A DNA stretch of 64,000 nucleotides from an uncultured Nitrospira sp. (GTDB lineage Bacteria > Nitrospirota > Nitrospiria > Nitrospirales > Nitrospiraceae): assembly GCA_902500775.1 (NCBI GenBank), contig CABVRZ010000022.1:1-64000 (forward strand), in the 5' to 3' direction. The stretch's first letter is position 1; every line of letters starts with the position of its first letter. The notes beneath the pieces are model-generated. The model worked only from the letters and a program-made list of their open reading frames with translations. It had not been told where the DNA came from and searched no databases. This document shows, piece by piece, positions 1 through 64,000 of the stretch. A program made the translations under genes and the position numbers.

Positions 1-126
1 AACCATTACCATGGGGTTGCTCAGAAACTTTCAACGGAGATCTTGATAATTCCGGAATTGACATATCGACTGGAAGCGAAGTTACTACGAAAGGGGCAAG
101 AGAGCGGTCGAAACTGCTACCCTTGA
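1..126 (+). CDS. Possible 3' end of a gene cut by the window edge
   Basis: Frame 1 is open from the first base to a TGA at 124-126, giving 41 residues that end in ESGRNCYP. I do not recognise the sequence. It could be the C-terminus of a gene starting left of the window or chance open sequence; nothing downstream continues it. Listed only so that the edge is not overlooked. Confidence 0.2.
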   Translation, partial: NHYHGVAQKLSTEILIIPELTYRLEAKLLRKGQESGRNCYP

Positions 127-595
127 TGGTTCTCGCCTTCGTCGAAGGAGGGAGTGTTGGTTGTGTGAAAACTTCGATATTGCTGACGGCCAAACATCGT
201 CCCCTGGTCAAACACACTCAGTTTTACTCTATGTATAATAGCGCTCAGCTGTATTTGCTGTCTCGACATATACCAAAGGCGATGATGAGGTCTTTGAAGG
301 GAAAGCGAGGAGGAATCTCTTGCTCAGCGTATGGGAAGCTATGAACTGAGGAATCATGCATCTCCGATGTGGGTCATCAAAACGTCTATAGCTGGAACGT
401 GAGGAACCGTATGATTAAAAAGGGCTAGAAGTATTTATCTGCCAACTATGTCTTCGCTCGTTGAAGCTCTCGATACGTACGTCCGAACTGCTCATTGACA
501 AAACGTTGACGTCGCGAGGTTTGGCAAACCGTCAAACCTTTGAATATGTGCAAGGAGCATGAAGTACGTACGTAATAAATGCTTGATATTTGGAC
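127..595. other. Gene-free stretch
   Basis: I see no convincing gene here. Short open frames exist but have no ribosome binding site and no family resemblance. A small inverted repeat (AGGTTTG at 517-523 and CAAACCT at 533-539) could form a 7-bp hairpin; it is not followed by a T run, so I do not call it a terminator. Confidence 0.5.
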
Positions 596-666
596 AGCTG
601 CGCCCCTGGCGCAGCTCTTGCTTGGGTTCGTGTTCAGTTGTGAACACCATCACCCAAGGAGGGGGC
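596..666 (+). promoter_or_regulatory. Two tandem RNA hairpins abutting the ribosome binding site of the zinc-ribbon gene
   Basis: Two strong inverted repeats sit immediately upstream of the gene at 667. The first is AGCTGCGCC-CCT-GGCGCAGCT (596-616), a perfect 9-bp stem. The second has a perfect outer stem CTTGGGT (621-627) with ACCCAAG (652-658) and an inner stem GTGTTCA (630-636) with TGAACAC (641-647). The outer stem runs into the Shine-Dalgarno AAGGAGGGGG (656-665), so folding would partly occlude it. This is a structural observation; regulation is inferred. Confidence 0.5.
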
Positions 667-840
667 ATGGAATGTCCGAAGTGTAAGGGAATGATGATGC
701 TGGAGCGGTTTTCTGACTTCTTTCTGGTCTTTTACGCATGGAAATGCATCAATTGCGGCGCCATTATCGACCGAACCATTTCCGCGAATCGCAGAAAAAG
801 TCTAGCGGCTCGTGACCCGCAGGCCATGTCTGCACGCTAA
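667..840 (+). CDS. Small zinc-ribbon protein (57 aa)
   Basis: Unrecognised small protein. Two CxxC pairs, CPKC near residue 3 and CINC near residue 27, with a hydrophobic segment between them, make a one-domain zinc ribbon; a short basic tail follows. The start at 667 is chosen because it has a near-perfect Shine-Dalgarno (AAGGAGGGGG) and puts the first CxxC at the N-terminus; an ATG further upstream at 559 would add an unrelated basic leader that lies across the two hairpins. Comparable short zinc-ribbon proteins are widespread and mostly uncharacterised. Function unknown; translation may be controlled by the hairpin directly in front of it. Confidence 0.65.
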   Translation: MECPKCKGMMMLERFSDFFLVFYAWKCINCGAIIDRTISANRRKSLAARDPQAMSAR

Positions 841-1292
841 TCAGATGGATGGTGGAGAGCAGGGTCTCTGCGCGAGAGACTACGAAGAAGGTTGCGAGTC
901 TGATCCTGAGATCCAGTTCCCGACAGCCAAAACCCTAGGGAACAACTTCCGACCATCATATCGCCAATCAGATGGGCTGTCTTGTCAGAACTCAATCACG
1001 ACGGACGGAATTGATGCTGCATAGTGAGCGAGGTCTGTACCGGTTTCCTCTAGATGTCGAGTTTGAGTGAGAGCCTCTCAGCCGTCCGATGGTTTCTATG
1101 CAATGAAGACCCAACTGGACCTATGAGCTAGGGGCATCTTTGCGTATTGCATGCGAAACGAAAACGAATAAAGTGCATGAGGACACTCATCAGTGTATAT
1201 GCCATTGCCGTCACAAATAGCTGGGGAGAAGGCCGGTTCTCTGCAGAGGTGTTGACGGTATCCACGCACTGGATATATCTGAGGAGGCCACG
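841..1292. other. Gene-free stretch
   Basis: No ORF here has a ribosome binding site or recognisable family. Both strands were inspected. The end of the stretch carries the Shine-Dalgarno GAGGAGG of the gene at 1293. No tRNA or clear repeat was seen. Confidence 0.45.
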
Positions 1293-1556
1293 ATGAAAAG
1301 GTTCAGCTACTTCTTGATGGTGGTTGGAATGGTACTGGCGCTTGGAGGGGTCGTGGCCGTGTTCAAGTTTGATCAACCATCTGAGGCGTTTTCGTCGGCT
1401 TGGTGGATGATTATTGGCGGATGGAGCATGGCGCTGACAGGGATGGGAATGGATATTCTGCATGTGCTGAGGAATACCAACGAGCAGTCAGTGTATATGT
1501 TGGAACCGAAGACGAAGAGGGCTCACAGGGGCGAGAGCGAGATCTCTCGAATCTGA
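1293..1556 (+). CDS. Small two-helix inner-membrane protein
   Basis: 87-residue protein of unknown function. Two predicted transmembrane helices occupy about residues 4-24 (from FSYFLMVVGMVLALGG) and 35-57 (AWWMIIGGWSMALTGMGM), joined by a short loop. A charged tail rich in Lys, Arg and Glu follows. A good Shine-Dalgarno (GAGGAGG) stands nine bases before the ATG. Monocistronic by position. No catalytic motif is visible. The call of a real gene rests on the ribosome binding site and clean membrane topology. Confidence 0.6.
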   Translation: MKRFSYFLMVVGMVLALGGVVAVFKFDQPSEAFSSAWWMIIGGWSMALTGMGMDILHVLRNTNEQSVYMLEPKTKRAHRGESEISRI

Positions 1557-1701
1557 TGCGGGAACGCAAACCCCTACCGCACCCGTTGTTTGCATACGCG
1601 GTGTGGCGGTTAGCTGACGACCCTAGCCCCGACACAGGTACACCGGCCGACATGAACTTTTTCGTTTGCCTTCCTCGACCGCATTCTGTTTCAATTTGCG
1701 G

Positions 1702-2643
1702 ATGTCATACTCCTGCGTACTCCTCCTCAAGGTGGCGCCTAGGCTCCTGATTCTTTGTGCCGCGGTCCTGATTCTACTGGGGGGCTATGGTCATGCCTCG
1801 GATGTATCGGATCCGATTATCGTGGCGGTTGGGGACATTGCCTGTCCGACATCAGGAAACGGTCACACGCACGAAGTTGCCAGGGGCGATGTCTGCCGAC
1901 AGATGGAAACGTCCGATTTGGTGCTGCAGATTGACGAGCTAGCCGCGGTGCTGACCTTGGGGGACAACCAATACCCCACTGGAGCTCTGACAGATTTTCA
2001 GAACTCCTACGACCGCTCGTGGGGTCGCGTGAAAGCGATGACTCATCCGAGCATCGGAAACCATGAAGGGCTTGGAGATGGCTACTACACATACTTCGGG
2101 GATGCAGCTGGACCGCGCGATCGAGGCTATTACAGCTTTGATATCGGGGCATGGCACGTGATCGCCTTAAACAGCAACAGCGAGTGCCAGATTGTCGCTT
2201 GTGATCAGGACTCAGCCCAGCTTGCCTGGCTGCGAGAAGATTTGGTGACCCACCAATCATTCTGCACGCTTGCCTATTGGCACCACCCTCGCTTTTCGTC
2301 TGGTCGGCATCGGAATGCCAACGTCATGAGTCCAATCTGGAAGGAGTTATACGCATCGGGTGTCGACCTTGTGCTATCAGGCCATGACCACGATTACGAG
2401 CGGTTCGCGCCATTGGATGCCGATGGTCGAGTAGACAAGCTACACGGTATCCGCTCCTTTGTCGTAGGGACCGGTGGTGCTAGACACACTGATTTCAGTA
2501 CCATCAAGTCGGGAAGCAAGGTCAGAAACAGCGATACGTTCGGCATCCTCAAATTGACCTTGCATCCAACCAGCTACGAATGGGAGTTTGTGCCGGAGGC
2601 AGGAAAAATTTTCACCGATAAGGGGAATGGGCGGTGTCACTAG
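1702..2643 (+). CDS. Secreted metallophosphoesterase (purple acid phosphatase-like)
   Basis: Calcineurin-like metallophosphoesterase that should hydrolyse phosphoesters outside the cytoplasm. The dinuclear metal-site blocks appear in family order: GDIAC, GDNQYP, GNHE, a His in YWHHPRF, and GHDHDYER. A hydrophobic signal peptide (about residues 9-33, ending GHAS) precedes the enzyme domain. Start is uncertain: the ATG at 1702 gives the more normal signal peptide, and an in-frame TTG at 1666 would add 12 residues; neither has a good ribosome binding site. Closest recalled families are the PAP-like alkaline phosphatase/phosphodiesterase proteins. Substrate unknown. Stands alone between unrelated genes. 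Confidence 0.85.
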   Translation: MSYSCVLLLKVAPRLLILCAAVLILLGGYGHASDVSDPIIVAVGDIACPTSGNGHTHEVARGDVCRQMETSDLVLQIDELAAVLTLGDNQYPTGALTDFQNSYDRSWGRVKAMTHPSIGNHEGLGDGYYTYFGDAAGPRDRGYYSFDIGAWHVIALNSNSECQIVACDQDSAQLAWLREDLVTHQSFCTLAYWHHPRFSSGRHRNANVMSPIWKELYASGVDLVLSGHDHDYERFAPLDADGRVDKLHGIRSFVVGTGGARHTDFSTIKSGSKVRNSDTFGILKLTLHPTSYEWEFVPEAGKIFTDKGNGRCH

Positions 2644-3093
2644 CCTGCATGATTCATGAGCCCTTCTGCTGTTGCGACAAGCCGTAGAGTCTGCGGACCC
2701 GCCTCTCGGACCCTCGATCTACTCATGAGTACGCCTTAAATCATCCAGACTCCGGGCACCGGTCTCACGACGCGGTTTGGCCATTTTGCGATGAGCCCTC
2801 ATAAATAGTGTGGGCTCGATAACCGCGCGATCCTGTCGTAGAGCGGCCGTTCACGACCAATGACTCCCTCGTTTCTGCATCACCAGTTCCCAGCTCTCCT
2901 CATCGGTGTGATCTCTCACTACTGGCTGGTAATGACTGTGAGTCAAGAAGCCATTGCTTTTCCTTTCCATCCGACATCGGCAGCGACAATCACAGTAGAA
3001 AGTCATCGCATCATGCTCTTGTGAAAGTTGGCGGGCAGAGTTTATCATGCCCCTCTTACGTGTTGAGAACCTCTTATACATGGAGCACGACGC
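2644..3093. other. Gene-free stretch upstream of fumC
   Basis: 450 bases with no supported gene. A minus-strand open frame at 2851-3081 contains a CDCRCRCR run but has no convincing ribosome binding site or homologue that I recognise. No terminator with a T run was seen after the phosphoesterase. Confidence 0.4.
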
Positions 3094-4530
3094 ATGAAAC
3101 AGGACCAGAGTAAGCCATCCGCATCGACTCGTCTTGAGCGAGATACCATGGGGGAACTGGCCGTTCCCGCCGATGCGTATTATGGAGTGCAGACAGCCCG
3201 TGCGATCGAAAACTTTCCGATCAGCTCACTCCGGATGCCACGTGCGGTGATTCGGGCGATGGGGCTGATCAAGCGAGCGGCAGCCGACGTAAATCATTCA
3301 CTTGGCTTATTGGACAAAAAGCCTGCCGATGCCATCACACAGGCAGCAACAGAAGTGGTGGATGGCAAGTTGGACGCCGAATTCCCTGTGGATATTTTTC
3401 AGACAGGGTCTGGGACGTCTACCAACATGAATACGAACGAAGTGATCTCGAATCGTGCCACAGAGGTGCTTGGCGGCGCGCGGGGCAGCAAGCTTGTGCA
3501 TCCCAATGACCATGTGAATCTCGGTCAATCGAGCAACGATGTGATTCCCACAGCCATTCACATCGCAGCGTCGGACATGATGCAAAAGGAACTGCTCCCT
3601 GCCTTGGATCGGCTGCAGAAGGCGCTGCAGGGAAAGGCAAAAGAATTCAATACGATCGTGAAGATAGGACGGACGCATTTGCAAGATGCGACACCGGTTC
3701 GGCTTGGTCAAGAATTTGGCGGCTACGCGAGGCAGGTCGAACTTGGTATTCAACGTGTGAAGCAAGCCCAGGCAGCGTTAAGCGAAGTGGCGTTGGGCGG
3801 GACGGCTGTGGGCACTGGGTTGAACTGTCATCCAGATTTCTCAGCCAAGGTGATGGCCATTATTTCAAAAGAAACCAGCTGCTCGTTCAAGGAAGCGACG
3901 AATCACTTTGAGGCGCAATCTGCTCAGGATTCGCTCGTTGAGGCTAGTGGGCAGTTACGGACGTTGGCCGTCAGCCTGATGAAGATCGCTAACGACATTC
4001 GCTGGCTTGGATCTGGCCCGCGCTGCGGACTCGGGGAAATTAATTTACCTGAAACCCAACCAGGGTCTTCCATCATGCCGGGGAAAGTCAATCCAGTTAT
4101 TGCTGAGTCTGTGACGATGGTCTGTGCCCAAGTTATTGGAAATGACGTTACGGTGACGGTTGGTGGGCAGGCGGCGAATTTTGAGTTGATCGTGATGATG
4201 CCGGTGATGGCCTACAATCTGCTCCAGTCCATAGAACTCTTGGCTACAGCCTCGAATAACTTTTCGGCGAAATGTATTGAGGGCATCAAGGCCAACGAAG
4301 AACGCTGTAAGAGCCTCATTGAGGAAAGTCTGGCTATGTGCACGGCGTTGGCACCCGAGATCGGGTATGAAGCGGCTGCAAAACTGGCGAAGGAAGCGTA
4401 TAAGTCTGGGAAAACGGTGCGGCAGGTTGCGAAAGAGCAGAAGGTGTTACCGGAGCAACAGCTTGCGGAACTCCTCGATCCCTGGCGTATGACTGAACCA
4501 GGCGGGCCTGTCGGCAGCGCGGGAGGGTAA
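3094..4530 (+). CDS. fumC: Class II fumarate hydratase
   Basis: Interconverts fumarate and L-malate in the TCA cycle; in an autotroph with the reductive TCA cycle it would run toward fumarate. Full-length at 478 residues. The fumarase/aspartase signature GSSIMPGKVNP is intact at about residues 325-335, with the upstream block QTGSGTSTNMNTNEV and the HPNDHVN region also conserved. Class II means an iron-free, oxygen-stable homotetramer. The N-terminus (Ser/Asp/Lys-rich, then LERDTMGEL) is typical. Aspartate ammonia-lyase is the main alternative, but the sequence reads as fumarase. No operon partner. Confidence 0.95.
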   Translation: MKQDQSKPSASTRLERDTMGELAVPADAYYGVQTARAIENFPISSLRMPRAVIRAMGLIKRAAADVNHSLGLLDKKPADAITQAATEVVDGKLDAEFPVDIFQTGSGTSTNMNTNEVISNRATEVLGGARGSKLVHPNDHVNLGQSSNDVIPTAIHIAASDMMQKELLPALDRLQKALQGKAKEFNTIVKIGRTHLQDATPVRLGQEFGGYARQVELGIQRVKQAQAALSEVALGGTAVGTGLNCHPDFSAKVMAIISKETSCSFKEATNHFEAQSAQDSLVEASGQLRTLAVSLMKIANDIRWLGSGPRCGLGEINLPETQPGSSIMPGKVNPVIAESVTMVCAQVIGNDVTVTVGGQAANFELIVMMPVMAYNLLQSIELLATASNNFSAKCIEGIKANEERCKSLIEESLAMCTALAPEIGYEAAAKLAKEAYKSGKTVRQVAKEQKVLPEQQLAELLDPWRMTEPGGPVGSAGG

Positions 4531-4654
4531 CGCCGATTGTGAAAGAGCTGGCGATGTGAGCAGATGAGCCTCTTATGGAAGTTCTCGGTGTGTGATGCCT
4601 GCCCAAATCTGGTCGGTCGGTAGTGAGGGGGGCTAGTAGGATGGGAGGTAGGTA

Positions 4655-4682
4655 TTGTCTTACGGTTGTAGATCTGTATACT
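4655..4682 (+). promoter_or_regulatory. Promoter predicting a leaderless transcript (NlpC/P60-like gene)
   Basis: -35 TTGTCT (4655-4660), 16-nt spacer, -10 TATACT (4677-4682). The ATG of the next gene begins 7 nt after the -10 box, where the transcript start is expected, and there is no ribosome binding site. This suggests a leaderless mRNA. Confidence 0.55.
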
Positions 4683-4689
4683 GAACGGC

Positions 4690-5400
4690 ATGGGTCGAGC
4701 CTCATTTTGTTTCTCCCGGCCAATTAGTCTTCTCGTCTGTCTCCTTATTGGTATCCTGTCCGGTTGTGCCACCAACGCACGGCTGTTCTCATCTGCTGAT
4801 CGGATGCTGTTGCCCACGACAGGGACACGGGGAATGTCGTGTTGTGCCATGGCGAAGGCGGCCCCGCGACAGACGGCACTGGCCAAAACGGCCGTGCGAT
4901 TTGTCGGACAGTCTCGGATCCAGGTTGGTGGCCGAAAGTATAATCCGGATTGTTCTGGTTTTGTTCAAGGGGTTTATGCCTCGCAGCGTGTCGATTTGTA
5001 TAGTGGATTGGGAAAACTGGATGGAGGAAACGGGGTAGGGCGTATTTATACCCATGTGGTGGAACATGGGCGGATTCATTATGGCCCAACCGTCCACCCG
5101 GGAGATCTCGTGTTTTTTCATAATACGTGGGATTTCAACGGAGACGGTCTCCCTAATGACCCGCTCACACATATTGGAGTGGTTGAGACGGTAGAGCCCG
5201 ATGGGACGGTGCTCTTCGTCAGTTCACTATCGCGAGGGATTCAACGGTATCGGATGAACCTCCAGCATCCGGATACACACAAAGCTGCGGATGGACGGGT
5301 TTTGAACGATTTTCTACGGCGCAGGCATCGGGGCGATTCGAGGGGGACCTACTACCTGACGGGACGGTTGTTTGCTGCTTTTGGTACTCTCGCCCGTTAA
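4690..5400 (+). CDS. NlpC/P60-like cell-wall hydrolase, lipoprotein
   Basis: Probable peptidoglycan endopeptidase (NlpC/P60, CHAP-like papain fold) of 236 residues. A lipoprotein signal peptide ends in the lipobox LSGC near residue 26, so the protein should be anchored in the envelope. Catalytic blocks are visible: DCSGFVQGVY carries the nucleophile Cys, PGDLVFFHNT is the family's conserved strand, and THIGVVE supplies the catalytic His. Extra residues around GDGLPNDPL form an insertion before the His. The gene appears to be expressed alone, from a promoter that would make a leaderless mRNA. Confidence 0.8.
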   Translation: MGRASFCFSRPISLLVCLLIGILSGCATNARLFSSADRMLLPTTGTRGMSCCAMAKAAPRQTALAKTAVRFVGQSRIQVGGRKYNPDCSGFVQGVYASQRVDLYSGLGKLDGGNGVGRIYTHVVEHGRIHYGPTVHPGDLVFFHNTWDFNGDGLPNDPLTHIGVVETVEPDGTVLFVSSLSRGIQRYRMNLQHPDTHKAADGRVLNDFLRRRHRGDSRGTYYLTGRLFAAFGTLAR

Positions 5401-5529
5401 CTTATGTGCGAATGTTCTGTGATGTTCTCCTTAGCTCCGACCACCTTATTCTCGGTATGACATTTCTTCTCCCATTTCTCAGAGAGCGCGGACTGATCAC
5501 GCGTTCGGAAAGATAGGACATCGATACCG

Positions 5530-7929
5530 ATGACGACTGAAACGGCTCAAATCACGACTGATGTGCTGCAGCTCAAGATTGTTCCCGGCATCGCCAAAGA
5601 ACTTGGTGTTGGGGTGTCGCAGATTGCGGCGGCCGTGGAGTTGCTGGATGGTGGAGCCACGGTTCCATTCATTGCACGCTATCGCAAAGAGGCGACAGGC
5701 AATCTTGATGATACACAACTGCGGACCATGGAAGACCGCTTGCGGTATCTGCGTGAACTGGAAGAGCGCCGAGCCGCCGTGCTGGCTTCCATTGAGGAGC
5801 AGGGCAAGCTCACCGAGGCATTGCGCAGGGCGATCGAGGCGGCCACGACCAAACAGGCCGTTGAAGATCTGTATCTTCCCTTCAAACCGAAACGACGCAC
5901 ACGCGCGCAAATCGCTCGCGAAGCAGGGTTGGAGCCGTTGGCGGATGGACTCTTAGCCGACCCGCTGTTGATTCCCGAACAGGAAGCACTCAAGTACATA
6001 CGGGTCGTGCCGGCTGCTGAAGGAGTGGAGGCTGTTAATGTGCCGGATGTCAAAACTGCACTCGAAGGGGCTCGTGACATTTTGATGGAACGGTTTGCGG
6101 AAACCGCTGATCTGCTAGCTGCAATACGAACACGCTTGTGGAACGAGGGCGTTGTGACTTCAACGGTGATGAAGGACAAAGAAACGGCCGAAGAGGAAAA
6201 GTTTCGGGACTACTATGCCTATTTAGAACCGATCAGGGTCATTCCATCGCATCGAGCGCTGGCGCTGTTTCGAGGTCGTACTCTCGGGGTCTTAAAACTG
6301 GAGCTGGGACTGGGCGAGTCGCTTGATGCAGTGGTCCCCCATCCCTGTGTTGCTATGATTGCTGCGCATGCCGGCATCGTCGATCGTGGTCGACCGGCGG
6401 ATACGTGGTTGGCTGGCGTCTGTGAATGGACATGGCGTGTGAAAATTCATCTGACTCTCAGTGCCGAGCTGTTGGTGCAATTGCGGGAAGCTGCCGAGGC
6501 CGACGCGATCAAGATTTTTGCCAAGAATCTCCATGAGCTCTTACTAGCGGCACCGGCTGGACCTAAAGTCATCCTTGGTCTGGATCCCGGGATTCGCACC
6601 GGGTGTAAAGTAGCCATCGTGGACGCGACGGGAAAGTTGTTGGAGACGGACACGATCTATCCCCACCAACCGCGGAATGATTGGAACGGGGCATTAGAGG
6701 CGCTGGGTCGGCTGATTCTTCGTCATGGCGTGGAATTAGTGGCAATCGGCAACGGCACGGCGAGCCGGGAGACGGACAAGTTGGCCGGCGAGGTGATCAA
6801 ACTCATCGCAGCACAAAGGCCTGAACACCCGGTGGCCAAGATCGTGGTGAGTGAGGCGGGGGCATCGGTCTACTCAGCTTCGGCCTTTGCCGCCGCAGAG
6901 TTTCCCGAGCTGGATGTCAGCTTGCGAGGCGCCGTGTCCATTGCGCGACGACTCCAGGATCCGCTCGCGGAGCTGGTGAAGATCGAGCCGAAGGCCATCG
7001 GAGTCGGTCAATATCAGCATGACGTGGATCAGAAGGCCTTAGCAAGATCGCTTGATGCTACGGTCGAAGATTGTGTCAACGCCGTGGGGGTCAATGTGAA
7101 TACCGCGTCGGCCCCGCTACTGGAACGTGTGTCGGGTCTCAATAGAGCCCTGGCTCGAAACATTGTGGAGTACCGCGATGCAAACGGGCCGTTTCCCAAC
7201 CGGACGGCCATTCGCAGCGTACCGCGTCTTGGCGACAAGACATTTGAGCAAGCGGCGGGCTTTCTGCGTATCTCCGATGGCGACAATCCTCTGGATTGTT
7301 CCGCGGTTCACCCCGAGGCCTATCCGGTCGTGGAACGGATTCTGACCCGGTTAGGAACGGCTATTACCGAAGTCATGGGCAGGCCTACCATTCTAAAAGA
7401 GCTGTCTGCCGCTGACTTTACCGATGAAACATTTGGGCTGCCGACGGTGCGAGATATTTTTACCGAGCTGGAAAAGCCGGGTCGCGACCCTCGTCCTGAA
7501 TTTAAGACGGCGACGTTCCGCGAGGGGGTCGAATCTGTCAGCGATCTACAGCCCGGCATGGTGCTGGAGGGGGTCGTCACGAATGTTGCGGCGTTCGGAG
7601 CCTTTGTCGACATTGGGGTGCATCAGGACGGGTTGGTGCACGTGTCCGCACTAGCCAATCGATTCATCAAGGATCCGCACGAGGTGGTCAAACCTGGGCA
7701 GGTGGTGAAGGTAAAGGTGATCGACGTCGATCTGAAACGCCAGCGCATCGCGTTGACCATGCGCCTTGATGATGCTGCGAGCCGTCCTAATGTATCGACA
7801 CAGTCTGGCAGCAACACAGCTGGTGCCCAACGTGGGCGAGGACCATCGGGATCAAGCCAGACTGTGCAACCCTCTCAGCCGCTCAGCGCCATGGCATTGG
7901 CCTTGGCTAAGGCCAGGCAGAAAACATAG
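5530..7929 (+). CDS. tex: Tex family RNA-binding transcription accessory protein
   Basis: 799-residue Tex/Spt6-like protein. Order of domains: N-terminal helical Tex domain (about 1-330, with [17 protein letters not shown]), a YqgF-like RNase H fold (about 345-480, containing [14 protein letters not shown]), helix-hairpin-helix repeats (about 500-650), and an S1 RNA-binding domain (about 670-745, [18 protein letters not shown]). The tail after S1 is Ser/Gln/Thr-rich low complexity. Full length for the family, whose role is in transcription and stress survival. Monocistronic; the preceding gene is oriented the same way with 129 bases between. Confidence 0.95.
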
Positions 7930-7999
7930 TGTATCTCTGTGCTTCTGCTGGAGATGCCTTGATCGACAGGGGCTATTTGTTTCTCAGCGCTCTTCTGCT

Positions 8000-8254
8000 C
8001 TAGCCGTACTTGATTTTCAGTGCGATGATGCCAGCTTGGAGAAGCAGAGTGACGGTATTCGCGAGGATGACTGGAAGCGAATCAATCCAGACACCGTAGA
8101 TGAGCCACAGCAGCACGCCTGTGCTGAATGTCGTTACCATTCCCCAGGACAGATCCTCGGTCGATTTAGACTGCCACGCCTTCACGATCTGAGGAATGAA
8201 GGCAATGGTGGTCAGTGTTCCGGCTATCAACCCCAGCGTCGTGACTCCATCCAC
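8000..8254 (-). CDS. SemiSWEET-type PQ-loop transporter
   Basis: 84-residue half-SWEET (SemiSWEET) with three predicted transmembrane helices; dimers of such proteins transport sugars or other small solutes. The PQ motif is in FIPQIVKAWQSKSTEDLSW near residues 19-37, the hallmark of the family. It starts only three bases after the tenA stop codon, so the two are almost certainly co-transcribed and translationally coupled. That neighbour hints that the solute could be a thiamine-pyrimidine compound instead of a sugar, which is inference. Confidence 0.85.
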   Translation of the reverse strand: MDGVTTLGLIAGTLTTIAFIPQIVKAWQSKSTEDLSWGMVTTFSTGVLLWLIYGVWIDSLPVILANTVTLLLQAGIIALKIKYG

Positions 8255-8257
8255 TTC

Positions 8258-8926
8258 TTACACCGGCCATTTCTCTTCGCGCCAGGCCATGTCCCAGAAC
8301 ATCCATTCATATCGTGAACTGATGATGAAAGAGTCTTCCATCCGTCGCAATTCATCTTTTCCAGCTGTCTTAGCCCACTGATCCACTTTCTTCCGCATCC
8401 AGACCTGGACTTCGGCAAACTCGGGGGATGCATAGAGCATGAGCCAATCGCGGTACGGATGATTCTTGGCCGGTGGACCTTTGCGCAACAAATGTTGTCC
8501 CACGACGCAATAGACCCAGGCGCAGGGGAGGGCAACGACGGTGATTTCAGCGGCAGTTCCCACGGCGGCGACGGCGAGCAAATGCCGGGTATAGGCATGG
8601 TTCGTTGGTGCCATAGGAACGGAGATCATTTGCTTGGGTGTCATGTTCCATCGTTTGCCATAGTTCTCGTGCAGGCTTCGTTCCACGACAATTGTGTCTG
8701 CAGCCAGCTTGGTGAACTGCAGAGCGCTTTCTGCATCAGGCGCTTTGATGGCTCCTGCGGAAAAGACACGCGCAAGATCGCCGAGGAAACGAGCATCTTG
8801 GAGAATGTAATATTTAAAAACATGTTCAGAGAGGGTGCCATCGCCAAGTGCCACGACGAAGGGATGGGTGAGTTGTGAATCCCAGATCGAACTGGCAAGT
8901 TTGCGGAGGTGGTTTGAGAATGACAT
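8258..8926 (-). CDS. tenA: TenA family thiaminase II / aminopyrimidine aminohydrolase
   Basis: 222-residue helical TenA protein that salvages thiamine breakdown products by hydrolysing aminopyrimidine (or cleaving thiamine). A Cys in ALPCAWVYC at about residue 135 matches the catalytic Cys of the TenA_C class; YYILQDARFL and NHPYRDW are other family blocks. Length is normal. Shine-Dalgarno GGAG lies 7 nt before the ATG. It is the first gene of a two-gene operon with a SemiSWEET transporter. No TPP riboswitch was seen upstream. Some TenA-like proteins act on other substrates, for instance in pyrroloquinoline-type pathways, but the Cys site supports the thiamine role. Confidence 0.85.
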   Translation of the reverse strand: MSFSNHLRKLASSIWDSQLTHPFVVALGDGTLSEHVFKYYILQDARFLGDLARVFSAGAIKAPDAESALQFTKLAADTIVVERSLHENYGKRWNMTPKQMISVPMAPTNHAYTRHLLAVAAVGTAAEITVVALPCAWVYCVVGQHLLRKGPPAKNHPYRDWLMLYASPEFAEVQVWMRKKVDQWAKTAGKDELRRMEDSFIISSRYEWMFWDMAWREEKWPV

Positions 8927-8948
8927 GTGTGCTCCGGTTCGGGACGTC

Positions 8949-9010
8949 GTTAGTTGTGAGTGGTGAGTGTTGAGTTGGAACTGACTGTTTCACACTCACA
9001 ACTCAGCACG
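8949..9010. repeat. Inverted repeat between sthA and tenA
   Basis: GTTGTGAGTG (8953-8962) pairs perfectly with CACTCACAAC (8993-9002), with additional GTGAGTGTTGAG copies in the loop. The right arm read on the minus strand is GTGCTGAGTTGTGAGTG, which matches a sequence at 21423-21439 (GTGCTGAGTTTCGAGTG) in 15 of 17 positions. It may work as a terminator-like hairpin for sthA or be a dispersed repeat. Confidence 0.55.
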
Positions 9011-9029
9011 GCCGTTATGTTCTCGCCTA

Positions 9030-10430
9030 TCATAGATACGGAATCCATGGTCTGGGAAGGCGGTTCATCCCGTCCAACGCCGCAACTTTGTAGCACTCAG
9101 CCAAGGTTGGATAATTGAAGACCGTATCGATAAAGTAGTCGATCTTACCATGAAAGGCTATCACGGCTTGACCGATGTGGATCAGTTCGGTGGCGCCTTC
9201 CCCGATGGCATGCACACCCAACAGATGTCGAGTGTGTCGATGAAACAGCAGTTTGAGCATGCCGGTTTCGTCGCCGATCAACTGTCCACGGGCGATTTCC
9301 TTGTAGTGAGCGATGCCGACGGCGTAGGGCGCGCCGGTTTGTTTGAGCTCTTCCTCGTTTTTGCCGATCATAGAGATTTCTGGGATGGCATAGATGCCAT
9401 AGGGGAGGAGGGCAGTATCGGTACGATCAGGATGACCGAAGGCATGGCACGCGGCGTGCCGACCCTGTTGCATCGACGTGGACGCCAGCGCGGGAAATCC
9501 GATGACGTCACCCGCAGCATAAATATGGGCAATAACCGTTTGAAAATGTTCATTGACGTTGAGGCGTCCTCGGTCATCGGCCTGTAGTCCGATGGAGGTG
9601 AGATTCAGTGACTGTGTCGCACCGACGCGGCCGATCGCATACATCAGTGTCGAGGTTTGAATTGGTGGGTTGTGGCGCAAGGTGACCGCAATGGAGCGTC
9701 GGTCCTTCTTGATCGCCAGGACTTCTTCATCATGGTACAGCCTTACACCGAGGTGCTTCATCTGTTGCTGTAGTACGGCAATGATTTCATCGTCGACGAA
9801 TTCCAGTAACCGTGGCCGTTTGTCGATCAGGGTCACTGGGATCCCTAAGCCGGCAAGAATGGAGGCATATTCTGTCCCGATGACTCCGCCGCCAACAATG
9901 ACTATGGAGTCTGGGATACGTTTGAGAGTCAGGAGCCCGTCTGTATCGATGATGGAGGTGTCGTCGAACGGGACATCCGGCGGTCGTGCGGGCTCCGTTC
10001 CCACTGCGATCACGAAGAAGTCCGCTGTCAGTTCAAGTGGGGCTCTGGGTGTTTCAATGCGAAGCCGATGGGGGTCGAGAAAACTCGCGGTCCCGAAAAA
10101 CAGATCCACTCGGTTGCGGGCCATCTGTTGCTGGACGGTCTGAATCTCGTGCGTGATGACATGATTGGCTCGAAAAGCCAAGTCTTCGATGGTGATCGTC
10201 TTTTTCAGCCGGTAACTGCTGCCGTAGACGCTGCGCTGCCGAAACCCGGAGAGGTACAGCACTGCTTCTCGGAGAGACTTGCTGGGGATCGTGCCGGTAT
10301 TGATGCAGACGCCGCCGAGGACCATCTTGCGCTCGATGATTCCGACCTTCTTGCCGAGTTTTGCCGCCTGAACTGCGGCCTTTTGCCCGGCCGGGCCTGT
10401 TCCAATGACAAGGAGATCGTAATGGGCCAT
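9030..10430 (-). CDS. sthA: Soluble pyridine nucleotide transhydrogenase
   Basis: 466-residue flavoprotein of the disulfide-reductase family that transfers hydride between NADPH and NAD+. FAD-binding GTGPAGQKAA near residue 10, NAD-binding GGGVIGTEYAS near 176, and the C-terminal dimerisation domain (HAIGEGATELIHIG) are all present. In the redox-site region GGVCINTGTIPSK only one Cys is kept; the second Cys of lipoamide dehydrogenases is Thr, as in SthA, so no redox disulfide. The ATG is preceded by a weak TAGGAT site. Alternatives (mercuric or lipoamide reductase) are excluded by the missing Cys. Confidence 0.9.
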   Translation of the reverse strand: MAHYDLLVIGTGPAGQKAAVQAAKLGKKVGIIERKMVLGGVCINTGTIPSKSLREAVLYLSGFRQRSVYGSSYRLKKTITIEDLAFRANHVITHEIQTVQQQMARNRVDLFFGTASFLDPHRLRIETPRAPLELTADFFVIAVGTEPARPPDVPFDDTSIIDTDGLLTLKRIPDSIVIVGGGVIGTEYASILAGLGIPVTLIDKRPRLLEFVDDEIIAVLQQQMKHLGVRLYHDEEVLAIKKDRRSIAVTLRHNPPIQTSTLMYAIGRVGATQSLNLTSIGLQADDRGRLNVNEHFQTVIAHIYAAGDVIGFPALASTSMQQGRHAACHAFGHPDRTDTALLPYGIYAIPEISMIGKNEEELKQTGAPYAVGIAHYKEIARGQLIGDETGMLKLLFHRHTRHLLGVHAIGEGATELIHIGQAVIAFHGKIDYFIDTVFNYPTLAECYKVAALDGMNRLPRPWIPYL

Positions 10431-10449
10431 GCGTATCCTAGAGAACCGA

Positions 10450-10517
10450 GGTTAAGGTTGAGGTTGAGGTTCAGAAATAACGGAAATGTCCTGACGAAAC
10501 TCGACCTCAACCTTAAT
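10450..10517. repeat. GGTTGAGG-type repeat forming a long hairpin
   Basis: TTAAGGTTGAGGTTGAG near 10452 is matched on the opposite arm by CTCGACCTCAACCTTAA near 10500-10516, a 17-bp stem with one G-T position and a loop of about 30 bases. It fills the gap between tpx and sthA on the minus strand. The same core, TTAAGGTTGAGG, recurs inside the coding sequence of mazG (37570-37610), suggesting a dispersed repeat family. Confidence 0.6.
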
Positions 10518-10527
10518 GTGGTATCCC

Positions 10528-11184
10528 TCAGCTCTCTGTGATCAGACGACGGGCGATCTGAAACGCCTCTTCTAGATCCGGCAATTGGGTGAGTTCAGGG
10601 CTAATTTGAATGAATCGAATGATATTCATTTTGTCGACCACAAGCACGGCTCTCGTCAAAATGTGAGGCCCTTCCAAGAAGAGGCCATGGGTTTTCCCAA
10701 ACTCACCTCCACGGTAGTCGGACAGGAACGTGACGTTGGCGATCTTGGCTTCCCCGGCAAATCGCTTTTGGGCGAATGGCGTATCGACGCTGACGGTGAT
10801 CAGTTCCACCATCTTATCGAGGCCTTTATTCCGTTCGCTCAGAATATGCGTCTGTTGCTCGCAGACGGGGGTGTCGAGTGAGGGAACCACGCTGATGATG
10901 CGGACCTTGCCTACGCCCTTGGTCTCCGCAATGTTCACGAGAGACAAGTCGTTCTGTGCCACTTTGACGTCGCGCAGTGCATCGCCCATTCTCACTCCGT
11001 TACCGGAGAGCGTCAGCGGGCTCCCTTTAAACATGATCTTATTGCCTTCGCCGGCAACAGCCGTGCCGTTAGACACGGGCATGTCTTTGTAAGTGAAGGT
11101 GTTGCCCGCAGTCGTCTGGCACCCGACGGCGCCAAGGAACAGGCATAGTACTGTAGCTAGAAAACCTGCATGGTGTATCCGCAT
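10528..11184 (-). CDS. tpx: Thiol peroxidase, lipoprotein, lacking the resolving cysteine
   Basis: Tpx-family peroxiredoxin (218 aa) reducing hydroperoxides. The peroxidatic Cys is in VPSLDTPVCEQQ. In E. coli Tpx the resolving Cys sits in SRFCG; here the same segment reads QKRFAGEA, with Ala in its place, so this should act as a 1-Cys enzyme. A signal peptide ends AVGC near residue 22, a lipobox, placing it in the envelope; most Tpx lack this. The start at 11184 has a strong AAAGGAG site; an upstream GTG/ATG region would add residues before the signal. Single gene upstream of sthA in the same direction order. Confidence 0.88.
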   Translation of the reverse strand: MRIHHAGFLATVLCLFLGAVGCQTTAGNTFTYKDMPVSNGTAVAGEGNKIMFKGSPLTLSGNGVRMGDALRDVKVAQNDLSLVNIAETKGVGKVRIISVVPSLDTPVCEQQTHILSERNKGLDKMVELITVSVDTPFAQKRFAGEAKIANVTFLSDYRGGEFGKTHGLFLEGPHILTRAVLVVDKMNIIRFIQISPELTQLPDLEEAFQIARRLITES

Positions 11185-11237
11185 CGTATGCTCCTTTCTC
11201 AGAATAGGACTCGTTGGTATGCACATGTCGTTTTGCC

Positions 11238-12248
11238 TCAGCGTGATGAGTGAATATACGCGATCAGCGATCGGTTAACCAGGTCTGGGCGTTCCCATTG
11301 CGGCATATGCCCAGCATGGGGAATTCTGATGAACTGTGATCCACGAATCCTTTGATGGAGTTCTTCTCCCACTGTAACGGGAAATACTTGGTCATGCTCA
11401 CCCCAGATGATCAGAGTTGGATGTGGGATATTATCGATGCGTGGGGCGAAGTCGGTTTCCCAGTCAGGGAGGGTATTTTTCATGGCCATGAGGGGCTTGA
11501 TGATACCGGGGCGTCGGCGATTACGGTTGGATCGTTCAAGAACAGCCGGTGTCAGGAGACGATGGTCGTGGATTACTTCCTTCAGCACGGAGCCAGTCAC
11601 CAGTCCACCGAACAACCAGTTTCCGAAGGACACGAGCCACCATGGGGCTTTCGATTCCAGTGCGCGACGGAATGATGAGCCAGTGAGGTTGTTCAGAATA
11701 TTCGAGGGCAATCCATCGATGAGGACGAGTTTGTCGACATGCGTTGGGTGCGTTAACGCCATACTGATGGCCAAGCCGGCACCCAGAGAATTCCCAACGA
11801 GCGTGGCCTGCGGAATCTCCAATGCGTCCATGAATCCAAGGCAGAAGTCCACCATCTGAGTCGGTCGGTAGTCGATATCTGGTTTGTCAGACAGTCCGGA
11901 ACCGGGGAGGTCGAGTGTCAGGGTACGGAACTGATGTGACAAGGCATGTTGCTGATGTTCCCATTGCCACATAGATCCGCCAAACCCATGGAGCAGGATT
12001 ACCGGTGGGCCGGTCCCGATATCAAGATACGCGAGCCTTTGGCCGTGGACGAGCACGGTCTTAATTGGGAGATGTTCAACCGGCGTGTCCGTTAATGGCT
12101 CAAAGTAGGGGGGAATGTGTGTGTGCTGAGCACAGGTAGTCATGAGTGAAGCGAGGAGGCAGGGAAGGAGGAGCCCACGTTTCCATGGAGTGTATGGGGT
12201 GGCCCGGAGATGAACGTGGGGACTACTCCAGTTGAATGACCGTTTCAT
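11238..12248 (-). CDS. Alpha/beta hydrolase
   Basis: 336-residue alpha/beta-hydrolase of the HGFGG type. Oxyanion-hole block LLHGFGGSMWQWE and nucleophile elbow VGNSLGAG (Ser) are clear; the catalytic Asp is likely in WGEHDQVFP and the His in PHAGHMPQWERP. An N-terminal hydrophobic stretch ending MTTCAQ suggests export, perhaps as a lipoprotein. The ATG at 12248 lies inside the end of pycB, a 26-base overlap, implying translational coupling; a GTG six codons upstream is also possible. The substrate cannot be told; esterases, haloalkane dehalogenases and C-C hydrolases share this pattern. Confidence 0.8.
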   Translation of the reverse strand: MKRSFNWSSPHVHLRATPYTPWKRGLLLPCLLASLMTTCAQHTHIPPYFEPLTDTPVEHLPIKTVLVHGQRLAYLDIGTGPPVILLHGFGGSMWQWEHQQHALSHQFRTLTLDLPGSGLSDKPDIDYRPTQMVDFCLGFMDALEIPQATLVGNSLGAGLAISMALTHPTHVDKLVLIDGLPSNILNNLTGSSFRRALESKAPWWLVSFGNWLFGGLVTGSVLKEVIHDHRLLTPAVLERSNRNRRRPGIIKPLMAMKNTLPDWETDFAPRIDNIPHPTLIIWGEHDQVFPVTVGEELHQRIRGSQFIRIPHAGHMPQWERPDLVNRSLIAYIHSSR

Positions 12249-14178
12249 CCGTCTTGACGTTGTCACCGTCGTTGACCAAGATCGCAGAGACTTTTCCGTC
12301 GATCGGTGCCGGTACTCGACTTTCCATTTTCATCGCTTCGATGATCAACAGCGGATCACCAGCCTTCACACAATCATTCACGGCGACTAGGACCTGCACC
12401 ACGCGACCTGGCATGGGAGGAGCCACATCACCTGGTTTGGTAGGCTTTGGACGCTTGGGTTTCCCTCCAGTCCCAACTTCGTGGGATTCTGGCACACCAG
12501 CGAGCACTTCCTGAATCGGTTCGAGCGAGACTTCCTCCAGCTTATCGTTGACACGGATGTAGTAGGGCTTGCGACCGTCGACTTTACGGCCGGACCCTGA
12601 GACCTTCACGTGATAGGTCTCACCATGGACCGTGACATTGAACTCGACCGGAGCCAAATGCAATTCATGCGCAGTCGATGGGCCTTTGGCCGATCCAATA
12701 TCCAACGGGTCAGGGGTCAAGTCACCCTTCTCACGCGCCTCGAAAAAGTCACGGGCGATGGTAGGAAACAGCACAAACGATAGCTGATCCTCGACACTTT
12801 GAGCTGAATCCATCAGTTCTTTCTTCGCATCATCCAGTTCCGGTTCGAGTCGATCAGCCGGCCTGGCCTTGACCGGGGTTTCGTCACCGGTTGCACGTGC
12901 CATGACATCGAGATCCATCTGCCCCGGCGCGCGGCCGTAGAGTCCCAAGAAATAGTTTTTGGTCTCGGTGGTGATGACCTTGTAACGCTCTCCGGTGAGT
13001 ACATTGAGTGTCGCTTGCGTGCCAACGATTTGGCTGGTCGGGGTGACCAGGGGAGGATAGCCCATTTCTTTTCGCACGCGCGGCACCTCGTCGAGCACTT
13101 CCTTCATCCGGTCGAGCGCATTTTGTTCGGTCAGCTGCGCGGCTAGATTTGATAGCATGCCACCCGGAATCTGCGACGTGAGAATTTCTGCATCGACGCC
13201 GGTAAAGTCGCTCTCGAACTGTCGGTACTTGCGGCGAACCGTTCGGAAATGTTCGGTGATCGGTTGGAAGCTCGTGAGATCCAGTCCCGTGTCGTAAGGG
13301 GTATTTTGGAGGGAGGCCACCAGTGTTTCCGTCGCCGGATGGGATGTTCCACCTGCCAACGGGGAGATGGAGGTGTCGAGCATGTCGAGCCCACCAAGAA
13401 TCGCCATGAGTGAGGTCATGGACGCCATTCCCGACGTGTAATGTGAATGGAGGTGGAGCGGTACCTTGACGGCAGCCTTTAGTCGACGGACCAGATGATA
13501 GGCATTGAGCGGAGCCAGTAATCCGGCCATGTCTTTGATACAGATCGTGTCGGTTCCGAGATCTTCCAGTTTCTTGGCCAAATCCACAAACCGGTCGATG
13601 CTGTGGACGGGGCTGACGGTATAGCAGATGGTGGCTTCCGCATGTTTCCCGCAGGCCTTCACTTCGCTCACGGCTCGATCCAGGTTCCGCACATCGTTCA
13701 GCGCGTCGAAGATGCGGAAGACGTCGATGCCGTTCGTGGCCGATCGCTCAATGAACCGTTCCACCACATCGTCGGCGTAATGGCGATAGCCGACGAGATT
13801 CTGTCCCCGTAACAACATCTGGAGCTTGGTATTAGGCATGGCGGCCCGTAATGCTCGGAGTCGCTCCCAGGGGTCTTCCTTTAAAAATCGGAGGCAGGTA
13901 TCGAAGGTTGCTCCACCCCAGACTTCCAGAGACCAATAACCGATCGCGTCCAGTTTTTGGGCGATCGGCAACATATCCTCGGTTCGCATCCGCGTGGCCA
14001 GCAACGATTGGTGTCCATCCCGCAGGGCCACGTCGGTGATTAAGACGGGCTTACCGATGGCGGGCGTGATGTTTAACTCACCAGGGCGCGAGCTGAGCGC
14101 TTTTGAGGGCTTCATCGTCGGAGCCGACTGTCTGGTCTTTTTGTGTGGTTTTTTTGGTAGTCGTCGTCTTTTTGCCAT
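12223..14178 (-). CDS. pycB: Pyruvate carboxylase subunit B (carboxyltransferase plus biotin carrier)
   Basis: 651-residue protein resembling the alpha subunit of oxaloacetate decarboxylase. The HMGL-like carboxyltransferase domain (about 45-320) begins ITDVALRDGHQSLLATR and carries the metal-binding HLHSHYTSG. A conserved PYC/OADA domain follows, then a biotinyl domain with EAMKME, biotin-accepting Lys617. No membrane subunits of a sodium-pumping decarboxylase are nearby, and the biotin carboxylase gene lies immediately upstream, so pyruvate carboxylase (pyruvate to oxaloacetate) is the better reading. The basic Lys/Arg-rich N-terminus is unusual. In a reductive-TCA organism this is a key anaplerotic step. 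Confidence 0.9.
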   Translation of the reverse strand: MAKRRRLPKKPHKKTRQSAPTMKPSKALSSRPGELNITPAIGKPVLITDVALRDGHQSLLATRMRTEDMLPIAQKLDAIGYWSLEVWGGATFDTCLRFLKEDPWERLRALRAAMPNTKLQMLLRGQNLVGYRHYADDVVERFIERSATNGIDVFRIFDALNDVRNLDRAVSEVKACGKHAEATICYTVSPVHSIDRFVDLAKKLEDLGTDTICIKDMAGLLAPLNAYHLVRRLKAAVKVPLHLHSHYTSGMASMTSLMAILGGLDMLDTSISPLAGGTSHPATETLVASLQNTPYDTGLDLTSFQPITEHFRTVRRKYRQFESDFTGVDAEILTSQIPGGMLSNLAAQLTEQNALDRMKEVLDEVPRVRKEMGYPPLVTPTSQIVGTQATLNVLTGERYKVITTETKNYFLGLYGRAPGQMDLDVMARATGDETPVKARPADRLEPELDDAKKELMDSAQSVEDQLSFVLFPTIARDFFEAREKGDLTPDPLDIGSAKGPSTAHELHLAPVEFNVTVHGETYHVKVSGSGRKVDGRKPYYIRVNDKLEEVSLEPIQEVLAGVPESHEVGTGGKPKRPKPTKPGDVAPPMPGRVVQVLVAVNDCVKAGDPLLIIEAMKMESRVPAPIDGKVSAILVNDGDNVKTDETVIQLE

Positions 14179-14228
14179 GATGGTTCATCCATCTTGCTTG
14201 TTGGAACGCACATCCTTGTGTGTTCGAA

Positions 14229-15647
14229 TTAGAGCCCTTCGTACGCGGCAATCGCAGCCGAGAGTGCCAACACCAGATCTTCGGGCGGCTCAAACTCGGG
14301 GTATGCATATAATTCCGGGTGGGTATCCAGATAGGACGTGTCGAACTGTCCCGCAATGAAGTCTGGTTCCTGCATGATGGCTTCCATAAACGGGATCGTC
14401 GTCTTGAGCCCACGAATGACATATTCCTCAAGAGAGCGTCTCATGCGGCTGACGGTTTCTTCCCATGTGCGTCCCCGGACTGTGAGCTTGGCCAGTAAGG
14501 CATCGTAATAGGGTGGTACGGTGTAATCCTTATAGACCGCTCCATCAATGCGAACGCCGATCCCACCGGGAGAGAGATAGGCCGTGACGGTTCCTGTGCA
14601 TGGCATGAAATTATTTTTGGGGTCTTCCGCATTAATCCGGCATTGAATCGCGTGACCTTGCAAGATCACGTCCTTCTGCTGGATGCTGAGTGGAAAGCCC
14701 GCCGCAATCTTAATTTGATTTCGTACGATGTCGATCGCCGTGATCTGCTCGGTGACGGTATGTTCCACCTGGAGTCGCGGATTCATCTCGATGAAGTAGA
14801 ACTTGCCCTCTTGATCAAGCAGGAATTCCACAGTTCCCGCGTTGTCGTAGTTCACCGCGCGCGCGATGGTGATGGCGGCGTTACCCATCTCTTCCCGGAG
14901 CTCCTGCGTCAATACCAACGACGGAGCGATCTCGATCACCTTCTGGTGTCGCCGCTGGATCGAGCAGTCTCGTTCTCCGAGATGGATGATATTGCCATGT
15001 CGATCCCCCAGGATTTGGAACTCGATATGATGTGGTCGTTCAATGTATTTTTCGATAAACACGCTGCCGTCGCCAAAAGAAGCTTGGGCCTCACGTGCCG
15101 CGACTTCCATGTTTTCGCGCAATTCCTCGTCGGACCGGACCACGCGCAACCCCCGACCACCACCGCCGGCGCTCGCTTTGATCATCACAGGATAGCCGGC
15201 TTTGTGGGCAAAGGCGAGGGCTTCTCTAACGTTGGTAATGGCACCGTCCGTACCAGGGACGATCGCCACGCCAGTCGATTCAGCCAGTTCGCGGGCCTTC
15301 ACTTTACTGCCCATCAGGGTAATGGCATGGGTGGACGGGCCGATGAACGTAATGCCGGATGCCTGACAGAGTTCAGCAAACTCTGCATTCTCTGAGAGAA
15401 ACCCATAGCCAGGATGGATCGCATCAGCCCCGATTCGTGTGGCAAGGTCCACGATCTGTTTGCTGTCGAGGAAACCCTTCACCGGCCCCGGTCCAACCAG
15501 ATAGGACTCGTCGGCCTTCTTGACGTAGATGCCGGTTGAATCCGCCTCGGAATAGATGGCGGCGGTCGCAATATTTAATTCGCGGCAGGCGCGGATGATC
15601 CGCATGGCAATTTCACCGCGATTGGCGACTAAAAGTTTCTTAAACAT
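14229..15647 (-). CDS. pycA: Pyruvate/acetyl-CoA carboxylase biotin carboxylase subunit
   Basis: 472-residue biotin carboxylase: ATP-dependent carboxylation of the biotin on the partner subunit. Standard order: N-terminal fold starting KKLLVANRGEIAMRIIRAC, ATP-grasp with glycine-rich KASAGGGGRGLR, FIEMNPRLQVEHTVTE signature, and C-terminal domain CRINAEDP. First gene of an operon with pycB (50-nt gap) and an alpha/beta hydrolase. Could equally be named accC, but linkage to the pycB-type carboxyltransferase favours pyruvate carboxylase. A separate accC elsewhere in the genome cannot be excluded. Confidence 0.92.
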   Translation of the reverse strand: MFKKLLVANRGEIAMRIIRACRELNIATAAIYSEADSTGIYVKKADESYLVGPGPVKGFLDSKQIVDLATRIGADAIHPGYGFLSENAEFAELCQASGITFIGPSTHAITLMGSKVKARELAESTGVAIVPGTDGAITNVREALAFAHKAGYPVMIKASAGGGGRGLRVVRSDEELRENMEVAAREAQASFGDGSVFIEKYIERPHHIEFQILGDRHGNIIHLGERDCSIQRRHQKVIEIAPSLVLTQELREEMGNAAITIARAVNYDNAGTVEFLLDQEGKFYFIEMNPRLQVEHTVTEQITAIDIVRNQIKIAAGFPLSIQQKDVILQGHAIQCRINAEDPKNNFMPCTGTVTAYLSPGGIGVRIDGAVYKDYTVPPYYDALLAKLTVRGRTWEETVSRMRRSLEEYVIRGLKTTIPFMEAIMQEPDFIAGQFDTSYLDTHPELYAYPEFEPPEDLVLALSAAIAAYEGL

Positions 15648-15904
15648 ACGCCCGCTCTACGAATGTTTGTGGAGTAAGAGGCGACCATCAAAAAGTGAGG
15701 GTGTAAGCTAGCATAGGATCAAGAGGTCTGTCGAGGGAGAAGCGCTCGCACCATGCTTGTGCGCGAGGCTACAACGCACGTTGGTTGCCGTCATCGGATC
15801 ATGAATATGATCGCCACAGATGCTGGCATCTTGTAGAATAGACTGCGTTGTAATGCGGTGAGGTTTTTTCGGGTACATGCTCGACAAAAGAAAGGGTGAT
15901 TCAG

Positions 15905-17014
15905 ATGGTGCGTATCCCATCTAATAAGCAGGCTGACTCTCATCTTGATGGCAGAATGGACGGTGGTGAGCCGTGTTACAAGAAGCATCTACAGACAGGG
16001 GGCCAGCGGTGGTTGAGAGGCCCCTTGTTGGCACTGCTTCCAATCTTCTTCGTGATGGGGCTCAACGCCAGTCCTGCACGAAGTGAGTCCCCGGCTCCTT
16101 CTGTTCACTGGGGGAGCACGGCATTCCCGGATCAATATTCGACCGTCACCTCGGGACTGACGCTCAATCGTTTTACTCCAGTTGATGGCTTAGGGAATAA
16201 GTATGACTCCACGGTAGGCAATACGCTCGGCTTCAACCTCATGACGCTCAGTTGGACTCAGCACTGGGACTATTCGGGAACAAATTGGTTGTGGAAAAAC
16301 TGGAGTACCAATCTGACTGCTGGGATTAGTCCCACCAGTGATGAACCTTCACAATACTTCCAGAATAAAGTGGTCCATCAACTGCGCCAACTGCCGTCGG
16401 TGCCCACGGTGGACCCTCGGAAGGAAACCGATGTCATGATCGATGGGTCTATCACTCGGTGGATGTCGCTGTTTGATCGGAAGGTCATGTTTGCCGGTGG
16501 AGGCTTTTCCGTTGGAACTATTTACCAACAGGGGTTTCTGCGGGGCGGCATCCGTCGACTGCAAATCACCCCGTCGGTGTGGCATTCGGAGAAGTGGGGC
16601 GATATCAACGTTCGGGTGTCCGCGATGGGTCGGATCAGCTATCAGAGCAACGGTGCGGTGCTCCACTCCGTCAGAAGCACGGCGGGGTTGGTTCAGCCGG
16701 CAATTGCCATCGGACAGTATCGGACAACGGCCACTGGGGAAACGATTCCAACCTGGGAAATCGAATTGGCACTGATGTGGGATTCAGGGATCTTCGTGAA
16801 TACCACGGGGCAGAGCCAGAAGCAGTTCGCGTGGTCGCTGGCAGCCTCAGCTGGGCCGGTGCGCTTCGAAACCTGGAATGACAGCATGGGGCATTTCTCA
16901 GAGCGAGACTATGGTCCCTCCTATGGTGCCGCGCTGACCGTCGATGTCCTGCGAGTGTGGAACATCTTCCAGGAGTTCCGAACGATGCCGACTACGGATC
17001 ATGCGGCATCGTGA
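15905..17014 (+). CDS. Exported outer-membrane-like protein of unknown function
   Basis: About 369 residues, not recognised. The N-terminal 45 residues are polar and basic, followed by a hydrophobic signal segment (LLALLPIFFVMGLNASPARS). The mature part alternates short aromatic-rich strands such as FNLMTLSWTQHWDY and NWLWKNWSTNLTAG and ends with a hydrophobic segment, which is typical of a small beta-barrel. ATG 15905 is preferred over a GTG at 15896 because AAAGG lies 9 nt upstream. Stands alone, divergent from pycA. A lipid-A-modifying or porin-like role is possible but unsupported. Confidence 0.65.
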   Translation: MVRIPSNKQADSHLDGRMDGGEPCYKKHLQTGGQRWLRGPLLALLPIFFVMGLNASPARSESPAPSVHWGSTAFPDQYSTVTSGLTLNRFTPVDGLGNKYDSTVGNTLGFNLMTLSWTQHWDYSGTNWLWKNWSTNLTAGISPTSDEPSQYFQNKVVHQLRQLPSVPTVDPRKETDVMIDGSITRWMSLFDRKVMFAGGGFSVGTIYQQGFLRGGIRRLQITPSVWHSEKWGDINVRVSAMGRISYQSNGAVLHSVRSTAGLVQPAIAIGQYRTTATGETIPTWEIELALMWDSGIFVNTTGQSQKQFAWSLAASAGPVRFETWNDSMGHFSERDYGPSYGAALTVDVLRVWNIFQEFRTMPTTDHAAS

Positions 17015-17301
17015 TGAGGCCTATTTCAGATGTGCGTGAGTAGGCAGAAAAGCCGCACATTCGCCCAGGGTAGAATGTTACCGGTATAGGTCCCCCTCAG
17101 GAGCCTGTTACGGAAGGGGATAACACGGTGGAGGAATGTACAGCGAGGATCCTCAGCAATCACGTCTTTTTAGTCAGTTCCTGCCCTGAACATCCACGCA
17201 GGGTGTGTTTTACTCATGGCGGGTCATGAAGACTACGCACAAGATAGCCCACCTATCGAGAGTAGGTTCCCGCGTACCGGCCAGTTGCTTTCTTCGTCTC
17301 G
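17015..17301. other. Gene-free stretch
   Basis: No gene is supported between the outer-membrane-like protein and the repeat element at 17302, nor between 17422 and 17517. Altogether about 500 bases without a coding gene, of which 120 are the inverted-repeat element. Confidence 0.5.
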
Positions 17302-17421
17302 CAGGATGATGAAAAGTCTGCCAACGTCGTTGTTGCATCGCTCAGAGGTTCAACGTACCAGACCGTACGCCTCTACTCTTCGCTCGTGGTGACTTTGCTG
17401 GACAGCCTTTTGAGCATCCTG
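17302..17421. mobile_element. MITE-like 120-bp inverted-repeat element
   Basis: Imperfect terminal inverted repeats of about 22 nt: left end CAGGATGATGAAAAGTCTGCC at 17302, right end reading CAGGATGCTCAAAAGGCTGTCC on the other strand from 17421, with five mismatches. The interior codes for nothing and contains further self-complementary segments. The ends and the inner motif of type GCATCGCTCAGAGGTTCAACGT resemble, from memory, a repeat often seen between Nitrospira genes. No transposase lies nearby, so this would be non-autonomous. Confidence 0.6.
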
Positions 17422-17517
17422 TGCTCGTTCCATAACCAGGCGATGTCGTTCAACAGTTGCGTACACAAGCCTTACTCAAATGGTTTTTCTGCAGACTGCT
17501 GGTGAAAATGCGGTTAC

Positions 17518-17892
17518 TTACTCGTGTTGGTGTGGCTCAACTGAGGCAGTCGGCATCTTGGCCGAAATACAGCCCTCAATGATCTCAACCTTGCATTGCC
17601 AGGAGGATGCGACAGCGTTGACGCGATTCAACACATCTTCAGGCTTCACGCTACTCGGGGTAATGTCGACGAGGACATGGTCGGGGATACGGTTGAAATC
17701 GACACTGAGGACGCCGGGAATCGTCTGCAAGATCTTGGTGATCTCCGCTTCTTTGTTGCTACAGCCGGCTCCACTGAGCGTCAAGGGAAGGCGCTCTTTG
17801 AGAGGTGGCGTGGCAGAGGCTGGGAGGGAGGTGACGACAGTGCTAGCAAGGAGCACGGCGGATAGCGTTTGTTGAGACCAGAAGTGTGACAT
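17518..17892 (-). CDS. Exported HMA-like small protein
   Basis: 124-residue protein with a signal peptide (cleavage near SLPASA) and a ferredoxin-like HMA-type fold: LTLSGAGCSNKEAEITKILQ, then GVLSVDFN and a closing VLVDITPSSVKPEDVLNRVNA. The metal-binding loop keeps only one Cys (GCSNKE) where classical HMA domains have CxxC, so copper binding is uncertain. A second Cys pair (WQC and EGC) lies near the C-terminus, and the tail ends HQHE. ATG 17892 has GGAG upstream. Likely periplasmic; role unknown. Confidence 0.65.
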   Translation of the reverse strand: MSHFWSQQTLSAVLLASTVVTSLPASATPPLKERLPLTLSGAGCSNKEAEITKILQTIPGVLSVDFNRIPDHVLVDITPSSVKPEDVLNRVNAVASSWQCKVEIIEGCISAKMPTASVEPHQHE

Positions 17893-18055
17893 CACGCGAA
17901 CTCCATTTTATGAGTTGCTTCATGTAGAACCGGCACCAAAGAGCATAGCTATAACCTACATGATACGGTCTTCTCCTGTCGAGACAACTGGAGATGGACA
18001 TGGCCTGATTTGATCAGGATGCTTTATCTGGCCTGTCGATCATTTTCTTCCTCGT

Positions 18056-18085
18056 CTGGACTCATCGTATGAATCCAGCGATAAT
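18056..18085 (+). promoter_or_regulatory. Promoter predicting a leaderless or near-leaderless transcript
   Basis: -35 CTGGAC (18056-18061), 18-nt spacer, -10 GATAAT (18080-18085). The ATG follows 9 nt after the -10 box and there is no Shine-Dalgarno. The -35 is weak, so this is less sure than the comparable sites at 24119 and 57109. Confidence 0.4.
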
Positions 18086-18094
18086 AGCCCTCTC

Positions 18095-18934
18095 ATGACT
18101 GCTCCTCTTGCTGATCCGCCACCTCATTCCTGGCCGGAAGTCGTCGGGCTCATTCCCGCTGCTGGACAAGCCAAGCGCTTACAGCCGTTTCCTTGTAGTA
18201 AAGAGTTGTTCCCGGTTGGGTTCACGAAAGATCCGCAGACGGGGATGCCACGACCCAAAGTGGCCTCGCAGTATCTACTGGAAAAATTCAAGGCAGCCGG
18301 AGTATCCAAGACGTTCATCGTGATTCGAGAAGGGAAATGGGACATCCCACACTATTTTCAGGAGGGACTGGGAGTCGGGATGTCGCTTGCCTATCTTGTG
18401 ATTCCCGGCTCGCTTGGGCCTCCTGACACGCTTGATCGCGCGTATTCCTTTGTGTCCCAGTACCGGATTGCATTCGGCTTCCCCGATATTCTGTTTGGTC
18501 CACCGGATGCCTATCATCGACTGATCGAACAACAGGAACGGTCAGGTGCGGACGTGGTACTTGGTCTGCATCGTATAGAAGATCCACACGTCTGGGACAT
18601 GGTGGACCATGACAATGAGGGACGGGTGCGCGAGATTGTGATGAAACCAGCTGCGACCGCGCTCACGTTCGGCTGGTGTTTTGCGGTATGGACGCCGGTC
18701 TTCTCAGCGTTCCTCCACCGGTTTCTTCGCGATGATGAGACGAAGCGGAATCTGGGCGTCCTGGCAAACAAAGCCAATGATCCGGGAGGAGACCTTGCTG
18801 TTGGGGTCGTCTTCCAGGCGGCGCTGAAGGCCGGACTGTCGATCCAGACGGTGAGGTTTCCCCACGATCTCTATCTCGACATCGGGACGCCCGATAATCT
18901 TGCAAAGGCTGTCCGGCAACAGGCTGCTGAGTGA
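18095..18934 (+). CDS. Sugar-phosphate nucleotidyltransferase
   Basis: 279-residue NTP_transferase protein, related to glucose-1-phosphate uridylyl/thymidylyltransferases. The nucleotide-binding loop GLIPAAGQAKRLQPFPCSKE is intact near residue 18, and SKELFPVG, a lysine-bearing consensus, follows. FGFPDILF is the position of the metal-binding Asp, and DIGTPDNL near the C-terminus is the family closing motif. It makes activated sugars for cell-surface glycans; exact sugar unknown. Single gene; no glycan cluster nearby. Confidence 0.8.
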   Translation: MTAPLADPPPHSWPEVVGLIPAAGQAKRLQPFPCSKELFPVGFTKDPQTGMPRPKVASQYLLEKFKAAGVSKTFIVIREGKWDIPHYFQEGLGVGMSLAYLVIPGSLGPPDTLDRAYSFVSQYRIAFGFPDILFGPPDAYHRLIEQQERSGADVVLGLHRIEDPHVWDMVDHDNEGRVREIVMKPAATALTFGWCFAVWTPVFSAFLHRFLRDDETKRNLGVLANKANDPGGDLAVGVVFQAALKAGLSIQTVRFPHDLYLDIGTPDNLAKAVRQQAAE

Positions 18935-18990
18935 TGTGATGCGCTTCCGCGTCGTCTGCGATGATGTTCTCTGAGCGGGGGAAACGCGTT

Positions 18991-19446
18991 CTACTTCGGT
19001 TGCACCAAAAACGCTTTCGAACGGGCATTGCCGCCACCAGCCACGATGTCAATGAATGACATGCCGGGTTGGATATCGGGCACGCTGACTTCCAGCGTCG
19101 TGTCGTCCACGAATTTATAGTCAATTTTAGCGTGGCCTGCGGCGCTGAATGCCACGCCGCGGAAACAAGCTTGCGTGCCAAAGTTCTCACCTTTGATGTG
19201 AATAGTGTGCCCGGGCTTGGCTTCGTCCGGCTCCACGTGCACAATCTTTGGTTTTCTGCTGCTATCGCAGACGGGGTCTTGCTCCAGTGTTTGTTCGTCA
19301 TGCCCCTTGATTGATTCCGCATCGTGCAACGTATAACCGGCCCCATCGACGATGATGCCCTCTTCGGCAAGGGTCAATTGGGGCATAACATTGGCCACCA
19401 CCAGCCACGAGAGGAGTAAGAAGAACAGGTGGAACGGGGTTGTCAT
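18991..19446 (-). CDS. Exported IPT/TIG-domain protein
   Basis: 151-residue secreted protein: signal peptide (to about residue 27), then one IPT/TIG immunoglobulin-like domain from KPKIVHVEPDEAKPGHTIHIKGENFG to the C-terminus. Two Cys, one at residue 60 and one at QACF, may form a disulfide. An excellent AAAGGAGG site precedes the ATG. Last gene of a three-gene minus-strand operon with a binding protein (30 nt upstream) and an FmdB-like gene. Function unknown; single-IPT proteins often bind partners or sugars in the envelope. Confidence 0.75.
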   Translation of the reverse strand: MTTPFHLFFLLLSWLVVANVMPQLTLAEEGIIVDGAGYTLHDAESIKGHDEQTLEQDPVCDSSRKPKIVHVEPDEAKPGHTIHIKGENFGTQACFRGVAFSAAGHAKIDYKFVDDTTLEVSVPDIQPGMSFIDIVAGGGNARSKAFLVQPK

Positions 19447-19476
19447 CGGAACCTCCTTTCGCGGTGAGTGAAGGAA

Positions 19477-20379
19477 CTACTTGCTCGACAAGGCCACATA
19501 CAGTTCTCCGACAATGACTTGACCAGAAGGAGATAACGCAAATTTGATAAAGGTTTCAACCAAGGGATTCGCCTCTTTTTTTGAGAGGAGCAACAGTGGG
19601 CGTCGCAGACTGTATCGCCCGTCTCGGACCGTTGGAACCTCCGGTTCAACTTTATCAACCGGCAACAAACGGACGGCCACACCGTTTGTGACGACGGAGA
19701 GGCCGGTACTCAGCGACATATATGCGACAGCAGAGAGAGGTGGAAGGGTGCCGACGACGGTTTTGATAACCGTGTCGTCTGGTCCTATGACCTTTGCGGC
19801 CTCCGGAATCTTTCCGGTGATTCCGAGATGAGACTCGAACGTGTCCCGGATGTTTTGGGTGCGAGACCGGTCAATCAGTAGGACTCTCGTCTCGGGGCCA
19901 CCCAATTCCGACCATTCTCTGATTTTCCCGGAAAATAGATCGGCGACCTGTTGCTTGGTCACTTCCTTGGTGAAGTTCGAGAGATGCACGAGAATTCCAA
20001 TGCCGTCCCAGCCAATTTGTGAGGCAGTCAGTGTCGCGTCTTCTGTCCCGGTGACACCAATCTGTGCCTGACCGTTCTGGACTAACTGCTCTGGCGTGGA
20101 ATCCTCATCCCATAGAATGTCAACGTAGGCACGGGGGTTGGCTTTTTCGAAGGCCCGTGCCAGCGCTTCAATGGTCGTTTGTTCAGGGCCATTGCCGGCG
20201 ATGACCAGATTACCAGCAACCTGTGCCGTGGTGTGGAGAGGGGACATGAGGAAAATCAAGCTCACACAGAGCTGAGTGATAAACGATTTTCCTAACCATA
20301 GAGGAGTTTTAGCACACAAGACTCGATAGACTCGATGACTCTTGCGGCTTACCCCAGTAGCAAGAAGATGGTCTCTCAT
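19477..20379 (-). CDS. Orphan PstS-like substrate-binding protein
   Basis: 300-residue periplasmic binding protein of the phosphate/PBP-like superfamily. A signal segment (about residues 33-52) precedes LVIAGNGPEQTTIEALARAFEKANP, a typical first strand and helix; the FSGKIREWSELGGP block is diagnostic for PstS-type proteins. No ABC permease or ATPase gene is adjacent, so it may act as a sensor or scavenger. The ATG follows two bases after the fmdB-like stop, so translation is coupled. The ligand cannot be told from sequence; phosphate or another oxyanion is likely. Confidence 0.8.
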   Translation of the reverse strand: MRDHLLATGVSRKSHRVYRVLCAKTPLWLGKSFITQLCVSLIFLMSPLHTTAQVAGNLVIAGNGPEQTTIEALARAFEKANPRAYVDILWDEDSTPEQLVQNGQAQIGVTGTEDATLTASQIGWDGIGILVHLSNFTKEVTKQQVADLFSGKIREWSELGGPETRVLLIDRSRTQNIRDTFESHLGITGKIPEAAKVIGPDDTVIKTVVGTLPPLSAVAYMSLSTGLSVVTNGVAVRLLPVDKVEPEVPTVRDGRYSLRRPLLLLSKKEANPLVETFIKFALSPSGQVIVGELYVALSSK

Positions 20380-20381
20380 GG

Positions 20382-20702
20382 TTATGACTCGGATATCGGT
20401 CGGTCTGGCGAAGAGGACTCGGATTCGGATGACACGTTTGGTGGCGGGACATTGCGCCTGGCGTTCAGCGGCGGTAACTTGACGAATCGCTCCATCCGTT
20501 CCTGATTCATGGCCTTGGCTTTGATTTCGGTGAATCCTGGTTTACGTGTGCCGACCACGCTGGATGAAAACGATGAGAGCAGGCGCGTCGCCTCCCGCGC
20601 ATGGCAATGGGGGCACTCAGTGTCTTCTATTCTGGCATAGACGGATTGCGTGGCTTCGAATTGTTTCTCACAACGTTCGCAACGGTACTCGTAGAGTGGC
20701 AC
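20382..20702 (-). CDS. FmdB-family zinc-ribbon protein
   Basis: 106-residue FmdB-like regulatory protein: MPLYEYRCERCEKQFE then CPHCHARE form the four-Cys zinc ribbon. The start is GTG at 20702 with an AGGAT-like site. The remainder is Ser/Pro-rich and disordered. First gene of an operon with a PstS-like binding protein and an IPT protein. Members were first linked to formamidase/amidase regulation; real role here unknown. Confidence 0.85.
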   Translation of the reverse strand: MPLYEYRCERCEKQFEATQSVYARIEDTECPHCHAREATRLLSSFSSSVVGTRKPGFTEIKAKAMNQERMERFVKLPPLNARRNVPPPNVSSESESSSPDRPISES

Positions 20703-20950
20703 GGGATCCTGTCCTTTCTCTTGGCCAGCTTGCGTTCCCTTCCGTCGCTCATTTCGTCAAAGGTTTGGAGCCGAACGATGTTTCTCCTGTGAGTTCGTTC
20801 TGCAGCTGGCTCGATCTTTCCTTCCAAGCTCACGGAGCCGTTCAGATCTTGACAAACAGCCCTTGTGCAAGCCATGCTGACTAAATTACGACATTCTGCT
20901 CATTGTAACAATTTACGCGGTTCAACTGCCAGCTTCAGAGGAGGGTTTCG

Positions 20951-21127
20951 ATGCCAGTGCTGATTCGACGATATAAGGGCAACAACGGGATGATGCAGGA
21001 AGAGCGAATCGATGATGACGATCGAATCGAGCGCTATATGAGGCTGTTTGAAAAGGATGACGTCAAGAAATTACAGACTGGTGCGAAGACCTTCATCGAG
21101 AAGGATGAGTGGCAGCTCCTGCCCTAA
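20951..21127 (+). CDS. Small charged protein, 58 aa
   Basis: Below 60 codons and easily missed. ATG 20951 has a strong GAGGAGGG site 6 nt upstream. The product runs MPVLIRRYKGNNGMMQEE, then an acidic patch IDDDDRIERYM and a C-terminus EKDEWQLLP. No domain recognised. Codon use matches neighbours and the ribosome binding site is strong, so I call it real. Confidence 0.6.
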   Translation: MPVLIRRYKGNNGMMQEERIDDDDRIERYMRLFEKDDVKKLQTGAKTFIEKDEWQLLP

Positions 21128-21203
21128 GTCGCTCAGGGGTGAGTGCGGTACGTATGAGACGAAGCGTGTGTACCCCTCACCTCCGGTACCCCACTGGCCC
21201 CAC

Positions 21204-21407
21204 ATGAGCTATTGGCTGCATATTGCCCGCGCCATCGACCGTGTGACGCTTCACCGAGACCGTTGTTCAGAGGTGCCATCGACTGCCACCTCCAGCGATT
21301 TCTGGGAAGGCGGATGGTTTGATTATCCTGACAAGGAACGGGCGACCCGTGCGATGGAACAGGCTGGAGTGAATCGGCAACGCCTGTGTCCGCTCTGCAA
21401 ACCCTAG
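21204..21407 (+). CDS. Small Cys-containing protein, 67 aa
   Basis: Open frame from ATG 21204 to TAG at 21405-21407. Sequence begins MSYWLHIARAIDRVTLHRDRC and ends NRQRLCPLCKP; the closing CPLC and the earlier Cys/His could coordinate metal. The frame extends upstream without a good start. No ribosome binding site, so moderate confidence. Follows the 58-aa gene by 77 bases and may share its transcript. Unrecognised. Confidence 0.45.
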   Translation: MSYWLHIARAIDRVTLHRDRCSEVPSTATSSDFWEGGWFDYPDKERATRAMEQAGVNRQRLCPLCKP

Positions 21408-21422
21408 AAAAAGAAGTGCTGC

Positions 21423-21490
21423 GTGCTGAGTTTCGAGTGAACGAGTGGGCTCCTCGGCTCAGCACCGAGCACTCAAGACTCAGTGCTTTC
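21423..21490. repeat. Dispersed inverted-repeat sequence upstream of the DMT gene
   Basis: GTGCTGAGTTTCGAGTG at 21423 and an opposite-strand copy GCACTGAGTCTTGAGTG (from GCACTCAAGACTCAGTGC near 21469-21486), with a middle copy CGGCTCAGCACCGAGC. Related to the 8949-9010 repeat. It fills the gap before the EamA gene. Confidence 0.5.
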
Positions 21491-21496
21491 TAATTC

Positions 21497-22321
21497 ATGC
21501 CGCGACTTGCACTCCTATTGACCACCCTCATTTGGGGTGCGACCTTTCCTGCCACGAAAGCGGCCTTGGAACAGATTGCCCCGCTTTCGTTCTTATTGCT
21601 CCGGTTTTTTGTCGGCACCCTACTCATCTTCGTATGGTTTGTCGTCAGCCGTCGTCGAGTGCATTATGATCGTGCCGTGCTGGTCGCTGGTGCAGTCTCG
21701 ACCGTGTTTCTGTTTCTCGGATATCTCCTCCAAACCGTTGGGCTTGCGTACACGACGGCGTCCAATTCAGCCTTTCTCACGGCGCTCTATGTGATCTTCG
21801 TACCGGTGATCCTCTTGCGGATCGATCGGCGTGTGGTCTTGGCGACGGTGATCGCAGTAGTCGGACTGTGGCTCCTTGTGAAGCCGAATGCATCCATGAA
21901 TCGAGGTGACCTCATGACGCTGGGGTGCGCTGTGGCGTTTGCAGGGCATATCATTTGTCTTGAGCGATTTACCCGCCAAGTGGATGCTCCGTCGCTCCTT
22001 CTGTGGCAGATGGTGGCCATGACGGTGTTGTTTCTTCCAGCCCCATGGTGGGAAAATGCTCCGCTCAGTGCGTTTTCGCCCACACCTGTTCTTCTCACTG
22101 GTCTTGCGGTCACGGGTGTGCTGGCCACGTTGGCCTTCGCTGTGCAGATATGGGCCCAGCAACTCGTTCCGGCCCAGCAAGTGGCGCTTCTCTTTGCATC
22201 TGAGCCAGTCTATGCGGCCTGGCTGTCATGGTACTTTCTTGGAGAGACATTAGATGCACAAGGCTGGGTCGGCAGCGCGCTGATCTTGTTGGCGGTCATC
22301 ATTGGGACGTTCGGCGGCTGA
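21497..22321 (+). CDS. EamA-family (DMT) transporter
   Basis: 274-residue drug/metabolite exporter with about ten transmembrane helices arranged as two EamA repeats; the first begins ALLLTTLIWGATFPATKAALEQIAPLSFLLLRF, and the second repeats ACAVAFAGHI... to the C-terminal WVGSALILLAVIIGTFGG. Substrate unknown; relatives export amino acids or metabolites. No clear ribosome binding site; the upstream repeats may contain the promoter. Confidence 0.85.
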   Translation: MPRLALLLTTLIWGATFPATKAALEQIAPLSFLLLRFFVGTLLIFVWFVVSRRRVHYDRAVLVAGAVSTVFLFLGYLLQTVGLAYTTASNSAFLTALYVIFVPVILLRIDRRVVLATVIAVVGLWLLVKPNASMNRGDLMTLGCAVAFAGHIICLERFTRQVDAPSLLLWQMVAMTVLFLPAPWWENAPLSAFSPTPVLLTGLAVTGVLATLAFAVQIWAQQLVPAQQVALLFASEPVYAAWLSWYFLGETLDAQGWVGSALILLAVIIGTFGG

Positions 22322-22348
22322 TCGTACGCAAACGGAGGGGAGAGACCT

Positions 22349-22819
22349 ATGGCACAAAAGTTTGGTAATGGACGATGGGTACGTGAAGGATTTCTTGATA
22401 ATCGGATCGATGGGACGGTTGTCGGGCAGGTTGTGTTTGCGGTTGTTGGACCGGTGGATTTTTATTTGCGAGGCAATTTTAAGCCGGATATTGCGGGCGA
22501 GGTGATTCGGTTCAGAAACAGCCGTTTTGAAGATGATGAAATGGCAGGGCAAGTGATCGGCGACATGGCGAATCCTCAGATTGGAACCGTGAACCTTATT
22601 TCGCTCGATCCACATCCAAATTTGGAGCCGCACCCATATGTCGAGTGGTTTACACTCCACAAGGACCATTATCGCTTTCAGTTGAATGCGGGTGATGCCT
22701 GGGTGCTCCCGGAAGAGGAACGAAACGCGATCGATGGGGAGAGCCGACGGATTCGGGAAACCTTGGCTGATCGAGTGATCGATCAGCCAAGGTCGAATAG
22801 CGATACAGAATGGGTCTAA
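22349..22819 (+). CDS. Conserved protein of unknown function, 156 aa
   Basis: Unrecognised soluble protein beginning MAQKFGNGRWVREGFLDN. It has no signal peptide and a predominantly beta-rich predicted composition (RIDGTVVGQVVFAVVGPVDFYLRG). Shine-Dalgarno GGAGGGGAG stands 7 nt from the ATG. It runs 27 nt after the EamA gene and its stop overlaps the desaturase stop convergently by four bases. Role unknown. Confidence 0.7.
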   Translation: MAQKFGNGRWVREGFLDNRIDGTVVGQVVFAVVGPVDFYLRGNFKPDIAGEVIRFRNSRFEDDEMAGQVIGDMANPQIGTVNLISLDPHPNLEPHPYVEWFTLHKDHYRFQLNAGDAWVLPEEERNAIDGESRRIRETLADRVIDQPRSNSDTEWV

Positions 22820-23871
22820 GGAGGCGTCAATTCTAGCTGTGGTTGAGGTGCCGGAATTTCCGCAGCCTTCACAGCGGCTTCAATCTTCTTTTTGAGCACA
22901 CTGCGGTCGGAGTCCTGCCTGGTTTTTCCCTCGCGCACATACGAGGGGACGTCACGGATATCCCAAATCAATCCCAACCATTCCAGGCCCTTCAGACAAT
23001 AGTAGGTCATGTCGATTTCCCACCAGTAGAACCCTTGTCTCGTCGAGGCCGGATAATAGTGGTGGTTGTTGTGCCAACCTTCTCCCATGGTAATCAAAGC
23101 CAGGAAGAAGTTGTTTCGACTATCGTCACCAGTCTCATAGCGCTGTGAGCCATAGACATGCGAGAGCGAATTGATCGTGCAGGTTCCATGAAACAGAGCG
23201 ACGGTTGAAACGAAGTATCCCCAGACCAGCATCTGAAGGCCATTCGTGCCGAGTTCTGGTGCATGGGTTTCCAGCAAACTGCCGAATTCAAACATGCCAA
23301 CGCCGGTAAGGACTGGAACAAGGACATCGTATCGATCGAGAAATCGGAGTTCCGGAAACTTCGCAAAATCAGTGATGCTTTTCAATCGCGGCGCGTAAAA
23401 GGTCTGCGACATAATCCAGCCCATGTGTGACCACAGGAACCCTCCATGTCGAGGAGAGTGGACATCTTCAGGCGTATCAGAGGCGATATGATGGTGCCGA
23501 TGATGGCCGGCCCACCACAAGGGGCCACGTTGCGTACAGGAGCTGCCTAAGAGTGCAAAAAGAAACTGGACGATTCGAGACGTTTTGAATGTGCGATGTG
23601 AAAAATACCGATGGTACCATCCCGTGATCGCAAACATACGGAGGTAATAAAACCCGATCGCCACGCCGACCGCGATCCAGCTCCATCCGACCAGGATGGC
23701 GACGAAGCACATTAAATGCATGAAAATAAAGGGAACGCTACGAATCCAGTCGACCTTCGGCGGTCCGTCTGATTTCGTCAGTTCAAGGCCAGCCCAAGAG
23801 TCAAACCAGCGCAGAAAGGAATACCAGATCTGCTGAGCCTTGGTTGGTGGATATGCTTGCACGTCGGACAT
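22816..23871 (-). CDS. Membrane fatty-acid (acyl-CoA type) desaturase
   Basis: 351-residue integral-membrane di-iron desaturase introducing cis double bonds into acyl chains, probably delta-9. Three histidine boxes are seen: HRYFSH, GHHRHHH and HNNHH (in EGWHNNHHYYPASTRQGFYWWEID). Four hydrophobic membrane segments surround them. Start ATG 23871 has GGAG 8 nt upstream; longer upstream starts are improbable. Overlaps the previous gene tail by four bases in the convergent direction. Likely tunes membrane fluidity. Confidence 0.88.
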   Translation of the reverse strand: MSDVQAYPPTKAQQIWYSFLRWFDSWAGLELTKSDGPPKVDWIRSVPFIFMHLMCFVAILVGWSWIAVGVAIGFYYLRMFAITGWYHRYFSHRTFKTSRIVQFLFALLGSSCTQRGPLWWAGHHRHHHIASDTPEDVHSPRHGGFLWSHMGWIMSQTFYAPRLKSITDFAKFPELRFLDRYDVLVPVLTGVGMFEFGSLLETHAPELGTNGLQMLVWGYFVSTVALFHGTCTINSLSHVYGSQRYETGDDSRNNFFLALITMGEGWHNNHHYYPASTRQGFYWWEIDMTYYCLKGLEWLGLIWDIRDVPSYVREGKTRQDSDRSVLKKKIEAAVKAAEIPAPQPQLELTPP

Positions 23872-24118
23872 ACAATTCTCCTCATAGGTCGGGGGATCGG
23901 CAAAGCCACTGTGGTGGGAGACAGGGAGCCGTGGTCCCAATTAAGCTAATTGAGCGTCCCGGTTAGGTTGGTCACTCATTATACAGAGAATCGGGGGAAA
24001 GTGAAACCTGATTTTTTTATGTGCCGCACCGGGTTATCCTGTCTCTATACAAGCACTTGTCCGAGGTCTTCTGGTGACTCACGTTTCTGGCAGACGAGAG
24101 ACGAGGCTCATGGTTTGT

Positions 24119-24148
24119 TTGACAGGACTCCTTCGGCGTCACTAGAAT
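24119..24148 (+). promoter_or_regulatory. Promoter predicting a leaderless hemE transcript
   Basis: -35 TTGACA (24119-24124), 18-nt spacer, -10 TAGAAT (24143-24148). Both boxes are very good. The first ATG of hemE starts 6 nt after the -10 box, where the transcript would begin, and there is no Shine-Dalgarno; the ATGATG doublet allows either start. Confidence 0.65.
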
Positions 24149-24154
24149 GCCGCC

Positions 24155-25183
24155 ATGATGAACGATCGATTTCTGAAGGCGTGCCGAAGCGAGCCGGTCG
24201 ATTGCACTCCTGTGTGGTTCATGCGCCAGGCCGGACGCTATATGTCGGAGTACCGCACGCTGCGCGCGAAACATTCCATCCTTGAAATGTGTAAAACGCC
24301 GGAGTTAGCCGCTCAAGTCACCCTGCAGCCGATTGATCGCTTTTCTGTGGATGCCGCCATTATTTTTGCCGACATTCTGCTGCCGTTGGAGCCGATGGGC
24401 CTCAGCCTTGAGTTTGCGGCAGGGGAAGGGCCTGTGATCCACAATCCCGTGCGCGATCGAGCGGCGGTGGATCGCCTCAATGTGATCGACGGCGACGAAC
24501 TGGACTATGTGGCGGAGGCTATCAGACAAGCCCGACGCGCGCTCGATGGGCGAGTGCCATTGATCGGATTTGCCGGGGCGCCGTTCACACTGGCGAGCTA
24601 CGCCATTGAGGGCGGCGGGTCCCGCAACTATCTGCATACCAAACAGATGATGTATGGGGATCCTACCGCATGGCATCGCCTCATGGACAAGTTCGCTCGG
24701 GTGCTCACGGGGTATCTCCGTCGGCAGATCAAGGCGGGAGCCCAGGCGATTCAACTGTTCGATAGTTGGGTCGGCTGTCTGTCTGCGGGCGACTATGTCG
24801 AGTATGTGATGCCGCACGTCCAGAGAATTTTCGAGGGGTTGAAGCACGAAGGCGTGCCGATGATTCATTTTGGGACCGGCACAACGGCCATTCTCAGGCA
24901 GATGCGTGAGGCAGGCGGTGATGTGATCGGAATAGATTGGCGGATTCATTTGGATGACGCGTGGGCAATGGTCGGTCACGATCGTGCGGTGCAGGGCAAT
25001 CTGGATCCACTGGTGCTGTTCGCCCCACTCCATGAAATCGAACGCCGAGTCGAGGATATTTTGCGTCGAGCCGCAGGGCGCCCAGGCCATATCTTTAACC
25101 TTGGCCATGGCATTCTCCCGACGACTCCGGTTGACCATGTCGCCGCGACCATCGACATGGTGCATAAGCTCAGCCAACGGTAG
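24155..25183 (+). CDS. hemE: Uroporphyrinogen decarboxylase
   Basis: 342-residue enzyme decarboxylating the four acetate arms of uroporphyrinogen III to coproporphyrinogen III. Substrate-pocket motif PVWFMRQAGRYMSEYR is at the N-terminus, with GFAGAPFTLASYAIEGG and FNLGHGILPTTPVDHV further on, all standard. First gene of a hemE-hemH-hemG cluster. The spacing to hemH is 97 bases. Initiation probably on a leaderless message. Confidence 0.95.
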   Translation: MMNDRFLKACRSEPVDCTPVWFMRQAGRYMSEYRTLRAKHSILEMCKTPELAAQVTLQPIDRFSVDAAIIFADILLPLEPMGLSLEFAAGEGPVIHNPVRDRAAVDRLNVIDGDELDYVAEAIRQARRALDGRVPLIGFAGAPFTLASYAIEGGGSRNYLHTKQMMYGDPTAWHRLMDKFARVLTGYLRRQIKAGAQAIQLFDSWVGCLSAGDYVEYVMPHVQRIFEGLKHEGVPMIHFGTGTTAILRQMREAGGDVIGIDWRIHLDDAWAMVGHDRAVQGNLDPLVLFAPLHEIERRVEDILRRAAGRPGHIFNLGHGILPTTPVDHVAATIDMVHKLSQR

Positions 25184-25280
25184 AAATAAGCGCATATGGC
25201 AAATGGTGTATGGCTGACGGTAGGCAGTACATCCGGTCAGCGGCGCTCGTTGTCTTGCCATCAGCTATCGGGTCTGATCA

Positions 25281-26231
25281 ATGGCTGAATCACCGCGTCA
25301 TACAGCGATTCTTCTGATGGCGATGGGTGGGCCGGACTGTCTGGAAAACGTGGAGCCGTTCTTACGCGATGTGCGAGGAGGACGGCCAACACCGCCTGAA
25401 TTGGTCGAAGAGATTCGCGAACGGTACCGTGCCACCGGGGGCAAGTCACCGGCGGTCGGCATCACTCAAGAGGTGGCCAAGAAACTCGAACGGCAACTGA
25501 ATGAAGCTGGTGACTCGCGATATCGTGTCTACGTCGGCTTGCGGCATTGGCATCCGTTCATCAAGGAAGCCTATGCCGAGCTCCTAAAAGATTCGCCAGG
25601 CCAGATTATCGGGGTCTGCATGACGCCTCAGCAATCTTCTCTGAGCACCGGCGCCTATCGAAAGAAGGTGGAAGAGGCCCGTACCGGATTAGAGGACCAC
25701 ACACCTGTCACCTATGTAGGGAGTTGGAATCGGCATCCTCAACTCATCGCCGCGCTGGTTGAGAACATTCGGGGAGGGCTCCAAAAATTTCCAGCCGAGG
25801 TGAGAGCGACTGTGCCGGTGCTGTTTACGGCGCATAGTTTGCCGGAACGGATCGTGGCGTTGAAGGATCCTTACCCAGAGGCGGTGAAAGGAACCGTGGA
25901 AGCGGTGACTCGCTTATTAGAGACACAGCCAGCCTATTTTGCCTATCAAAGTCAAGGGCGATCCGATGAGCCGTGGCTTGGTCCAACAGTCGAGGCCATG
26001 TTGGAAACTATTCAGCAGGCAGGACATCGACACGTGTTGGTGGCACCCATTGGTTTTATCTGTGACCATGTGGAAACACTGTTCGATATCGATATTGAAC
26101 TCAAACAAGTGGCGACGAAGAAACACCTGCACCTTGAGCGGATGGCCATGTTGAACGACTCGACTCCCATGATTGAAACGCTTAGGGATATCTTGTCCGC
26201 CCACGAATCTTCCCTCTCCAGTCAACCGTGA
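25281..26231 (+). CDS. hemH: Ferrochelatase
   Basis: 316-residue ferrochelatase inserting Fe2+ into the porphyrin. The conserved FTAHSLPERI (His catalytic) is at about residues 182-191, and VAPIGFICDHVETLFDIDIE carries the metal-site Glu near 255. Length is normal for bacteria; no Cys-rich tail. Overlaps hemG by GTGA. Whether its in vivo substrate is protoporphyrin or coproporphyrin cannot be told, but the next gene in the cluster oxidises the porphyrinogen. Confidence 0.95.
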   Translation: MAESPRHTAILLMAMGGPDCLENVEPFLRDVRGGRPTPPELVEEIRERYRATGGKSPAVGITQEVAKKLERQLNEAGDSRYRVYVGLRHWHPFIKEAYAELLKDSPGQIIGVCMTPQQSSLSTGAYRKKVEEARTGLEDHTPVTYVGSWNRHPQLIAALVENIRGGLQKFPAEVRATVPVLFTAHSLPERIVALKDPYPEAVKGTVEAVTRLLETQPAYFAYQSQGRSDEPWLGPTVEAMLETIQQAGHRHVLVAPIGFICDHVETLFDIDIELKQVATKKHLHLERMAMLNDSTPMIETLRDILSAHESSLSSQP

Positions 26232-27709
26232 CTCGACCGCGCACAGTCGTCATTGTGGGTGGTGGTATTTCCGGGCTTGCCACGGCCTTTGCGCTGATGG
26301 AGCAAGCTGGAAAGGCCGGCCTTTCTCTTCGCTGCATCCTGCTCGAATCTGATGCCTCATGGGGAGGAAAGATCGTCACACATCGGGTCGGAGAGATTGT
26401 GACCGAGGCCGGCCCGGATTCATTTCTTTCTCAAAAGCAGGCGGGCCTCGACCTCTGCTTGAAGCTTGGTCTTGCCGATCAGCTTATCAATACCAACGAG
26501 ACGGCGAAGCGGGCGAGCGTTCTGTACGGGGGACGACTCCATGATTTACCGGAAGGGTTACTCTCGTTTGTTCCAAGGCAACTCGGGCCGTTTCTTCAGA
26601 GCAGACTACTCAGTTGGTCGGGCTTGGCGCGGATGGGACTTGAATTTGCCGTCCCTCCTGGTTCACCAAGGGATGACGAGTCGTTGGCCGGATTTCTCCG
26701 TCGACGGTTTGGAGTACAAGCATTTGAGCGGGTGTTAGAGCCGCTGATGGCAGGCATCTATGCCGGAGATGCTGAGCAGATGAGCCTGCGTGCGACGTTT
26801 CCACGGTTCTTCGAGCTTGAGCAACAGCATGGCAGCATCATTCGCGGCATGATGGCGGCCAAGAAATCCGCCGCATCAGCTGCGTTCTCTCACCCACGGC
26901 CGACGATGTTCGTCAGCCTCAAGAATGGCCTCAGTGAGCTGGTAACAGCGCTCACAAGGCGGTTGATCCAGCAAGGCGTTGAGCTCCGTGTGGGAGCTCG
27001 GGTCGACGCGCTCAGAGTGAGATCGCACGAAGTGGGCCGTTGGATGTATGACCTTATTTTGCAAGATGGATCCGCACTGTCCGCCGAAAGCGTAGTCTTG
27101 GCCACACCAGCCTATGTGTCGGCCGAGTTATTGCGTCCGTTGACGCCCATCGCCGGTGGATTGCTGGATCTGATTCCCTATGCCTCGACCGCCACGATCG
27201 CCATGGCGTTTCCACGGATACAGACGAGTGCCATCGAAGGATTTGGATTTATTATCCCGAGAGCTGAGCAGCGGCATCTCATCGCCGCCACGTGGACCTC
27301 GCTCAAGTGGCCCCATCGCGCACCATCAGACCAGTTACTGGCGCGCTGTTATCTGGGTGGTGTCGGGCGAGAAGATATTCTCCAACGAGAGGATCAGGCA
27401 CTGGTCGCGATAGTCAGAGCAGAGCTGGCCAGTATCTGCGGCATCAGAGCGGAGCCGAGTTATATTGAGGTGAATCGATGGTGGAAGGCCATGCCGCAAT
27501 ATACGATTGGCCATCTGGGTCGATTAGAACAACTTGATGCGGCCGTGAGCCGTTATCCTGGACTCATCCTGACCGGGGCTGCCTATCGGGGAGTTGGCAT
27601 TCCAGACTGCATCCGTGATGGCGCACTGGCAGCCAAACGAGTCGTGCAAGATTTGTCGGGAGAAACCGGACATGCGCGTCACGCTCGCGTGGGAACGGGA
27701 TCCGCCTGA
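26228..27709 (+). CDS. hemG: Protoporphyrinogen/coproporphyrinogen oxidase, HemY/HemG family
   Basis: 493-residue FAD amine-oxidase fold enzyme oxidising a porphyrinogen. FAD loop VVIVGGGISGLATAFALME begins at residue 4; EAGPDSFLSQK and GAYRGVGIPDCIRDG are typical HemY motifs. Starts GTG overlapping hemH stop (GTGA). In Gram-positives the same family feeds coproheme synthesis; in this organism the hemE/hemH context fits either pathway. Confidence 0.9.
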   Translation: MTRPRTVVIVGGGISGLATAFALMEQAGKAGLSLRCILLESDASWGGKIVTHRVGEIVTEAGPDSFLSQKQAGLDLCLKLGLADQLINTNETAKRASVLYGGRLHDLPEGLLSFVPRQLGPFLQSRLLSWSGLARMGLEFAVPPGSPRDDESLAGFLRRRFGVQAFERVLEPLMAGIYAGDAEQMSLRATFPRFFELEQQHGSIIRGMMAAKKSAASAAFSHPRPTMFVSLKNGLSELVTALTRRLIQQGVELRVGARVDALRVRSHEVGRWMYDLILQDGSALSAESVVLATPAYVSAELLRPLTPIAGGLLDLIPYASTATIAMAFPRIQTSAIEGFGFIIPRAEQRHLIAATWTSLKWPHRAPSDQLLARCYLGGVGREDILQREDQALVAIVRAELASICGIRAEPSYIEVNRWWKAMPQYTIGHLGRLEQLDAAVSRYPGLILTGAAYRGVGIPDCIRDGALAAKRVVQDLSGETGHARHARVGTGSA

Positions 27710-27727
27710 TTCTCCTCTGGTTTCAAT

Positions 27728-28522
27728 TTATGGAAGAACAATGGTTTGTTCGGGATAGCCCAAGTCTTTGAGCATCGGTTCCAGAAGATCCATCATCGGG
27801 GGCGGACCACAGAGAAAAATGCAGGTGTCGGGGGTCGGAGCAGGAAGATAGTGCCGCAGAACTTCCGGCGTGATACGGCCTCTGCCTCCAGACCATCCGG
27901 CAGGTGGTTGTTCCAGTACGTAGTGGCAGTGAAAGTTCGAATGGTCGCGGACATTGTGGTCCCACTCCTGCCGAAAAATGATGTCCGCTTCTGTTTTGTT
28001 GGCGAAGATCAGGAAGAGTTCCGCAGTGATGTGATTGGCCAGAATCCAGCGAATGATGGAGATCATCGGCGTGATCCCGGTGCCTCCTGCCACGAATCCT
28101 ACCTGGGTTGCCCTGCCGTCGACCCAATGTCCGCCGGTATTCGGCCCGCTCATCAGAATCGCCTCTCCGATCGATTGATCGTGCAGATACTTTGAGACAG
28201 ATCCCGTCTCATACCGCTTGACCGTGAGCTCGAAGAACCCTGTTGTGCCGGGTAACGACGAAGGGGTATAGGCCCGTTTGACGGCTTTGCCGTTGATCGT
28301 GGCATGGACGTACAGAAAGTCACCGGGCAACATATCCAATGTGGCATCGGTCGGAAGCTCGAAACGAAAGGTCTTCGTGTCGTGGGTATTCGGCTCAATG
28401 GCAATCAGTTTGTATGGACTCGGTGTCTTGGTCTTGATGCGGGTGGTGGCTTCCATGATTGAGAACGTATGATACGAGGTCGCATGGAGAGGTGCAAGAG
28501 AACTCTTTTGACTACTCCCCAT
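27728..28522 (-). CDS. FAD/NAD-binding ferredoxin reductase-like oxidoreductase
   Basis: 264 residues. FAD domain has RAYTPSS, the NAD domain GGTGITPM and the closing CGPPPMMD: cytochrome b5 reductase/ferredoxin-NADP reductase superfamily, no iron-sulfur domain. Start at 28522 chosen for an AGAGG site 5 nt upstream; the ATG at 28456 (MEATTRIK) is the alternative and would drop a 22-residue leader. Divergently transcribed from the sigma-54 activator gene with only 46 bases between. Partner electron acceptor unknown. Confidence 0.8.
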   Translation of the reverse strand: MGSSQKSSLAPLHATSYHTFSIMEATTRIKTKTPSPYKLIAIEPNTHDTKTFRFELPTDATLDMLPGDFLYVHATINGKAVKRAYTPSSLPGTTGFFELTVKRYETGSVSKYLHDQSIGEAILMSGPNTGGHWVDGRATQVGFVAGGTGITPMISIIRWILANHITAELFLIFANKTEADIIFRQEWDHNVRDHSNFHCHYVLEQPPAGWSGGRGRITPEVLRHYLPAPTPDTCIFLCGPPPMMDLLEPMLKDLGYPEQTIVLP

Positions 28523-28531
28523 CCGTGCCTC

Positions 28532-28560
28532 TTGAATCTGCCTTGCCCCTCACCCATACT
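28532..28560 (+). promoter_or_regulatory. Promoter predicting a leaderless transcript of the sigma-54 activator gene
   Basis: -35 TTGAAT (28532-28537), 17-nt spacer, -10 CATACT (28555-28560), ATG 8 nt later at 28569, no ribosome binding site. The -35 box overlaps the divergent FNR start region. Confidence 0.5.
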
Positions 28561-28568
28561 TTCATCTC

Positions 28569-30512
28569 ATGACCTCTCACTTATTCAAGCCTTCCGCACC
28601 ACTTCAGAACCTTGAAATCGACACCGCGCTTCATGCGATTCTCCGTGGCACCGCGACTGAGACGGGACAGGGCTTCTTTGCCGCGCTCGTTCAAAATCTC
28701 GCCAAGGCCCTCGGGACACATGGTGCGTGGGTCACGGAGTATCTTCCCGAAACACGTCGATTGCGGGCGCTCGCTTTCTGGATGGACGGTCAGTGGATTA
28801 CGAATTATGAGATGGATCTTGCCGGAACTCCCTGCGAACGCGTGATCGATACTGCGAAGCTGGTGCATTTTCCCGATCGTCTCCTGGATATCTTTCCTCA
28901 GGAGGAGGGATTAAGGGCCGCGGGGGTTGTCAGTTATATGGGCGTCCCCCTGCAAGATACGGATGGACAGGTTCTCGGTCATATGGCTGTCATCGATCGA
29001 CATTCGACTCCCGAAGAACCTCGTATCCATTCGATATTTCAGATCTTTGCGGCACGGGCCGCGGCGGAATTACAACGATTGCGCGCTGAAGCTCAGGTGC
29101 GCGAGCGTGAGGAGAAAGTCAGTCGGCTTCTCAGCAATGCGATGGATGCGATCATCGAGCTGGATCACCAGTTCCACATCACACGCGTGAACCCTGCGAC
29201 CGAAAAGACATTTCGCTGTCATGCGGAACAGATGCTCGGGCAGGACTTTCGATATTTTGTGTGTCCTGAAGATGCCGACCGGCTGATCGCGCTGACTGAA
29301 GAATTGGACAGACGTCCAGAGGGACAGCGATCACTGTGGATTTCCGGAGGGCTCACGGCTCGTTACCCTGAAGGCCACTCATTTCCTGCCGAGGCAACGT
29401 TGTCTCGTTTTGAGTTGCATCGGCAAACATTCACAACTCTGATTCTTCGCAATATCAATGATCGGGTGAAGGCAGAGGAAAAGATCCAGTCGTTGACAGC
29501 TGAAACGGAACTGTTGCGAGAGGAATTACAGGTGCTCCATCAGGACGGTGCCTTGCTCGGTGAGAGTCCGGCGTTGCAACGGGTGCTTCAGGATATTGCA
29601 CAAGTTGCGAAGACCGATGCGACGGTGCTGATCACCGGAGAAACGGGCACCGGCAAGGAACTTGTGGCTCGCGCCGTCCATGCGGCCAGCACTCGACGGG
29701 AACAGCCGTTGGTTACTATCAATTGTGCTGCGATCCCAGCGACACTCATCGAAAGCGAGCTGTTCGGCCATGAAGCAGGTGCTTTTACCGGAGCAACCAA
29801 GAAACGCGAAGGTCGATTTTCTCTTGCCGATAACGGGACTATTTTTCTCGACGAAATCGGCGAATTGCCGCTTGAATTACAGGTGAAATTGCTCCGTGTG
29901 CTGCAAGAAGGCGAGTTTGACCCGATCGGCAGTTCGAAGACCAGGAACGTGAACGTGCGGGTTCTGGCAGCGACCAATCGAGATCTTGCCGCGGCAATCA
30001 CGCAGGACACGTTCCGCGAGGACCTCTACTACCGGTTGAATGTGTTTCCGATCCGGCTGCCGCCGCTACGCGAACGTGGCGACGATGTGGTGCGTCTTGC
30101 CTCCGCCTTTGCTCAACGGTTTGCCGCGAAGATGAGACGGACACTTGCGTCTTTGACTGCCGATGATGCTCGTCGACTGCAAGCCTATCAGTGGCCGGGG
30201 AACGTTCGAGAGCTTCAAAACGTGATTGAACGGGCCGTGATCACGGCAGAGGCCGGCAAACTGAACTTCGATCGAGCCTTGCCGGAGATGCCTTCGGTGT
30301 ACCGGTTTTCAGCGATTGGAACCCCTGCTGTTCCGGGCACCATTCTTTCGGCAAAGGAACTCGAAGAACTGGAACGGACCAACATGATGAGAGCCCTTGA
30401 GACCGCACAGTGGAAAGTATCCGGTGAACAGGGTGCGGCGTCATTACTCGGACTCAACGCATCAACGCTTTCGTCTCGCATGAAAGTGTTGAAGATTCAG
30501 AAACCCCGCTGA
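28569..30512 (+). CDS. Sigma-54-dependent transcriptional activator with GAF and PAS sensors
   Basis: 647-residue enhancer-binding protein. Order: GAF domain (about 30-175), PAS domain (about 195-305), a short coiled linker (to about 330), AAA+ domain with Walker A GETGTGKE (about 357) and sigma-54 contact loop GAFTGA (about 404), Walker B FLDEIG, and a Fis-type helix-turn-helix at the C-terminus (about 605-645). The activator has no receiver domain, so it responds to a small molecule or redox cue through GAF/PAS. A -24/-12 promoter and a palindromic upstream element follow directly, so the SnoaL-MBL-methyltransferase operon is its probable target. Confidence 0.92.
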   Translation: MTSHLFKPSAPLQNLEIDTALHAILRGTATETGQGFFAALVQNLAKALGTHGAWVTEYLPETRRLRALAFWMDGQWITNYEMDLAGTPCERVIDTAKLVHFPDRLLDIFPQEEGLRAAGVVSYMGVPLQDTDGQVLGHMAVIDRHSTPEEPRIHSIFQIFAARAAAELQRLRAEAQVREREEKVSRLLSNAMDAIIELDHQFHITRVNPATEKTFRCHAEQMLGQDFRYFVCPEDADRLIALTEELDRRPEGQRSLWISGGLTARYPEGHSFPAEATLSRFELHRQTFTTLILRNINDRVKAEEKIQSLTAETELLREELQVLHQDGALLGESPALQRVLQDIAQVAKTDATVLITGETGTGKELVARAVHAASTRREQPLVTINCAAIPATLIESELFGHEAGAFTGATKKREGRFSLADNGTIFLDEIGELPLELQVKLLRVLQEGEFDPIGSSKTRNVNVRVLAATNRDLAAAITQDTFREDLYYRLNVFPIRLPPLRERGDDVVRLASAFAQRFAAKMRRTLASLTADDARRLQAYQWPGNVRELQNVIERAVITAEAGKLNFDRALPEMPSVYRFSAIGTPAVPGTILSAKELEELERTNMMRALETAQWKVSGEQGAASLLGLNASTLSSRMKVLKIQKPR

Positions 30513-30579
30513 ACCAGCTGGTTGGTTCTCTCTGGTACTTCGCGCAGTTGATCTGGGTTTACGATATCTTACAAATCCT

Positions 30580-30614
30580 CTCACGAGATTTCACGAGTCG
30601 TGAGATTTCGTGAG
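30580..30614. promoter_or_regulatory. Palindromic upstream activating sequence with four half-sites
   Basis: Half-site TCACGA at 30581-30586 and 30591-30596, then its inverse TCGTGA at 30598-30603 and 30608-30613. Copies on each arm are 10 bp apart, one helical turn, and the whole is symmetric around base 30597. It lies about 107 bp before the expected start site of the downstream sigma-54 promoter, the position expected for an enhancer-binding protein. Confidence 0.7.
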
Positions 30615-30677
30615 TCGCTCAGCTTTTCTTTCCGTTACAACCTACTGATATTCCGTCAATCGGTAGTGCTTCCACTC

Positions 30678-30693
30678 TGGCATCAATGCTGCT
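30678..30693 (+). promoter_or_regulatory. Sigma-54 (-24/-12) promoter
   Basis: TGGCATC-AATG-CTGCT at 30678-30693: GG at 30679-30680 and GC at 30691-30692, which is the canonical spacing of the consensus TGGCAYR-N4-TTGCW. Start site expected near 30704, 39 nt before the ATG at 30743. Together with the palindrome upstream and the activator gene next door this is a well-supported call. Confidence 0.75.
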
Positions 30694-30742
30694 GTGTCAT
30701 CGAGTACAACCCTAGAGCAAGGCAGTAGATGAGGAGGACACG

Positions 30743-31153
30743 ATGACACAAGACCGAATGTCTCAGCTTCGTGACTTTGCGATTCGATACACAGCCGCGT
30801 GGTGCAGCCGGGATGCGGCCAGCGTCTCAACATTCTTTGCACCGAGTGGTTCGCTTACGATTAACGGCGGCATTCCGTCGGTAGGTCCAAGCGCCATTAT
30901 GAAGGCCGCGCAGGGGTTCATGACCGCCTTTCCTGATCTCAATATTGAGATGGATGATCTGGTCGAGAAGCAGGGCAGGATACTCTATCAATGGACCCTT
31001 GAAGGTACGCACCGTGAAACCGGCGGGCGCGTGCGCATCAGTGGATTCGAATCGTGGCGTATCGGGGCAGACGGCTTAATCGACGAATCACTTGGGAACT
31101 TCGACGCGACGGATTTTGAGCGCCAGATCACGCAGGGGAGACTCACATCATGA
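30743..31153 (+). CDS. SnoaL-like/ester cyclase NTF2-fold protein
   Basis: 136-residue NTF2-like polyketide-cyclase/SnoaL family protein, small alpha+beta barrel. Motifs: IRYTAAWCSRDAASVSTFFAPSG at the N-terminus and GFESWRIGADGLIDES at the C-terminus. GAGGAGG lies 5 nt before the ATG. First gene of an operon whose second gene overlaps by ATGA. Enzymatic activity in this family ranges from cyclases and isomerases to ligand binding; the substrate is not evident. Confidence 0.78.
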   Translation: MTQDRMSQLRDFAIRYTAAWCSRDAASVSTFFAPSGSLTINGGIPSVGPSAIMKAAQGFMTAFPDLNIEMDDLVEKQGRILYQWTLEGTHRETGGRVRISGFESWRIGADGLIDESLGNFDATDFERQITQGRLTS

Positions 31154-31923
31154 AACTCACTCAGATCCGTAATGCCACGCTCAAAGTCGAATATGCCGGG
31201 AAGAAATTCCTGATCGACCCGATGTTGTCGGATAAAGGGGGCTTTCCTGGTTTCCCAGGCACGCCCAATAGTCACGTCGCGAATCCCACAGTCGATCTCC
31301 CCTTGCCCATGAGCGAGATTCTTGCGGTCGATGCCGTGATCGTTACCCATACCCATCAGGATCACTGGGATGACGCTGCCAAATCGGCTATTCCCAAAGA
31401 CATGACGATCTTCACTCAGAATAGTCGAGATCAGTGGGATCTGCAGATGTCATGGTTCCGCAACACGCGGGCGCTTGAGGAGCGGAACGAATTTGATGGC
31501 ATCACCCTGATCAAGACTCCTGGCCAACATGGTCGAGGTGAGATTCTGGAAGGACTCATGGGAGATATTCTGGGAGATGTGTGCGGCATCGTGTTCCAAC
31601 ATCCGAGTGAGAAAACGCTGTATCTCGCCGGTGACACGGTGTGGTTTAAGGGCGTTGAGCAGACGCTTGAACAGTACAAACCGGATGTGATTATTCTCAA
31701 TAGCGGCGACGCCAGAGTGCTTCCGAATGAATCGATCATTATGGGGAAGGAGGATCTCTACGAAGTGTATAAAGCTGCTCCCTTGGCAACCATCATCTCG
31801 AGTCACATGGAGGCAGTCAACCATGCCACGCTGTCGCGAAAGGATCTGCGAGCTTTTCTCTTCAAACAGGAAATGATCTCGCGTGTGCTGGTTCCTGAGG
31901 ACGGCGAGTCTTACAGCTTTTGA
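31150..31923 (+). CDS. Metallo-beta-lactamase-fold hydrolase
   Basis: 257-residue MBL-fold protein. Metal motif HTHQDHWDD (HxHxDH) and later GDTVW, and His in SSHMEAVNH. The family is broad (UlaG, lactonase, phosphodiesterase-like). Second gene of the operon, ATGA overlap with the first. The tail of the gene ends just before a GTG-started methyltransferase gene. Substrate unknown. Confidence 0.85.
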   Translation: MKLTQIRNATLKVEYAGKKFLIDPMLSDKGGFPGFPGTPNSHVANPTVDLPLPMSEILAVDAVIVTHTHQDHWDDAAKSAIPKDMTIFTQNSRDQWDLQMSWFRNTRALEERNEFDGITLIKTPGQHGRGEILEGLMGDILGDVCGIVFQHPSEKTLYLAGDTVWFKGVEQTLEQYKPDVIILNSGDARVLPNESIIMGKEDLYEVYKAAPLATIISSHMEAVNHATLSRKDLRAFLFKQEMISRVLVPEDGESYSF

Positions 31924-31934
31924 GAGGTTGCTCA

Positions 31935-32747
31935 GTGAATAATCCCATCGAACATGATTACGCTCCAGTCTGTGACCTGTATGACCAGCATCTCGGGCCG
32001 GTTTTATTTGAACCATATGCCATCGATCTTGCACGACGCGTGGCGAGCTGTACGGAAGGGCCTGTGCTGGAGATGGCCTGCGGTACCGGAATCGTCACTC
32101 AACAGCTGCGCACCCATCTCAAGCCGTCTGTCTCGCTGACTGCAACCGACATCAATCCAGGCATGCTGGACTATGCACGCAGGAAACTGAACGGTGTGTC
32201 AGGAATTGACTGGCGCCAGGCAGACATCGCGGATCTTCCCTTTCCGGATGGGGCCTTTCAGGCCGCCGTCTGTCAGTTCGGACTGATGTTCGTGCCGGAT
32301 AAAGATCGGGCGTTCCGAGCCATGCGGCGGGTGCTGACCGACGGCGGCCTGCTAGCACTGAGCCTGTGGGATCGGATGGAAACGAATCCGTGGGGTGTCA
32401 TCGTGCACGAGACGGTTGCGAAGTTCTTCCCTGATAACCCGCCACAGTTTTTCACAGCACCTTTTAACTCTGCGGATCATGACCGCTTGCAGAAATTGTT
32501 GAATGCCCATGGATTCGATCAGATCGATATCCAGACCGTTCCGATGGAGTGCCACAGCAGCTCGGCTAGGTCACTGGCCATCGGAATGATTGAAGGCGCT
32601 CCGATCCTCGCAGAAATTCAAGAACGTGGAGGGATTCCTGAGCCTATCGTCAAGGCAGTGGCAGCCGCCTATGCTCGACTCGGTGGAGACCGTCCGTTTC
32701 GTTCCACGATGCAAGCGATTGTGATCACAGCGCGGGCGAGAATGTGA
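31935..32747 (+). CDS. Class I SAM-dependent methyltransferase
   Basis: 270-residue methyltransferase with the SAM-binding motif VLEMACGTGIVT near residue 43 and ATDINPGML. The GTG start at 31935 is chosen because GAGAGG lies 8 nt upstream; a TTG in frame at 31920 is less likely. Third gene of the sigma-54-controlled operon, 11 bases after the MBL gene. Acceptor unknown; a small-molecule methyltransferase of the UbiE/methyltransferase-11 kind. Confidence 0.85.
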   Translation: MNNPIEHDYAPVCDLYDQHLGPVLFEPYAIDLARRVASCTEGPVLEMACGTGIVTQQLRTHLKPSVSLTATDINPGMLDYARRKLNGVSGIDWRQADIADLPFPDGAFQAAVCQFGLMFVPDKDRAFRAMRRVLTDGGLLALSLWDRMETNPWGVIVHETVAKFFPDNPPQFFTAPFNSADHDRLQKLLNAHGFDQIDIQTVPMECHSSSARSLAIGMIEGAPILAEIQERGGIPEPIVKAVAAAYARLGGDRPFRSTMQAIVITARARM

Positions 32748-32863
32748 CGGCTTGATACGAGGGAGTCTGGGTTTCCAGTTGAGAGACGACAGGGTCTGAA
32801 GGAATTGTACTGAGCCATACAGATTTCTCAATCTGTGCAATAGACCAGACTCGCACAGGAAAT

Positions 32864-32896
32864 TTCATGATCAGTTCATGTGATCTTCATGTTTTG
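32864..32896 (+). promoter_or_regulatory. Three 11-nt direct repeats upstream of the beta-propeller gene
   Basis: TTCATG occurs at 32864, 32875 and 32886, exactly 11 nt apart, in the style of tandem sites bound by OmpR/PhoB-type regulators. The sequence does not match the E. coli Pho-box consensus CTGTCAT. A -10-like TTTAAT at 32935-32940 and a GGAGG lie further down. Confidence 0.5.
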
Positions 32897-32957
32897 AGTT
32901 CTACAGTGGGCAGGGTCCCATTGTTCTGAAACTCTTTAATACGGTGCGGAGGTTCCA

Positions 32958-34010
32958 ATGAGTACACATGTGTTTCGTCTATCTCGCCTGATGGCACTCC
33001 TCCTACTTGCTCTCGCGCCTTCCATGACACATGCGATGTCCGGCATGGACATGCCCCACAGCGGACATGGGAAGGAGACGACCGCGCTCTCGAAAAATAT
33101 GGAAGGTCCCATCAATACATCCGACTCAGAAATGGAGCTGACCTACAGTGCCGATGGGAACACGGTCATCTTCGTCTCAGGACGTCAAGGGAGCATTCCC
33201 TCCCCAGGCGTTCCATACCACTTTGATATCTGGATGTCTCACAAAGTGAATAATGTGTGGCAAGCTCCGATTCACTTGGGACCGGGCATTGACCCGAAGG
33301 TAGGCCCGAATATTAATACCTCGGCCTGGGAGCTTGAACCGAGTCTGTCGGACGACGGCAACGTGATCTATTTCACGCGCTATCAGCCTGGCAACCTCTC
33401 GACGGGCGACCTCTATGTCACACAGAAAATCAACGGAGCTTGGCAACCGGCGAGAAACTGGAACGATGTGCCGGAACTTCCGCACCTCAATACCCCGACC
33501 GGTGAGGAACACTGCCCAATCATTGCGTCTGACAGCCTCATTTACTTTAACTATCAACAGCCCGGTGTCACGCAAGACAGCGACATCTGGAAGGTTGAGA
33601 AGAAAGATGGGGTCTGGCAGAAACCAGAGAGCCTGGGGCCACGCATCAATTCGCCCTATCGCGACCACATGCACTGGACCGGCCTGTCAAAGGACGGGAA
33701 GAGCCTCATCGTCACCAGTACGCGTCCGGACATGGGCTCGCGGGGAGGACATGATATGTGGATCGCCTACCAGAATCCAAAAGGCGAATGGCAGGAGCCC
33801 TTGAATCTCGGCGATACGATCAACACAGCCGGGGAAGACATGTGCTGGGCCTTTTCACCGGACGGCAAGAAAATGCATGGGAGCGGTGGGCCGCTCGGCA
33901 GCTACAATCATGACGTGATGTGGCTCAACAAAGACGATATCCCCTTGTTGAAGAATTTCGAGCCGATCGGGCCACCCCCAAACCTACTGAAGAGCGTTAA
34001 GGGGAAATAA
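32958..34010 (+). CDS. Exported PD40-type beta-propeller protein
   Basis: 350 residues: signal peptide to about residue 26 (ending MTHAMS), a Met/His-rich mature N-terminus MSGMDMPHSGHG like copper-handling proteins, then repeats of the form D-G-N-V-I-Y-F (PD40/WD40-like, TolB superfamily). Recurrent blocks are YSADGNTVIFVSGRQ, LSDDGNVIYFTRYQ, SDSLIYFNYQ, LSKDGKSLIVTSTR and FSPDGKKMHG. Ribosome site GGAGG. Probably a periplasmic propeller protein; function unknown. Its promoter region holds 11-nt direct repeats. Confidence 0.8.
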   Translation: MSTHVFRLSRLMALLLLALAPSMTHAMSGMDMPHSGHGKETTALSKNMEGPINTSDSEMELTYSADGNTVIFVSGRQGSIPSPGVPYHFDIWMSHKVNNVWQAPIHLGPGIDPKVGPNINTSAWELEPSLSDDGNVIYFTRYQPGNLSTGDLYVTQKINGAWQPARNWNDVPELPHLNTPTGEEHCPIIASDSLIYFNYQQPGVTQDSDIWKVEKKDGVWQKPESLGPRINSPYRDHMHWTGLSKDGKSLIVTSTRPDMGSRGGHDMWIAYQNPKGEWQEPLNLGDTINTAGEDMCWAFSPDGKKMHGSGGPLGSYNHDVMWLNKDDIPLLKNFEPIGPPPNLLKSVKGK

Positions 34011-34160
34011 AAGAAGAGTCAGTTTCTTAGATGGCGAACCGCTTCGTTCCGTAACTTTGACCGCCGTCGAGTCAGAGGTTGTGCCCATGCTGCAATGGGA
34101 ATATCGGGGAAACCTGGTCAAGAAACCATTGACGAGGGGGCTTCGGAGGGGAATACAACA

Positions 34161-34985
34161 ATGGATCAAAGTATGGACCAGCTTCTGACTCATACCGACG
34201 GTATGGGCCAAGACAACATGTTTTCCAAGGCTTGGTACAACGAATACTTCACCCGCGCTTACGAGAGTCCGACACATGGCCGTTTTTGCGAGGCGGTGTA
34301 TGGGCGGGATCTCTGCCAGCATGGCATGATGGATGTGGAAGAAATGGAGTTTCTGGCGTCGCTGTTGAAACCAGACGAGCAGGTCCTTGAAATCGGTTGC
34401 TCGAACGGCCGCATCACTGAATATCTGGCACAGGCAAGCGGCAGTTCGATCCTTGGGGTTGATTATTCAGACGTGGCCATTGCTCAAGCCCGCCGACGCA
34501 CGTTGTCGAAGGCCGACAGACTTGCCTTCCAGTGCGTGGATTTGGTCGCCGATGACATCCCAGGAGAGCGGTACGACACCATCGTTGCAGTGGATTGTAT
34601 CTATTTCATGGGAGACTACGGCACCACGATCAGCAAACTCCACGCGAAATTAAAACCGAGAGGTCGAATGATCGTGTCCGCGATTCAGGCAAAGGAGGAG
34701 GGGGACGCGGAAGATGTTCTGCAACCACGCCGTACTCGTCTGGCGCAGATCCTCACTACGTTATCGCTGACATATCAACCATACGACTTTACCGCGAACG
34801 TCCGTAACCATTGGATCAAGAACTATGACTATTCTCGATCGTTACATGCGGATTTTGCCGCCGAGGGAAACGCCTTTCTCGCCGATGCGCGCATAGCCGA
34901 AAACGGCTGGTTCAAAGATCACGCGGAAGGTGGAACACTGGTGCGGTTCATCTATGTAATCGATTCCAACTCCAAAAAATCATGA
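34161..34985 (+). CDS. SAM-dependent methyltransferase
   Basis: 274-residue class I methyltransferase. SAM motif VLEIGCSNGRIT near residue 75 and LGVDYSDVAIAQARRR follow standard spacing. N-terminal Met-rich segment (MDQSMDQLLTHTDGMGQDNMF). ATG 34161 has GGAGG about 10 nt upstream; a longer upstream start is unlikely. Independent from the sigma-54 operon; the intervening propeller gene separates them. Acceptor unknown. Confidence 0.82.
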   Translation: MDQSMDQLLTHTDGMGQDNMFSKAWYNEYFTRAYESPTHGRFCEAVYGRDLCQHGMMDVEEMEFLASLLKPDEQVLEIGCSNGRITEYLAQASGSSILGVDYSDVAIAQARRRTLSKADRLAFQCVDLVADDIPGERYDTIVAVDCIYFMGDYGTTISKLHAKLKPRGRMIVSAIQAKEEGDAEDVLQPRRTRLAQILTTLSLTYQPYDFTANVRNHWIKNYDYSRSLHADFAAEGNAFLADARIAENGWFKDHAEGGTLVRFIYVIDSNSKKS

Positions 34986-35101
34986 AGTCGGAGCTTATCC
35001 CTTCAACACAGGTAAGCCGAGAAGCGACTCGTGTGACGGCGTGAATATCACGTTGCACAGTGTCTCAGCACTTATTGTCATGAGTCGTGAAGCGCATCGC
35101 G

Positions 35102-36013
35102 TTAATTCTGCTGCTTGCGGGGTTTTGCCGATTCAGCAGCATGAATCTGTAGATTAGGAGAGGAGCGGGCTGGTACCGGAAGGCTTGTCAGGACCTGTTG
35201 AGCGGCTGTCACCTTCTGATCAACGGCTCGAGTGAGCCAGCGTCGTGCTTGACTGATATCTCGTTCAACCCCACGTCCATAGGCGTACATGACGCCGAGA
35301 ACATACATAGCTTGGCCATTTCCGGCCTCCGCGAGACGATGTAATCCGGGAAAGGCTTTCTTATACCAACTCACGGATTCCGGGGCCTGTCGTCCCTCCT
35401 GCTTCGCAAAATGGCGTCCGAGGCGATACTGTGCAAAAGGGTCGCCTTGTTCGGCAAGACGGATGTCACTCTCCTGATTCACGACCGGCTTTTCCTGCAG
35501 CCGAGCGACTGCTGATTTTTCCTGGTCTGAGTTTCTGACTCGTGGCTCTGTGCGAAGTTCGGTCGGGACAGTATGTGCCGGTTCCGGGTGCTCCGCCATG
35601 GGCGGAGTCTGAGGCTGTTCCCGATCTGGCTGAGCGATGGTTGGCGGCGGTGACGCTTCGACCGGGGCTGCAACCGATGAGGACTGTGTCAGGCTCAACT
35701 CGCTTGGACGCGCTTCGACGTCCGTGGTTGATGCCGCTGGGCCACATTCGTCCGTGGAACTTCCCGTGCCTGATTGACCGGCTCCGGATTGGCAGGGTGT
35801 GTTGTTGTCAGAGACCTGGGGCTGGGTTGTAAAGGTCCAGACGGTCCAGATAACGGCGACGAGAACGAGTGCGCCCCGCACAATCCAACGTCGTAAAATC
35901 GTTCGATCACTGGGTGGGACCAAGACCAGTCCGGGGTAGGCTTTACTGATGACGCTCGGATTCGATGGAGAGTGTTTTCCGCCGTCGTCTTGTTGATCAG
36001 AAAACTGATACAT
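35102..36013 (-). CDS. Sel1/TPR-repeat membrane-anchored protein
   Basis: 303-residue protein with one transmembrane helix at about residues 47-66 (WIVRGALVLVAVIWTVWTF), a long Pro/Ser/Glu-rich linker in the periplasm, then Sel1-like repeats (SDIRLAEQGDPFAQYRLGRHFA; LAEAGNGQAMYVLGVMYAYGRGVERD). The start at 36013 has GGAG and AAAGG upstream; ATG 36028 is an alternative. Sel1 repeats scaffold protein partners. Function unknown. Confidence 0.75.
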   Translation of the reverse strand: MYQFSDQQDDGGKHSPSNPSVISKAYPGLVLVPPSDRTILRRWIVRGALVLVAVIWTVWTFTTQPQVSDNNTPCQSGAGQSGTGSSTDECGPAASTTDVEARPSELSLTQSSSVAAPVEASPPPTIAQPDREQPQTPPMAEHPEPAHTVPTELRTEPRVRNSDQEKSAVARLQEKPVVNQESDIRLAEQGDPFAQYRLGRHFAKQEGRQAPESVSWYKKAFPGLHRLAEAGNGQAMYVLGVMYAYGRGVERDISQARRWLTRAVDQKVTAAQQVLTSLPVPARSSPNLQIHAAESAKPRKQQN

Positions 36014-36131
36014 GCCTTTGATCTCCATGCCTCTGCTGGTCGTGGCGAGCACCCACTCTTGAAGAGTGTGCCCAATCAGCAGTGCCCCAGGGAGAGATTG
36101 AATTACTTCTATAAAATTATAAAATAGCCTC

Positions 36132-36161
36132 TTGTCCAGGCGAAGTGCAAGCTCTTATAGT
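36132..36161 (+). promoter_or_regulatory. Sigma-70-type promoter
   Basis: -35 TTGTCC (36132-36137), 18-nt spacer, -10 TATAGT (36156-36161). Preceded by an AT-rich stretch (36099-36128). Expected start near 36168, about 42 nt before the ATG at 36210. Confidence 0.55.
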
Positions 36162-36209
36162 AGTCAGTCTGCCTCTTCAGGCCTTTCTTGTCCCAGGAGT
36201 GCTGTGCCG

Positions 36210-36626
36210 ATGCCGTCCAGTGCGAGTAGCCTCACCATTCTTAGTGTGAGCGGCCCGTTTCGTGAGCCGAGGGAGCAGGTGTTTTCGTATGATTACGCTG
36301 TTCAACGATCGACCTGGCCGACGCCGCATGGTGTGCGAGTGAAGATTTCTCTCCCGCATGAGCTGGAGGTGTTCAAGGACAGGCTCCTTGGGGTGCTGAC
36401 CGGCTCACCTGGCCAGCAATTGATGATCACGAACCTCTTGGCGAAGAACCTTGCCGGGTGGAAGATCCAAATCGCTGAAACAGAAGGGTTTTTTCTTGAA
36501 CGGCGTGATGTGATGCTGGCCCCGTTTGTGGGGCCGTTGGCCCATCTGTTCGCAAAACTCGAGGAGCGGTTTCAAGCTGAACGGGCCGTGATTCGCGAAG
36601 AGGTGAAGCAACGCGTCGGCCTGTAA
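36210..36626 (+). CDS. Conserved protein of unknown function, 138 aa
   Basis: Not recognised. Soluble; N-terminus SSLTILSVSGPFREPREQVFSYDY, then a helical C-terminus with LAHLFAKLEERFQAERAVIREEV. ATG 36210 has AGGAG 10 nt upstream and falls downstream of a good promoter. An upstream in-frame start near 36132 would begin inside the promoter, so is rejected. Function unknown. Confidence 0.6.
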   Translation: MPSSASSLTILSVSGPFREPREQVFSYDYAVQRSTWPTPHGVRVKISLPHELEVFKDRLLGVLTGSPGQQLMITNLLAKNLAGWKIQIAETEGFFLERRDVMLAPFVGPLAHLFAKLEERFQAERAVIREEVKQRVGL

Positions 36627-36662
36627 TCCGTCGTGATGCCTTGACGACTCCGTCCCTCCCCC

Positions 36663-37280
36663 TCAAAAAATTCTGCGGTACTGTTTGGAGTGCACGCCGG
36701 ATTCGTCTGCGAACCCCAGCGATCCTTTGTCGGGGCTGGCGGTATCATTCAGGTCGATCCGGTAGTAGCCGCGGACTTGTTCCATTGCCACCTCAAACGG
36801 GACTGCGTTTGGGTAGAGGGTGCCGGGTGCGTGCGCCCCTCGTGCCAATGTGCGGATGGTATCTGGCTCTGCAAATTGCTTATCTGAAAAGATGTAGATG
36901 TCGGCAATGGCCTGGTCGCCCAGTGTGTGGCCCGGCGTCGTGGCCGGGAGCTGTGTGCCGAGGGAGCCTTCCAGACGTGCGTCCTTCAACCGTTTCAGCA
37001 GCGCAACGATCTGGCTATTCGTGGCCTGTGGCGGCACGACGAGGCTCACCGTGTTCATCTCCAGAATGGTCGTCTGGACTTTGAACATGACGGGGGCCGC
37101 TTCCGGATCTTCGATGAGCGAGACATTCGGCCCTTCGGTGCCGGCGGCCTGCTTATTTTTTGAACTGGGGACGATCAGGGCGACGAACAACCAGAGGCCG
37201 ATCAAGATGCCAAACACCACAAGGAGCGGATGGGCTCCGGCACGCTTTCCTTCTTCGTAGGGTCCTTGATCCTGAGTCAT
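36663..37280 (-). CDS. Single-pass membrane protein of unknown function
   Basis: 205 residues: cytoplasmic N-terminus, one hydrophobic segment at about 18-38 (PLLVVFGILIGLWLFVALIV), then a soluble part. Not recognised as a family. It overlaps mazG by ATGA, so both are translated from one message. The C-terminus is basic and hydrophobic. Confidence 0.65.
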   Translation of the reverse strand: MTQDQGPYEEGKRAGAHPLLVVFGILIGLWLFVALIVPSSKNKQAAGTEGPNVSLIEDPEAAPVMFKVQTTILEMNTVSLVVPPQATNSQIVALLKRLKDARLEGSLGTQLPATTPGHTLGDQAIADIYIFSDKQFAEPDTIRTLARGAHAPGTLYPNAVPFEVAMEQVRGYYRIDLNDTASPDKGSLGFADESGVHSKQYRRIF

Positions 37281-38194
37281 GATCTGTGCTTTCCGTGCTG
37301 TTGGGACGAGCCTGGTTGTGCATCATGCAGTTGGTGCTTGGCCTCCTCCCAGAGCTCGTCCATTTCTGCGAGCGTCATCTCGGTCAACGGTCGGCCTTGT
37401 TGTGTGGCACCGGCTTCTACTAACTGAAAGCGATCGACAAATCGATTCGTCGCGCGGCGTAGGGCCTCTTCGGGATTGACCTTGATGAAGCGAGCCAGGT
37501 TGACCAGAGAGAAGAGGATGTCGCCCAGTTCCGCTTCGATCTCCGCCTGCCCATTAGGCTGGCTCCGTTCTGTCTTCCCCTCAACCTTAATCTTCCCCTC
37601 CGCCTCAACCTGACTCCCGGCCAGCGCGAGCGCTTCCCGTAGTTCGTCCACCTCTTCGGTGATCTTGCCAAAGACCTGCTGGAGGCCCGTGCTGTTGTGG
37701 GGCCAGTCGAATCCCACGCGTGCTGCTCGCGCCTGAACCTGATAGGCTCGCAACAGCGCTGGTAAGGTCTTCGGTACCCCGTCGAGCGCCGACTGCTTGG
37801 TTCCCGCCGCTTCACGCTCGGCTTGCTTGATCTGTTCCCATTGGCTCAAGACCTGCTCGCTGCTCGTCACACCGGTCGCTTGCTCGCTGGTACCAAAGAC
37901 ATGGGGGTGCCGGCGAATGAGTTTGGTGGCCAGGGTGTCCAGGACGTCCTCGACCGTAAATGCCTCGGCTTCTGCCGCGATCTGACTGTGGAAGAGCACT
38001 TGCAACAACACGTCGCCCAACTCTTCTTGCAGCTTCTTGGTATCTCGTTGATCGATGGTCTCGAGGACTTCATAGGTTTCTTCGAGCAGGTAGGGCTTTA
38101 AGGACTCGTGGGTCTGCTTCCGATCCCACGGACAGCCGTTCACGGCGCGCAGCGCCGCCATGACTTCCACCACTTTCGTAAATCGTTTGGACAT
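37277..38194 (-). CDS. mazG: Nucleoside triphosphate pyrophosphohydrolase MazG with an in-frame repeat insertion
   Basis: 305-residue MazG, which hydrolyses (d)NTPs and abnormal nucleotides to monophosphates. First catalytic domain has CPWDRKQTHESLKPYLLEETYEVLE near residue 20, and the second EEVDELREAL plus EIEAELGDILFSLVNLARF. Between the two halves of the second domain lie about 24 extra residues (about 187-212; LAGSQVEAEGKIKVEGKTERSQ), encoded by the GGTTGAGG repeat also seen at 10450-10517. ATG 38194 is preferred; a GTG four codons upstream is possible. Confidence 0.85.
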   Translation of the reverse strand: MSKRFTKVVEVMAALRAVNGCPWDRKQTHESLKPYLLEETYEVLETIDQRDTKKLQEELGDVLLQVLFHSQIAAEAEAFTVEDVLDTLATKLIRRHPHVFGTSEQATGVTSSEQVLSQWEQIKQAEREAAGTKQSALDGVPKTLPALLRAYQVQARAARVGFDWPHNSTGLQQVFGKITEEVDELREALALAGSQVEAEGKIKVEGKTERSQPNGQAEIEAELGDILFSLVNLARFIKVNPEEALRRATNRFVDRFQLVEAGATQQGRPLTEMTLAEMDELWEEAKHQLHDAQPGSSQQHGKHRS

Positions 38195-38206
38195 CAGTGC
38201 CGCCAC

Positions 38207-38345
38207 TTTATACCGGGGGTGGCGGCCGCTTCAATGGCATTGGCGAGCAGTGATGAGCACTTGACGGTGGGGGCACCTCGGAGGAACATATGCGCGCTTT
38301 GTTGGTGGTTCGTAATGAGCAGCCCGTGCCACGGATGATGGTGCC
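38207..38345. other. Gene-free stretch before the integrase remnant
   Basis: 139 bases between mazG and the integrase remnant. No in-frame continuation of the integrase could be followed; stop codons interrupt upstream. The bases 38484-38763 behind the remnant are likewise without a supported gene, so 38207-38763 is largely non-coding. Confidence 0.4.
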
Positions 38346-38483
38346 ATGCTGAGTGAAAGCGGTTCTGACATTCGCACTGTTCAGGAGCTATTGGGGTATT
38401 ATGATGTCAACACGACAATGATCGATACGCATGTGCTTCATCGAGGGACGTCCGGTATCCGCAGTCTGCTCGATGGAATGTGA
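38346..38483 (+). pseudogene. C-terminal remnant of an integron-type tyrosine recombinase (IntI-like)
   Basis: A 45-codon open frame matches the extreme C-terminus of integron integrases: [27 protein letters not shown] and GIRSLLDGM. In intact IntI the corresponding motifs are LLGH, IYTHVL and GVRSPLD. Here the catalytic Tyr of IYTH is Asp, and the LGH His is Tyr, so it cannot recombine DNA. Frame breaks upstream remove the rest of the protein. It points toward the cassettes on the same strand, unlike most integrons where intI is divergent. Family assignment is from recall. Confidence 0.75.
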
Positions 38484-38763
38484 ACCTGATAAGGGAAGCA
38501 TGTTATGTCGATCCGCATAAGAATCCAGGGTAACTGGCTAGGTCGGTGCAACTCATTGAAACGACAATTGTTATGGCGTATTGTTCACGAATAATCGTGG
38601 CGTGTTATACGGACAGGAATCGGCTGATCCTGCTCGTATGCGGATCGGCCTAGACATAGTTGGGCGACGCTTCGAGTCCCGAACCAGCGACTGCACCGGA
38701 CAGCCACTACACAACCTCCGGTTGTTCCGTGCCTGCTGGTGAGCCGCGGGGCCATTAGATCGC

Positions 38764-39561
38764 ATGAAAGCACCACCTGACCAATCACAATTGATTCCTT
38801 CGGGCGGTGTTCATATCTCCCGAGGCGTACGTTTGAGGATTCCGCCTGGCGCGCTCGTCATCTCTACCGGCGCCGGTGATGGCCCTCGCATGAAAGTTAC
38901 AACCGTCGAACTACAGCTTGATACCTGCGTTCATTGGCTCGAGATTGCACTTGAACATCTTGCGAATGCAAGACTCGCTCATCAAGCTCTTGTATCCGAG
39001 GTTCCCAACAGTCCAGCGCTGGGTAATCTATTGGATCGCGAGTTCAAGGCGTCAGTCCAGGCGGCGTTCGCCGCCGCGACATTCTTCGAGGCTCTTTACG
39101 CAACTACGATGGGGAGAAACCCGCCGTCCCCGAAAGCACAACGACCCAGTGGCAAACCACATAAGCGGCCAACTAGGTTTGCAATCGTCGCTGAGCAATT
39201 GCGTCGCTCGTTTGGCCTCAAGAAGCAAGGTGCGGCCAATCTTCGCTCGGTGCTAGCGGAGATCTATCGCTTCAGAGACCAAGCAGTGCATCCATCCGCC
39301 GCTTTCACGGATCCAGTTTTGCACCCCGAACTCTGCGTCGGCGTTGAGCGTCGCTTCATAATGTTCAGTGCAGCTAGCGCTCAGCAACTGGTACGCGCTG
39401 CACTTGCGTTTTCAAAAATCCTTCCATCGCGTGACTTACGTCGCCAGCCGAAAGAGATTCAAGATCTTGGAGGGTACCTACTGGAGGTTTGTGCACCCCT
39501 TCATGCCCATTGGGAGCAGCAGTATGGGCAGTTACTTGACGTGTCGCCCAATGCAATCTAG
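38764..39561 (+). CDS. Unrecognised integron-cassette-like protein, HEPN-like
   Basis: 265 residues, no signal peptide, no family recognised. In the middle, EIYRFRDQAVHPSA carries R-x4-H, the catalytic pattern of HEPN-domain RNases, in a mainly helical region (AAATFFEALY... , FSAASAQQLVRAALAFSKIL). The ATG follows a CATTAGATCGC sequence and no ribosome binding site, as in cassette genes. Alternative ATG at 38890. HEPN-fold is inference and needs structure prediction. Confidence 0.55.
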   Translation: MKAPPDQSQLIPSGGVHISRGVRLRIPPGALVISTGAGDGPRMKVTTVELQLDTCVHWLEIALEHLANARLAHQALVSEVPNSPALGNLLDREFKASVQAAFAAATFFEALYATTMGRNPPSPKAQRPSGKPHKRPTRFAIVAEQLRRSFGLKKQGAANLRSVLAEIYRFRDQAVHPSAAFTDPVLHPELCVGVERRFIMFSAASAQQLVRAALAFSKILPSRDLRRQPKEIQDLGGYLLEVCAPLHAHWEQQYGQLLDVSPNAI

Positions 39562-39673
39562 CAAGTGGCTACAAGACGACCACAAAAGAGCTACGCTCTT
39601 TTGTGCCCTCACTTCGTTCGGCGGCGCTTGAGCCGCAGCGGTAGGCGTCAAATCTCAGCAGGAGGTACATCGG
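39562..39673. repeat. Possible degenerate attC site with an 11-bp hairpin
   Basis: CACAAAAGAGC-TAC-GCTCTTTTGTG (39581-39605) is a perfect 11-bp stem. It is followed by TTGAGCCGC (39629-39637) and GGTAGGC (39640-39646), resembling the L' and R' boxes of attC sites with one mismatch to GTTAGGC. The expected left core RYYYAAC is not intact (GCCCAAT at 39546), so it is a weak call. Confidence 0.35.
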
Positions 39674-40327
39674 GTGAGACGAGAAGAGTCGGAAGTCTCC
39701 GAAGGGCTAAAGCCAGATGACTCCGCAGCAGTCGGGTCAAAGTCAGTCTGGAACACGTTGGAACTAGCGAAACTAATCGTCGGTGCCTTAACGCCAGCAT
39801 TGCTCTTCTGGTATGGGCAGCAACTCGTATCGGAGCGGGAACAGGCTGCCGAGGGAAAGGAGAAGTATGTTCAAGTCGTTAAGAAGCGCGTCGAGCTATG
39901 GGAGAAGTTAGCGGGTAACCTGAACGATGTCTACTGTTACTTTCTCTACATTGGGCACTGGAAGGCGCTGTCGGCTCAAGAGGTCGTCGCCAAGAAGCGC
40001 GAGATGGACAAGTTGATCTACGCCAATCGTCCGTTCTTCTCTGATGACTTCTTTGCCCACTACGATGCATACATGAAGGCCACATTCCGAACTTTCGGTG
40101 GTTGGGGCAAGGACGCCGCACTTAGGACCCGCGCGATCAGGCCGAAGGACGAAGGCGTCGACCCTACTTCGTTTACAGACGAAGACAACTCAAAGGAAGT
40201 TCACGAGCGGTACTTTGCGCTCCTGAAGTACGCAGCAACCGAACTCAACATCGCTATCCCGAACGCAGGTGCCGGCACACCTCCAAGAACGCCGCAGTCA
40301 AAGCAAGAACTCGAGCCGCCCCGTTGA
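39674..40327 (+). CDS. Unrecognised single-pass membrane protein in a gene cassette
   Basis: 217 residues; start is GTG at 39674 with AGGAGG 8 nt upstream. One transmembrane helix near 34-50 (LIVGALTPALLFWYGQQL) then a long charged coiled region. The stop at 40325-40327 is followed after one base by a complete attC, which is the standard layout of an integron gene cassette. No family recognised. Confidence 0.65.
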   Translation: MRREESEVSEGLKPDDSAAVGSKSVWNTLELAKLIVGALTPALLFWYGQQLVSEREQAAEGKEKYVQVVKKRVELWEKLAGNLNDVYCYFLYIGHWKALSAQEVVAKKREMDKLIYANRPFFSDDFFAHYDAYMKATFRTFGGWGKDAALRTRAIRPKDEGVDPTSFTDEDNSKEVHERYFALLKYAATELNIAIPNAGAGTPPRTPQSKQELEPPR

Positions 40328-40328
40328 C

Positions 40329-40383
40329 GCCTAACCCTTCGCCCGAGTGGACCGCCACTGGTCCCTCAGCTCAAACGTTAGGC
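40329..40383. repeat. Integron attC recombination site (55 bp)
   Basis: Core boxes are perfect: R'' GCCTAAC at 40329-40335 and R' GTTAGGC at 40377-40383. L'' TTCGCCCGAG follows R'', and L' CTCAAAC precedes R', as in canonical 59-base elements; a central GGACC/GGTCC pair completes the hairpin. It begins one base after a stop codon. The structural match is strong. Confidence 0.85.
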
Positions 40384-40642
40384 GCCGCGGTGGCCTACGT
40401 AGCACCGGTCTGGAACGTAGCGTAGAACCAACAGACCGCCAAGTGAGCATTTCTTCGAGTGAAATTGCAGGTCGGGCAAGTTGATGGTCACGGTCTGCGT
40501 ACGAAAGTAACTGGGGTCGGATCTTGAATCGTGCATCCCTGAAGCGGCGGCTACATGTCCGATGCACATATCACGATGTGAACCCAATTCCTGGCCGCAC
40601 AATTGAATTGAATCGTCTCCATAGGAGGTCTACAATTAAAGC
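40384..40642. other. Gene-free stretch after the attC with a repeat-like phrase
   Basis: 259 bases without a supported gene. It contains the phrase GGGGTCGGATCTTGAATCG (about 40513-40531), which resembles sequence I recall near REP-associated transposase ends, but I cannot check this. It ends with AGGAGG at 40625, 12-13 nt before the antitoxin start. Confidence 0.3.
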
Positions 40643-40861
40643 ATGATTGATTGGTCCTCCTGCCCTGCCGTTGAGCGTGACCCCGAGCGTGTGAGCGGCG
40701 CGTGGGTGTTTCGCGACACGCGTGTGCCCGTGACTGCTCTTTTTCAGAATCTCGAAGATGGGGCACACGTCTCCGACTTTATTCTCTGGTTTCCTGGCGT
40801 CACACTTGAACAGGTCCGCGCCGTGCTTGAGCACGCCGCCCACTCTCTAGAAGCAGCATAA
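40643..40861 (+). CDS. DUF433 family antitoxin
   Basis: 72-residue DUF433 protein (ERVSGAWVFRDTRVPV, ALFQNLEDGA, ILWFPGVT), winged-helix antitoxin of the DUF433/DUF5615 pair. Complete for the family. AGGAGG lies a bit far (about 12 nt) upstream. Its stop is TAA at 40859-40861 and the toxin start GTG follows immediately, so the two formed an operon. The toxin is broken. Confidence 0.8.
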   Translation: MIDWSSCPAVERDPERVSGAWVFRDTRVPVTALFQNLEDGAHVSDFILWFPGVTLEQVRAVLEHAAHSLEAA

Positions 40862-41058
40862 GTGCGCGTACTTTTCGACCAAGGTACTCCGGTTCCTCTT
40901 CGCAAGCACCTTATCAGCAGAACCTCACTGATCGAAAGATCGCAATTGTTGTGCTGACGACAACCAGTTGGCCACGCATCGAACGAGCGGTGGAACGCGT
41001 GGTAAAGGCCGTTGATTCTGCCCTGCCTAGCAGTTATGTCGAGGTTCCTATCCCATGA
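40862..41058 (+). pseudogene. DUF5615 PIN-like toxin, disrupted by internal deletion
   Basis: The N-terminal end reads VRVLFDQGTPVPLRKHL from GTG 40862, then the frame is lost. In another frame from 40918, QNLTDRKIAIVVLTTTSWPRI continues to ERVVKAVDSALPSSYVEVPIP and TGA at 41056-41058, which is the standard C-terminus. About 40-45 codons, including the TDQN-type catalytic segment, are missing. The toxin must be non-functional. Confidence 0.75.
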
Positions 41059-41277
41059 CAGCGACTTCAGTGCTTCCCCTGATTCACCTTATCGCATTGC
41101 TCTAACCCACCTCTCGATCCCACCAAGGCTATCCCAGCTGTGCTGTTCACAACTAGCCGATGTGTCGCCGCATCTACACAGAGCAAGATCGTCTCTTCAG
41201 TCTAGTTCCCAGCTTGCGACCGATGAGCCCCTATGGTAGGGTACCAGCACTATTCATGTCGGTGGAGGTGGAATCCC

Positions 41278-41670
41278 ATGGCGGAGCAGGAACAGGGGTT
41301 TGTAATTCGTGATCGAAGGGCGAGCGGGGGGGACGAGGCTGCTCCTGCGACAGCTTCAACTACTCACGAAGCTCAACCGGCTGCTGCCGTCACGACCGAA
41401 TCTGCCCAATCGGCCCCTTCACCCCCCGTTACATTCTCGTCTTTCGTCATCTCGCTCGGCTCGTCGTCCCTGATGCTGATGGGTGAACAGTTTGATCCTC
41501 AGCAGCCGGCGATGCCTGTGAACCTGCCGCAAGCCAAGGAAATCATCGATCTTTTGTCCGTCTTGGAGGACAAGACTAACGGCAATCTGACCGCTGACGA
41601 ACAGACCGTTCTCCGCGACATGCTCTATGCTCTTCGTATGAAGTATGTCACGCTCGCTTCGCCAAAGTAG
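41278..41670 (+). CDS. DUF1844 family protein
   Basis: 130 residues. N-terminal Ala/Pro/Thr-rich disordered part, then the DUF1844 domain FSSFVISLGSSSLMLMGEQ...LPQAKEIIDLLSVLEDKTNGNLTADE. ATG 41278 preferred because of GGAGGTGGAATCCC directly upstream. Upstream ATG at 41233 lacks a site. Function unknown; found in many phyla. Confidence 0.8.
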   Translation: MAEQEQGFVIRDRRASGGDEAAPATASTTHEAQPAAAVTTESAQSAPSPPVTFSSFVISLGSSSLMLMGEQFDPQQPAMPVNLPQAKEIIDLLSVLEDKTNGNLTADEQTVLRDMLYALRMKYVTLASPK

Positions 41671-41734
41671 CCTCCCCCTCGTACGGTTTGCCGTCTCGCC
41701 AGGCTTCAAGGCACTGCTATTTGTGCGGTAGGCT

Positions 41735-41763
41735 TTGAGACTGCTAGGTATGTCGGCTATAGT
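41735..41763 (+). promoter_or_regulatory. Sigma-70-type promoter of ntrYX
   Basis: -35 TTGAGA (41735-41740), 17-nt spacer, -10 TATAGT (41758-41763). Predicted start near 41770, leaving a leader of about 43 nt to the ntrY ATG. Confidence 0.6.
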
Positions 41764-41812
41764 GATAGCCACGCCTGTTACTCTGTCATCAGGGTGGTCA
41801 GAGGATACGTGC

Positions 41813-44146
41813 ATGCCTGAGCCGAATCATCCAAGCGAGACATTCAGACGAACGTCCCGCGACATCGATGATGTTCAACCCATCATGTTCAGCCGGAGCA
41901 TGCATCGGTCTTTGCCCGACCACTCACGCAAATTTGACCCAAAACCCCGCCACCTCCGCCCGGTGTGGATCGTTCTTATTCTCCTAATTCCTTGTGTCGC
42001 GCTGACGCTGTATTACTCGCAAGTGGTCGCTCCAGGGAGCGAAGAAACGGGCTCGTTCCTCCCCACGACCAGCTACGCACTCGTTCTTCTCCTGGTGAAT
42101 TTGGACCTGATCGGGTTTGTGGTCCTGGTCCTCCTGCTGTCTCGAAATTTGATCAAAGCCTATTTCGAGCGCCGGCATCGGCTGGTTGGAGCAGGTTTCC
42201 GCACAAAACTGATCGCAGCGTTTATCGGGTTCTCGCTGATTCCGACGGTCCTGTTGGCCATTTTGGCGAGCGGATTGGTCAACAAAGCCGTCGAGGTCTG
42301 GTTTAGCGAACAAATCGAAAAGGTCATGAAAGATTCGTATGAAGTCGCTCGCATGCAACATGCGGGACATGTGGCTCTCGCCGTGAACAGTGCACGGGCG
42401 ATCTCCCAGGAATTGTTTCGAGAGGATTTGCTGACTCCGGTCCAGCGGGATCTCTTGATCGCGGCTATGGCACGGAAACGCATGGAATATGGAGTGGCCG
42501 GAATCGAGGTGTTTTCGAACAAGATGGAGACTCTGACCAAAGCGCTAGATGGTGAGATTCCGACTGGCGTGTTGGATTTGCCGATCAGTCAATTGGTTTT
42601 ACAAGTGATCAACGGCAAGCAGGAGTTCACCTCGGTCCAGGAGGCGCAGACCGGGAGACTGGTGCGTGCGGCGATTCCGGTGGCGTCCACCAGCCGGCGT
42701 GGTGAGATCGAGGGCGTCGTGGTCGTGGAAACCTATGTGCCGGAGTCGCTGTTGACCAAGATGGAGGGAATCGGTCGACAGTATACGGAGTATAAACAGA
42801 TCAAGGCGATGAAAAATCCGATCAAGGCCGGAGCGTATCTGTTTGTGGCGGTGGTGACGGTCTTGATTCTGTTCAGCGCCACGTGGTTCGGGTTTTACGT
42901 GGCTCGTGGCATCACCGTTCCGATTCAACGTTTGGCGGAAGCGACAGAGGCGGTGGCCCACGGGGACCTTACCGTTCAGATCGATGCCAAGGCGACAGAT
43001 GAAATTGGAACCCTGATTGCCTCGTTCAATCGCATGACTCAGGATCTCCAGGGGAGCAAGTCCAAGCTGGAGGAGACCAACCTAACGCTTCGCCATACCA
43101 ACGTCGAGCTGGATCGCCGCCGTGCTTACATTGAAACCGTCGTCGACACGATCGCGGCCGGTCTGCTGTCGATCGATCGCACGGGGGTGATTACCACCTT
43201 CAATCCCTCGGCTGAACGCATCTTGGGACTTGCCGGGGATCAGTTTCGAGGCCGACCGGCTAATGATGTGTTCAAGGAGTTTGGTCTGGACTTGTTTCAG
43301 ACGGCGTATGACCGTATGTTGGGCGATGAGCGTGATGACTTTGACTTGGAGGGGCAACTGGATATTCAGGGGAAATTGCTTACGATCGGCTTGAAAGGTT
43401 CTCGGATGCGGGACGAGGGCAGTAAAGATCTGGGATTTGTGTTGGTCTTTGAAGATCTGACGGAGTTGATCAAGGCGCAGAAAGTCGCCGCTTGGCAGGA
43501 AGTGGCCAAACGAGTCGCACATGAGATCAAGAATCCGCTCACGCCGATTCAATTGTCAGCCCAGCGGCTGCGCAAGAAGTTTTTCGAGAAATCTCCCGAT
43601 CTCGATCGTGTCTTTGATGACGCCACGAATGTCATCATCAACGAAGTCGGGAGTCTGAAGCAGATGTTGGATGAGTTTTCAAAATTCGCCCGTCTCCCGG
43701 CACCGCAAATGACTCGGCAATCGTTGCACGACGTGCTGCGCGACGTGGTGACGTTGTATCGTGAGGCGCAGAAGGATATTCAACTTGTCGTTGAGTTGGA
43801 TGAAGACTTGCCGTTCATCAATTTCGATCGGGAACAGCTGAGGCGGGTGTTCGTCAATTTATTCGACAACGCGGTTCAGGCGATGAATCAGCGAGGGCGG
43901 TTGTGGGTCAGCACACGGTACGACACCAAGCGTCGGCGCGCGGTGGTCGCGGTTGCGGATGAAGGCCCAGGGATTGCTCTTGAGGATCATGAAAAGCTGT
44001 TTGTGCCATATTTTACGCGCAAGAAAACCGGAACCGGATTGGGTTTGGCGATCGTTCGCCGGATTATCACGGACCATGAGGGACAGATCCAGGTGGGGAA
44101 CAACCAGCCGAAAGGCGCCGTCTTTACGTTCGATCTTCCGATCTAG
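41813..44146 (+). CDS. ntrY: NtrY-like sensor histidine kinase
   Basis: 777-residue membrane kinase. N-terminal transmembrane helices (about 46-66, 82-110, 125-150), an extracytoplasmic sensor region, another helix at about 340-360, HAMP (about 365-415), PAS (about 430-545), HisKA with the H-box RVAHEIKNPLTPIQLSAQRL (His near 569) and HATPase_c ([24 protein letters not shown]). It pairs with the NtrX regulator 83 bases downstream. NtrYX systems respond to redox or nitrogen status. Upstream starts are possible, but ATG 41813 has AGAGG at about 10 nt. Confidence 0.88.
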   Translation: MPEPNHPSETFRRTSRDIDDVQPIMFSRSMHRSLPDHSRKFDPKPRHLRPVWIVLILLIPCVALTLYYSQVVAPGSEETGSFLPTTSYALVLLLVNLDLIGFVVLVLLLSRNLIKAYFERRHRLVGAGFRTKLIAAFIGFSLIPTVLLAILASGLVNKAVEVWFSEQIEKVMKDSYEVARMQHAGHVALAVNSARAISQELFREDLLTPVQRDLLIAAMARKRMEYGVAGIEVFSNKMETLTKALDGEIPTGVLDLPISQLVLQVINGKQEFTSVQEAQTGRLVRAAIPVASTSRRGEIEGVVVVETYVPESLLTKMEGIGRQYTEYKQIKAMKNPIKAGAYLFVAVVTVLILFSATWFGFYVARGITVPIQRLAEATEAVAHGDLTVQIDAKATDEIGTLIASFNRMTQDLQGSKSKLEETNLTLRHTNVELDRRRAYIETVVDTIAAGLLSIDRTGVITTFNPSAERILGLAGDQFRGRPANDVFKEFGLDLFQTAYDRMLGDERDDFDLEGQLDIQGKLLTIGLKGSRMRDEGSKDLGFVLVFEDLTELIKAQKVAAWQEVAKRVAHEIKNPLTPIQLSAQRLRKKFFEKSPDLDRVFDDATNVIINEVGSLKQMLDEFSKFARLPAPQMTRQSLHDVLRDVVTLYREAQKDIQLVVELDEDLPFINFDREQLRRVFVNLFDNAVQAMNQRGRLWVSTRYDTKRRRAVVAVADEGPGIALEDHEKLFVPYFTRKKTGTGLGLAIVRRIITDHEGQIQVGNNQPKGAVFTFDLPI

Positions 44147-44229
44147 CGCGGTGAGTCTTGATCCGTACGGCACGAGGCGAAAGGGGTCACGGCTGAAGAC
44201 CAATGGTAGATGTTTCTTGGAGGGAGTAG

Positions 44230-45621
44230 ATGTCAGCATCGATTCTGATCGTAGATGATGAGGAGGCCATTCGGACGTCTCTGCGAAGTATCCTCGAAGA
44301 TGAAGGATATGAAGTGGCCGTTGCGGCCAACGGGCTTGACGCGTTGAAGGTTTATGGAACGGATCCCCCGGATCTTATGATCCTGGATATCTGGATGCCG
44401 GAGATGGATGGTCTGGAAACCTTGCGGCGTGTGAAGGAGTTTGTACCGACGACCCAGGTGATGATGATTTCCGGACATGGGTCCATCGAAACGGCGGTGA
44501 AGGCGATTAAACTTGGGGCGTATGACTATATCGAGAAGCCGCTGTCGTTGGAAAATGTGACGTTTCGCGTAAAGCAGGCGCTGGAACAGTATCGTCTGGC
44601 CCAGGAGAATCGAGCGTTACGGAGCAAGGTGCAGCGGAAATTTGAGCTCGTAGGACAGTCGCCGGCGATGCAGCGGCTACGAGAACTGATCGAAACTGCC
44701 GGCCCGACGAACAGTCGGGTCTTGATTGGGGGAGAGAACGGGACCGGCAAGGAACTCGTGGCCAGAGCCATTCATCTCCATAGTACGAGATCGGAGCATC
44801 CTTTTGTGGCGGTGAATTGTGCTGCCATTCCCGAGACTTTAATTGAGAGCGAACTGTTCGGTCACGAGAAGGGCTCCTTTACAGGTGCCATCTCCATGAA
44901 ACGTGGACAGTTTGAACAGGCTAACGGTGGCACCCTCTTTCTCGACGAGATCGGTGACATGAGTTTCAGTACGCAAGCTAAAGTCTTACGAGCCTTGCAG
45001 GAGCAGCAGTTTACGCGTGTCGGTGGCACGAAGTTGCTGAAAGTGGATGTGCGGGTGTTGGCGGCTTCCAATAAGGATTTAGAAAAAGAAATTGGTAAGG
45101 GACAATTCCGTGAAGATTTGTACTATCGTCTCAATGTGGTTCCGATTGTGGTTCCTCCGCTACGGGAGCGGCGAGAAGATATTCCAGCGCTTGTCCAACA
45201 TTTCATGAAGCTGCATGCCGAAGAACAAGGACTGCGGATGAAGGATGTTTCTTCTGAAGCGATGGGTGTGTTTCAGCAATACGAGTGGCCAGGAAATATC
45301 CGGGAGCTCCGAAATTTGATCGAGCGACTCATGATCATGGTACCGGGATTTGTCATTGAAGCCGCACAGGCTTCGCTGTTGTTACAGGGCCGGGCCATGG
45401 GCGTTGTTCCTGCAAGTACCTCGGCAGCCTCGCCACTGCTGACCAAGTCGTACGACTCGCTTCGGGATGCGCGGAATGCCTTTGAAAAAGAGTACATCAG
45501 CCGAAAACTGCGAGAACACCATTGGAACATCTCCCGGACAGCGGATGATCTCAAGATCGAACGGAGTCATCTTCACCGAAAAATTAAGCTCTTGGATGTG
45601 GAGATGCGGCCGGAAGGATAG
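44230..45621 (+). CDS. ntrX: NtrX-like sigma-54 response regulator
   Basis: 463 residues: receiver domain with phospho-acceptor Asp in LMILDIWMP (about 53), AAA+ domain with GENGTGKE (about 169) and GSFTGA (about 216; Ser in place of Ala is usual for NtrX), Walker B FLDEIG, and a C-terminal Fis-type HTH (SRTADDLKIERSHLHRKI). Good GGAGGGAG site. Operon with ntrY. Confidence 0.9.
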   Translation: MSASILIVDDEEAIRTSLRSILEDEGYEVAVAANGLDALKVYGTDPPDLMILDIWMPEMDGLETLRRVKEFVPTTQVMMISGHGSIETAVKAIKLGAYDYIEKPLSLENVTFRVKQALEQYRLAQENRALRSKVQRKFELVGQSPAMQRLRELIETAGPTNSRVLIGGENGTGKELVARAIHLHSTRSEHPFVAVNCAAIPETLIESELFGHEKGSFTGAISMKRGQFEQANGGTLFLDEIGDMSFSTQAKVLRALQEQQFTRVGGTKLLKVDVRVLAASNKDLEKEIGKGQFREDLYYRLNVVPIVVPPLRERREDIPALVQHFMKLHAEEQGLRMKDVSSEAMGVFQQYEWPGNIRELRNLIERLMIMVPGFVIEAAQASLLLQGRAMGVVPASTSAASPLLTKSYDSLRDARNAFEKEYISRKLREHHWNISRTADDLKIERSHLHRKIKLLDVEMRPEG

Positions 45622-45711
45622 GGAAGGCATTACATATCCATCGTCAATCATGCATGCAATACATGGTTGCGCTCGCATAGGAACAGCGGACGTTCATCTC
45701 GTTTGCATGCG

Positions 45712-45740
45712 TTGACCTCTCGCGTACCCTCCGATAAGAT
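45712..45740 (+). promoter_or_regulatory. Sigma-70-type promoter of purMN
   Basis: -35 TTGACC (45712-45717), 17-nt spacer, -10 TAAGAT (45735-45740). Transcript start expected near 45747, leaving 50 nt to the purM ATG, which lacks a Shine-Dalgarno. Confidence 0.6.
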
Positions 45741-45796
45741 GCGGCTCCTAGTCGCGCTGCCATCTGAACTACTGTAAACCATGTGACGGTTTCTTT

Positions 45797-46834
45797 ATGA
45801 CAACCTATCGCGATGCTGGTGTGGACATTGATGCGGGCGATGAATTTGTCGATCGCATCAAACCGCTTGTCCGATCGACCTTTCGGCCTGAAGTTTTGAC
45901 CGACTTAGGAGGTTTTGGTGGCCTGTTTGGCTTTCAAGCCGGCAAGTATCAAGACCCTGTGCTCGTCTCGGGTACGGATGGAGTCGGGACTAAGCTCAAG
46001 ATTGCCTTCATGATGGATAAGCATGACACTGTCGGCATCGACTTGGTGGCGATGTGTGTCAACGATATTGCGGTGAGTGGAGCCGAGCCGCTGTTCTTTT
46101 TAGACTATTTTGCGACGGGGAAGCTGTCGGTCTCAAAGGCTCAGGAGGTAGTGGCCGGTATCGCTGAAGGCTGCCGTCAAGCTGGTTGTGCGCTGATTGG
46201 CGGAGAAACTGCTGAGATGCCGTCATTCTATCCAGATGGAGAATACGATCTCGCCGGTTTTGCCGTCGGCGCCGTCGATCGTCCGAAGCTTATTGATGGT
46301 CGACATATTGTGCCTGGAGACGCCGTTATCGGTTTAGCGTCTACGGGTCTCCATAGCAACGGCTACTCATTGGCGAGACGTGTCCTGTTTGAACAGGCCA
46401 AGTTGACCGTGACGAGCCGGCTTGCGGAGCTTGATGGATCCCTTGGTGAGGTGCTTCTGACACCTACCAGGATCTACGCCAAACAGATTCTGGCGCTTGT
46501 CGGGCAGTTTCCAATCAAGGGTGTTGCACATATTACGGGTGGCGGGATTACCGAGAACCTTCCACGTGTGTATCCGAAGGGCGTACGAGCCAAGATCAAT
46601 CGCAAGTCCTGGTCGATCCCTCCGATCTTTCAGCTCATGGGTGAGTTGGGAAAAGTTGATCGGGAGGAGATGTATCGAGTCTTCAACATGGGTATTGGTC
46701 TGATTCTTGTTGTGTCGTCTGATGCCGTATCTGGCGTGCTGGCTCGTGCGGCAGCGCTGGGAGATCGCGGATGGCACATCGGCGAAATCGTGTCCTCGAC
46801 GGGGGTGGAGCCAGAGGTCGAATATGTCGAGTAG
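45797..46834 (+). CDS. purM: Phosphoribosylformylglycinamidine cyclo-ligase
   Basis: 345-residue AIR synthetase, fifth step of purine biosynthesis. [44 protein letters not shown] and ATP-grasp-like features [11 protein letters not shown] are standard. purN overlaps its end by 11 bases. Full length. Confidence 0.95.
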
Positions 46835-47498
46835 CCGAACGACTCCCTTGCGTCTGGCGGTCCTGGCATCCGGACGAGGCTCTAACCTGCAAGCCATTAT
46901 CGACGCAATTGAATCGGGACAGGTAAATGCCAGGATTGCGGCTATCGTTAGCAACAAGAAGGATGCAATCGCACTGGATCGGGCTCGCACACACGGGCTC
47001 ACTGACGTTTTCGTTGATCCCAAACCCTTTGCCGGACGGCCGGACAGTCGCGAAGCATATGACCGTGCACTTCTAGAAATCCTTCAGCAACATGACGTTG
47101 AACTCGTTCTTCTCGCCGGCTATATGAAAATCGTGACGCCGGTCTTGGTCAATGCCTATGCCAACCGGATGATGAACATTCACCCCTCGTTGCTGCCATC
47201 CTTTCCTGGATTGGACGTGCAGAAGAAGGCTCTTGACTGGGGTTGTAAGTTGGCTGGCTGTACAGTGCACTTTGTCACGGAAGGTGTCGACGAAGGACCG
47301 ATCATCATTCAAGCAGCCGTCCCCATTCTCGACAATGACACACCAGAAACCCTCGCTGCCAGAATCCTCGTGCAGGAGCACAAGATCTATCCCCGCGCCG
47401 TGCAACTCTTTGCCGAAGATCGATTGCACGTCGATGGCCGCCGAGTCGTGATAGCTGGTGCCAAGCCTGATGGGGAAGCGATTATCAGTTCTATATAG
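46824..47498 (+). CDS. purN: Phosphoribosylglycinamide formyltransferase
   Basis: 224-residue GAR transformylase using 10-formyl-THF. Motifs [32 protein letters not shown] (catalytic Asn/His) and [15 protein letters not shown] (Asp). Start ATG 46824 lies within purM, with AGAGG upstream; the long in-frame extension before it is a shadow of purM. Second gene of the purMN operon. Confidence 0.93.
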
Positions 47499-47786
47499 TG
47501 GTTTGTGCGACGGCGGCAGTAATTGTTGAATGCTGCCGGATCAGCTTCTGATATTCGCTCTGAAGTATTGTCTGCCAGTACACAGCAATAGGTTTCGTGG
47601 ACAGCTCATTTGTCCAGGAGTATCACCTCTCGGCTGAAACGGGATATGTTGAACGATCTCACACAAAACTGTCGGTATGTGAAGTGAAGTCTCCGGTATA
47701 TTGAGGATGTTAGGCCGACGATGTTTCCCCGTATGCAATAGTCGCGATACAGCGATGAACAGCACGCGGCATAAACATACCTAATT

Positions 47787-47862
47787 TGGTGGAGGGCAGG
47801 GGAGTTGAACCCCCGACCCCTACGTTGCGAACGTAGTGCTCTCCCAACTGAGCTAGCCCCCC
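47787..47862 (-). tRNA. tRNA-Ala(CGC)
   Basis: Minus-strand cloverleaf of 76 nt: acceptor GGGGGGC with GCCCTCC, D arm GCTC-AGTTGGGA-GAGC, anticodon stem CTACG/CGTAG with loop TTCGCAA (anticodon CGC, reading GCG), T arm with TTCAACT, discriminator A, and encoded CCA. All stems pair. Confidence 0.93.
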
Positions 47863-48165
47863 ACCCTGGGATGTTGGGATCGCGATTCGTGGATCCCGCA
47901 GGGTTGGCTGCACACGATAGTGCAGGTTTTCTACTGCGGTCGAAGAACGGGGAGGAAGATTGAATCGCGTTTCCCGTGAACGGCATTATACACAACCTGT
48001 TGCGGAGACTCTACCAATACCTTTCAGAGTTTTCCAAGATACTTCTTGCTCGGAGTTCGTACCTCCATGATCAGCCTACTCGTTAAAGAAAGTGGGGCGA
48101 TCGTAAACACGTCTGCCATCTCAGGTGTGGGTGGAATAAAGCTTGGCAGGGAATGGATCGGATTC
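47863..48165. other. Gene-free stretch
   Basis: About 300 bases between tRNA-Ala and the Hpt gene stop. No ribosome binding site or recognised family in any frame; no clear hairpin was found. Confidence 0.4.
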
Positions 48166-48492
48166 TCACCGGTAGAGAACGGTAACTCGATTGAGAAAAT
48201 CTTCTAGCTCCGCGATCAGGTGCTTGCTCACCGGGAGGTCCTGCTGTTTCGCGGCAGTTTCCAACCTAGCGCCAATTGTCGAAATGGCATCAAACCCATA
48301 GCCACCGCCGTCGCCCTTCATACGGTGGCCCAGTGTCTGAAGCGTGGAGAAGTCTTGTGATACCACTGCGACGTGAAGTGTCTGCAGGTCTTTTCCCCGG
48401 TTCTCTAGAAACGTCGGCACAATATCTTCAAGGTCACGGCTGATTTCCACACGTATGGGAGTCTGAGCATGAGGTGATTGAGGAAGTGTCAT
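48166..48492 (-). CDS. Hpt phosphotransfer protein
   Basis: 108 residues. Hpt domain with the phospho-accepting His in [14 protein letters not shown] near residue 55; the rest is helical. The ATG overlaps the hybrid kinase stop (48489-48492). Supplies the missing Hpt module for the hybrid kinase upstream. Confidence 0.85.
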
Positions 48493-50777
48493 GAGGTGGC
48501 GTGCTCCTTATAGGCTTGAAGTATCTCGAGTAACGTGGATTTCCTTACGGGCTTGGTGACATGAGTGGTACACCCGGCCTCAAGAATGCGGGCGCCTTCT
48601 TCCTTGAGTGCTAATGCCGTCAGAGCGATGATTGGTGTTGAAGGGAGGTCATGGTCTTGTTCCCATGATCGGATTGTCTTTGTTGCCGTACAGCCGTCCA
48701 TTACGGGCATCTGGATGTCCATCAGGACCAGATCGTAATGGGTGGTCTTGAATTTCTCGACGGCTACCCCGCCATGGTCTGCAACATCGACAAGATAGTC
48801 GGTCTGCTTGAGATAGGACCGAATCAATAGTTGGTTGTCAGGCGAATCCTCAACGAGAAGCACTCGAAAGGGGCGTGATACCATGCGCGGTGGCGTTTTC
48901 ATGGCTTCAGTGGGCATCGTTGGCTGGAGAGTTCCCCTTTTTCGGCTCAGGGCGATGCTGATTGTTTGGAGAAGCTCGGCACGTCGAATCGGCTTGACGA
49001 GATAGCCGCCGAGGCCAAGATCGTACGTGCGGGCAATATCATCAGCCCAATGGTCTGAGGTTAACATGACGACGGTGAGCTTGTTTCTATCACCGGACGT
49101 ATTGAGCTGTTCCACGACCTGAAACCCGTTCATCTCGGGCATTCGACAATCAAGCAGCATCATGTCAAAGTCTCGGCGCTGCTCGTGTGCCTCGCCGAGC
49201 GCTTCTAGGGCTGTCTTCCCGTCCGGCGTATCCGTCACCTGGGCTCCCCAGGCACTCAATATTTCGCGAAGAATCAGGCGATTTGTGGGATGGTCATCCA
49301 CGACCAAGACCTTCACCCCGGCAAGATCGATTGGCGAAGCGGGTCTTGGAGGAAGGAATTCCGGTTGAACCTGAAAGAGGAGACCGCAGTGAAACGTACT
49401 GCCTTTTCCCACGGCACTCTCTGCCCAAACCTGCCCCTTCATCTGCTCCGCAAGACGCTTGGTAATTGCAAGACCAAGTCCAGTCCCACCATATTGCCTG
49501 GTCGTGGAGGCATGGGCTTGTGTGAAACTGTCAAAAATGGAGGTAAGCTTATCGGTTGGGATTCCAATCCCAGTGTCGCTGACGGAAATCCTAATGGCAC
49601 CGGTGCGAGTTCGCTCGGGGTCGTTGATGACACGAACCTCAACCGTTCCGGTCTCGGTAAATTTGATGGCATTACCGATGAGATTGATCACGATTTGCGT
49701 AAGTCGCGTCGGATCGCCGATCAAACGACACGGTACCTGTTGGTCAATATGGGCTGTGAGCTCGAGCCTTTTCTCATTGGCTCGCATGGCCAGGATGTCG
49801 ATGGCTTTGTCAAGCACCTCACTGAGGTCAAACGGAATGGACTCCAATTCTAGATGTCCCGCCTCAACTTTTGAGAGGTCAAGGATATCGTTGATCAGGT
49901 TGAGGAGTGTCCCTCCGGCACGTCGGAAGATACGCAGGTACTTGCGTTGGTCAGGGGTGAGTGGCGTCTCCCAAAGGAGATCCGCCATCCCAATGATCGC
50001 ATTCATCGGAGTGCGAATCTCATGACTCATGCTGGCGAGAAATTCGGTCTTGGCGCGGCTTGCAACCTCGGCGACTTCTTTCGCGACCCGAAGCGCCTGT
50101 TCCACGTGCTGTCGTTCGGCTGCCTCAAGTGCGAGCGTGGCAAGCGTGGCGAGCAGGCAGCAGAGATGCACGTCTTGTTGACTCCACTGGCGTGTTGACC
50201 CGACTGATTCGGCGCAGAGCGCACCGACAAGTTTCCCTTTTCGCCTGATGGGTGCACTCAGCGTTGACTGAATCTTTAGGCGAGTGAAGTAGGTCTGTGC
50301 CAGGTCGCGAGTTCGTGGATCTTGCGAGGCGTGCTCTGCGGCAATTGCACGACGTTCGCGACGAAGTGATCGAATATACGTCGAGCAGTCACTGGATGTA
50401 AAAAGTGGTTCTGAATTGGGATGTCCGTGGCTCGATTCGGAAAGGTCAAGGAGTCTGAGCTCGTTCTCGTCTTCCGAAAGCAGCCAGGTGCTGGTTCGCG
50501 CAACTCGTAGTAGCTTGGAACAGGTTGCCGAAATGGCTCGGAACGCATGAATAAGGTTGCCACTACTCAACGCTTCGCTTTGCGCCAGTTGCTGAAGTGT
50601 GTCTTGGTACTGCTTCAGAACAGCAATGGGGTTGCGCTTCGGTGACGCCTTAGGGGAACTGGACTTCGAAGACCGCTGTGCTGCGATCGCTCGCTTGGGA
50701 GTAGGACGAGTACGTTGAGGAGCTTGGGTTGGCCGCAACATCCGTTTATGAGGTTTTTCTCGCAACGGTCGTGGCAT
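48489..50777 (-). CDS. Hybrid sensor histidine kinase with GAF and two receiver domains
   Basis: 762 residues, cytoplasmic: basic N-terminus (about 1-50), GAF (about 65-220), HisKA with [16 protein letters not shown] (His near 250), HATPase_c ([41 protein letters not shown]), receiver 1 (Asp in [11 protein letters not shown], about 541) and receiver 2 ([11 protein letters not shown], about 685). No transmembrane segment. Partner of the adjacent Hpt gene and, plausibly, of the REC-GGDEF and REC genes upstream. Confidence 0.92.
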
Positions 50778-50915
50778 GAGTGCATAGAGATTCAGTGGAT
50801 CGGGGAGGCCCTACCGAGTGTCGTTTTGAGTCATTCTGCGAACTCGGTCAATTCGGTGGGCCACCTTCAAGTGATCGAGATCTGATGGGGTGACACATCG
50901 TGTGCCACGAACCGG

Positions 50916-51920
50916 CTACATGTTCGGTGAATCTTGGACCAGCGACAAAATACTTGCCGATCTGGCTCTGTTTCGCCCTTCTTGTTTTGCTTGATAGAGG
51001 GCTTGATCAGCCGCCTTGACAAGATCGGTAGGAGAAGCGTGTCGGCTTGGGATCACGCAGGCGTATCCCACGCTGATGGTCACGGGTTGCCCATCGGTTT
51101 GTTGTATGCCCAGTGCCTCGACGCGACGGCGAAGACTTTCGGCAACTTGGGCAGCTCCGTCAATCCCAGTGCCGGGGAGTACCGTAACAAACTCATCTCC
51201 GCCATAACGTGCGACGAGATCGCCAGGGCGATTGACGGCACTGGAAATCGCCGCGCAGACCTGCTTTAGACATTCATCACCAGCGGTGTGGCCTTTGGAA
51301 TCGTTATAACTTTTGAAGTGATCGATATCGAACATAATCAGAGATAGTGGGGTCGACTCGCGCAGGGATCGTCGCCACTCTTGATCGAGAAAATCGTCGA
51401 ATTGGCGCCGGTTGGTGATACCAGTCAATCCGTCTAAGCAGGAGAGTCGAAGCAACATTTGATTGGCTTCCTGAAGCTGGCGCATGACTTCAAGGAGTTC
51501 ATGCTCTCGTGCGCGGCGGCGGTCGATCTCGTGAACGAGTCGGAGCACCGATCGTACTCGTGTGAGGAGTTCGATCTTATTGATCGGTTTGGCGACATAG
51601 TCCATCGCACCGGCGGCGAACGCCAGCTGAAGATCGACAGGGTCGGTCTTCACAGTGACCATGATAATAGGGGTATCGCGAAAACGGTCAACGGCTTTGA
51701 TTTGACGACAGGCCTCGATGCCGCTCATCTGTGGCATGAGCATGTCCATGAGAATGAGGTCGACACGTGCGAGACCGTGTTTCCCCCCATCCAGTCCCAG
51801 CTGTTTGAAGGCCGCCGCTGCGCAGTCTGCCGCGATGATATTTTCGTATCCTGCTGCAGACAAAATGGACTGGAGCAGGAGACGATCATCTGCCGAATCA
51901 TCAATGAGAAGGATGCTCAT
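50916..51920 (-). CDS. Response regulator with GGDEF diguanylate cyclase domain
   Basis: 334 residues: REC domain beginning [15 protein letters not shown] with Asp in [11 protein letters not shown], a helical linker, then GGDEF domain with [10 protein letters not shown] and [12 protein letters not shown] (about 238). Makes cyclic di-GMP in response to phosphorylation. Start at 51920 is the natural REC start; in-frame upstream residues are not typical. Confidence 0.9.
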
Positions 51921-51967
51921 AGAGGCACACGTGCTGAGAACAATGCGAGCTGGCAGAATCCTAGCAG

Positions 51968-52606
51968 CTAGTCCTGGTAAACACCAGGATAAAGCTTTTT
52001 GAGGCAGGGTTGACAAAGACCATGGCTGAACTCGGCTTCCGAATGTTCACCGATATACTCTTCGAGTTGTTGCCAGAATCCCCCATCGTTACGGATTTTC
52101 TTGCACGAGGCACAGATTGGAATTAAGCCGCGCAATACTTTCACTTCCCGCAGGGCCTGCTGTAATTCGTCGTTACTGCGACGAAGCTCCATTTCGCGCA
52201 ACTTGCGGCAGTCTATTTCCTTTTTCAAGGTGAGGGCAGAGGCGACTCGTGCAAGTAGCTCAATGCTCTTCACGGGCTTGTTAATATAGTCCATGGCTCC
52301 GGCGGAAAAGGCTTCGTGGAGATTGTCGAGGTCGTTTTTGGCCGTGACCATGATAATCGGGATATCGCGAAGATGGGCCTGCTGCCTGATCGTTCGGCAG
52401 GCCTGTACCCCGTCGATTTCTGGCATGAGCACATCCATCAAGATCAAGTCAATGTCGGTGGAGGCTTGTGTCCCATCAAGGTTCAATATTGAAAACGCGG
52501 CCTTGGCGGACTCTGCACCAAGAATCGGATTGTGGCCTGCTTTCGTCAGAAGGGATCGGAGGAGCGCAAATTGGTCCGTTGAGTCGTCAACGATGAGAAT
52601 GGCCAT
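51968..52606 (-). CDS. Response regulator with C-terminal Cys-rich domain
   Basis: 212 residues: receiver domain starting [16 protein letters not shown], Asp in [13 protein letters not shown], coiled-coil linker (about 130-165), then [44 protein letters not shown] with two CxxC pairs. This last domain is a known appendage on PAS/REC proteins; its function is unclear. Shares a promoter region with the REC-GGDEF gene 47 nt downstream. Confidence 0.85.
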
Positions 52607-52689
52607 AGCTCTTACTCTACGGCTGAAGTTGGACAAAACTAAAGTCGAGACAGGATGTGTTCAGTATAGCAAAAGACGTGTGGGAGGGG

Positions 52690-53136
52690 TCAGGAGAGCT
52701 TGCGTTTCACGAGCTCGCTGACCTGCTTGCCGTCGACCGTTTGTCCCCCCAGGCGTGCCATGACGGCCTTCATCACCGTCCCCAGATCCTTTATCGACCG
52801 AGATTCCGTGTCGGCAATGACGGATGTGACCAGGGAATCAAGCTCTTCTGATGACAGCGGTTTAGGGAGATAGGATTCAATGATCTCTATTTCTTGGCGC
52901 TCCTTGGCGGCCAACTCTTGCCGTTGGGCTTTCTCAAACTGTTCAACCGACTCTCGTCGTTGCTTAACGAGCGTGGTCATGACTCGGCTCATCTCTGCAT
53001 CATCAAGATCGCGCTTGAGTTCAACCTCCTTATTCAAGACGGCGGCTTTGATCATCCGAATCACGTCCATCCGGAGCTGATCGCGCGACTTCATGGCCAG
53101 TTTGAGGTCTTCGGTTAGACGGGCATAGAGCGACAT
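52690..53136 (-). CDS. GatB/YqeY domain-containing protein
   Basis: 148-residue YqeY-like protein (MSLYARLTEDLKLAMKSRDQLRMDVIRMIKAAVLNKEVE ... IIESYLPKPLSSEEL, then GTVMKAVMARLGGQTVDGKQVSELV). Helical protein related to the tail of GatB; its role in tRNA amidation or regulation is uncertain. AGAGG site 7 nt from ATG. Confidence 0.9.
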   Translation of the reverse strand: MSLYARLTEDLKLAMKSRDQLRMDVIRMIKAAVLNKEVELKRDLDDAEMSRVMTTLVKQRRESVEQFEKAQRQELAAKERQEIEIIESYLPKPLSSEELDSLVTSVIADTESRSIKDLGTVMKAVMARLGGQTVDGKQVSELVKRKLS

Positions 53137-53286
53137 GAGGAGCCTCTTTGTAGTGACAGAATGTTAGATCGGAGCATACCTGCCTTGTTCGAGTGAGTCA
53201 ACGAGATGGATTCACAACAATACGCAGTGGAAAGGATGGTATGATGCAGAAGCGCACTCACAAAATAAGACAAAAGGAGGAGACGG

Positions 53287-53508
53287 ATGCTCCCAACAAT
53301 CATGGAAAGGCGAGGAGGCTGGTCTTGGGTGGTGGCCCTCGTAATTGGGACCGGAATTGTAAACGTGACTGGATGTGCGATGGATCCCCCAAAGCCGGTA
53401 TCAACCGTGACCCCGGAACAGGTCAAGAGCAATGCCGATAAATCGTTTGAGAAACTCAAACAAGAGGAGAAGAACCGCACAGTTGGTTCTGGGGCAGCGT
53501 CCTATTGA
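53287..53508 (+). CDS. Small lipoprotein
   Basis: 73 residues. Signal sequence ending NVTGC at about residue 30 (lipobox), then a short Pro/Thr/Lys-rich tail (MDPPKPVSTVTPEQVKSN). Strong AAGGAGGAG site. It converges with the MFS gene, ends overlapping by seven bases. Function unknown. Confidence 0.7.
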   Translation: MLPTIMERRGGWSWVVALVIGTGIVNVTGCAMDPPKPVSTVTPEQVKSNADKSFEKLKQEEKNRTVGSGAASY

Positions 53509-54911
53509 TGGAGACTGGTCGATCGCCGCGAGAAATGTCGTAACGGTTTCAAGAACGGTAGCTCCCATAGCAATCGTCGGTGAGCACGTTGTTCAACTTG
53601 ACGAGACTCGTGAAAGGTCTGGAGAAGTGTGATTGAAACGATCAGGCGGAGCAGACCGGAGAGGAAAAAGATAAACGGCAGATTAGATGCAGGTTCCAAG
53701 TGAATGGGACCAAGATGGATCGTACTTGGTATCCTGCCGATCAACAGGCTTCCAGCTACGGTTCCGAGCGCCCATCCGATGGCGTTAACGATGCTTGAAA
53801 TGGCGACGGCCTTTCCACGATCTACTGGGTGTACCGCATCAAAGACGTAATTGTTCAATCCAAGACCTAGTCCTGCCCAGATCACACCGCCGAAGAAATT
53901 CACCGTGACGAGAAACAGCCAGGCATTGCTGACCAGATAGAGCATCGGAAGAAATGCGACGATGAGCCCGGTGAAGGTGAGCAACGCTTTGTTGCCAAAC
54001 CGATCGCTGAACTGTCCCCAAGCTGGAAGAGTCACAAATTGACCAAGAATGCCTGCCGCGATCCAAGTTCCATATTGCCAATGCGAGAGGTGGAGATCCT
54101 GAAGTAGGTAGAGGACGAAGAATGGACCGGCAATCAGGACAGCGGCATGCATAAGCCCTGAAAACAGCAAAAAGTGGCGAAAGTTGTCGGAAACGCCGGT
54201 GTGAAGAAAGTCCAGAAAACCTGTGGGGGTGTGATGAGGCTGATGCTGAGAGAACGTGGTGACTGTTCTAATTAGAATGGCCGATGTGCTCCGGCAGAGC
54301 CCTGCAGTCAGGAAGATGATCGTAAAGCCGATCCATAGTAGGTCGTGCTTTTCAAAGAGACTCAGCAAGACTCCAGCCGAACAGAGCCCCAAAAGGCTCG
54401 TGATGGCAACCACTCGTGACCGTCTGGCGAAGTAGGCTCCCCGCTCATTGGGGTCCAGTAATTCGGTAATGAGACTGTTCCAAGCCGGGGAAGTGAAGTG
54501 GGTACAAATGAAATAGACTGCCACACCAAGAATGAGTAGCCAGGGGCCATGCTCTGGCCAGCATAAGGGCAATACCAGGATCGGGACCCAGGAAACGGAT
54601 TGGCCAATAATGCCCCAGTAGACTTGGGATGCTTGGCTTGGGAACCAATGCGAGATTTTGACCGAAACCAGCTGGGCCCAGGTACCGAGTAACTGGGGAA
54701 TGGCCGAGAGGATACTGAGCTGAAATGGTGTTGCGGAGAGGAGAAGCGCGAAGGCCGAAAGGTACTGTTCGCCTCCTCCCTGGGCAACGGCTTGGAACAT
54801 CCCATCGCGAATGCCGAAACGCCGGCCGGATTCATGTGGGTCTAACGGTGTGGGGTGGCTGTGACGAATGAGTTCCGCTGAATGCAAAGAGGGCGCTGGT
54901 TGATCAGTCAT
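53502..54911 (-). CDS. MFS transporter
   Basis: 469 residues, twelve predicted helices, no signal peptide. N-terminal 35 residues soluble. Signature region between helices 2 and 3 is degenerate; PAWNSLITELLDPNERGAYFARRSR resembles the MFS A-like motif. Substrate unknown. No ribosome binding site; a promoter -35 TTGTGC/-10 TAAAGT on the minus strand lies about 20-45 nt upstream. Confidence 0.85.
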   Translation of the reverse strand: MTDQPAPSLHSAELIRHSHPTPLDPHESGRRFGIRDGMFQAVAQGGGEQYLSAFALLLSATPFQLSILSAIPQLLGTWAQLVSVKISHWFPSQASQVYWGIIGQSVSWVPILVLPLCWPEHGPWLLILGVAVYFICTHFTSPAWNSLITELLDPNERGAYFARRSRVVAITSLLGLCSAGVLLSLFEKHDLLWIGFTIIFLTAGLCRSTSAILIRTVTTFSQHQPHHTPTGFLDFLHTGVSDNFRHFLLFSGLMHAAVLIAGPFFVLYLLQDLHLSHWQYGTWIAAGILGQFVTLPAWGQFSDRFGNKALLTFTGLIVAFLPMLYLVSNAWLFLVTVNFFGGVIWAGLGLGLNNYVFDAVHPVDRGKAVAISSIVNAIGWALGTVAGSLLIGRIPSTIHLGPIHLEPASNLPFIFFLSGLLRLIVSITLLQTFHESRQVEQRAHRRLLWELPFLKPLRHFSRRSTSLHQ

Positions 54912-54980
54912 ACGACAAGGCTGTGATCACTTTACCACACCCCTCACCTGGCACAAGGTTTGAATGATGACCCCATGAGA

Positions 54981-55009
54981 TTGACCGGTAGGATCCATGT
55001 CAGTACCAT
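54981..55009 (+). promoter_or_regulatory. Promoter predicting a leaderless transcript
   Basis: -35 TTGACC (54981-54986), 17-nt spacer, -10 TACCAT (55004-55009), ATG 8 nt later at 55018, no Shine-Dalgarno. -10 matches TAnnnT only. Confidence 0.45.
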
Positions 55010-55017
55010 GATCCTCT

Positions 55018-55665
55018 ATGATCTCTGATTTCGTTGCATGGCGAGGATTAGAAGGCTGCATGGTGGCAATTATTCTGTCTTCTGCTCTTTTCTATCAGCA
55101 GGTAGGTGAGGCAAAAGACCTCCTTCCACTGAAGGAACAGGAATCGACGGAGGTGGGGGCAACTCAGAGTCCCTCATTTGATCATCAGGAGCAGGGGATC
55201 CCGCAGTCGCTCTTTACCTGGATCAAGATGGCCAAAGCCTTTGAGGTGGAATGGGATTCGTTTGGGAGAAAAGGCTGGTACACACAAGATCCGCGTCTCA
55301 AGCCAATCGAACCTCGATCGGTCTTTCCGCCGGAAACCCCAGCCATTTATCTTGTCTTTGAAGTGGCTCCTCTCGAAGACCCGACCCAATTTGGAGTGCA
55401 ATGGTACCGAGAGGAGTCAAATGGTCAAGTGCGGGAGAGACTGTTGGGCAAGGATGTCTTGGAACTTCCCGGACATGAACGGTACGGATATTTGGAAATG
55501 ACACGATCAGGCGATCGATGGAGTAGTGGCAACTACGTGGCAAAGATTTATATCGCGCCGATAGGACAACAACCGTTTCATGCCGTCAATCAGGTTGGCT
55601 TGATGCGTTTTCGTATCACCCATCGTGAGGTTGGTGCGTCATCTGAACAAGAAGCGATCAGGTAG
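55018..55665 (+). CDS. Exported protein of unknown function (DUF2914-like)
   Basis: 215 residues with an N-terminal hydrophobic signal (VAIILSSALFYQQVGEA) then a beta-rich domain ending NQVGLMRFRITHRE. FPPETPAIYLVFEVAPL and YREESNGQVRERLLGKDVLELPG resemble DUF2914-like or carbohydrate-binding folds; not certain. Followed after 21 nt by the 94-aa gene, likely one operon. Confidence 0.65.
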   Translation: MISDFVAWRGLEGCMVAIILSSALFYQQVGEAKDLLPLKEQESTEVGATQSPSFDHQEQGIPQSLFTWIKMAKAFEVEWDSFGRKGWYTQDPRLKPIEPRSVFPPETPAIYLVFEVAPLEDPTQFGVQWYREESNGQVRERLLGKDVLELPGHERYGYLEMTRSGDRWSSGNYVAKIYIAPIGQQPFHAVNQVGLMRFRITHREVGASSEQEAIR

Positions 55666-55686
55666 GTTTCGAATTAGAGGAGGTAT

Positions 55687-55971
55687 ATGGGAGAGCGTCT
55701 GAAGATTACAGATCCAGAAAAACTGGCCTTGCTCTATGAGCGATTTCGTGATGTGTGTTTAGTAGAGAAAGAAGTCTGGAAAGAGATTTTTATGCCGCGC
55801 GATGTCTCGCAGGGACCGGTGCGAACCAACATTCAAGAACGATATGAAGTCGAGATCAATGATCCTGGGATTGAGGCAACGCTCGAAGCGAATATCGTGT
55901 TGGGGGCGCAGGCGCTAGGAGCCGCCATTCAAGAGTACCATGAACATCTCGCATTTTATCGAAACGCGTGA
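55687..55971 (+). CDS. Conserved small protein, 94 aa
   Basis: Unrecognised. MGERLKITDPEKLALLYERFRDVCLVEKEVWKEIF suggests two helices, then a Gly/Ala-rich segment and HEHLAFYRNA. GAGGAGG site 5 nt from ATG. The stop lies within a 12-bp hairpin. Confidence 0.65.
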   Translation: MGERLKITDPEKLALLYERFRDVCLVEKEVWKEIFMPRDVSQGPVRTNIQERYEVEINDPGIEATLEANIVLGAQALGAAIQEYHEHLAFYRNA

Positions 55972-55996
55972 CACCCACGAGGTTGTGGGTGTCACG
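55967..55996. terminator. Strong hairpin between convergent genes
   Basis: CGTGACACCCAC (55967-55978), loop GAGGTT, GTGGGTGTCACG (55985-55996): a perfect 12-bp stem. It lies between the stops of the 94-aa gene and htpX, so it could stop transcription from both sides. No T run follows, so it is a hairpin of terminator type only by position. Confidence 0.6.
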
Positions 55997-56010
55997 ACCA
56001 GTCATCGGCG

Positions 56011-56931
56011 TTAGGCAGTCAGTCGTTGCAATGCTTCGATTCGTGCCTCGATCGGTGGATGTGTTGCAAAGAGATGCATCACGCCAGATGTGTTCCCGGA
56101 AATCTTCATCGTGGCGAGCGCATCTTGGCCCTGGTATTGGAATTGGGTACGGTTGACCCAGCGGTCAATGCCGCGAAGGGCGTTGATCATCGCTTCCTTG
56201 CCGTAGACCTTGGCTGAGAAAGCATCAGCCGCGAATTCACGGCGGCGAGAATGCCAGCTCACGACCAGCATGGCGAGGAAGGACAAGACGACCTGCAGGA
56301 AGATATACACCACGAACGCCAGAATGGGATTGCCGGTGTTTCCCTCTTCCCGGTCTCCATGTGGCTGCCCAACGAGTTGCGAGAGAAAGTTGCTGATGTA
56401 AAAGACGAAAGTGTTCATCAATCCGGAGAGTACGGTGGTGGTAAACATATCGCCGTTGTAGACATGGCCCATCTCGTGGGCAAGGACGGCCTTCACCTCA
56501 TCTTCCTTGAGGTTCTGGAGAAGACCGGTGGAGACGGCAACCATCGAGTTATTCTTACTGGGGCCGGTCGCAAAGGCATTAGGATCAGGGGAGTCATAGA
56601 TCCATACTTCCGGCATGGTGATGTGGAGCCGTTGGGCGATCTCCTGAACCGATCCATAGATGACCTGCTCAGCGTGCGACCGAGGCTGAGTGATTTGTTC
56701 ACAGTTGAGCATGGCTCGCGCCATTTGCTTGGAAAAGGCCAAGCTGATGAAGGCGCCGCCAAACCCGATCACCAATGCCCAGACCAGCAGCTGCTGGTTA
56801 TAGATTCCCCGCACGTCGATGCCAAATGCGGGTAGGACGACGTTGACCAATAGGGTGGCTGTCAGCGACAGCGTAATATAGATCAGAAAGTTTGCAATGA
56901 GAAACAGGCCGATGCCCTTAAGCCACTTCAT
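56011..56931 (-). CDS. htpX: Zinc metalloprotease HtpX
   Basis: 306-residue inner-membrane M48 protease in membrane protein quality control. Two transmembrane helices near the N-terminus and two more in the second half, HEMGH active site in VLAHEMGHVYNGD near 152, and downstream Glu in RREFAADAFSAK. Start at 56931 has AAGGAGG; upstream in-frame residues are not part of the protein. Confidence 0.92.
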   Translation of the reverse strand: MKWLKGIGLFLIANFLIYITLSLTATLLVNVVLPAFGIDVRGIYNQQLLVWALVIGFGGAFISLAFSKQMARAMLNCEQITQPRSHAEQVIYGSVQEIAQRLHITMPEVWIYDSPDPNAFATGPSKNNSMVAVSTGLLQNLKEDEVKAVLAHEMGHVYNGDMFTTTVLSGLMNTFVFYISNFLSQLVGQPHGDREEGNTGNPILAFVVYIFLQVVLSFLAMLVVSWHSRRREFAADAFSAKVYGKEAMINALRGIDRWVNRTQFQYQGQDALATMKISGNTSGVMHLFATHPPIEARIEALQRLTA

Positions 56932-57108
56932 GGAGATCCTCCTTGGCGATGTGAGTTCGCCTATGTACCCAACCGACGCCAAAACACGCTGTATTATACA
57001 CAAATCATTCTTTTGGAGTTGCAGCATTCACCAATCATTGATTCCAACAAATAAGGATGGGTTACCGAAAGTCAAGGTGTGCGAACTCACTGAAAGTACG
57101 GCGTAAAG

Positions 57109-57137
57109 TTGACCATTTCTAGCTGTTCCTGTTAGAA
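57109..57137 (+). promoter_or_regulatory. Promoter predicting a leaderless transcript of the cupredoxin operon
   Basis: -35 TTGACC (57109-57114), 17-nt spacer, -10 TTAGAA (57132-57137), ATG 7 nt later at 57145. No ribosome binding site. Confidence 0.5.
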
Positions 57138-57144
57138 AGTTCTC

Positions 57145-57582
57145 ATGAGAGTCATCCGGAAGCCGTATAGTGGGTTTAGCACGGCGGGATGGCTCATCGC
57201 TGTATTGGTAGCAATGAGGCCGTCCGTTGCCAGTTCAGAGCAAGGTCCACCGATCGTCGTTCCCATTTCGCCGGATGGGGTTCAGCGTGCCACGATCATT
57301 CTCGACAGCTACTCCTACTCACCGAGCCATCTGGTCGTAGAGAGCGGGCAGCCTGTTGAGCTGACTCTTTCGAGTATTACCACCCTCACACCACACAACT
57401 TTATCGTTCATGAACCCTCGAATGGTCTTGCGATCGAGCAGGATGTTGGAGCTGGGAAAACCGCTATGGTTCGATTTGTTCCAACGCAGCCCAGCCGCGT
57501 TGGATTCTATTGCGACAAACGATTATGGCCTATGCCGAGTCATCGAGAGAAGGGAATGCAAGGAGTACTGGAAGTTAGGTGA
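57145..57582 (+). CDS. Exported cupredoxin-like copper protein
   Basis: 145 residues with a signal peptide ending about residue 32 (SVASSE). Ligands of a type 1 copper site appear in order: His (TPHNFIVH, about 84), Cys (FYCDKRL, about 123), His (MPSHREKG, about 133) and Met (about 137). Cys-to-His spacing is longer than in most plastocyanin-like proteins, so the site may be unusual. Its TGA overlaps the ATG of the next gene. Confidence 0.75.
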   Translation: MRVIRKPYSGFSTAGWLIAVLVAMRPSVASSEQGPPIVVPISPDGVQRATIILDSYSYSPSHLVVESGQPVELTLSSITTLTPHNFIVHEPSNGLAIEQDVGAGKTAMVRFVPTQPSRVGFYCDKRLWPMPSHREKGMQGVLEVR

Positions 57583-58637
57583 TGGATCGCTCCTCAGTAA
57601 TTGACTCATCCAAAAAGAAGGTTTTGCTCCGAGACCTTCTGAAGCAGGTCTCACGTCTGTTTTACACGACGTTGGCGGTAGTACCCGCAAATGTACGTGA
57701 TCAGGTAGGATTAGCATATCTCTTCGCGCGAGCTGCTGATACGATCGCCGATGCCGAACTCATCGATCGACCGCGTCGACTCGGTTTTCTTTACCTCCTC
57801 AGAGAGCAGTTTGTCAGTGAGCATATTGACTGGGAGCAGATTCGGTCTATTCAACAGTCCGTTGGGTCGGTGCAACAGGATTCAGCGGAACGGGTTCTAC
57901 TTCAACGGTTGGATGAGTGTTTCCAAATGTTTCAGGCCTGTGCATTGGATGACCAGCATCGGATTCGGCAAGTTATAGTCACCCTGACGCAGGGAATGGA
58001 AACGGATCTGAATACCTTTCCCGGTGCCTCTTCTGGCGAACTGACCGCACTCAAGACCAGCGATGATCTCGACCGCTATACCTACTCAGTGGCCGGTTGC
58101 GTCGGAGAATTTTGGACAGGGTTGATGTGTGCTCATCGCAAGGCTCTTGCAGATTGGGATGTGCAACAGATGTCCGCGAGAGGGATACGATTTGGAAAGG
58201 GTTTGCAGTTGACGAACATTGTCAAAGATATCGCCCATGATTTGCAGAAGGGGCGATGTTACATCCCCGAAACGATGTTGACTGAAGTGGGACTCAAGCC
58301 ACACGATCTCTTGTATCAGGAAAGTCTTCCTAGCCTCAGACCTGTGCTGAGCAAGCTTGTTCGCCTAGCGGTGGAGCACCTGGACCAGGGATGGGCCTAT
58401 ACGATGGCGATTCCACGCTATGAAACAAGATTGCGGCTCTCCTGCATGTGGCCGATTCTTTCAGCTGGCGAATCACTCAAACTCGTTATGAATTCACCCG
58501 ATCTCTTGAATCCTGCCGTGAAAGTCAAAATTCCCCGTAGCAAGGTTTACCAGATGATGGCCATGACAACAGGGACAGTTGCCTGTGGCTATGCAGGCAC
58601 TGCGTACTGGGGGCATTTGCGCAAACAGATCGTGTGA
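57582..58637 (+). CDS. Squalene/phytoene synthase family protein
   Basis: 351-residue prenyl-condensing enzyme. First Asp motif ARAADTIADAEL (DTIAD) and second QLTNIVKDIAHDLQKGRCYIP conserved. Catalyses head-to-head coupling of two prenyl diphosphates (squalene, phytoene or a hydroxysqualene precursor). Overlaps the cupredoxin gene by TGATG. C-terminal hydrophobic segment may anchor it to the membrane. Product unknown; hopanoid or carotenoid genes are not in view. Confidence 0.88.
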   Translation: MDRSSVIDSSKKKVLLRDLLKQVSRLFYTTLAVVPANVRDQVGLAYLFARAADTIADAELIDRPRRLGFLYLLREQFVSEHIDWEQIRSIQQSVGSVQQDSAERVLLQRLDECFQMFQACALDDQHRIRQVIVTLTQGMETDLNTFPGASSGELTALKTSDDLDRYTYSVAGCVGEFWTGLMCAHRKALADWDVQQMSARGIRFGKGLQLTNIVKDIAHDLQKGRCYIPETMLTEVGLKPHDLLYQESLPSLRPVLSKLVRLAVEHLDQGWAYTMAIPRYETRLRLSCMWPILSAGESLKLVMNSPDLLNPAVKVKIPRSKVYQMMAMTTGTVACGYAGTAYWGHLRKQIV

Positions 58638-58643
58638 TTTGGT

Positions 58644-58871
58644 CTACTTTTTCTGCGGTTCAAGAAGTTTGTCGCCTTTTTTGAAGACGGCGTAGATGGC
58701 CTGGGACGGGCAAGCATCGAGGCATAACCGGCAACTTTCGAGGCACCGTGACGGATCGAACTTGTACGGCGGGGTCGAGAGCCATGCGCTGGTCGGGCAA
58801 ATCGGGACACAGACAGCCTGGTGGGTACAGCGGTCGGGATGACGGACGAGGTGATCGCGAATGACCAGCAT
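58644..58871 (-). CDS. Ferredoxin-like 4Fe-4S protein
   Basis: 75 residues from ATG 58871 with AAGGAG 8 nt upstream. Two Cys clusters: CTHQAVCVPICP and CLESCRLCLDACP, like two 4Fe-4S clusters. A longer version starting at 58946 is possible but lacks a site. Last gene of a four-gene minus-strand operon with another ferredoxin and a zinc protein; may carry electrons. Confidence 0.8.
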   Translation of the reverse strand: MLVIRDHLVRHPDRCTHQAVCVPICPTSAWLSTPPYKFDPSRCLESCRLCLDACPSQAIYAVFKKGDKLLEPQKK

Positions 58872-58936
58872 GGGTTTGACTCCTTCGAAGAGACCTTGCG
58901 AGAAGATCTCGAACATATTTTTATTCGGGAGACTGC

Positions 58937-59350
58937 TCACTTCCATTCCATTACGAGTGCTTTAAGCCGATCCTTGAGTTCGGGAATCTGTTCCACGTTA
59001 TTGTGAATCGCGCCTAAAATCTTTTCCACTCTTGCGGATTTCAACGCGTCTTTATCTCTTTTCACCAGCCGATCATACTCCGCATAGGCGGCTGGGTGCG
59101 ACGGCTCCAGCAGTACCCGTGCATCAACAAGAGCTTGTCCGAGTGCCCAAGGTTCCGGCGCAAGCGGAGGAACGGTGGTGTAGGTTGCGTCGGTAAAGAC
59201 GATGACTGCCGCACCAGGTTTGCCGGTCAACGGAACCACAGCCTGAATTGTTTTGCCTGCACAGGATTGCCAATCGAGCAGGAGGCCAGGGAACCGTTGT
59301 GTAAAGGCTACCTTTTCCATGTTGGCCTTCCATTTGTCTTCAGTGGACAT
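58937..59350 (-). CDS. Conserved protein in an Fe-S operon, unknown function
   Basis: 137 residues, no recognised family. MEKVAFTQRFPGLLLDWQSCAGKTIQAVVP ... VIVFTDATYTTVPPLAPEP and a helical C-terminus. ATG 59350 or ATG 59320 (GGAAGG at 5 nt) are possible starts. 22 bases after the thioredoxin-like ferredoxin gene; operon member. Confidence 0.6.
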   Translation of the reverse strand: MSTEDKWKANMEKVAFTQRFPGLLLDWQSCAGKTIQAVVPLTGKPGAAVIVFTDATYTTVPPLAPEPWALGQALVDARVLLEPSHPAAYAEYDRLVKRDKDALKSARVEKILGAIHNNVEQIPELKDRLKALVMEWK

Positions 59351-59372
59351 GTGGTCGGTAATAAATGGAGCG

Positions 59373-59726
59373 TTAACTCGTTTTGAGTGGCGGCAGCATT
59401 GCCGGAACCGGATGGTCAGGCATAAGCAGTCGTGTGACGATCTCACCCTTCATGACGTGCCGCTCCATGATCTCGGTCACGTCGGCTTCTGTCCCGACCC
59501 AGTACCAGACTCCTTCAGGATAGACCACCAGGCTGGGACCCAGATCACAGTGGTCAAGACAGCCGGCTTTGTTGGCTCGGACGAGCCCTTTGAGATTGAG
59601 CCGCTTGGTTTCGCTCTTGAAGTGGGCGTGAAGCTTTTCGGAGCCTAAATTAGCACAGCAGCCGCGAGGATCATCCTTCGGACGCTGGTTCGTACAGATG
59701 AAGATATGGCGTTGAAATGGTGGCAT
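59373..59726 (-). CDS. (2Fe-2S) thioredoxin-like ferredoxin
   Basis: 117 residues. Starts HIFICTNQRPKDDPRGCC, then VRANKAGCLDHCDLGPSLVVYPEGVWY: two Cys pairs typical of thioredoxin-fold 2Fe-2S ferredoxins, as in NuoE-like proteins. Second gene of the operon, 14 bases downstream of the zinc-ribbon gene. Confidence 0.82.
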   Translation of the reverse strand: MPPFQRHIFICTNQRPKDDPRGCCANLGSEKLHAHFKSETKRLNLKGLVRANKAGCLDHCDLGPSLVVYPEGVWYWVGTEADVTEIMERHVMKGEIVTRLLMPDHPVPAMLPPLKTS

Positions 59727-59740
59727 GGTACAAATCCGAA

Positions 59741-60124
59741 TTACACCGGCATGGTCAAGGTATTGAGCCGTTCCATCAGCACGGTGACGTCGCGGTTGCT
59801 GAGGAACTGGGATGTCTGCTTAGGTGCGTCCAGAATCGTCCGAATTTCATATAAGCGTAGTGAGGCTCGCCTGAATTCGTCGGCTTTGGAGAGCTCAGAG
59901 ATAAAGCTAGCTCGCAGTTTATCGAATTCGGCAAGGATATCGCGGAAGTCTCGCTGGAGCTGTTTATGGAATGAACAGGATGTACAGTACCACCTCGGGT
60001 TCTGGTCCGACGATGGCGATAAACGATCATAGGGGCGTCCAAAAAAATCTTTTCCCAGCGACAATTTTGTCAGTGGCACATCAGGTGATCCACAGGCCTG
60101 ACATGAGTGATTCCAGTCGTCCAT
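59741..60124 (-). CDS. Zinc-ribbon plus coiled-coil protein
   Basis: 127 residues: CQACGSPDVPL ... RWYCTSCS forms a zinc ribbon, then a coiled-coil DFRDILAEFDKLRASFISELSKADEF. Start ATG 60124 has GAGGAGG. First gene of the Fe-S operon. Not recognised; it may regulate or assemble the others. Confidence 0.65.
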   Translation of the reverse strand: MDDWNHSCQACGSPDVPLTKLSLGKDFFGRPYDRLSPSSDQNPRWYCTSCSFHKQLQRDFRDILAEFDKLRASFISELSKADEFRRASLRLYEIRTILDAPKQTSQFLSNRDVTVLMERLNTLTMPV

Positions 60125-60242
60125 CTCTACCTCCTCACGACGATAGCAGAACATCTTACAACATGACTTTTGGGACTGTCCATGGTCCAGAATGTCTTTG
60201 GGAGCAACGCACCCTTCCCAAGTGAGGTGCAGAGGTCTGAGG

Positions 60243-60248
60243 TATAAT
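60243..60248 (+). promoter_or_regulatory. Perfect -10 box upstream of ald
   Basis: TATAAT at 60243-60248. No good -35 box at the normal distance, so an activator or weak -35 may be involved. Start near 60255. Confidence 0.45.
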
Positions 60249-60300
60249 TATATTGAGGCAATGGAGGTACCGGTGGTTAGCTGAAGGAGGTGACCTGAGG

Positions 60301-61404
60301 ATGGTGATCGGCATTCCAAAAGAAGTCAAAGATCATGAGTATCGCGTGAGCGTCACGCCCCAGAGTGCTACGATGTTGTGTCAGAAGGGGCACCAAGTCT
60401 GGGTTGAATCCTCGGCCGGTGTGGGGAGCGGGTTTACCGATGATGAATATCGTAAGGCCGGCGCTACGATCGCCGATTCAAAAGCCGAGGTCTTTGAGAA
60501 AGCGGAGTTGATCCTGAAAGTCAAGGAGCCGATGCTGTCTGAGTGTGCGCTCTTCCGTCCTGGTCATGCCTTGTTTACCTACTTGCATCTCGCCGCCATC
60601 CCGGATGTGACCAAAGAGCTGGTCAACCGCAAGATTACTGCTATTGCCTATGAGACGACTGAAGCCAAGGATGGGAGTCTTCCTATGTTGAAGCCAATGA
60701 GTGAGATCGCTGGGCGAATGTCGATCCAGATCGGTGCTCAATATCTCCAGAAAACACACGGGGGATGTGGCGTATTGTTGGGAGGGGTTCCTGGCGTCGA
60801 ACCGGGACGGGTGGTGGTCTTGGGCGCAGGAGTGGTCGGAGCCTCTGCCGTTCGTATGGCTGTGGGGTTAGGAGCACAGGTCACGGTCATTAATCTGGAT
60901 ATTGAACGGTTGCGGGCGCTTGATGATCAGTATCATGGGCGCATTGTTACTCGGGCCGCCAATCCCACGGCCATTGAAGAAGCCGTGCGCACGGCAGATC
61001 TGGTGATCGGTGCGGTGCTTGTTCCAGGTGCCAAGGCACCCAAGTTGGTCTCGCGTGCGCTCGTCTCACAGATGAGACCGGCTTCCGTGATCGTCGATGT
61101 GTCTGTTGATCAGGGCGGCTGTGTGGAGACAACCAGACCAACCACTCATTCCGATCCCGTGTACCTGGTAGATGGGGTGCTTCATTATTGTGTGGCAAAC
61201 ATGCCGGGAATCGTTCCTCGCACATCCACTTATGCTCTAACCAACGCAACCATGCCATATGTGATTCGCCTCGCCTCCGAGGGAGTAGAGCGAGCGATTC
61301 GTTCTGATCCTGGGTTGGCGAAGGGAGTCAACTTAAAAGAAGGGAAAGTGACGCATCCAGGTGTGGCAGAATCACATGGGTTGCCTTTTACCCCTCTCTT
61401 GTAA
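60301..61404 (+). CDS. ald: Alanine dehydrogenase
   Basis: 367-residue NAD-dependent enzyme interconverting L-alanine and pyruvate plus ammonia. N-terminus [20 protein letters not shown], Rossmann [22 protein letters not shown] near residue 170, and conserved C-terminal [17 protein letters not shown] 60301 preferred; upstream GGAGG at about 11 nt. Full length. Confidence 0.95.
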
Positions 61405-61439
61405 GACAATTACGAACTCGGTTTACCGCTTGGTCTTGT

Positions 61440-61516
<77 letters not shown>

Positions 61517-62049
61517 CCCCAAGCGTGCTTGATAGCGAGGATCCTGCTTCTTCACAAGCAAGGTGAACGATAGCGGGGTTGATTCTTCCCCCTTCTCCAT
61601 TCACACAGTCAAGGTCAGGGTAGTTTGCATCGCTGGTCCTATTGGTACAGATCTCTCAGGACCGCAGGCTGCGGAGCAGATCCCTCAAGAGCTTGATTAA
61701 TGAAGAAATGTGTCTGGTGTGTATCGATGTTCCGTATCGGTCGGGGTACCGAGTTGATATCGTCTGTCATGATGATCCCGCTTCCAAATCAATAAGTTAC
61801 TTCTTTACAGGCTGCTTCGTAGAGTTTGTTGAGAGAGCAGCCGAGATGGGGTCTTTCAGGTCGTCCACCCCTGTTCCTGGTCTATTCCGATGTGTTTTGA
61901 CAAATAAACCCTCAAGAAATCTCGGCAGGATGACGACATAGTCAGGGCGTAGATTTTGTAAAAGGCGTGACGCCTCTCAAGAGGTGTGAGAATATCCGCA
62001 GAGCGGAGCCGCTGGGGCTCGTGGGATTTGAGGGCTCGAAGGGACAGGC
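61517..62049. other. Gene-free stretch downstream of tRNA-Pro
   Basis: 533 bases without a supported gene. An open frame at 61642-61941 shows no ribosome binding site and no recognisable family. No attachment-site duplicate of the tRNA end was found. Confidence 0.4.
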
Positions 62050-62346
62050 ATGACTCAACCCGCTGATGAGCTGTCGGTGCGGGCCCGTATTGTTGTGCAT
62101 GGTCGTGTTCAAGGGGTCGGGTTCCGTGCCTTTGCTGCGCGAGTGGCCATGGACCTTGAGCTGGTAGGTGGTGTGCGCAATCTTTTCGATGGCCGAGTTG
62201 AGGTTGACGTTGAGGGGACGCGGTCCGTGATCGATGTGCTTGAACATCAACTCAGGATCGGTCCTCCTTCTGCACGAGTCACGAGGATTGAGGCGGAGTG
62301 GGGAGTGGCGACTGGACAATATTCCACGTTTGATATTTGGTATTAG
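62050..62346 (+). CDS. acyP: Acylphosphatase
   Basis: 98 residues; hydrolyses acyl phosphates. Conserved GRVQGVGFRAFAA (catalytic Arg and loop) and VGGVRNLFDGRVEVDVEG (catalytic Asn). GAAGGGACA upstream. The gene is 16 nt before the sigma factor gene, so they may be co-transcribed. Confidence 0.92.
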   Translation: MTQPADELSVRARIVVHGRVQGVGFRAFAARVAMDLELVGGVRNLFDGRVEVDVEGTRSVIDVLEHQLRIGPPSARVTRIEAEWGVATGQYSTFDIWY

Positions 62347-62362
62347 CTCGTACTGAGGAACT

Positions 62363-63316
62363 ATGAGCCGGCAACATCACGAGGAGTCCGAGGTGAGTGA
62401 GGCTCGACGGCATCTGGATGATGAGATGGGTGCCGCCGAGACCGGGAGTCTGCCGGAGGAGCGTGAGCGTGAAACAGGTCGAGCGGAGGGCCTGGATACG
62501 CTCAAGAGCTATTTGCGTGAAGTTCGTCGCTCTACGTTGCTCACGTTTAAGGACGAGCAGCAACTTGGGAAACGCGTGATGGCCGGCGATGAGCGCGCTC
62601 GCCAACAAATGATCGAATCTAATCTGCGTCTGGTGATCAGCATCGGAAAGCGGTACATGCATCGAGGGTTTCCCTTTTCTGATATCGTCGAGGAAGGAAA
62701 TCTTGGGCTGATTAAAGCCGTCGAAAAATTCAACTACAAGCGGGGGTTTCGGTTTAGCACCTACGCGTCTTGGTGGATCAGGCAGTACATCGAACGTGCG
62801 ATTATCAATCAAGGGAAACTGGTTCGACTACCTGTCCATGTGGTGGAGCGGTTGAATCGTTATTTGAATCGCTCGGAGCAATTGATACAGGAACTCGGAC
62901 GTGAGCCGAGAGCGGTGGAAGTGGCGATCAAGATGAAGACCTCGGAAGCAGAGGTTTTGGATCTGAAACAGTTGGTTCGCACGACCTGTTCGCTGGATAG
63001 CCCGCTCAACGATCGCACGGACACATTTCTCCGTGATGTGATCGAAGATCCGACGGGACTATCCCCCGATGAGACTGCTGATGGGGTTCGACGCAGAACG
63101 GAACTGATGGCGTGGGTGAGGGAGTTGCCAGAAAAAGAGCAAACTGTTATTGTGTCAAGGTTCGGGCTTGATGGAGGGGAAGCGAAGACCTTGGAAGAAA
63201 TTGGGAAGACCATGGGGTTGACTCGAGAGCGCGTTCGGCAGATCGAAATGGCCGCGCTTGTCCGTCTTCGTCACACCATTGAGCGAAAAACCATGACACA
63301 GGCAGATCTGCTCTAG
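62363..63316 (+). CDS. RpoS-like sigma-70 family factor
   Basis: 317 residues. Region 1.2 [16 protein letters not shown], region 2 [60 protein letters not shown], region 3, and region 4 [29 protein letters not shown] are all present. No region 1.1, a group 2 sigma. RpoS or an RpoD paralogue; the name is not certain. Followed at five bases by apt. Confidence 0.9.
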
Positions 63317-63321
63317 ATTCC

Positions 63322-63846
63322 GTGACCACTGTCAACTATCAAGCGCTTATTCGCGAAGTGCCGGACTTTCCAAAGCCCGGCATTCTCTTCTATGACATCA
63401 CCACATTGTTGAAAGATCCGGCCGCTCTTCGAAGTCTCTCAGACCAATTGACAGTGCGGTACCAAGATCGAAGGATTCGGAAGGTCGTTGGCATCGAGTC
63501 CCGGGGATTTATCTTTGGCGGCATTCTTGCGGCGAGACTGGGAGCTGGATTCGTTCCGGTTCGGAAGCCAGGGAAACTCCCGGCTGATTGCTATGAGGTC
63601 AAGTATAACCTCGAGTATGGCAACAGCAGTCTTGCCATACATCGGGACGCGATTGAGATGGGAGAGCACGTGTTGATCGTCGATGATCTCCTGGCAACTG
63701 GAGGGACGGCGGAAGCGACGGTGAATCTCGTCCGGCAGCTGGGGGGAACGTTAGTAGGGCTAGATTTCTTGGTTGAGTTGAAGGGTCTGAACGGACGTGA
63801 AAAACTCAGCGGATATGACGTGCATTCGACCATCATTTATCCATAA
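63322..63846 (+). CDS. apt: Adenine phosphoribosyltransferase
   Basis: 174 residues; salvages adenine with PRPP. GTG start at 63322. [30 protein letters not shown] and PRPP motif [16 protein letters not shown] present. Five bases after the sigma factor stop. Confidence 0.95.
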
Positions 63847-63960
63847 GTAAAAGGGGATGGGACGTATTTCCCCACCGCCTCGTTGAACGAGAATTGTGGC
63901 AATAAGAGAGAAGGCCGGTTGTAACCTTCCAAACTACCTAACTGCGGAGCACGCATCATT

Positions 63961-64000
63961 ATGGTGACGAAGGGGCCAGTGAAAAAGAAGGGCGAGATGA
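63961..64000 (+). CDS. 5' end of a gene truncated by the window
   Basis: ATG at 63961 opens a frame MVTKGPVKKKGEM that runs off the window. Lys-rich N-terminus; no call can be made. No clear ribosome binding site. Confidence 0.35.
   Translation, partial: MVTKGPVKKKGEM

Follow-up and report, generated by a model that had tools for sequence, protein, structure and literature searches.

A predicted three-dyad enhancer module linked to a GAF-PAS sigma-54 activator and a SaxA-like hydrolase operon in Nitrospira

Among the described systems that most resemble the locus presented here is NorR/norVW of Escherichia coli, where a GAF-regulated sigma-54 activator likewise lies beside its target; three enhancer sites scaffold the active NorR oligomer (PMC2941729). 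GAF and AAA+ domains combined with a putative Fis-type HTH are shared with FhlA-type (type Ib) bEBPs with GAF/PAS sensors, a class that Francke and colleagues have described (PMC3162934). On the side of the target genes, the sax genes of Pseudomonas and Pectobacterium are comparable in that a SaxA-like hydrolase (51% identity) is encoded here and RND efflux appears under the same predicted control in relatives. The mddA/mddH/mddM system of methanethiol and sulfide methylation is comparable in that MddA equivalogs are cargo of the module in relatives. From each of these systems the locus also differs. Unlike NorR, the activator falls below the NorR cut-off, carries an added PAS domain and is accompanied by another dyad sequence and by no NO-related cargo. 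It also scores below the FhlA cut-off (356 vs. 830), and its cargo points to detoxification, whereas that of FhlA belongs to formate metabolism. In contrast to the sax genes, which have SaxC, a sigma-54 activator is present, the host is a nitrifier, and most loci contain OsmC instead of SaxA; unlike the mdd system, this genome is without MddA. A literature search for a sigma-54 activator of mddA/mddH/mddM found no description, and neither did a search for this regulon, for a link of OsmC with a sigma-54 enhancer-binding protein, or for one of SaxA with OsmC. The activator is uncharacterised; the module adds to a known kind of system and is not a new kind.

The locus was studied in a 64,000-nucleotide stretch of DNA from an uncultured Nitrospira sp. 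(the window). The following features were assigned:

28569..30512, plus strand: activator, a GAF-PAS-AAA+(sigma-54)-HTH enhancer-binding protein, 647 aa, GAFTGA motif intact
30559..30574, no strand: dyad I (predicted enhancer), TTACGATATCTTACAA, degenerate here; consensus TYRCGAAATYTCRYAA; 1.34 bits/column, 26 orthologues
30581..30596, no strand: dyad II (predicted enhancer), TCACGAGATTTCACGA; consensus TCRTGAGATTTCAYGA; 1.59 bits/column, 26 orthologues
30598..30613, no strand: dyad III (predicted enhancer), TCGTGAGATTTCGTGA; consensus TYnTGARATCTCRYGA; 1.34 bits/column, 26 orthologues
30638..30650, minus strand: IHF-like site in the enhancer-promoter interval, CAACCTACTGATA; YAANNNNTTGATW with 1 mismatch
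30677..30693, plus strand: predicted sigma-54 -24/-12 promoter, CTGGCATCAATGCTGCT, exact GG-N10-GC; expected start near 30704
30731..30737, plus strand: RBS GAGGAGG of the SnoaL gene, found by reading the sequence, 5 bp ahead of the ATG at 30743
30743..31153, plus strand: SnoaL-like/ketosteroid-isomerase-fold protein, 136 aa; SnoaL_2 1.1e-14, SnoaL 5.2e-14
31150..31923, plus strand: metallo-beta-lactamase-fold (MBL) hydrolase, SaxA-like (isothiocyanate hydrolase family), 257 aa
31935..32747, plus strand: UbiE-type SAM-dependent methyltransferase, 270 aa; Methyltransf_25 1.5e-22, Ubie_methyltran 2.1e-18

The predicted sites, their fixed spacing, the linkage to the activator and the promoter are borne out by comparison across relatives, and the module is larger and more widespread than the initial annotation of this DNA described. 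We propose that dimers of the GAF-PAS activator would bind the three 16-bp dyads and assemble there into a ring, which would contact the sigma-54 polymerase at the -24/-12 box through DNA looping, possibly aided by an IHF-type bend. Once the signal is sensed, ATP hydrolysis would open the promoter of the SnoaL/SaxA-like hydrolase/methyltransferase operon. For dimer binding, hexamer, looping and ATP-driven opening we rely on what is typical of the bEBP family; dimer binding to three dyads, ring formation and the open complex probably follow by analogy with NorR. The probability of such a one-activator, sigma-54-dependent stress switch is put at about 0.9. That the activator and the cis-module control this particular operon is nearly as probable: the initial annotation had already read the element as the probable means by which the activator governs the adjoining operon, and orthologue conservation, the co-occurrence of dyads and activator, and extra copies of the module all argue for it. 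For an activator that is uncharacterised, candidate binding sites, a promoter and a regulon are thus defined from sequence alone, and the module offers a direct handle on the chemical stress sensed by the activator.

The three genes behind the promoter overlap or nearly touch, as noticed before: the SnoaL and MBL genes share 4 bp, and the methyltransferase gene begins at 31935 with a GTG that suits homologues better than the TTG at 31920. The MBL protein aligned over its full length with the SaxA structure 6BRM (E 2.7e-87, 51% identity over 259 columns), including the metal-binding motifs THTHxDHWD, GQHG, AGDTVW, and SHME-NH. On the basis of full-length MBL-fold similarity and these motifs, it was placed in the SaxA family, with isothiocyanate hydrolysis as a prediction only. 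The solved structure nearest to the methyltransferase is 5jgj (E 1.2e-13). SnoaL proteins and UbiE-type methyltransferases are broad superfamilies, and UbiE membership tells little about the substrate; the UbiE family also holds thiol methyltransferases, for example, MddH (PMC12904073). In the window and at many orthologous loci, the next gene after that of the methyltransferase encodes a WD40-like (PD40) protein (32958-34010 in the window); its co-transcription is uncertain because of a 210-bp gap. An Rfam search yielded tRNAs only.

Over 58 activator loci, the cargo comprised OsmC (42), an uncharacterised membrane protein (26), matches to the MddA query (16), methyltransferases (13), SaxA-like proteins (12), SnoaL (11), and RND efflux (3). 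OsmC is the commonest partner, and OsmC-MddA is found in one family. Four representative MddA proteins from relatives reached 349.5, 368.7, 342.5, and 356 bits, above the cut-off of 270 of the NCBIfam equivalog NF045656. Mapping the cargo types onto the activator tree required 13 changes; with a constant promoter and changing cargo, the module clearly illustrates natural rewiring through the exchange of genes. The OsmC gene is usually preceded by that of the membrane protein counted above, as the first gene (L042 and others); this protein has approximately 150 aa, starts with a conserved LGWWYW motif and matched no family in Pfam or NCBIfam.

Neither OsmC nor MddA was detected elsewhere in this genome, so that the chemical theme rests on relatives and on the SaxA-like gene. 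The substrate had initially been described as not known. The SaxA-like MBL together with OsmC, MddA, and RND efflux in relatives makes the chemistry less obscure than that, although the substrate itself can still only be deduced. Judged by the cargo, the chance is about even that the operon belongs to a defence which is induced to counter electrophiles or reactive thiols, with organosulfur compounds (such as isothiocyanates or methanethiol) or accompanying peroxides as candidates. Somewhat more tentatively, the loci may together represent an undescribed, phylum-crossing sigma-54 regulon, in which the three-enhancer module is constant, the genes behind it are exchanged, and nitrifiers are inducibly defended against isothiocyanates or volatile thiols. 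If this theme is true, exposure to organosulfur compounds or isothiocyanates (crucifer residues, soil fumigants, volatile thiols) would be tied to gene control in a nitrite oxidiser, and the defence would be directed against compounds that could otherwise inhibit nitrification.

Two narrower versions of this explanation were weighed. In one, the regulon would mainly answer sulfide or methanethiol, or oxidative stress linked to them, and MddA would be replaced in this genome by the UbiE-type methyltransferase. MddA is a frequent partner, and in locus L216 this methanethiol S-methyltransferase is the first gene directly after the module; moreover, H2S, MeSH or peroxide raises the transcript levels of mddA, mddH, and mddM, and the MddH enzyme belongs to the UbiE family (PMC12904073). 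However, MddA is missing from the genome under study and UbiE-family membership barely informs on the substrate, which leaves this version unlikely. A further step down in likelihood is a regulon that mainly answers isothiocyanates in the manner of the sax genes, through a SaxA-like hydrolase or RND efflux, with OsmC and methyltransferase in support. The 51% identity of the MBL to SaxA 6brm favors it, since SaxA subfamilies with only 44.9% mutual identity are still active (PMC7036374), as do the RND pumps in the Pseudomonas sax set (PMC12903958), given that RND operons bear the module in relatives. The low share of SaxA-like genes (12 of the 58 loci) and the prevalence of OsmC, in one family as OsmC-MddA, speak against it, and SaxA possibly serves other purposes (PMC7036374).

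The broader reading, a sigma-54-dependent stress switch, depends on the properties of the activator. Its translation contains AGAFTGA, the mark of an AAA+ sigma-54 interaction domain with a GAFTGA loop, as expected of a bEBP, and Pfam matches were obtained to Sigma54_activat (PF00158; 7.6e-75, 250.7 bits), GAF (8.9e-11), and PAS_4 (3.2e-08). The C-terminal HTH_8 match (PF02954) was just below the cut-off (20.9 vs. 22 bits); this region is 58-82% identical among orthologues. Within the GAF domain, Cys89 and His138 are invariant across 31 sequences. A structure model of the GAF-PAS part was confident (pLDDT 84) and, in a fold search, resembled many sensor folds (FixL, DhaR, phytochromes), whereas a PDB sequence search with the same part gave zero matches; consequently, no ligand is indicated for the sensor. 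FhlA (NF011958) was matched with 356.1 bits against a cut-off of 830. The best NCBIfam match was the NorR family (NF003451), which, together with the shared architecture of a GAF-regulated bEBP and three enhancers, could point to a nitric-oxide response of the NorR type in a nitrifier. The match, however, stays below its cut-off (370.6 vs. 476 bits) and begins only at residue 296, outside the sensor, the activator has a PAS domain, and the cargo of the 58 loci is without NO reductase or flavorubredoxin. A nitric-oxide response is thus very improbable.

The proposed targets of the activator are three 16-bp dyads (TYRYGARATYTCRYRA; common consensus TYRYGA-RATY-TCRYRA) starting at 30559, 30581, and 30598, which form the cis-module together with the IHF-like site and the -24/-12 promoter. 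The half-sites TCACGA (30581-30586, 30591-30596) and TCGTGA (30598-30603, 30608-30613) with their symmetry centre at 30597 had been reported initially and were found as described. The reported 10-bp steps hold for the outer pairs, but the one in the middle measures 7 bp. The palindromic element itself is real, but according to the alignment of orthologues, the predicted enhancer consists of three dyads and not of one palindrome. The weaker dyad I had been overlooked, because it is degenerate in this genome, and so had the IHF-like site. Relative to the expected start, dyads I, II, and III are located at about -137, -115, and -98, within the range of sigma-54 upstream activators (-80 to -150), and dyad III is 80 bp from the -24 box. 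The core palindrome TCACGANTCGTGA has a single exact occurrence in the 4.53-Mb genome; the longer element had no second match in the whole genome with up to 3 mismatches, and no other good site was found in this genome with the enhancer and promoter patterns. A different sequence, TCACCAGTCGTGA, is repeated near contig ends of the same genome (e.g., C7:28, C37:27, C45:30, C75:28) and probably marks the border of a repeated insertion element.

Among 79 genomes of the genus, 28 contained an orthologue of the activator (73-96% identical). The stretch after the activator stop codon was aligned for 26 Nitrospira loci, in which the background amounted to 0.44 bits/column just upstream of the dyads, while the spacer and the downstream part gave 0.65 and 0.72, respectively; as these loci are related, column conservation is not fully independent. 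The start-to-start distance was 22 bp from dyad I to dyad II in 25 of the 26 orthologues (21 bp in the single exception) and 17 bp from dyad II to dyad III in all 26, and the distance from dyad III to the -24 box varied from 80 to 85 bp. Orthologous loci that bear the activator thus retain the palindromes and the -24/-12 box, and this also applies to other genera and phyla. In three genomes, the whole module is present in additional copies, which are situated at a distance of 5-12 kb and precede operons for HlyD-RND or membrane proteins. The activator and the module of L055 are parted by an insertion element, and the module stays with the SnoaL-MBL-methyltransferase operon. Downstream of the activator stop codon of L035 (4391-7000), small antitoxin-like, PemK-like, and serine-recombinase-like genes are situated near the operon, which suggests mobile DNA.

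Since dyads by themselves do not name the binding protein, a different transcription factor could occupy them, the adjacency of the activator being coincidental. Paired dyads were detected in 24 of the 79 Nitrospira genomes (0 with reversed-pattern controls). All 24 have the activator, compared with 28 of 79 overall; it is intact in 23 and broken, just upstream of the dyads, in one (G043), and the association has a Fisher p of 4e-14 with the broken copy counted as absent. In addition, activator, dyads, and -24/-12 box recur jointly in several phyla with differing cargo, and the distance between enhancer and promoter fits the expectation for a bEBP. The involvement of another factor is therefore very improbable. 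In the G043 locus (L176), frame changes disrupt both the activator gene and the OsmC gene, as a result of either decay or assembly error, and the dyads and promoter are intact.

Beyond the genus, 11 of the 56 genera in the Nitrospira class have the activator, with the module at most of these loci. In Binatota and Myxococcota (L071, L072, L074), activators of approximately 60% identity are associated with three dyads spaced by 22 and 17 bp, and the -24/-12 box follows dyad III at a distance of 81-82 bp; the genes behind encode an AurF-like protein, OsmC, an acetyltransferase, and a methyltransferase. When the fixed spacing was scored, most loci had mismatch totals of 0-7, compared with a minimum of 18 in 1,080 shuffles. 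Loci with totals of 9-15 have a dyad that is either weak or offset; L035-L037, L055, L073, L192, and L198 have a weak dyad III or I, and dyad I departs from the 22-bp rule in the order-level relatives L207-L215. Two loci failed the score on account of their sites: in L204, the site is too near the end of the scanned stretch, and in L077, the dyads are spaced by 21 and 18 bp. The latter locus belongs to Bacteroidota. It encodes an activator with a cyclic-nucleotide-binding-like N-terminus in place of GAF; its three dyads, which are of a similar kind, and a GG-N10-GC box precede an OsmC gene. From these features, the locus is read as the same DNA-binding code with another sensor.

The least probable reading is that the 35-bp palindrome, which is located 70-100 bp past the activator stop codon and could form a 16-pair RNA stem, serves the activator gene as an RNA hairpin, either a terminator or a processing signal, and is not a protein-binding enhancer: there is no T-run directly behind it, no terminator was called there, dyad I lies outside the hairpin and is equally conserved, the spacing is retained across phyla, the module also precedes operons without an activator gene upstream, and it remains with the operon in L055 despite the insertion element. 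The terminator reading was rejected on account of the extra copies, L055, and the missing terminator call; the extra copies and L055, together with the co-occurrence of dyads and activator, also make chance adjacency unlikely.

The promoter of the proposed sigma-54 switch was found where it had been annotated, with exact GG/GC spacing, and the genome encodes RpoN (430.8 bits, cut-off 277), as a sigma-54 promoter demands. No sigma-70-like promoter was found ahead of the SnoaL gene. The box CTGGCATCAATGCTGCT deviates from the textbook -24/-12 consensus at 3 positions, and a scan of the window allowing 3 mismatches gave 104 matches, not significantly more than the approximately 99 in shuffles. 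As this many matches of equal quality are expected by chance, the box alone is weak evidence. The stricter form YTGGCAYSNNNNYTGCW, a pattern picked after the site was seen, occurred once (0.09 expected). The significance of promoter and dyads comes from the comparison across relatives: the box reached 1.64 bits/column over 26 orthologues, and TGGC, TGC, and their spacing are retained in other phyla.

Between enhancer and promoter, a patch resembles the E. coli IHF site in reverse-complement orientation. With up to 1 mismatch, it was present in 12 of 29 loci, mostly at the same place (shuffles: mean 0.70, maximum 4). The genome has 5 genes of the HU/IHF family. Because the loci are related and a family search cannot separate IHF from HU, the IHF-like site is suggestive only. 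In several loci (e.g., L046, L041, L050), a loose inverted repeat covers the -12 region and the expected start; it reads TCGATGCTG...CAGCATCGA in L046 and is possibly the site of a second regulator.
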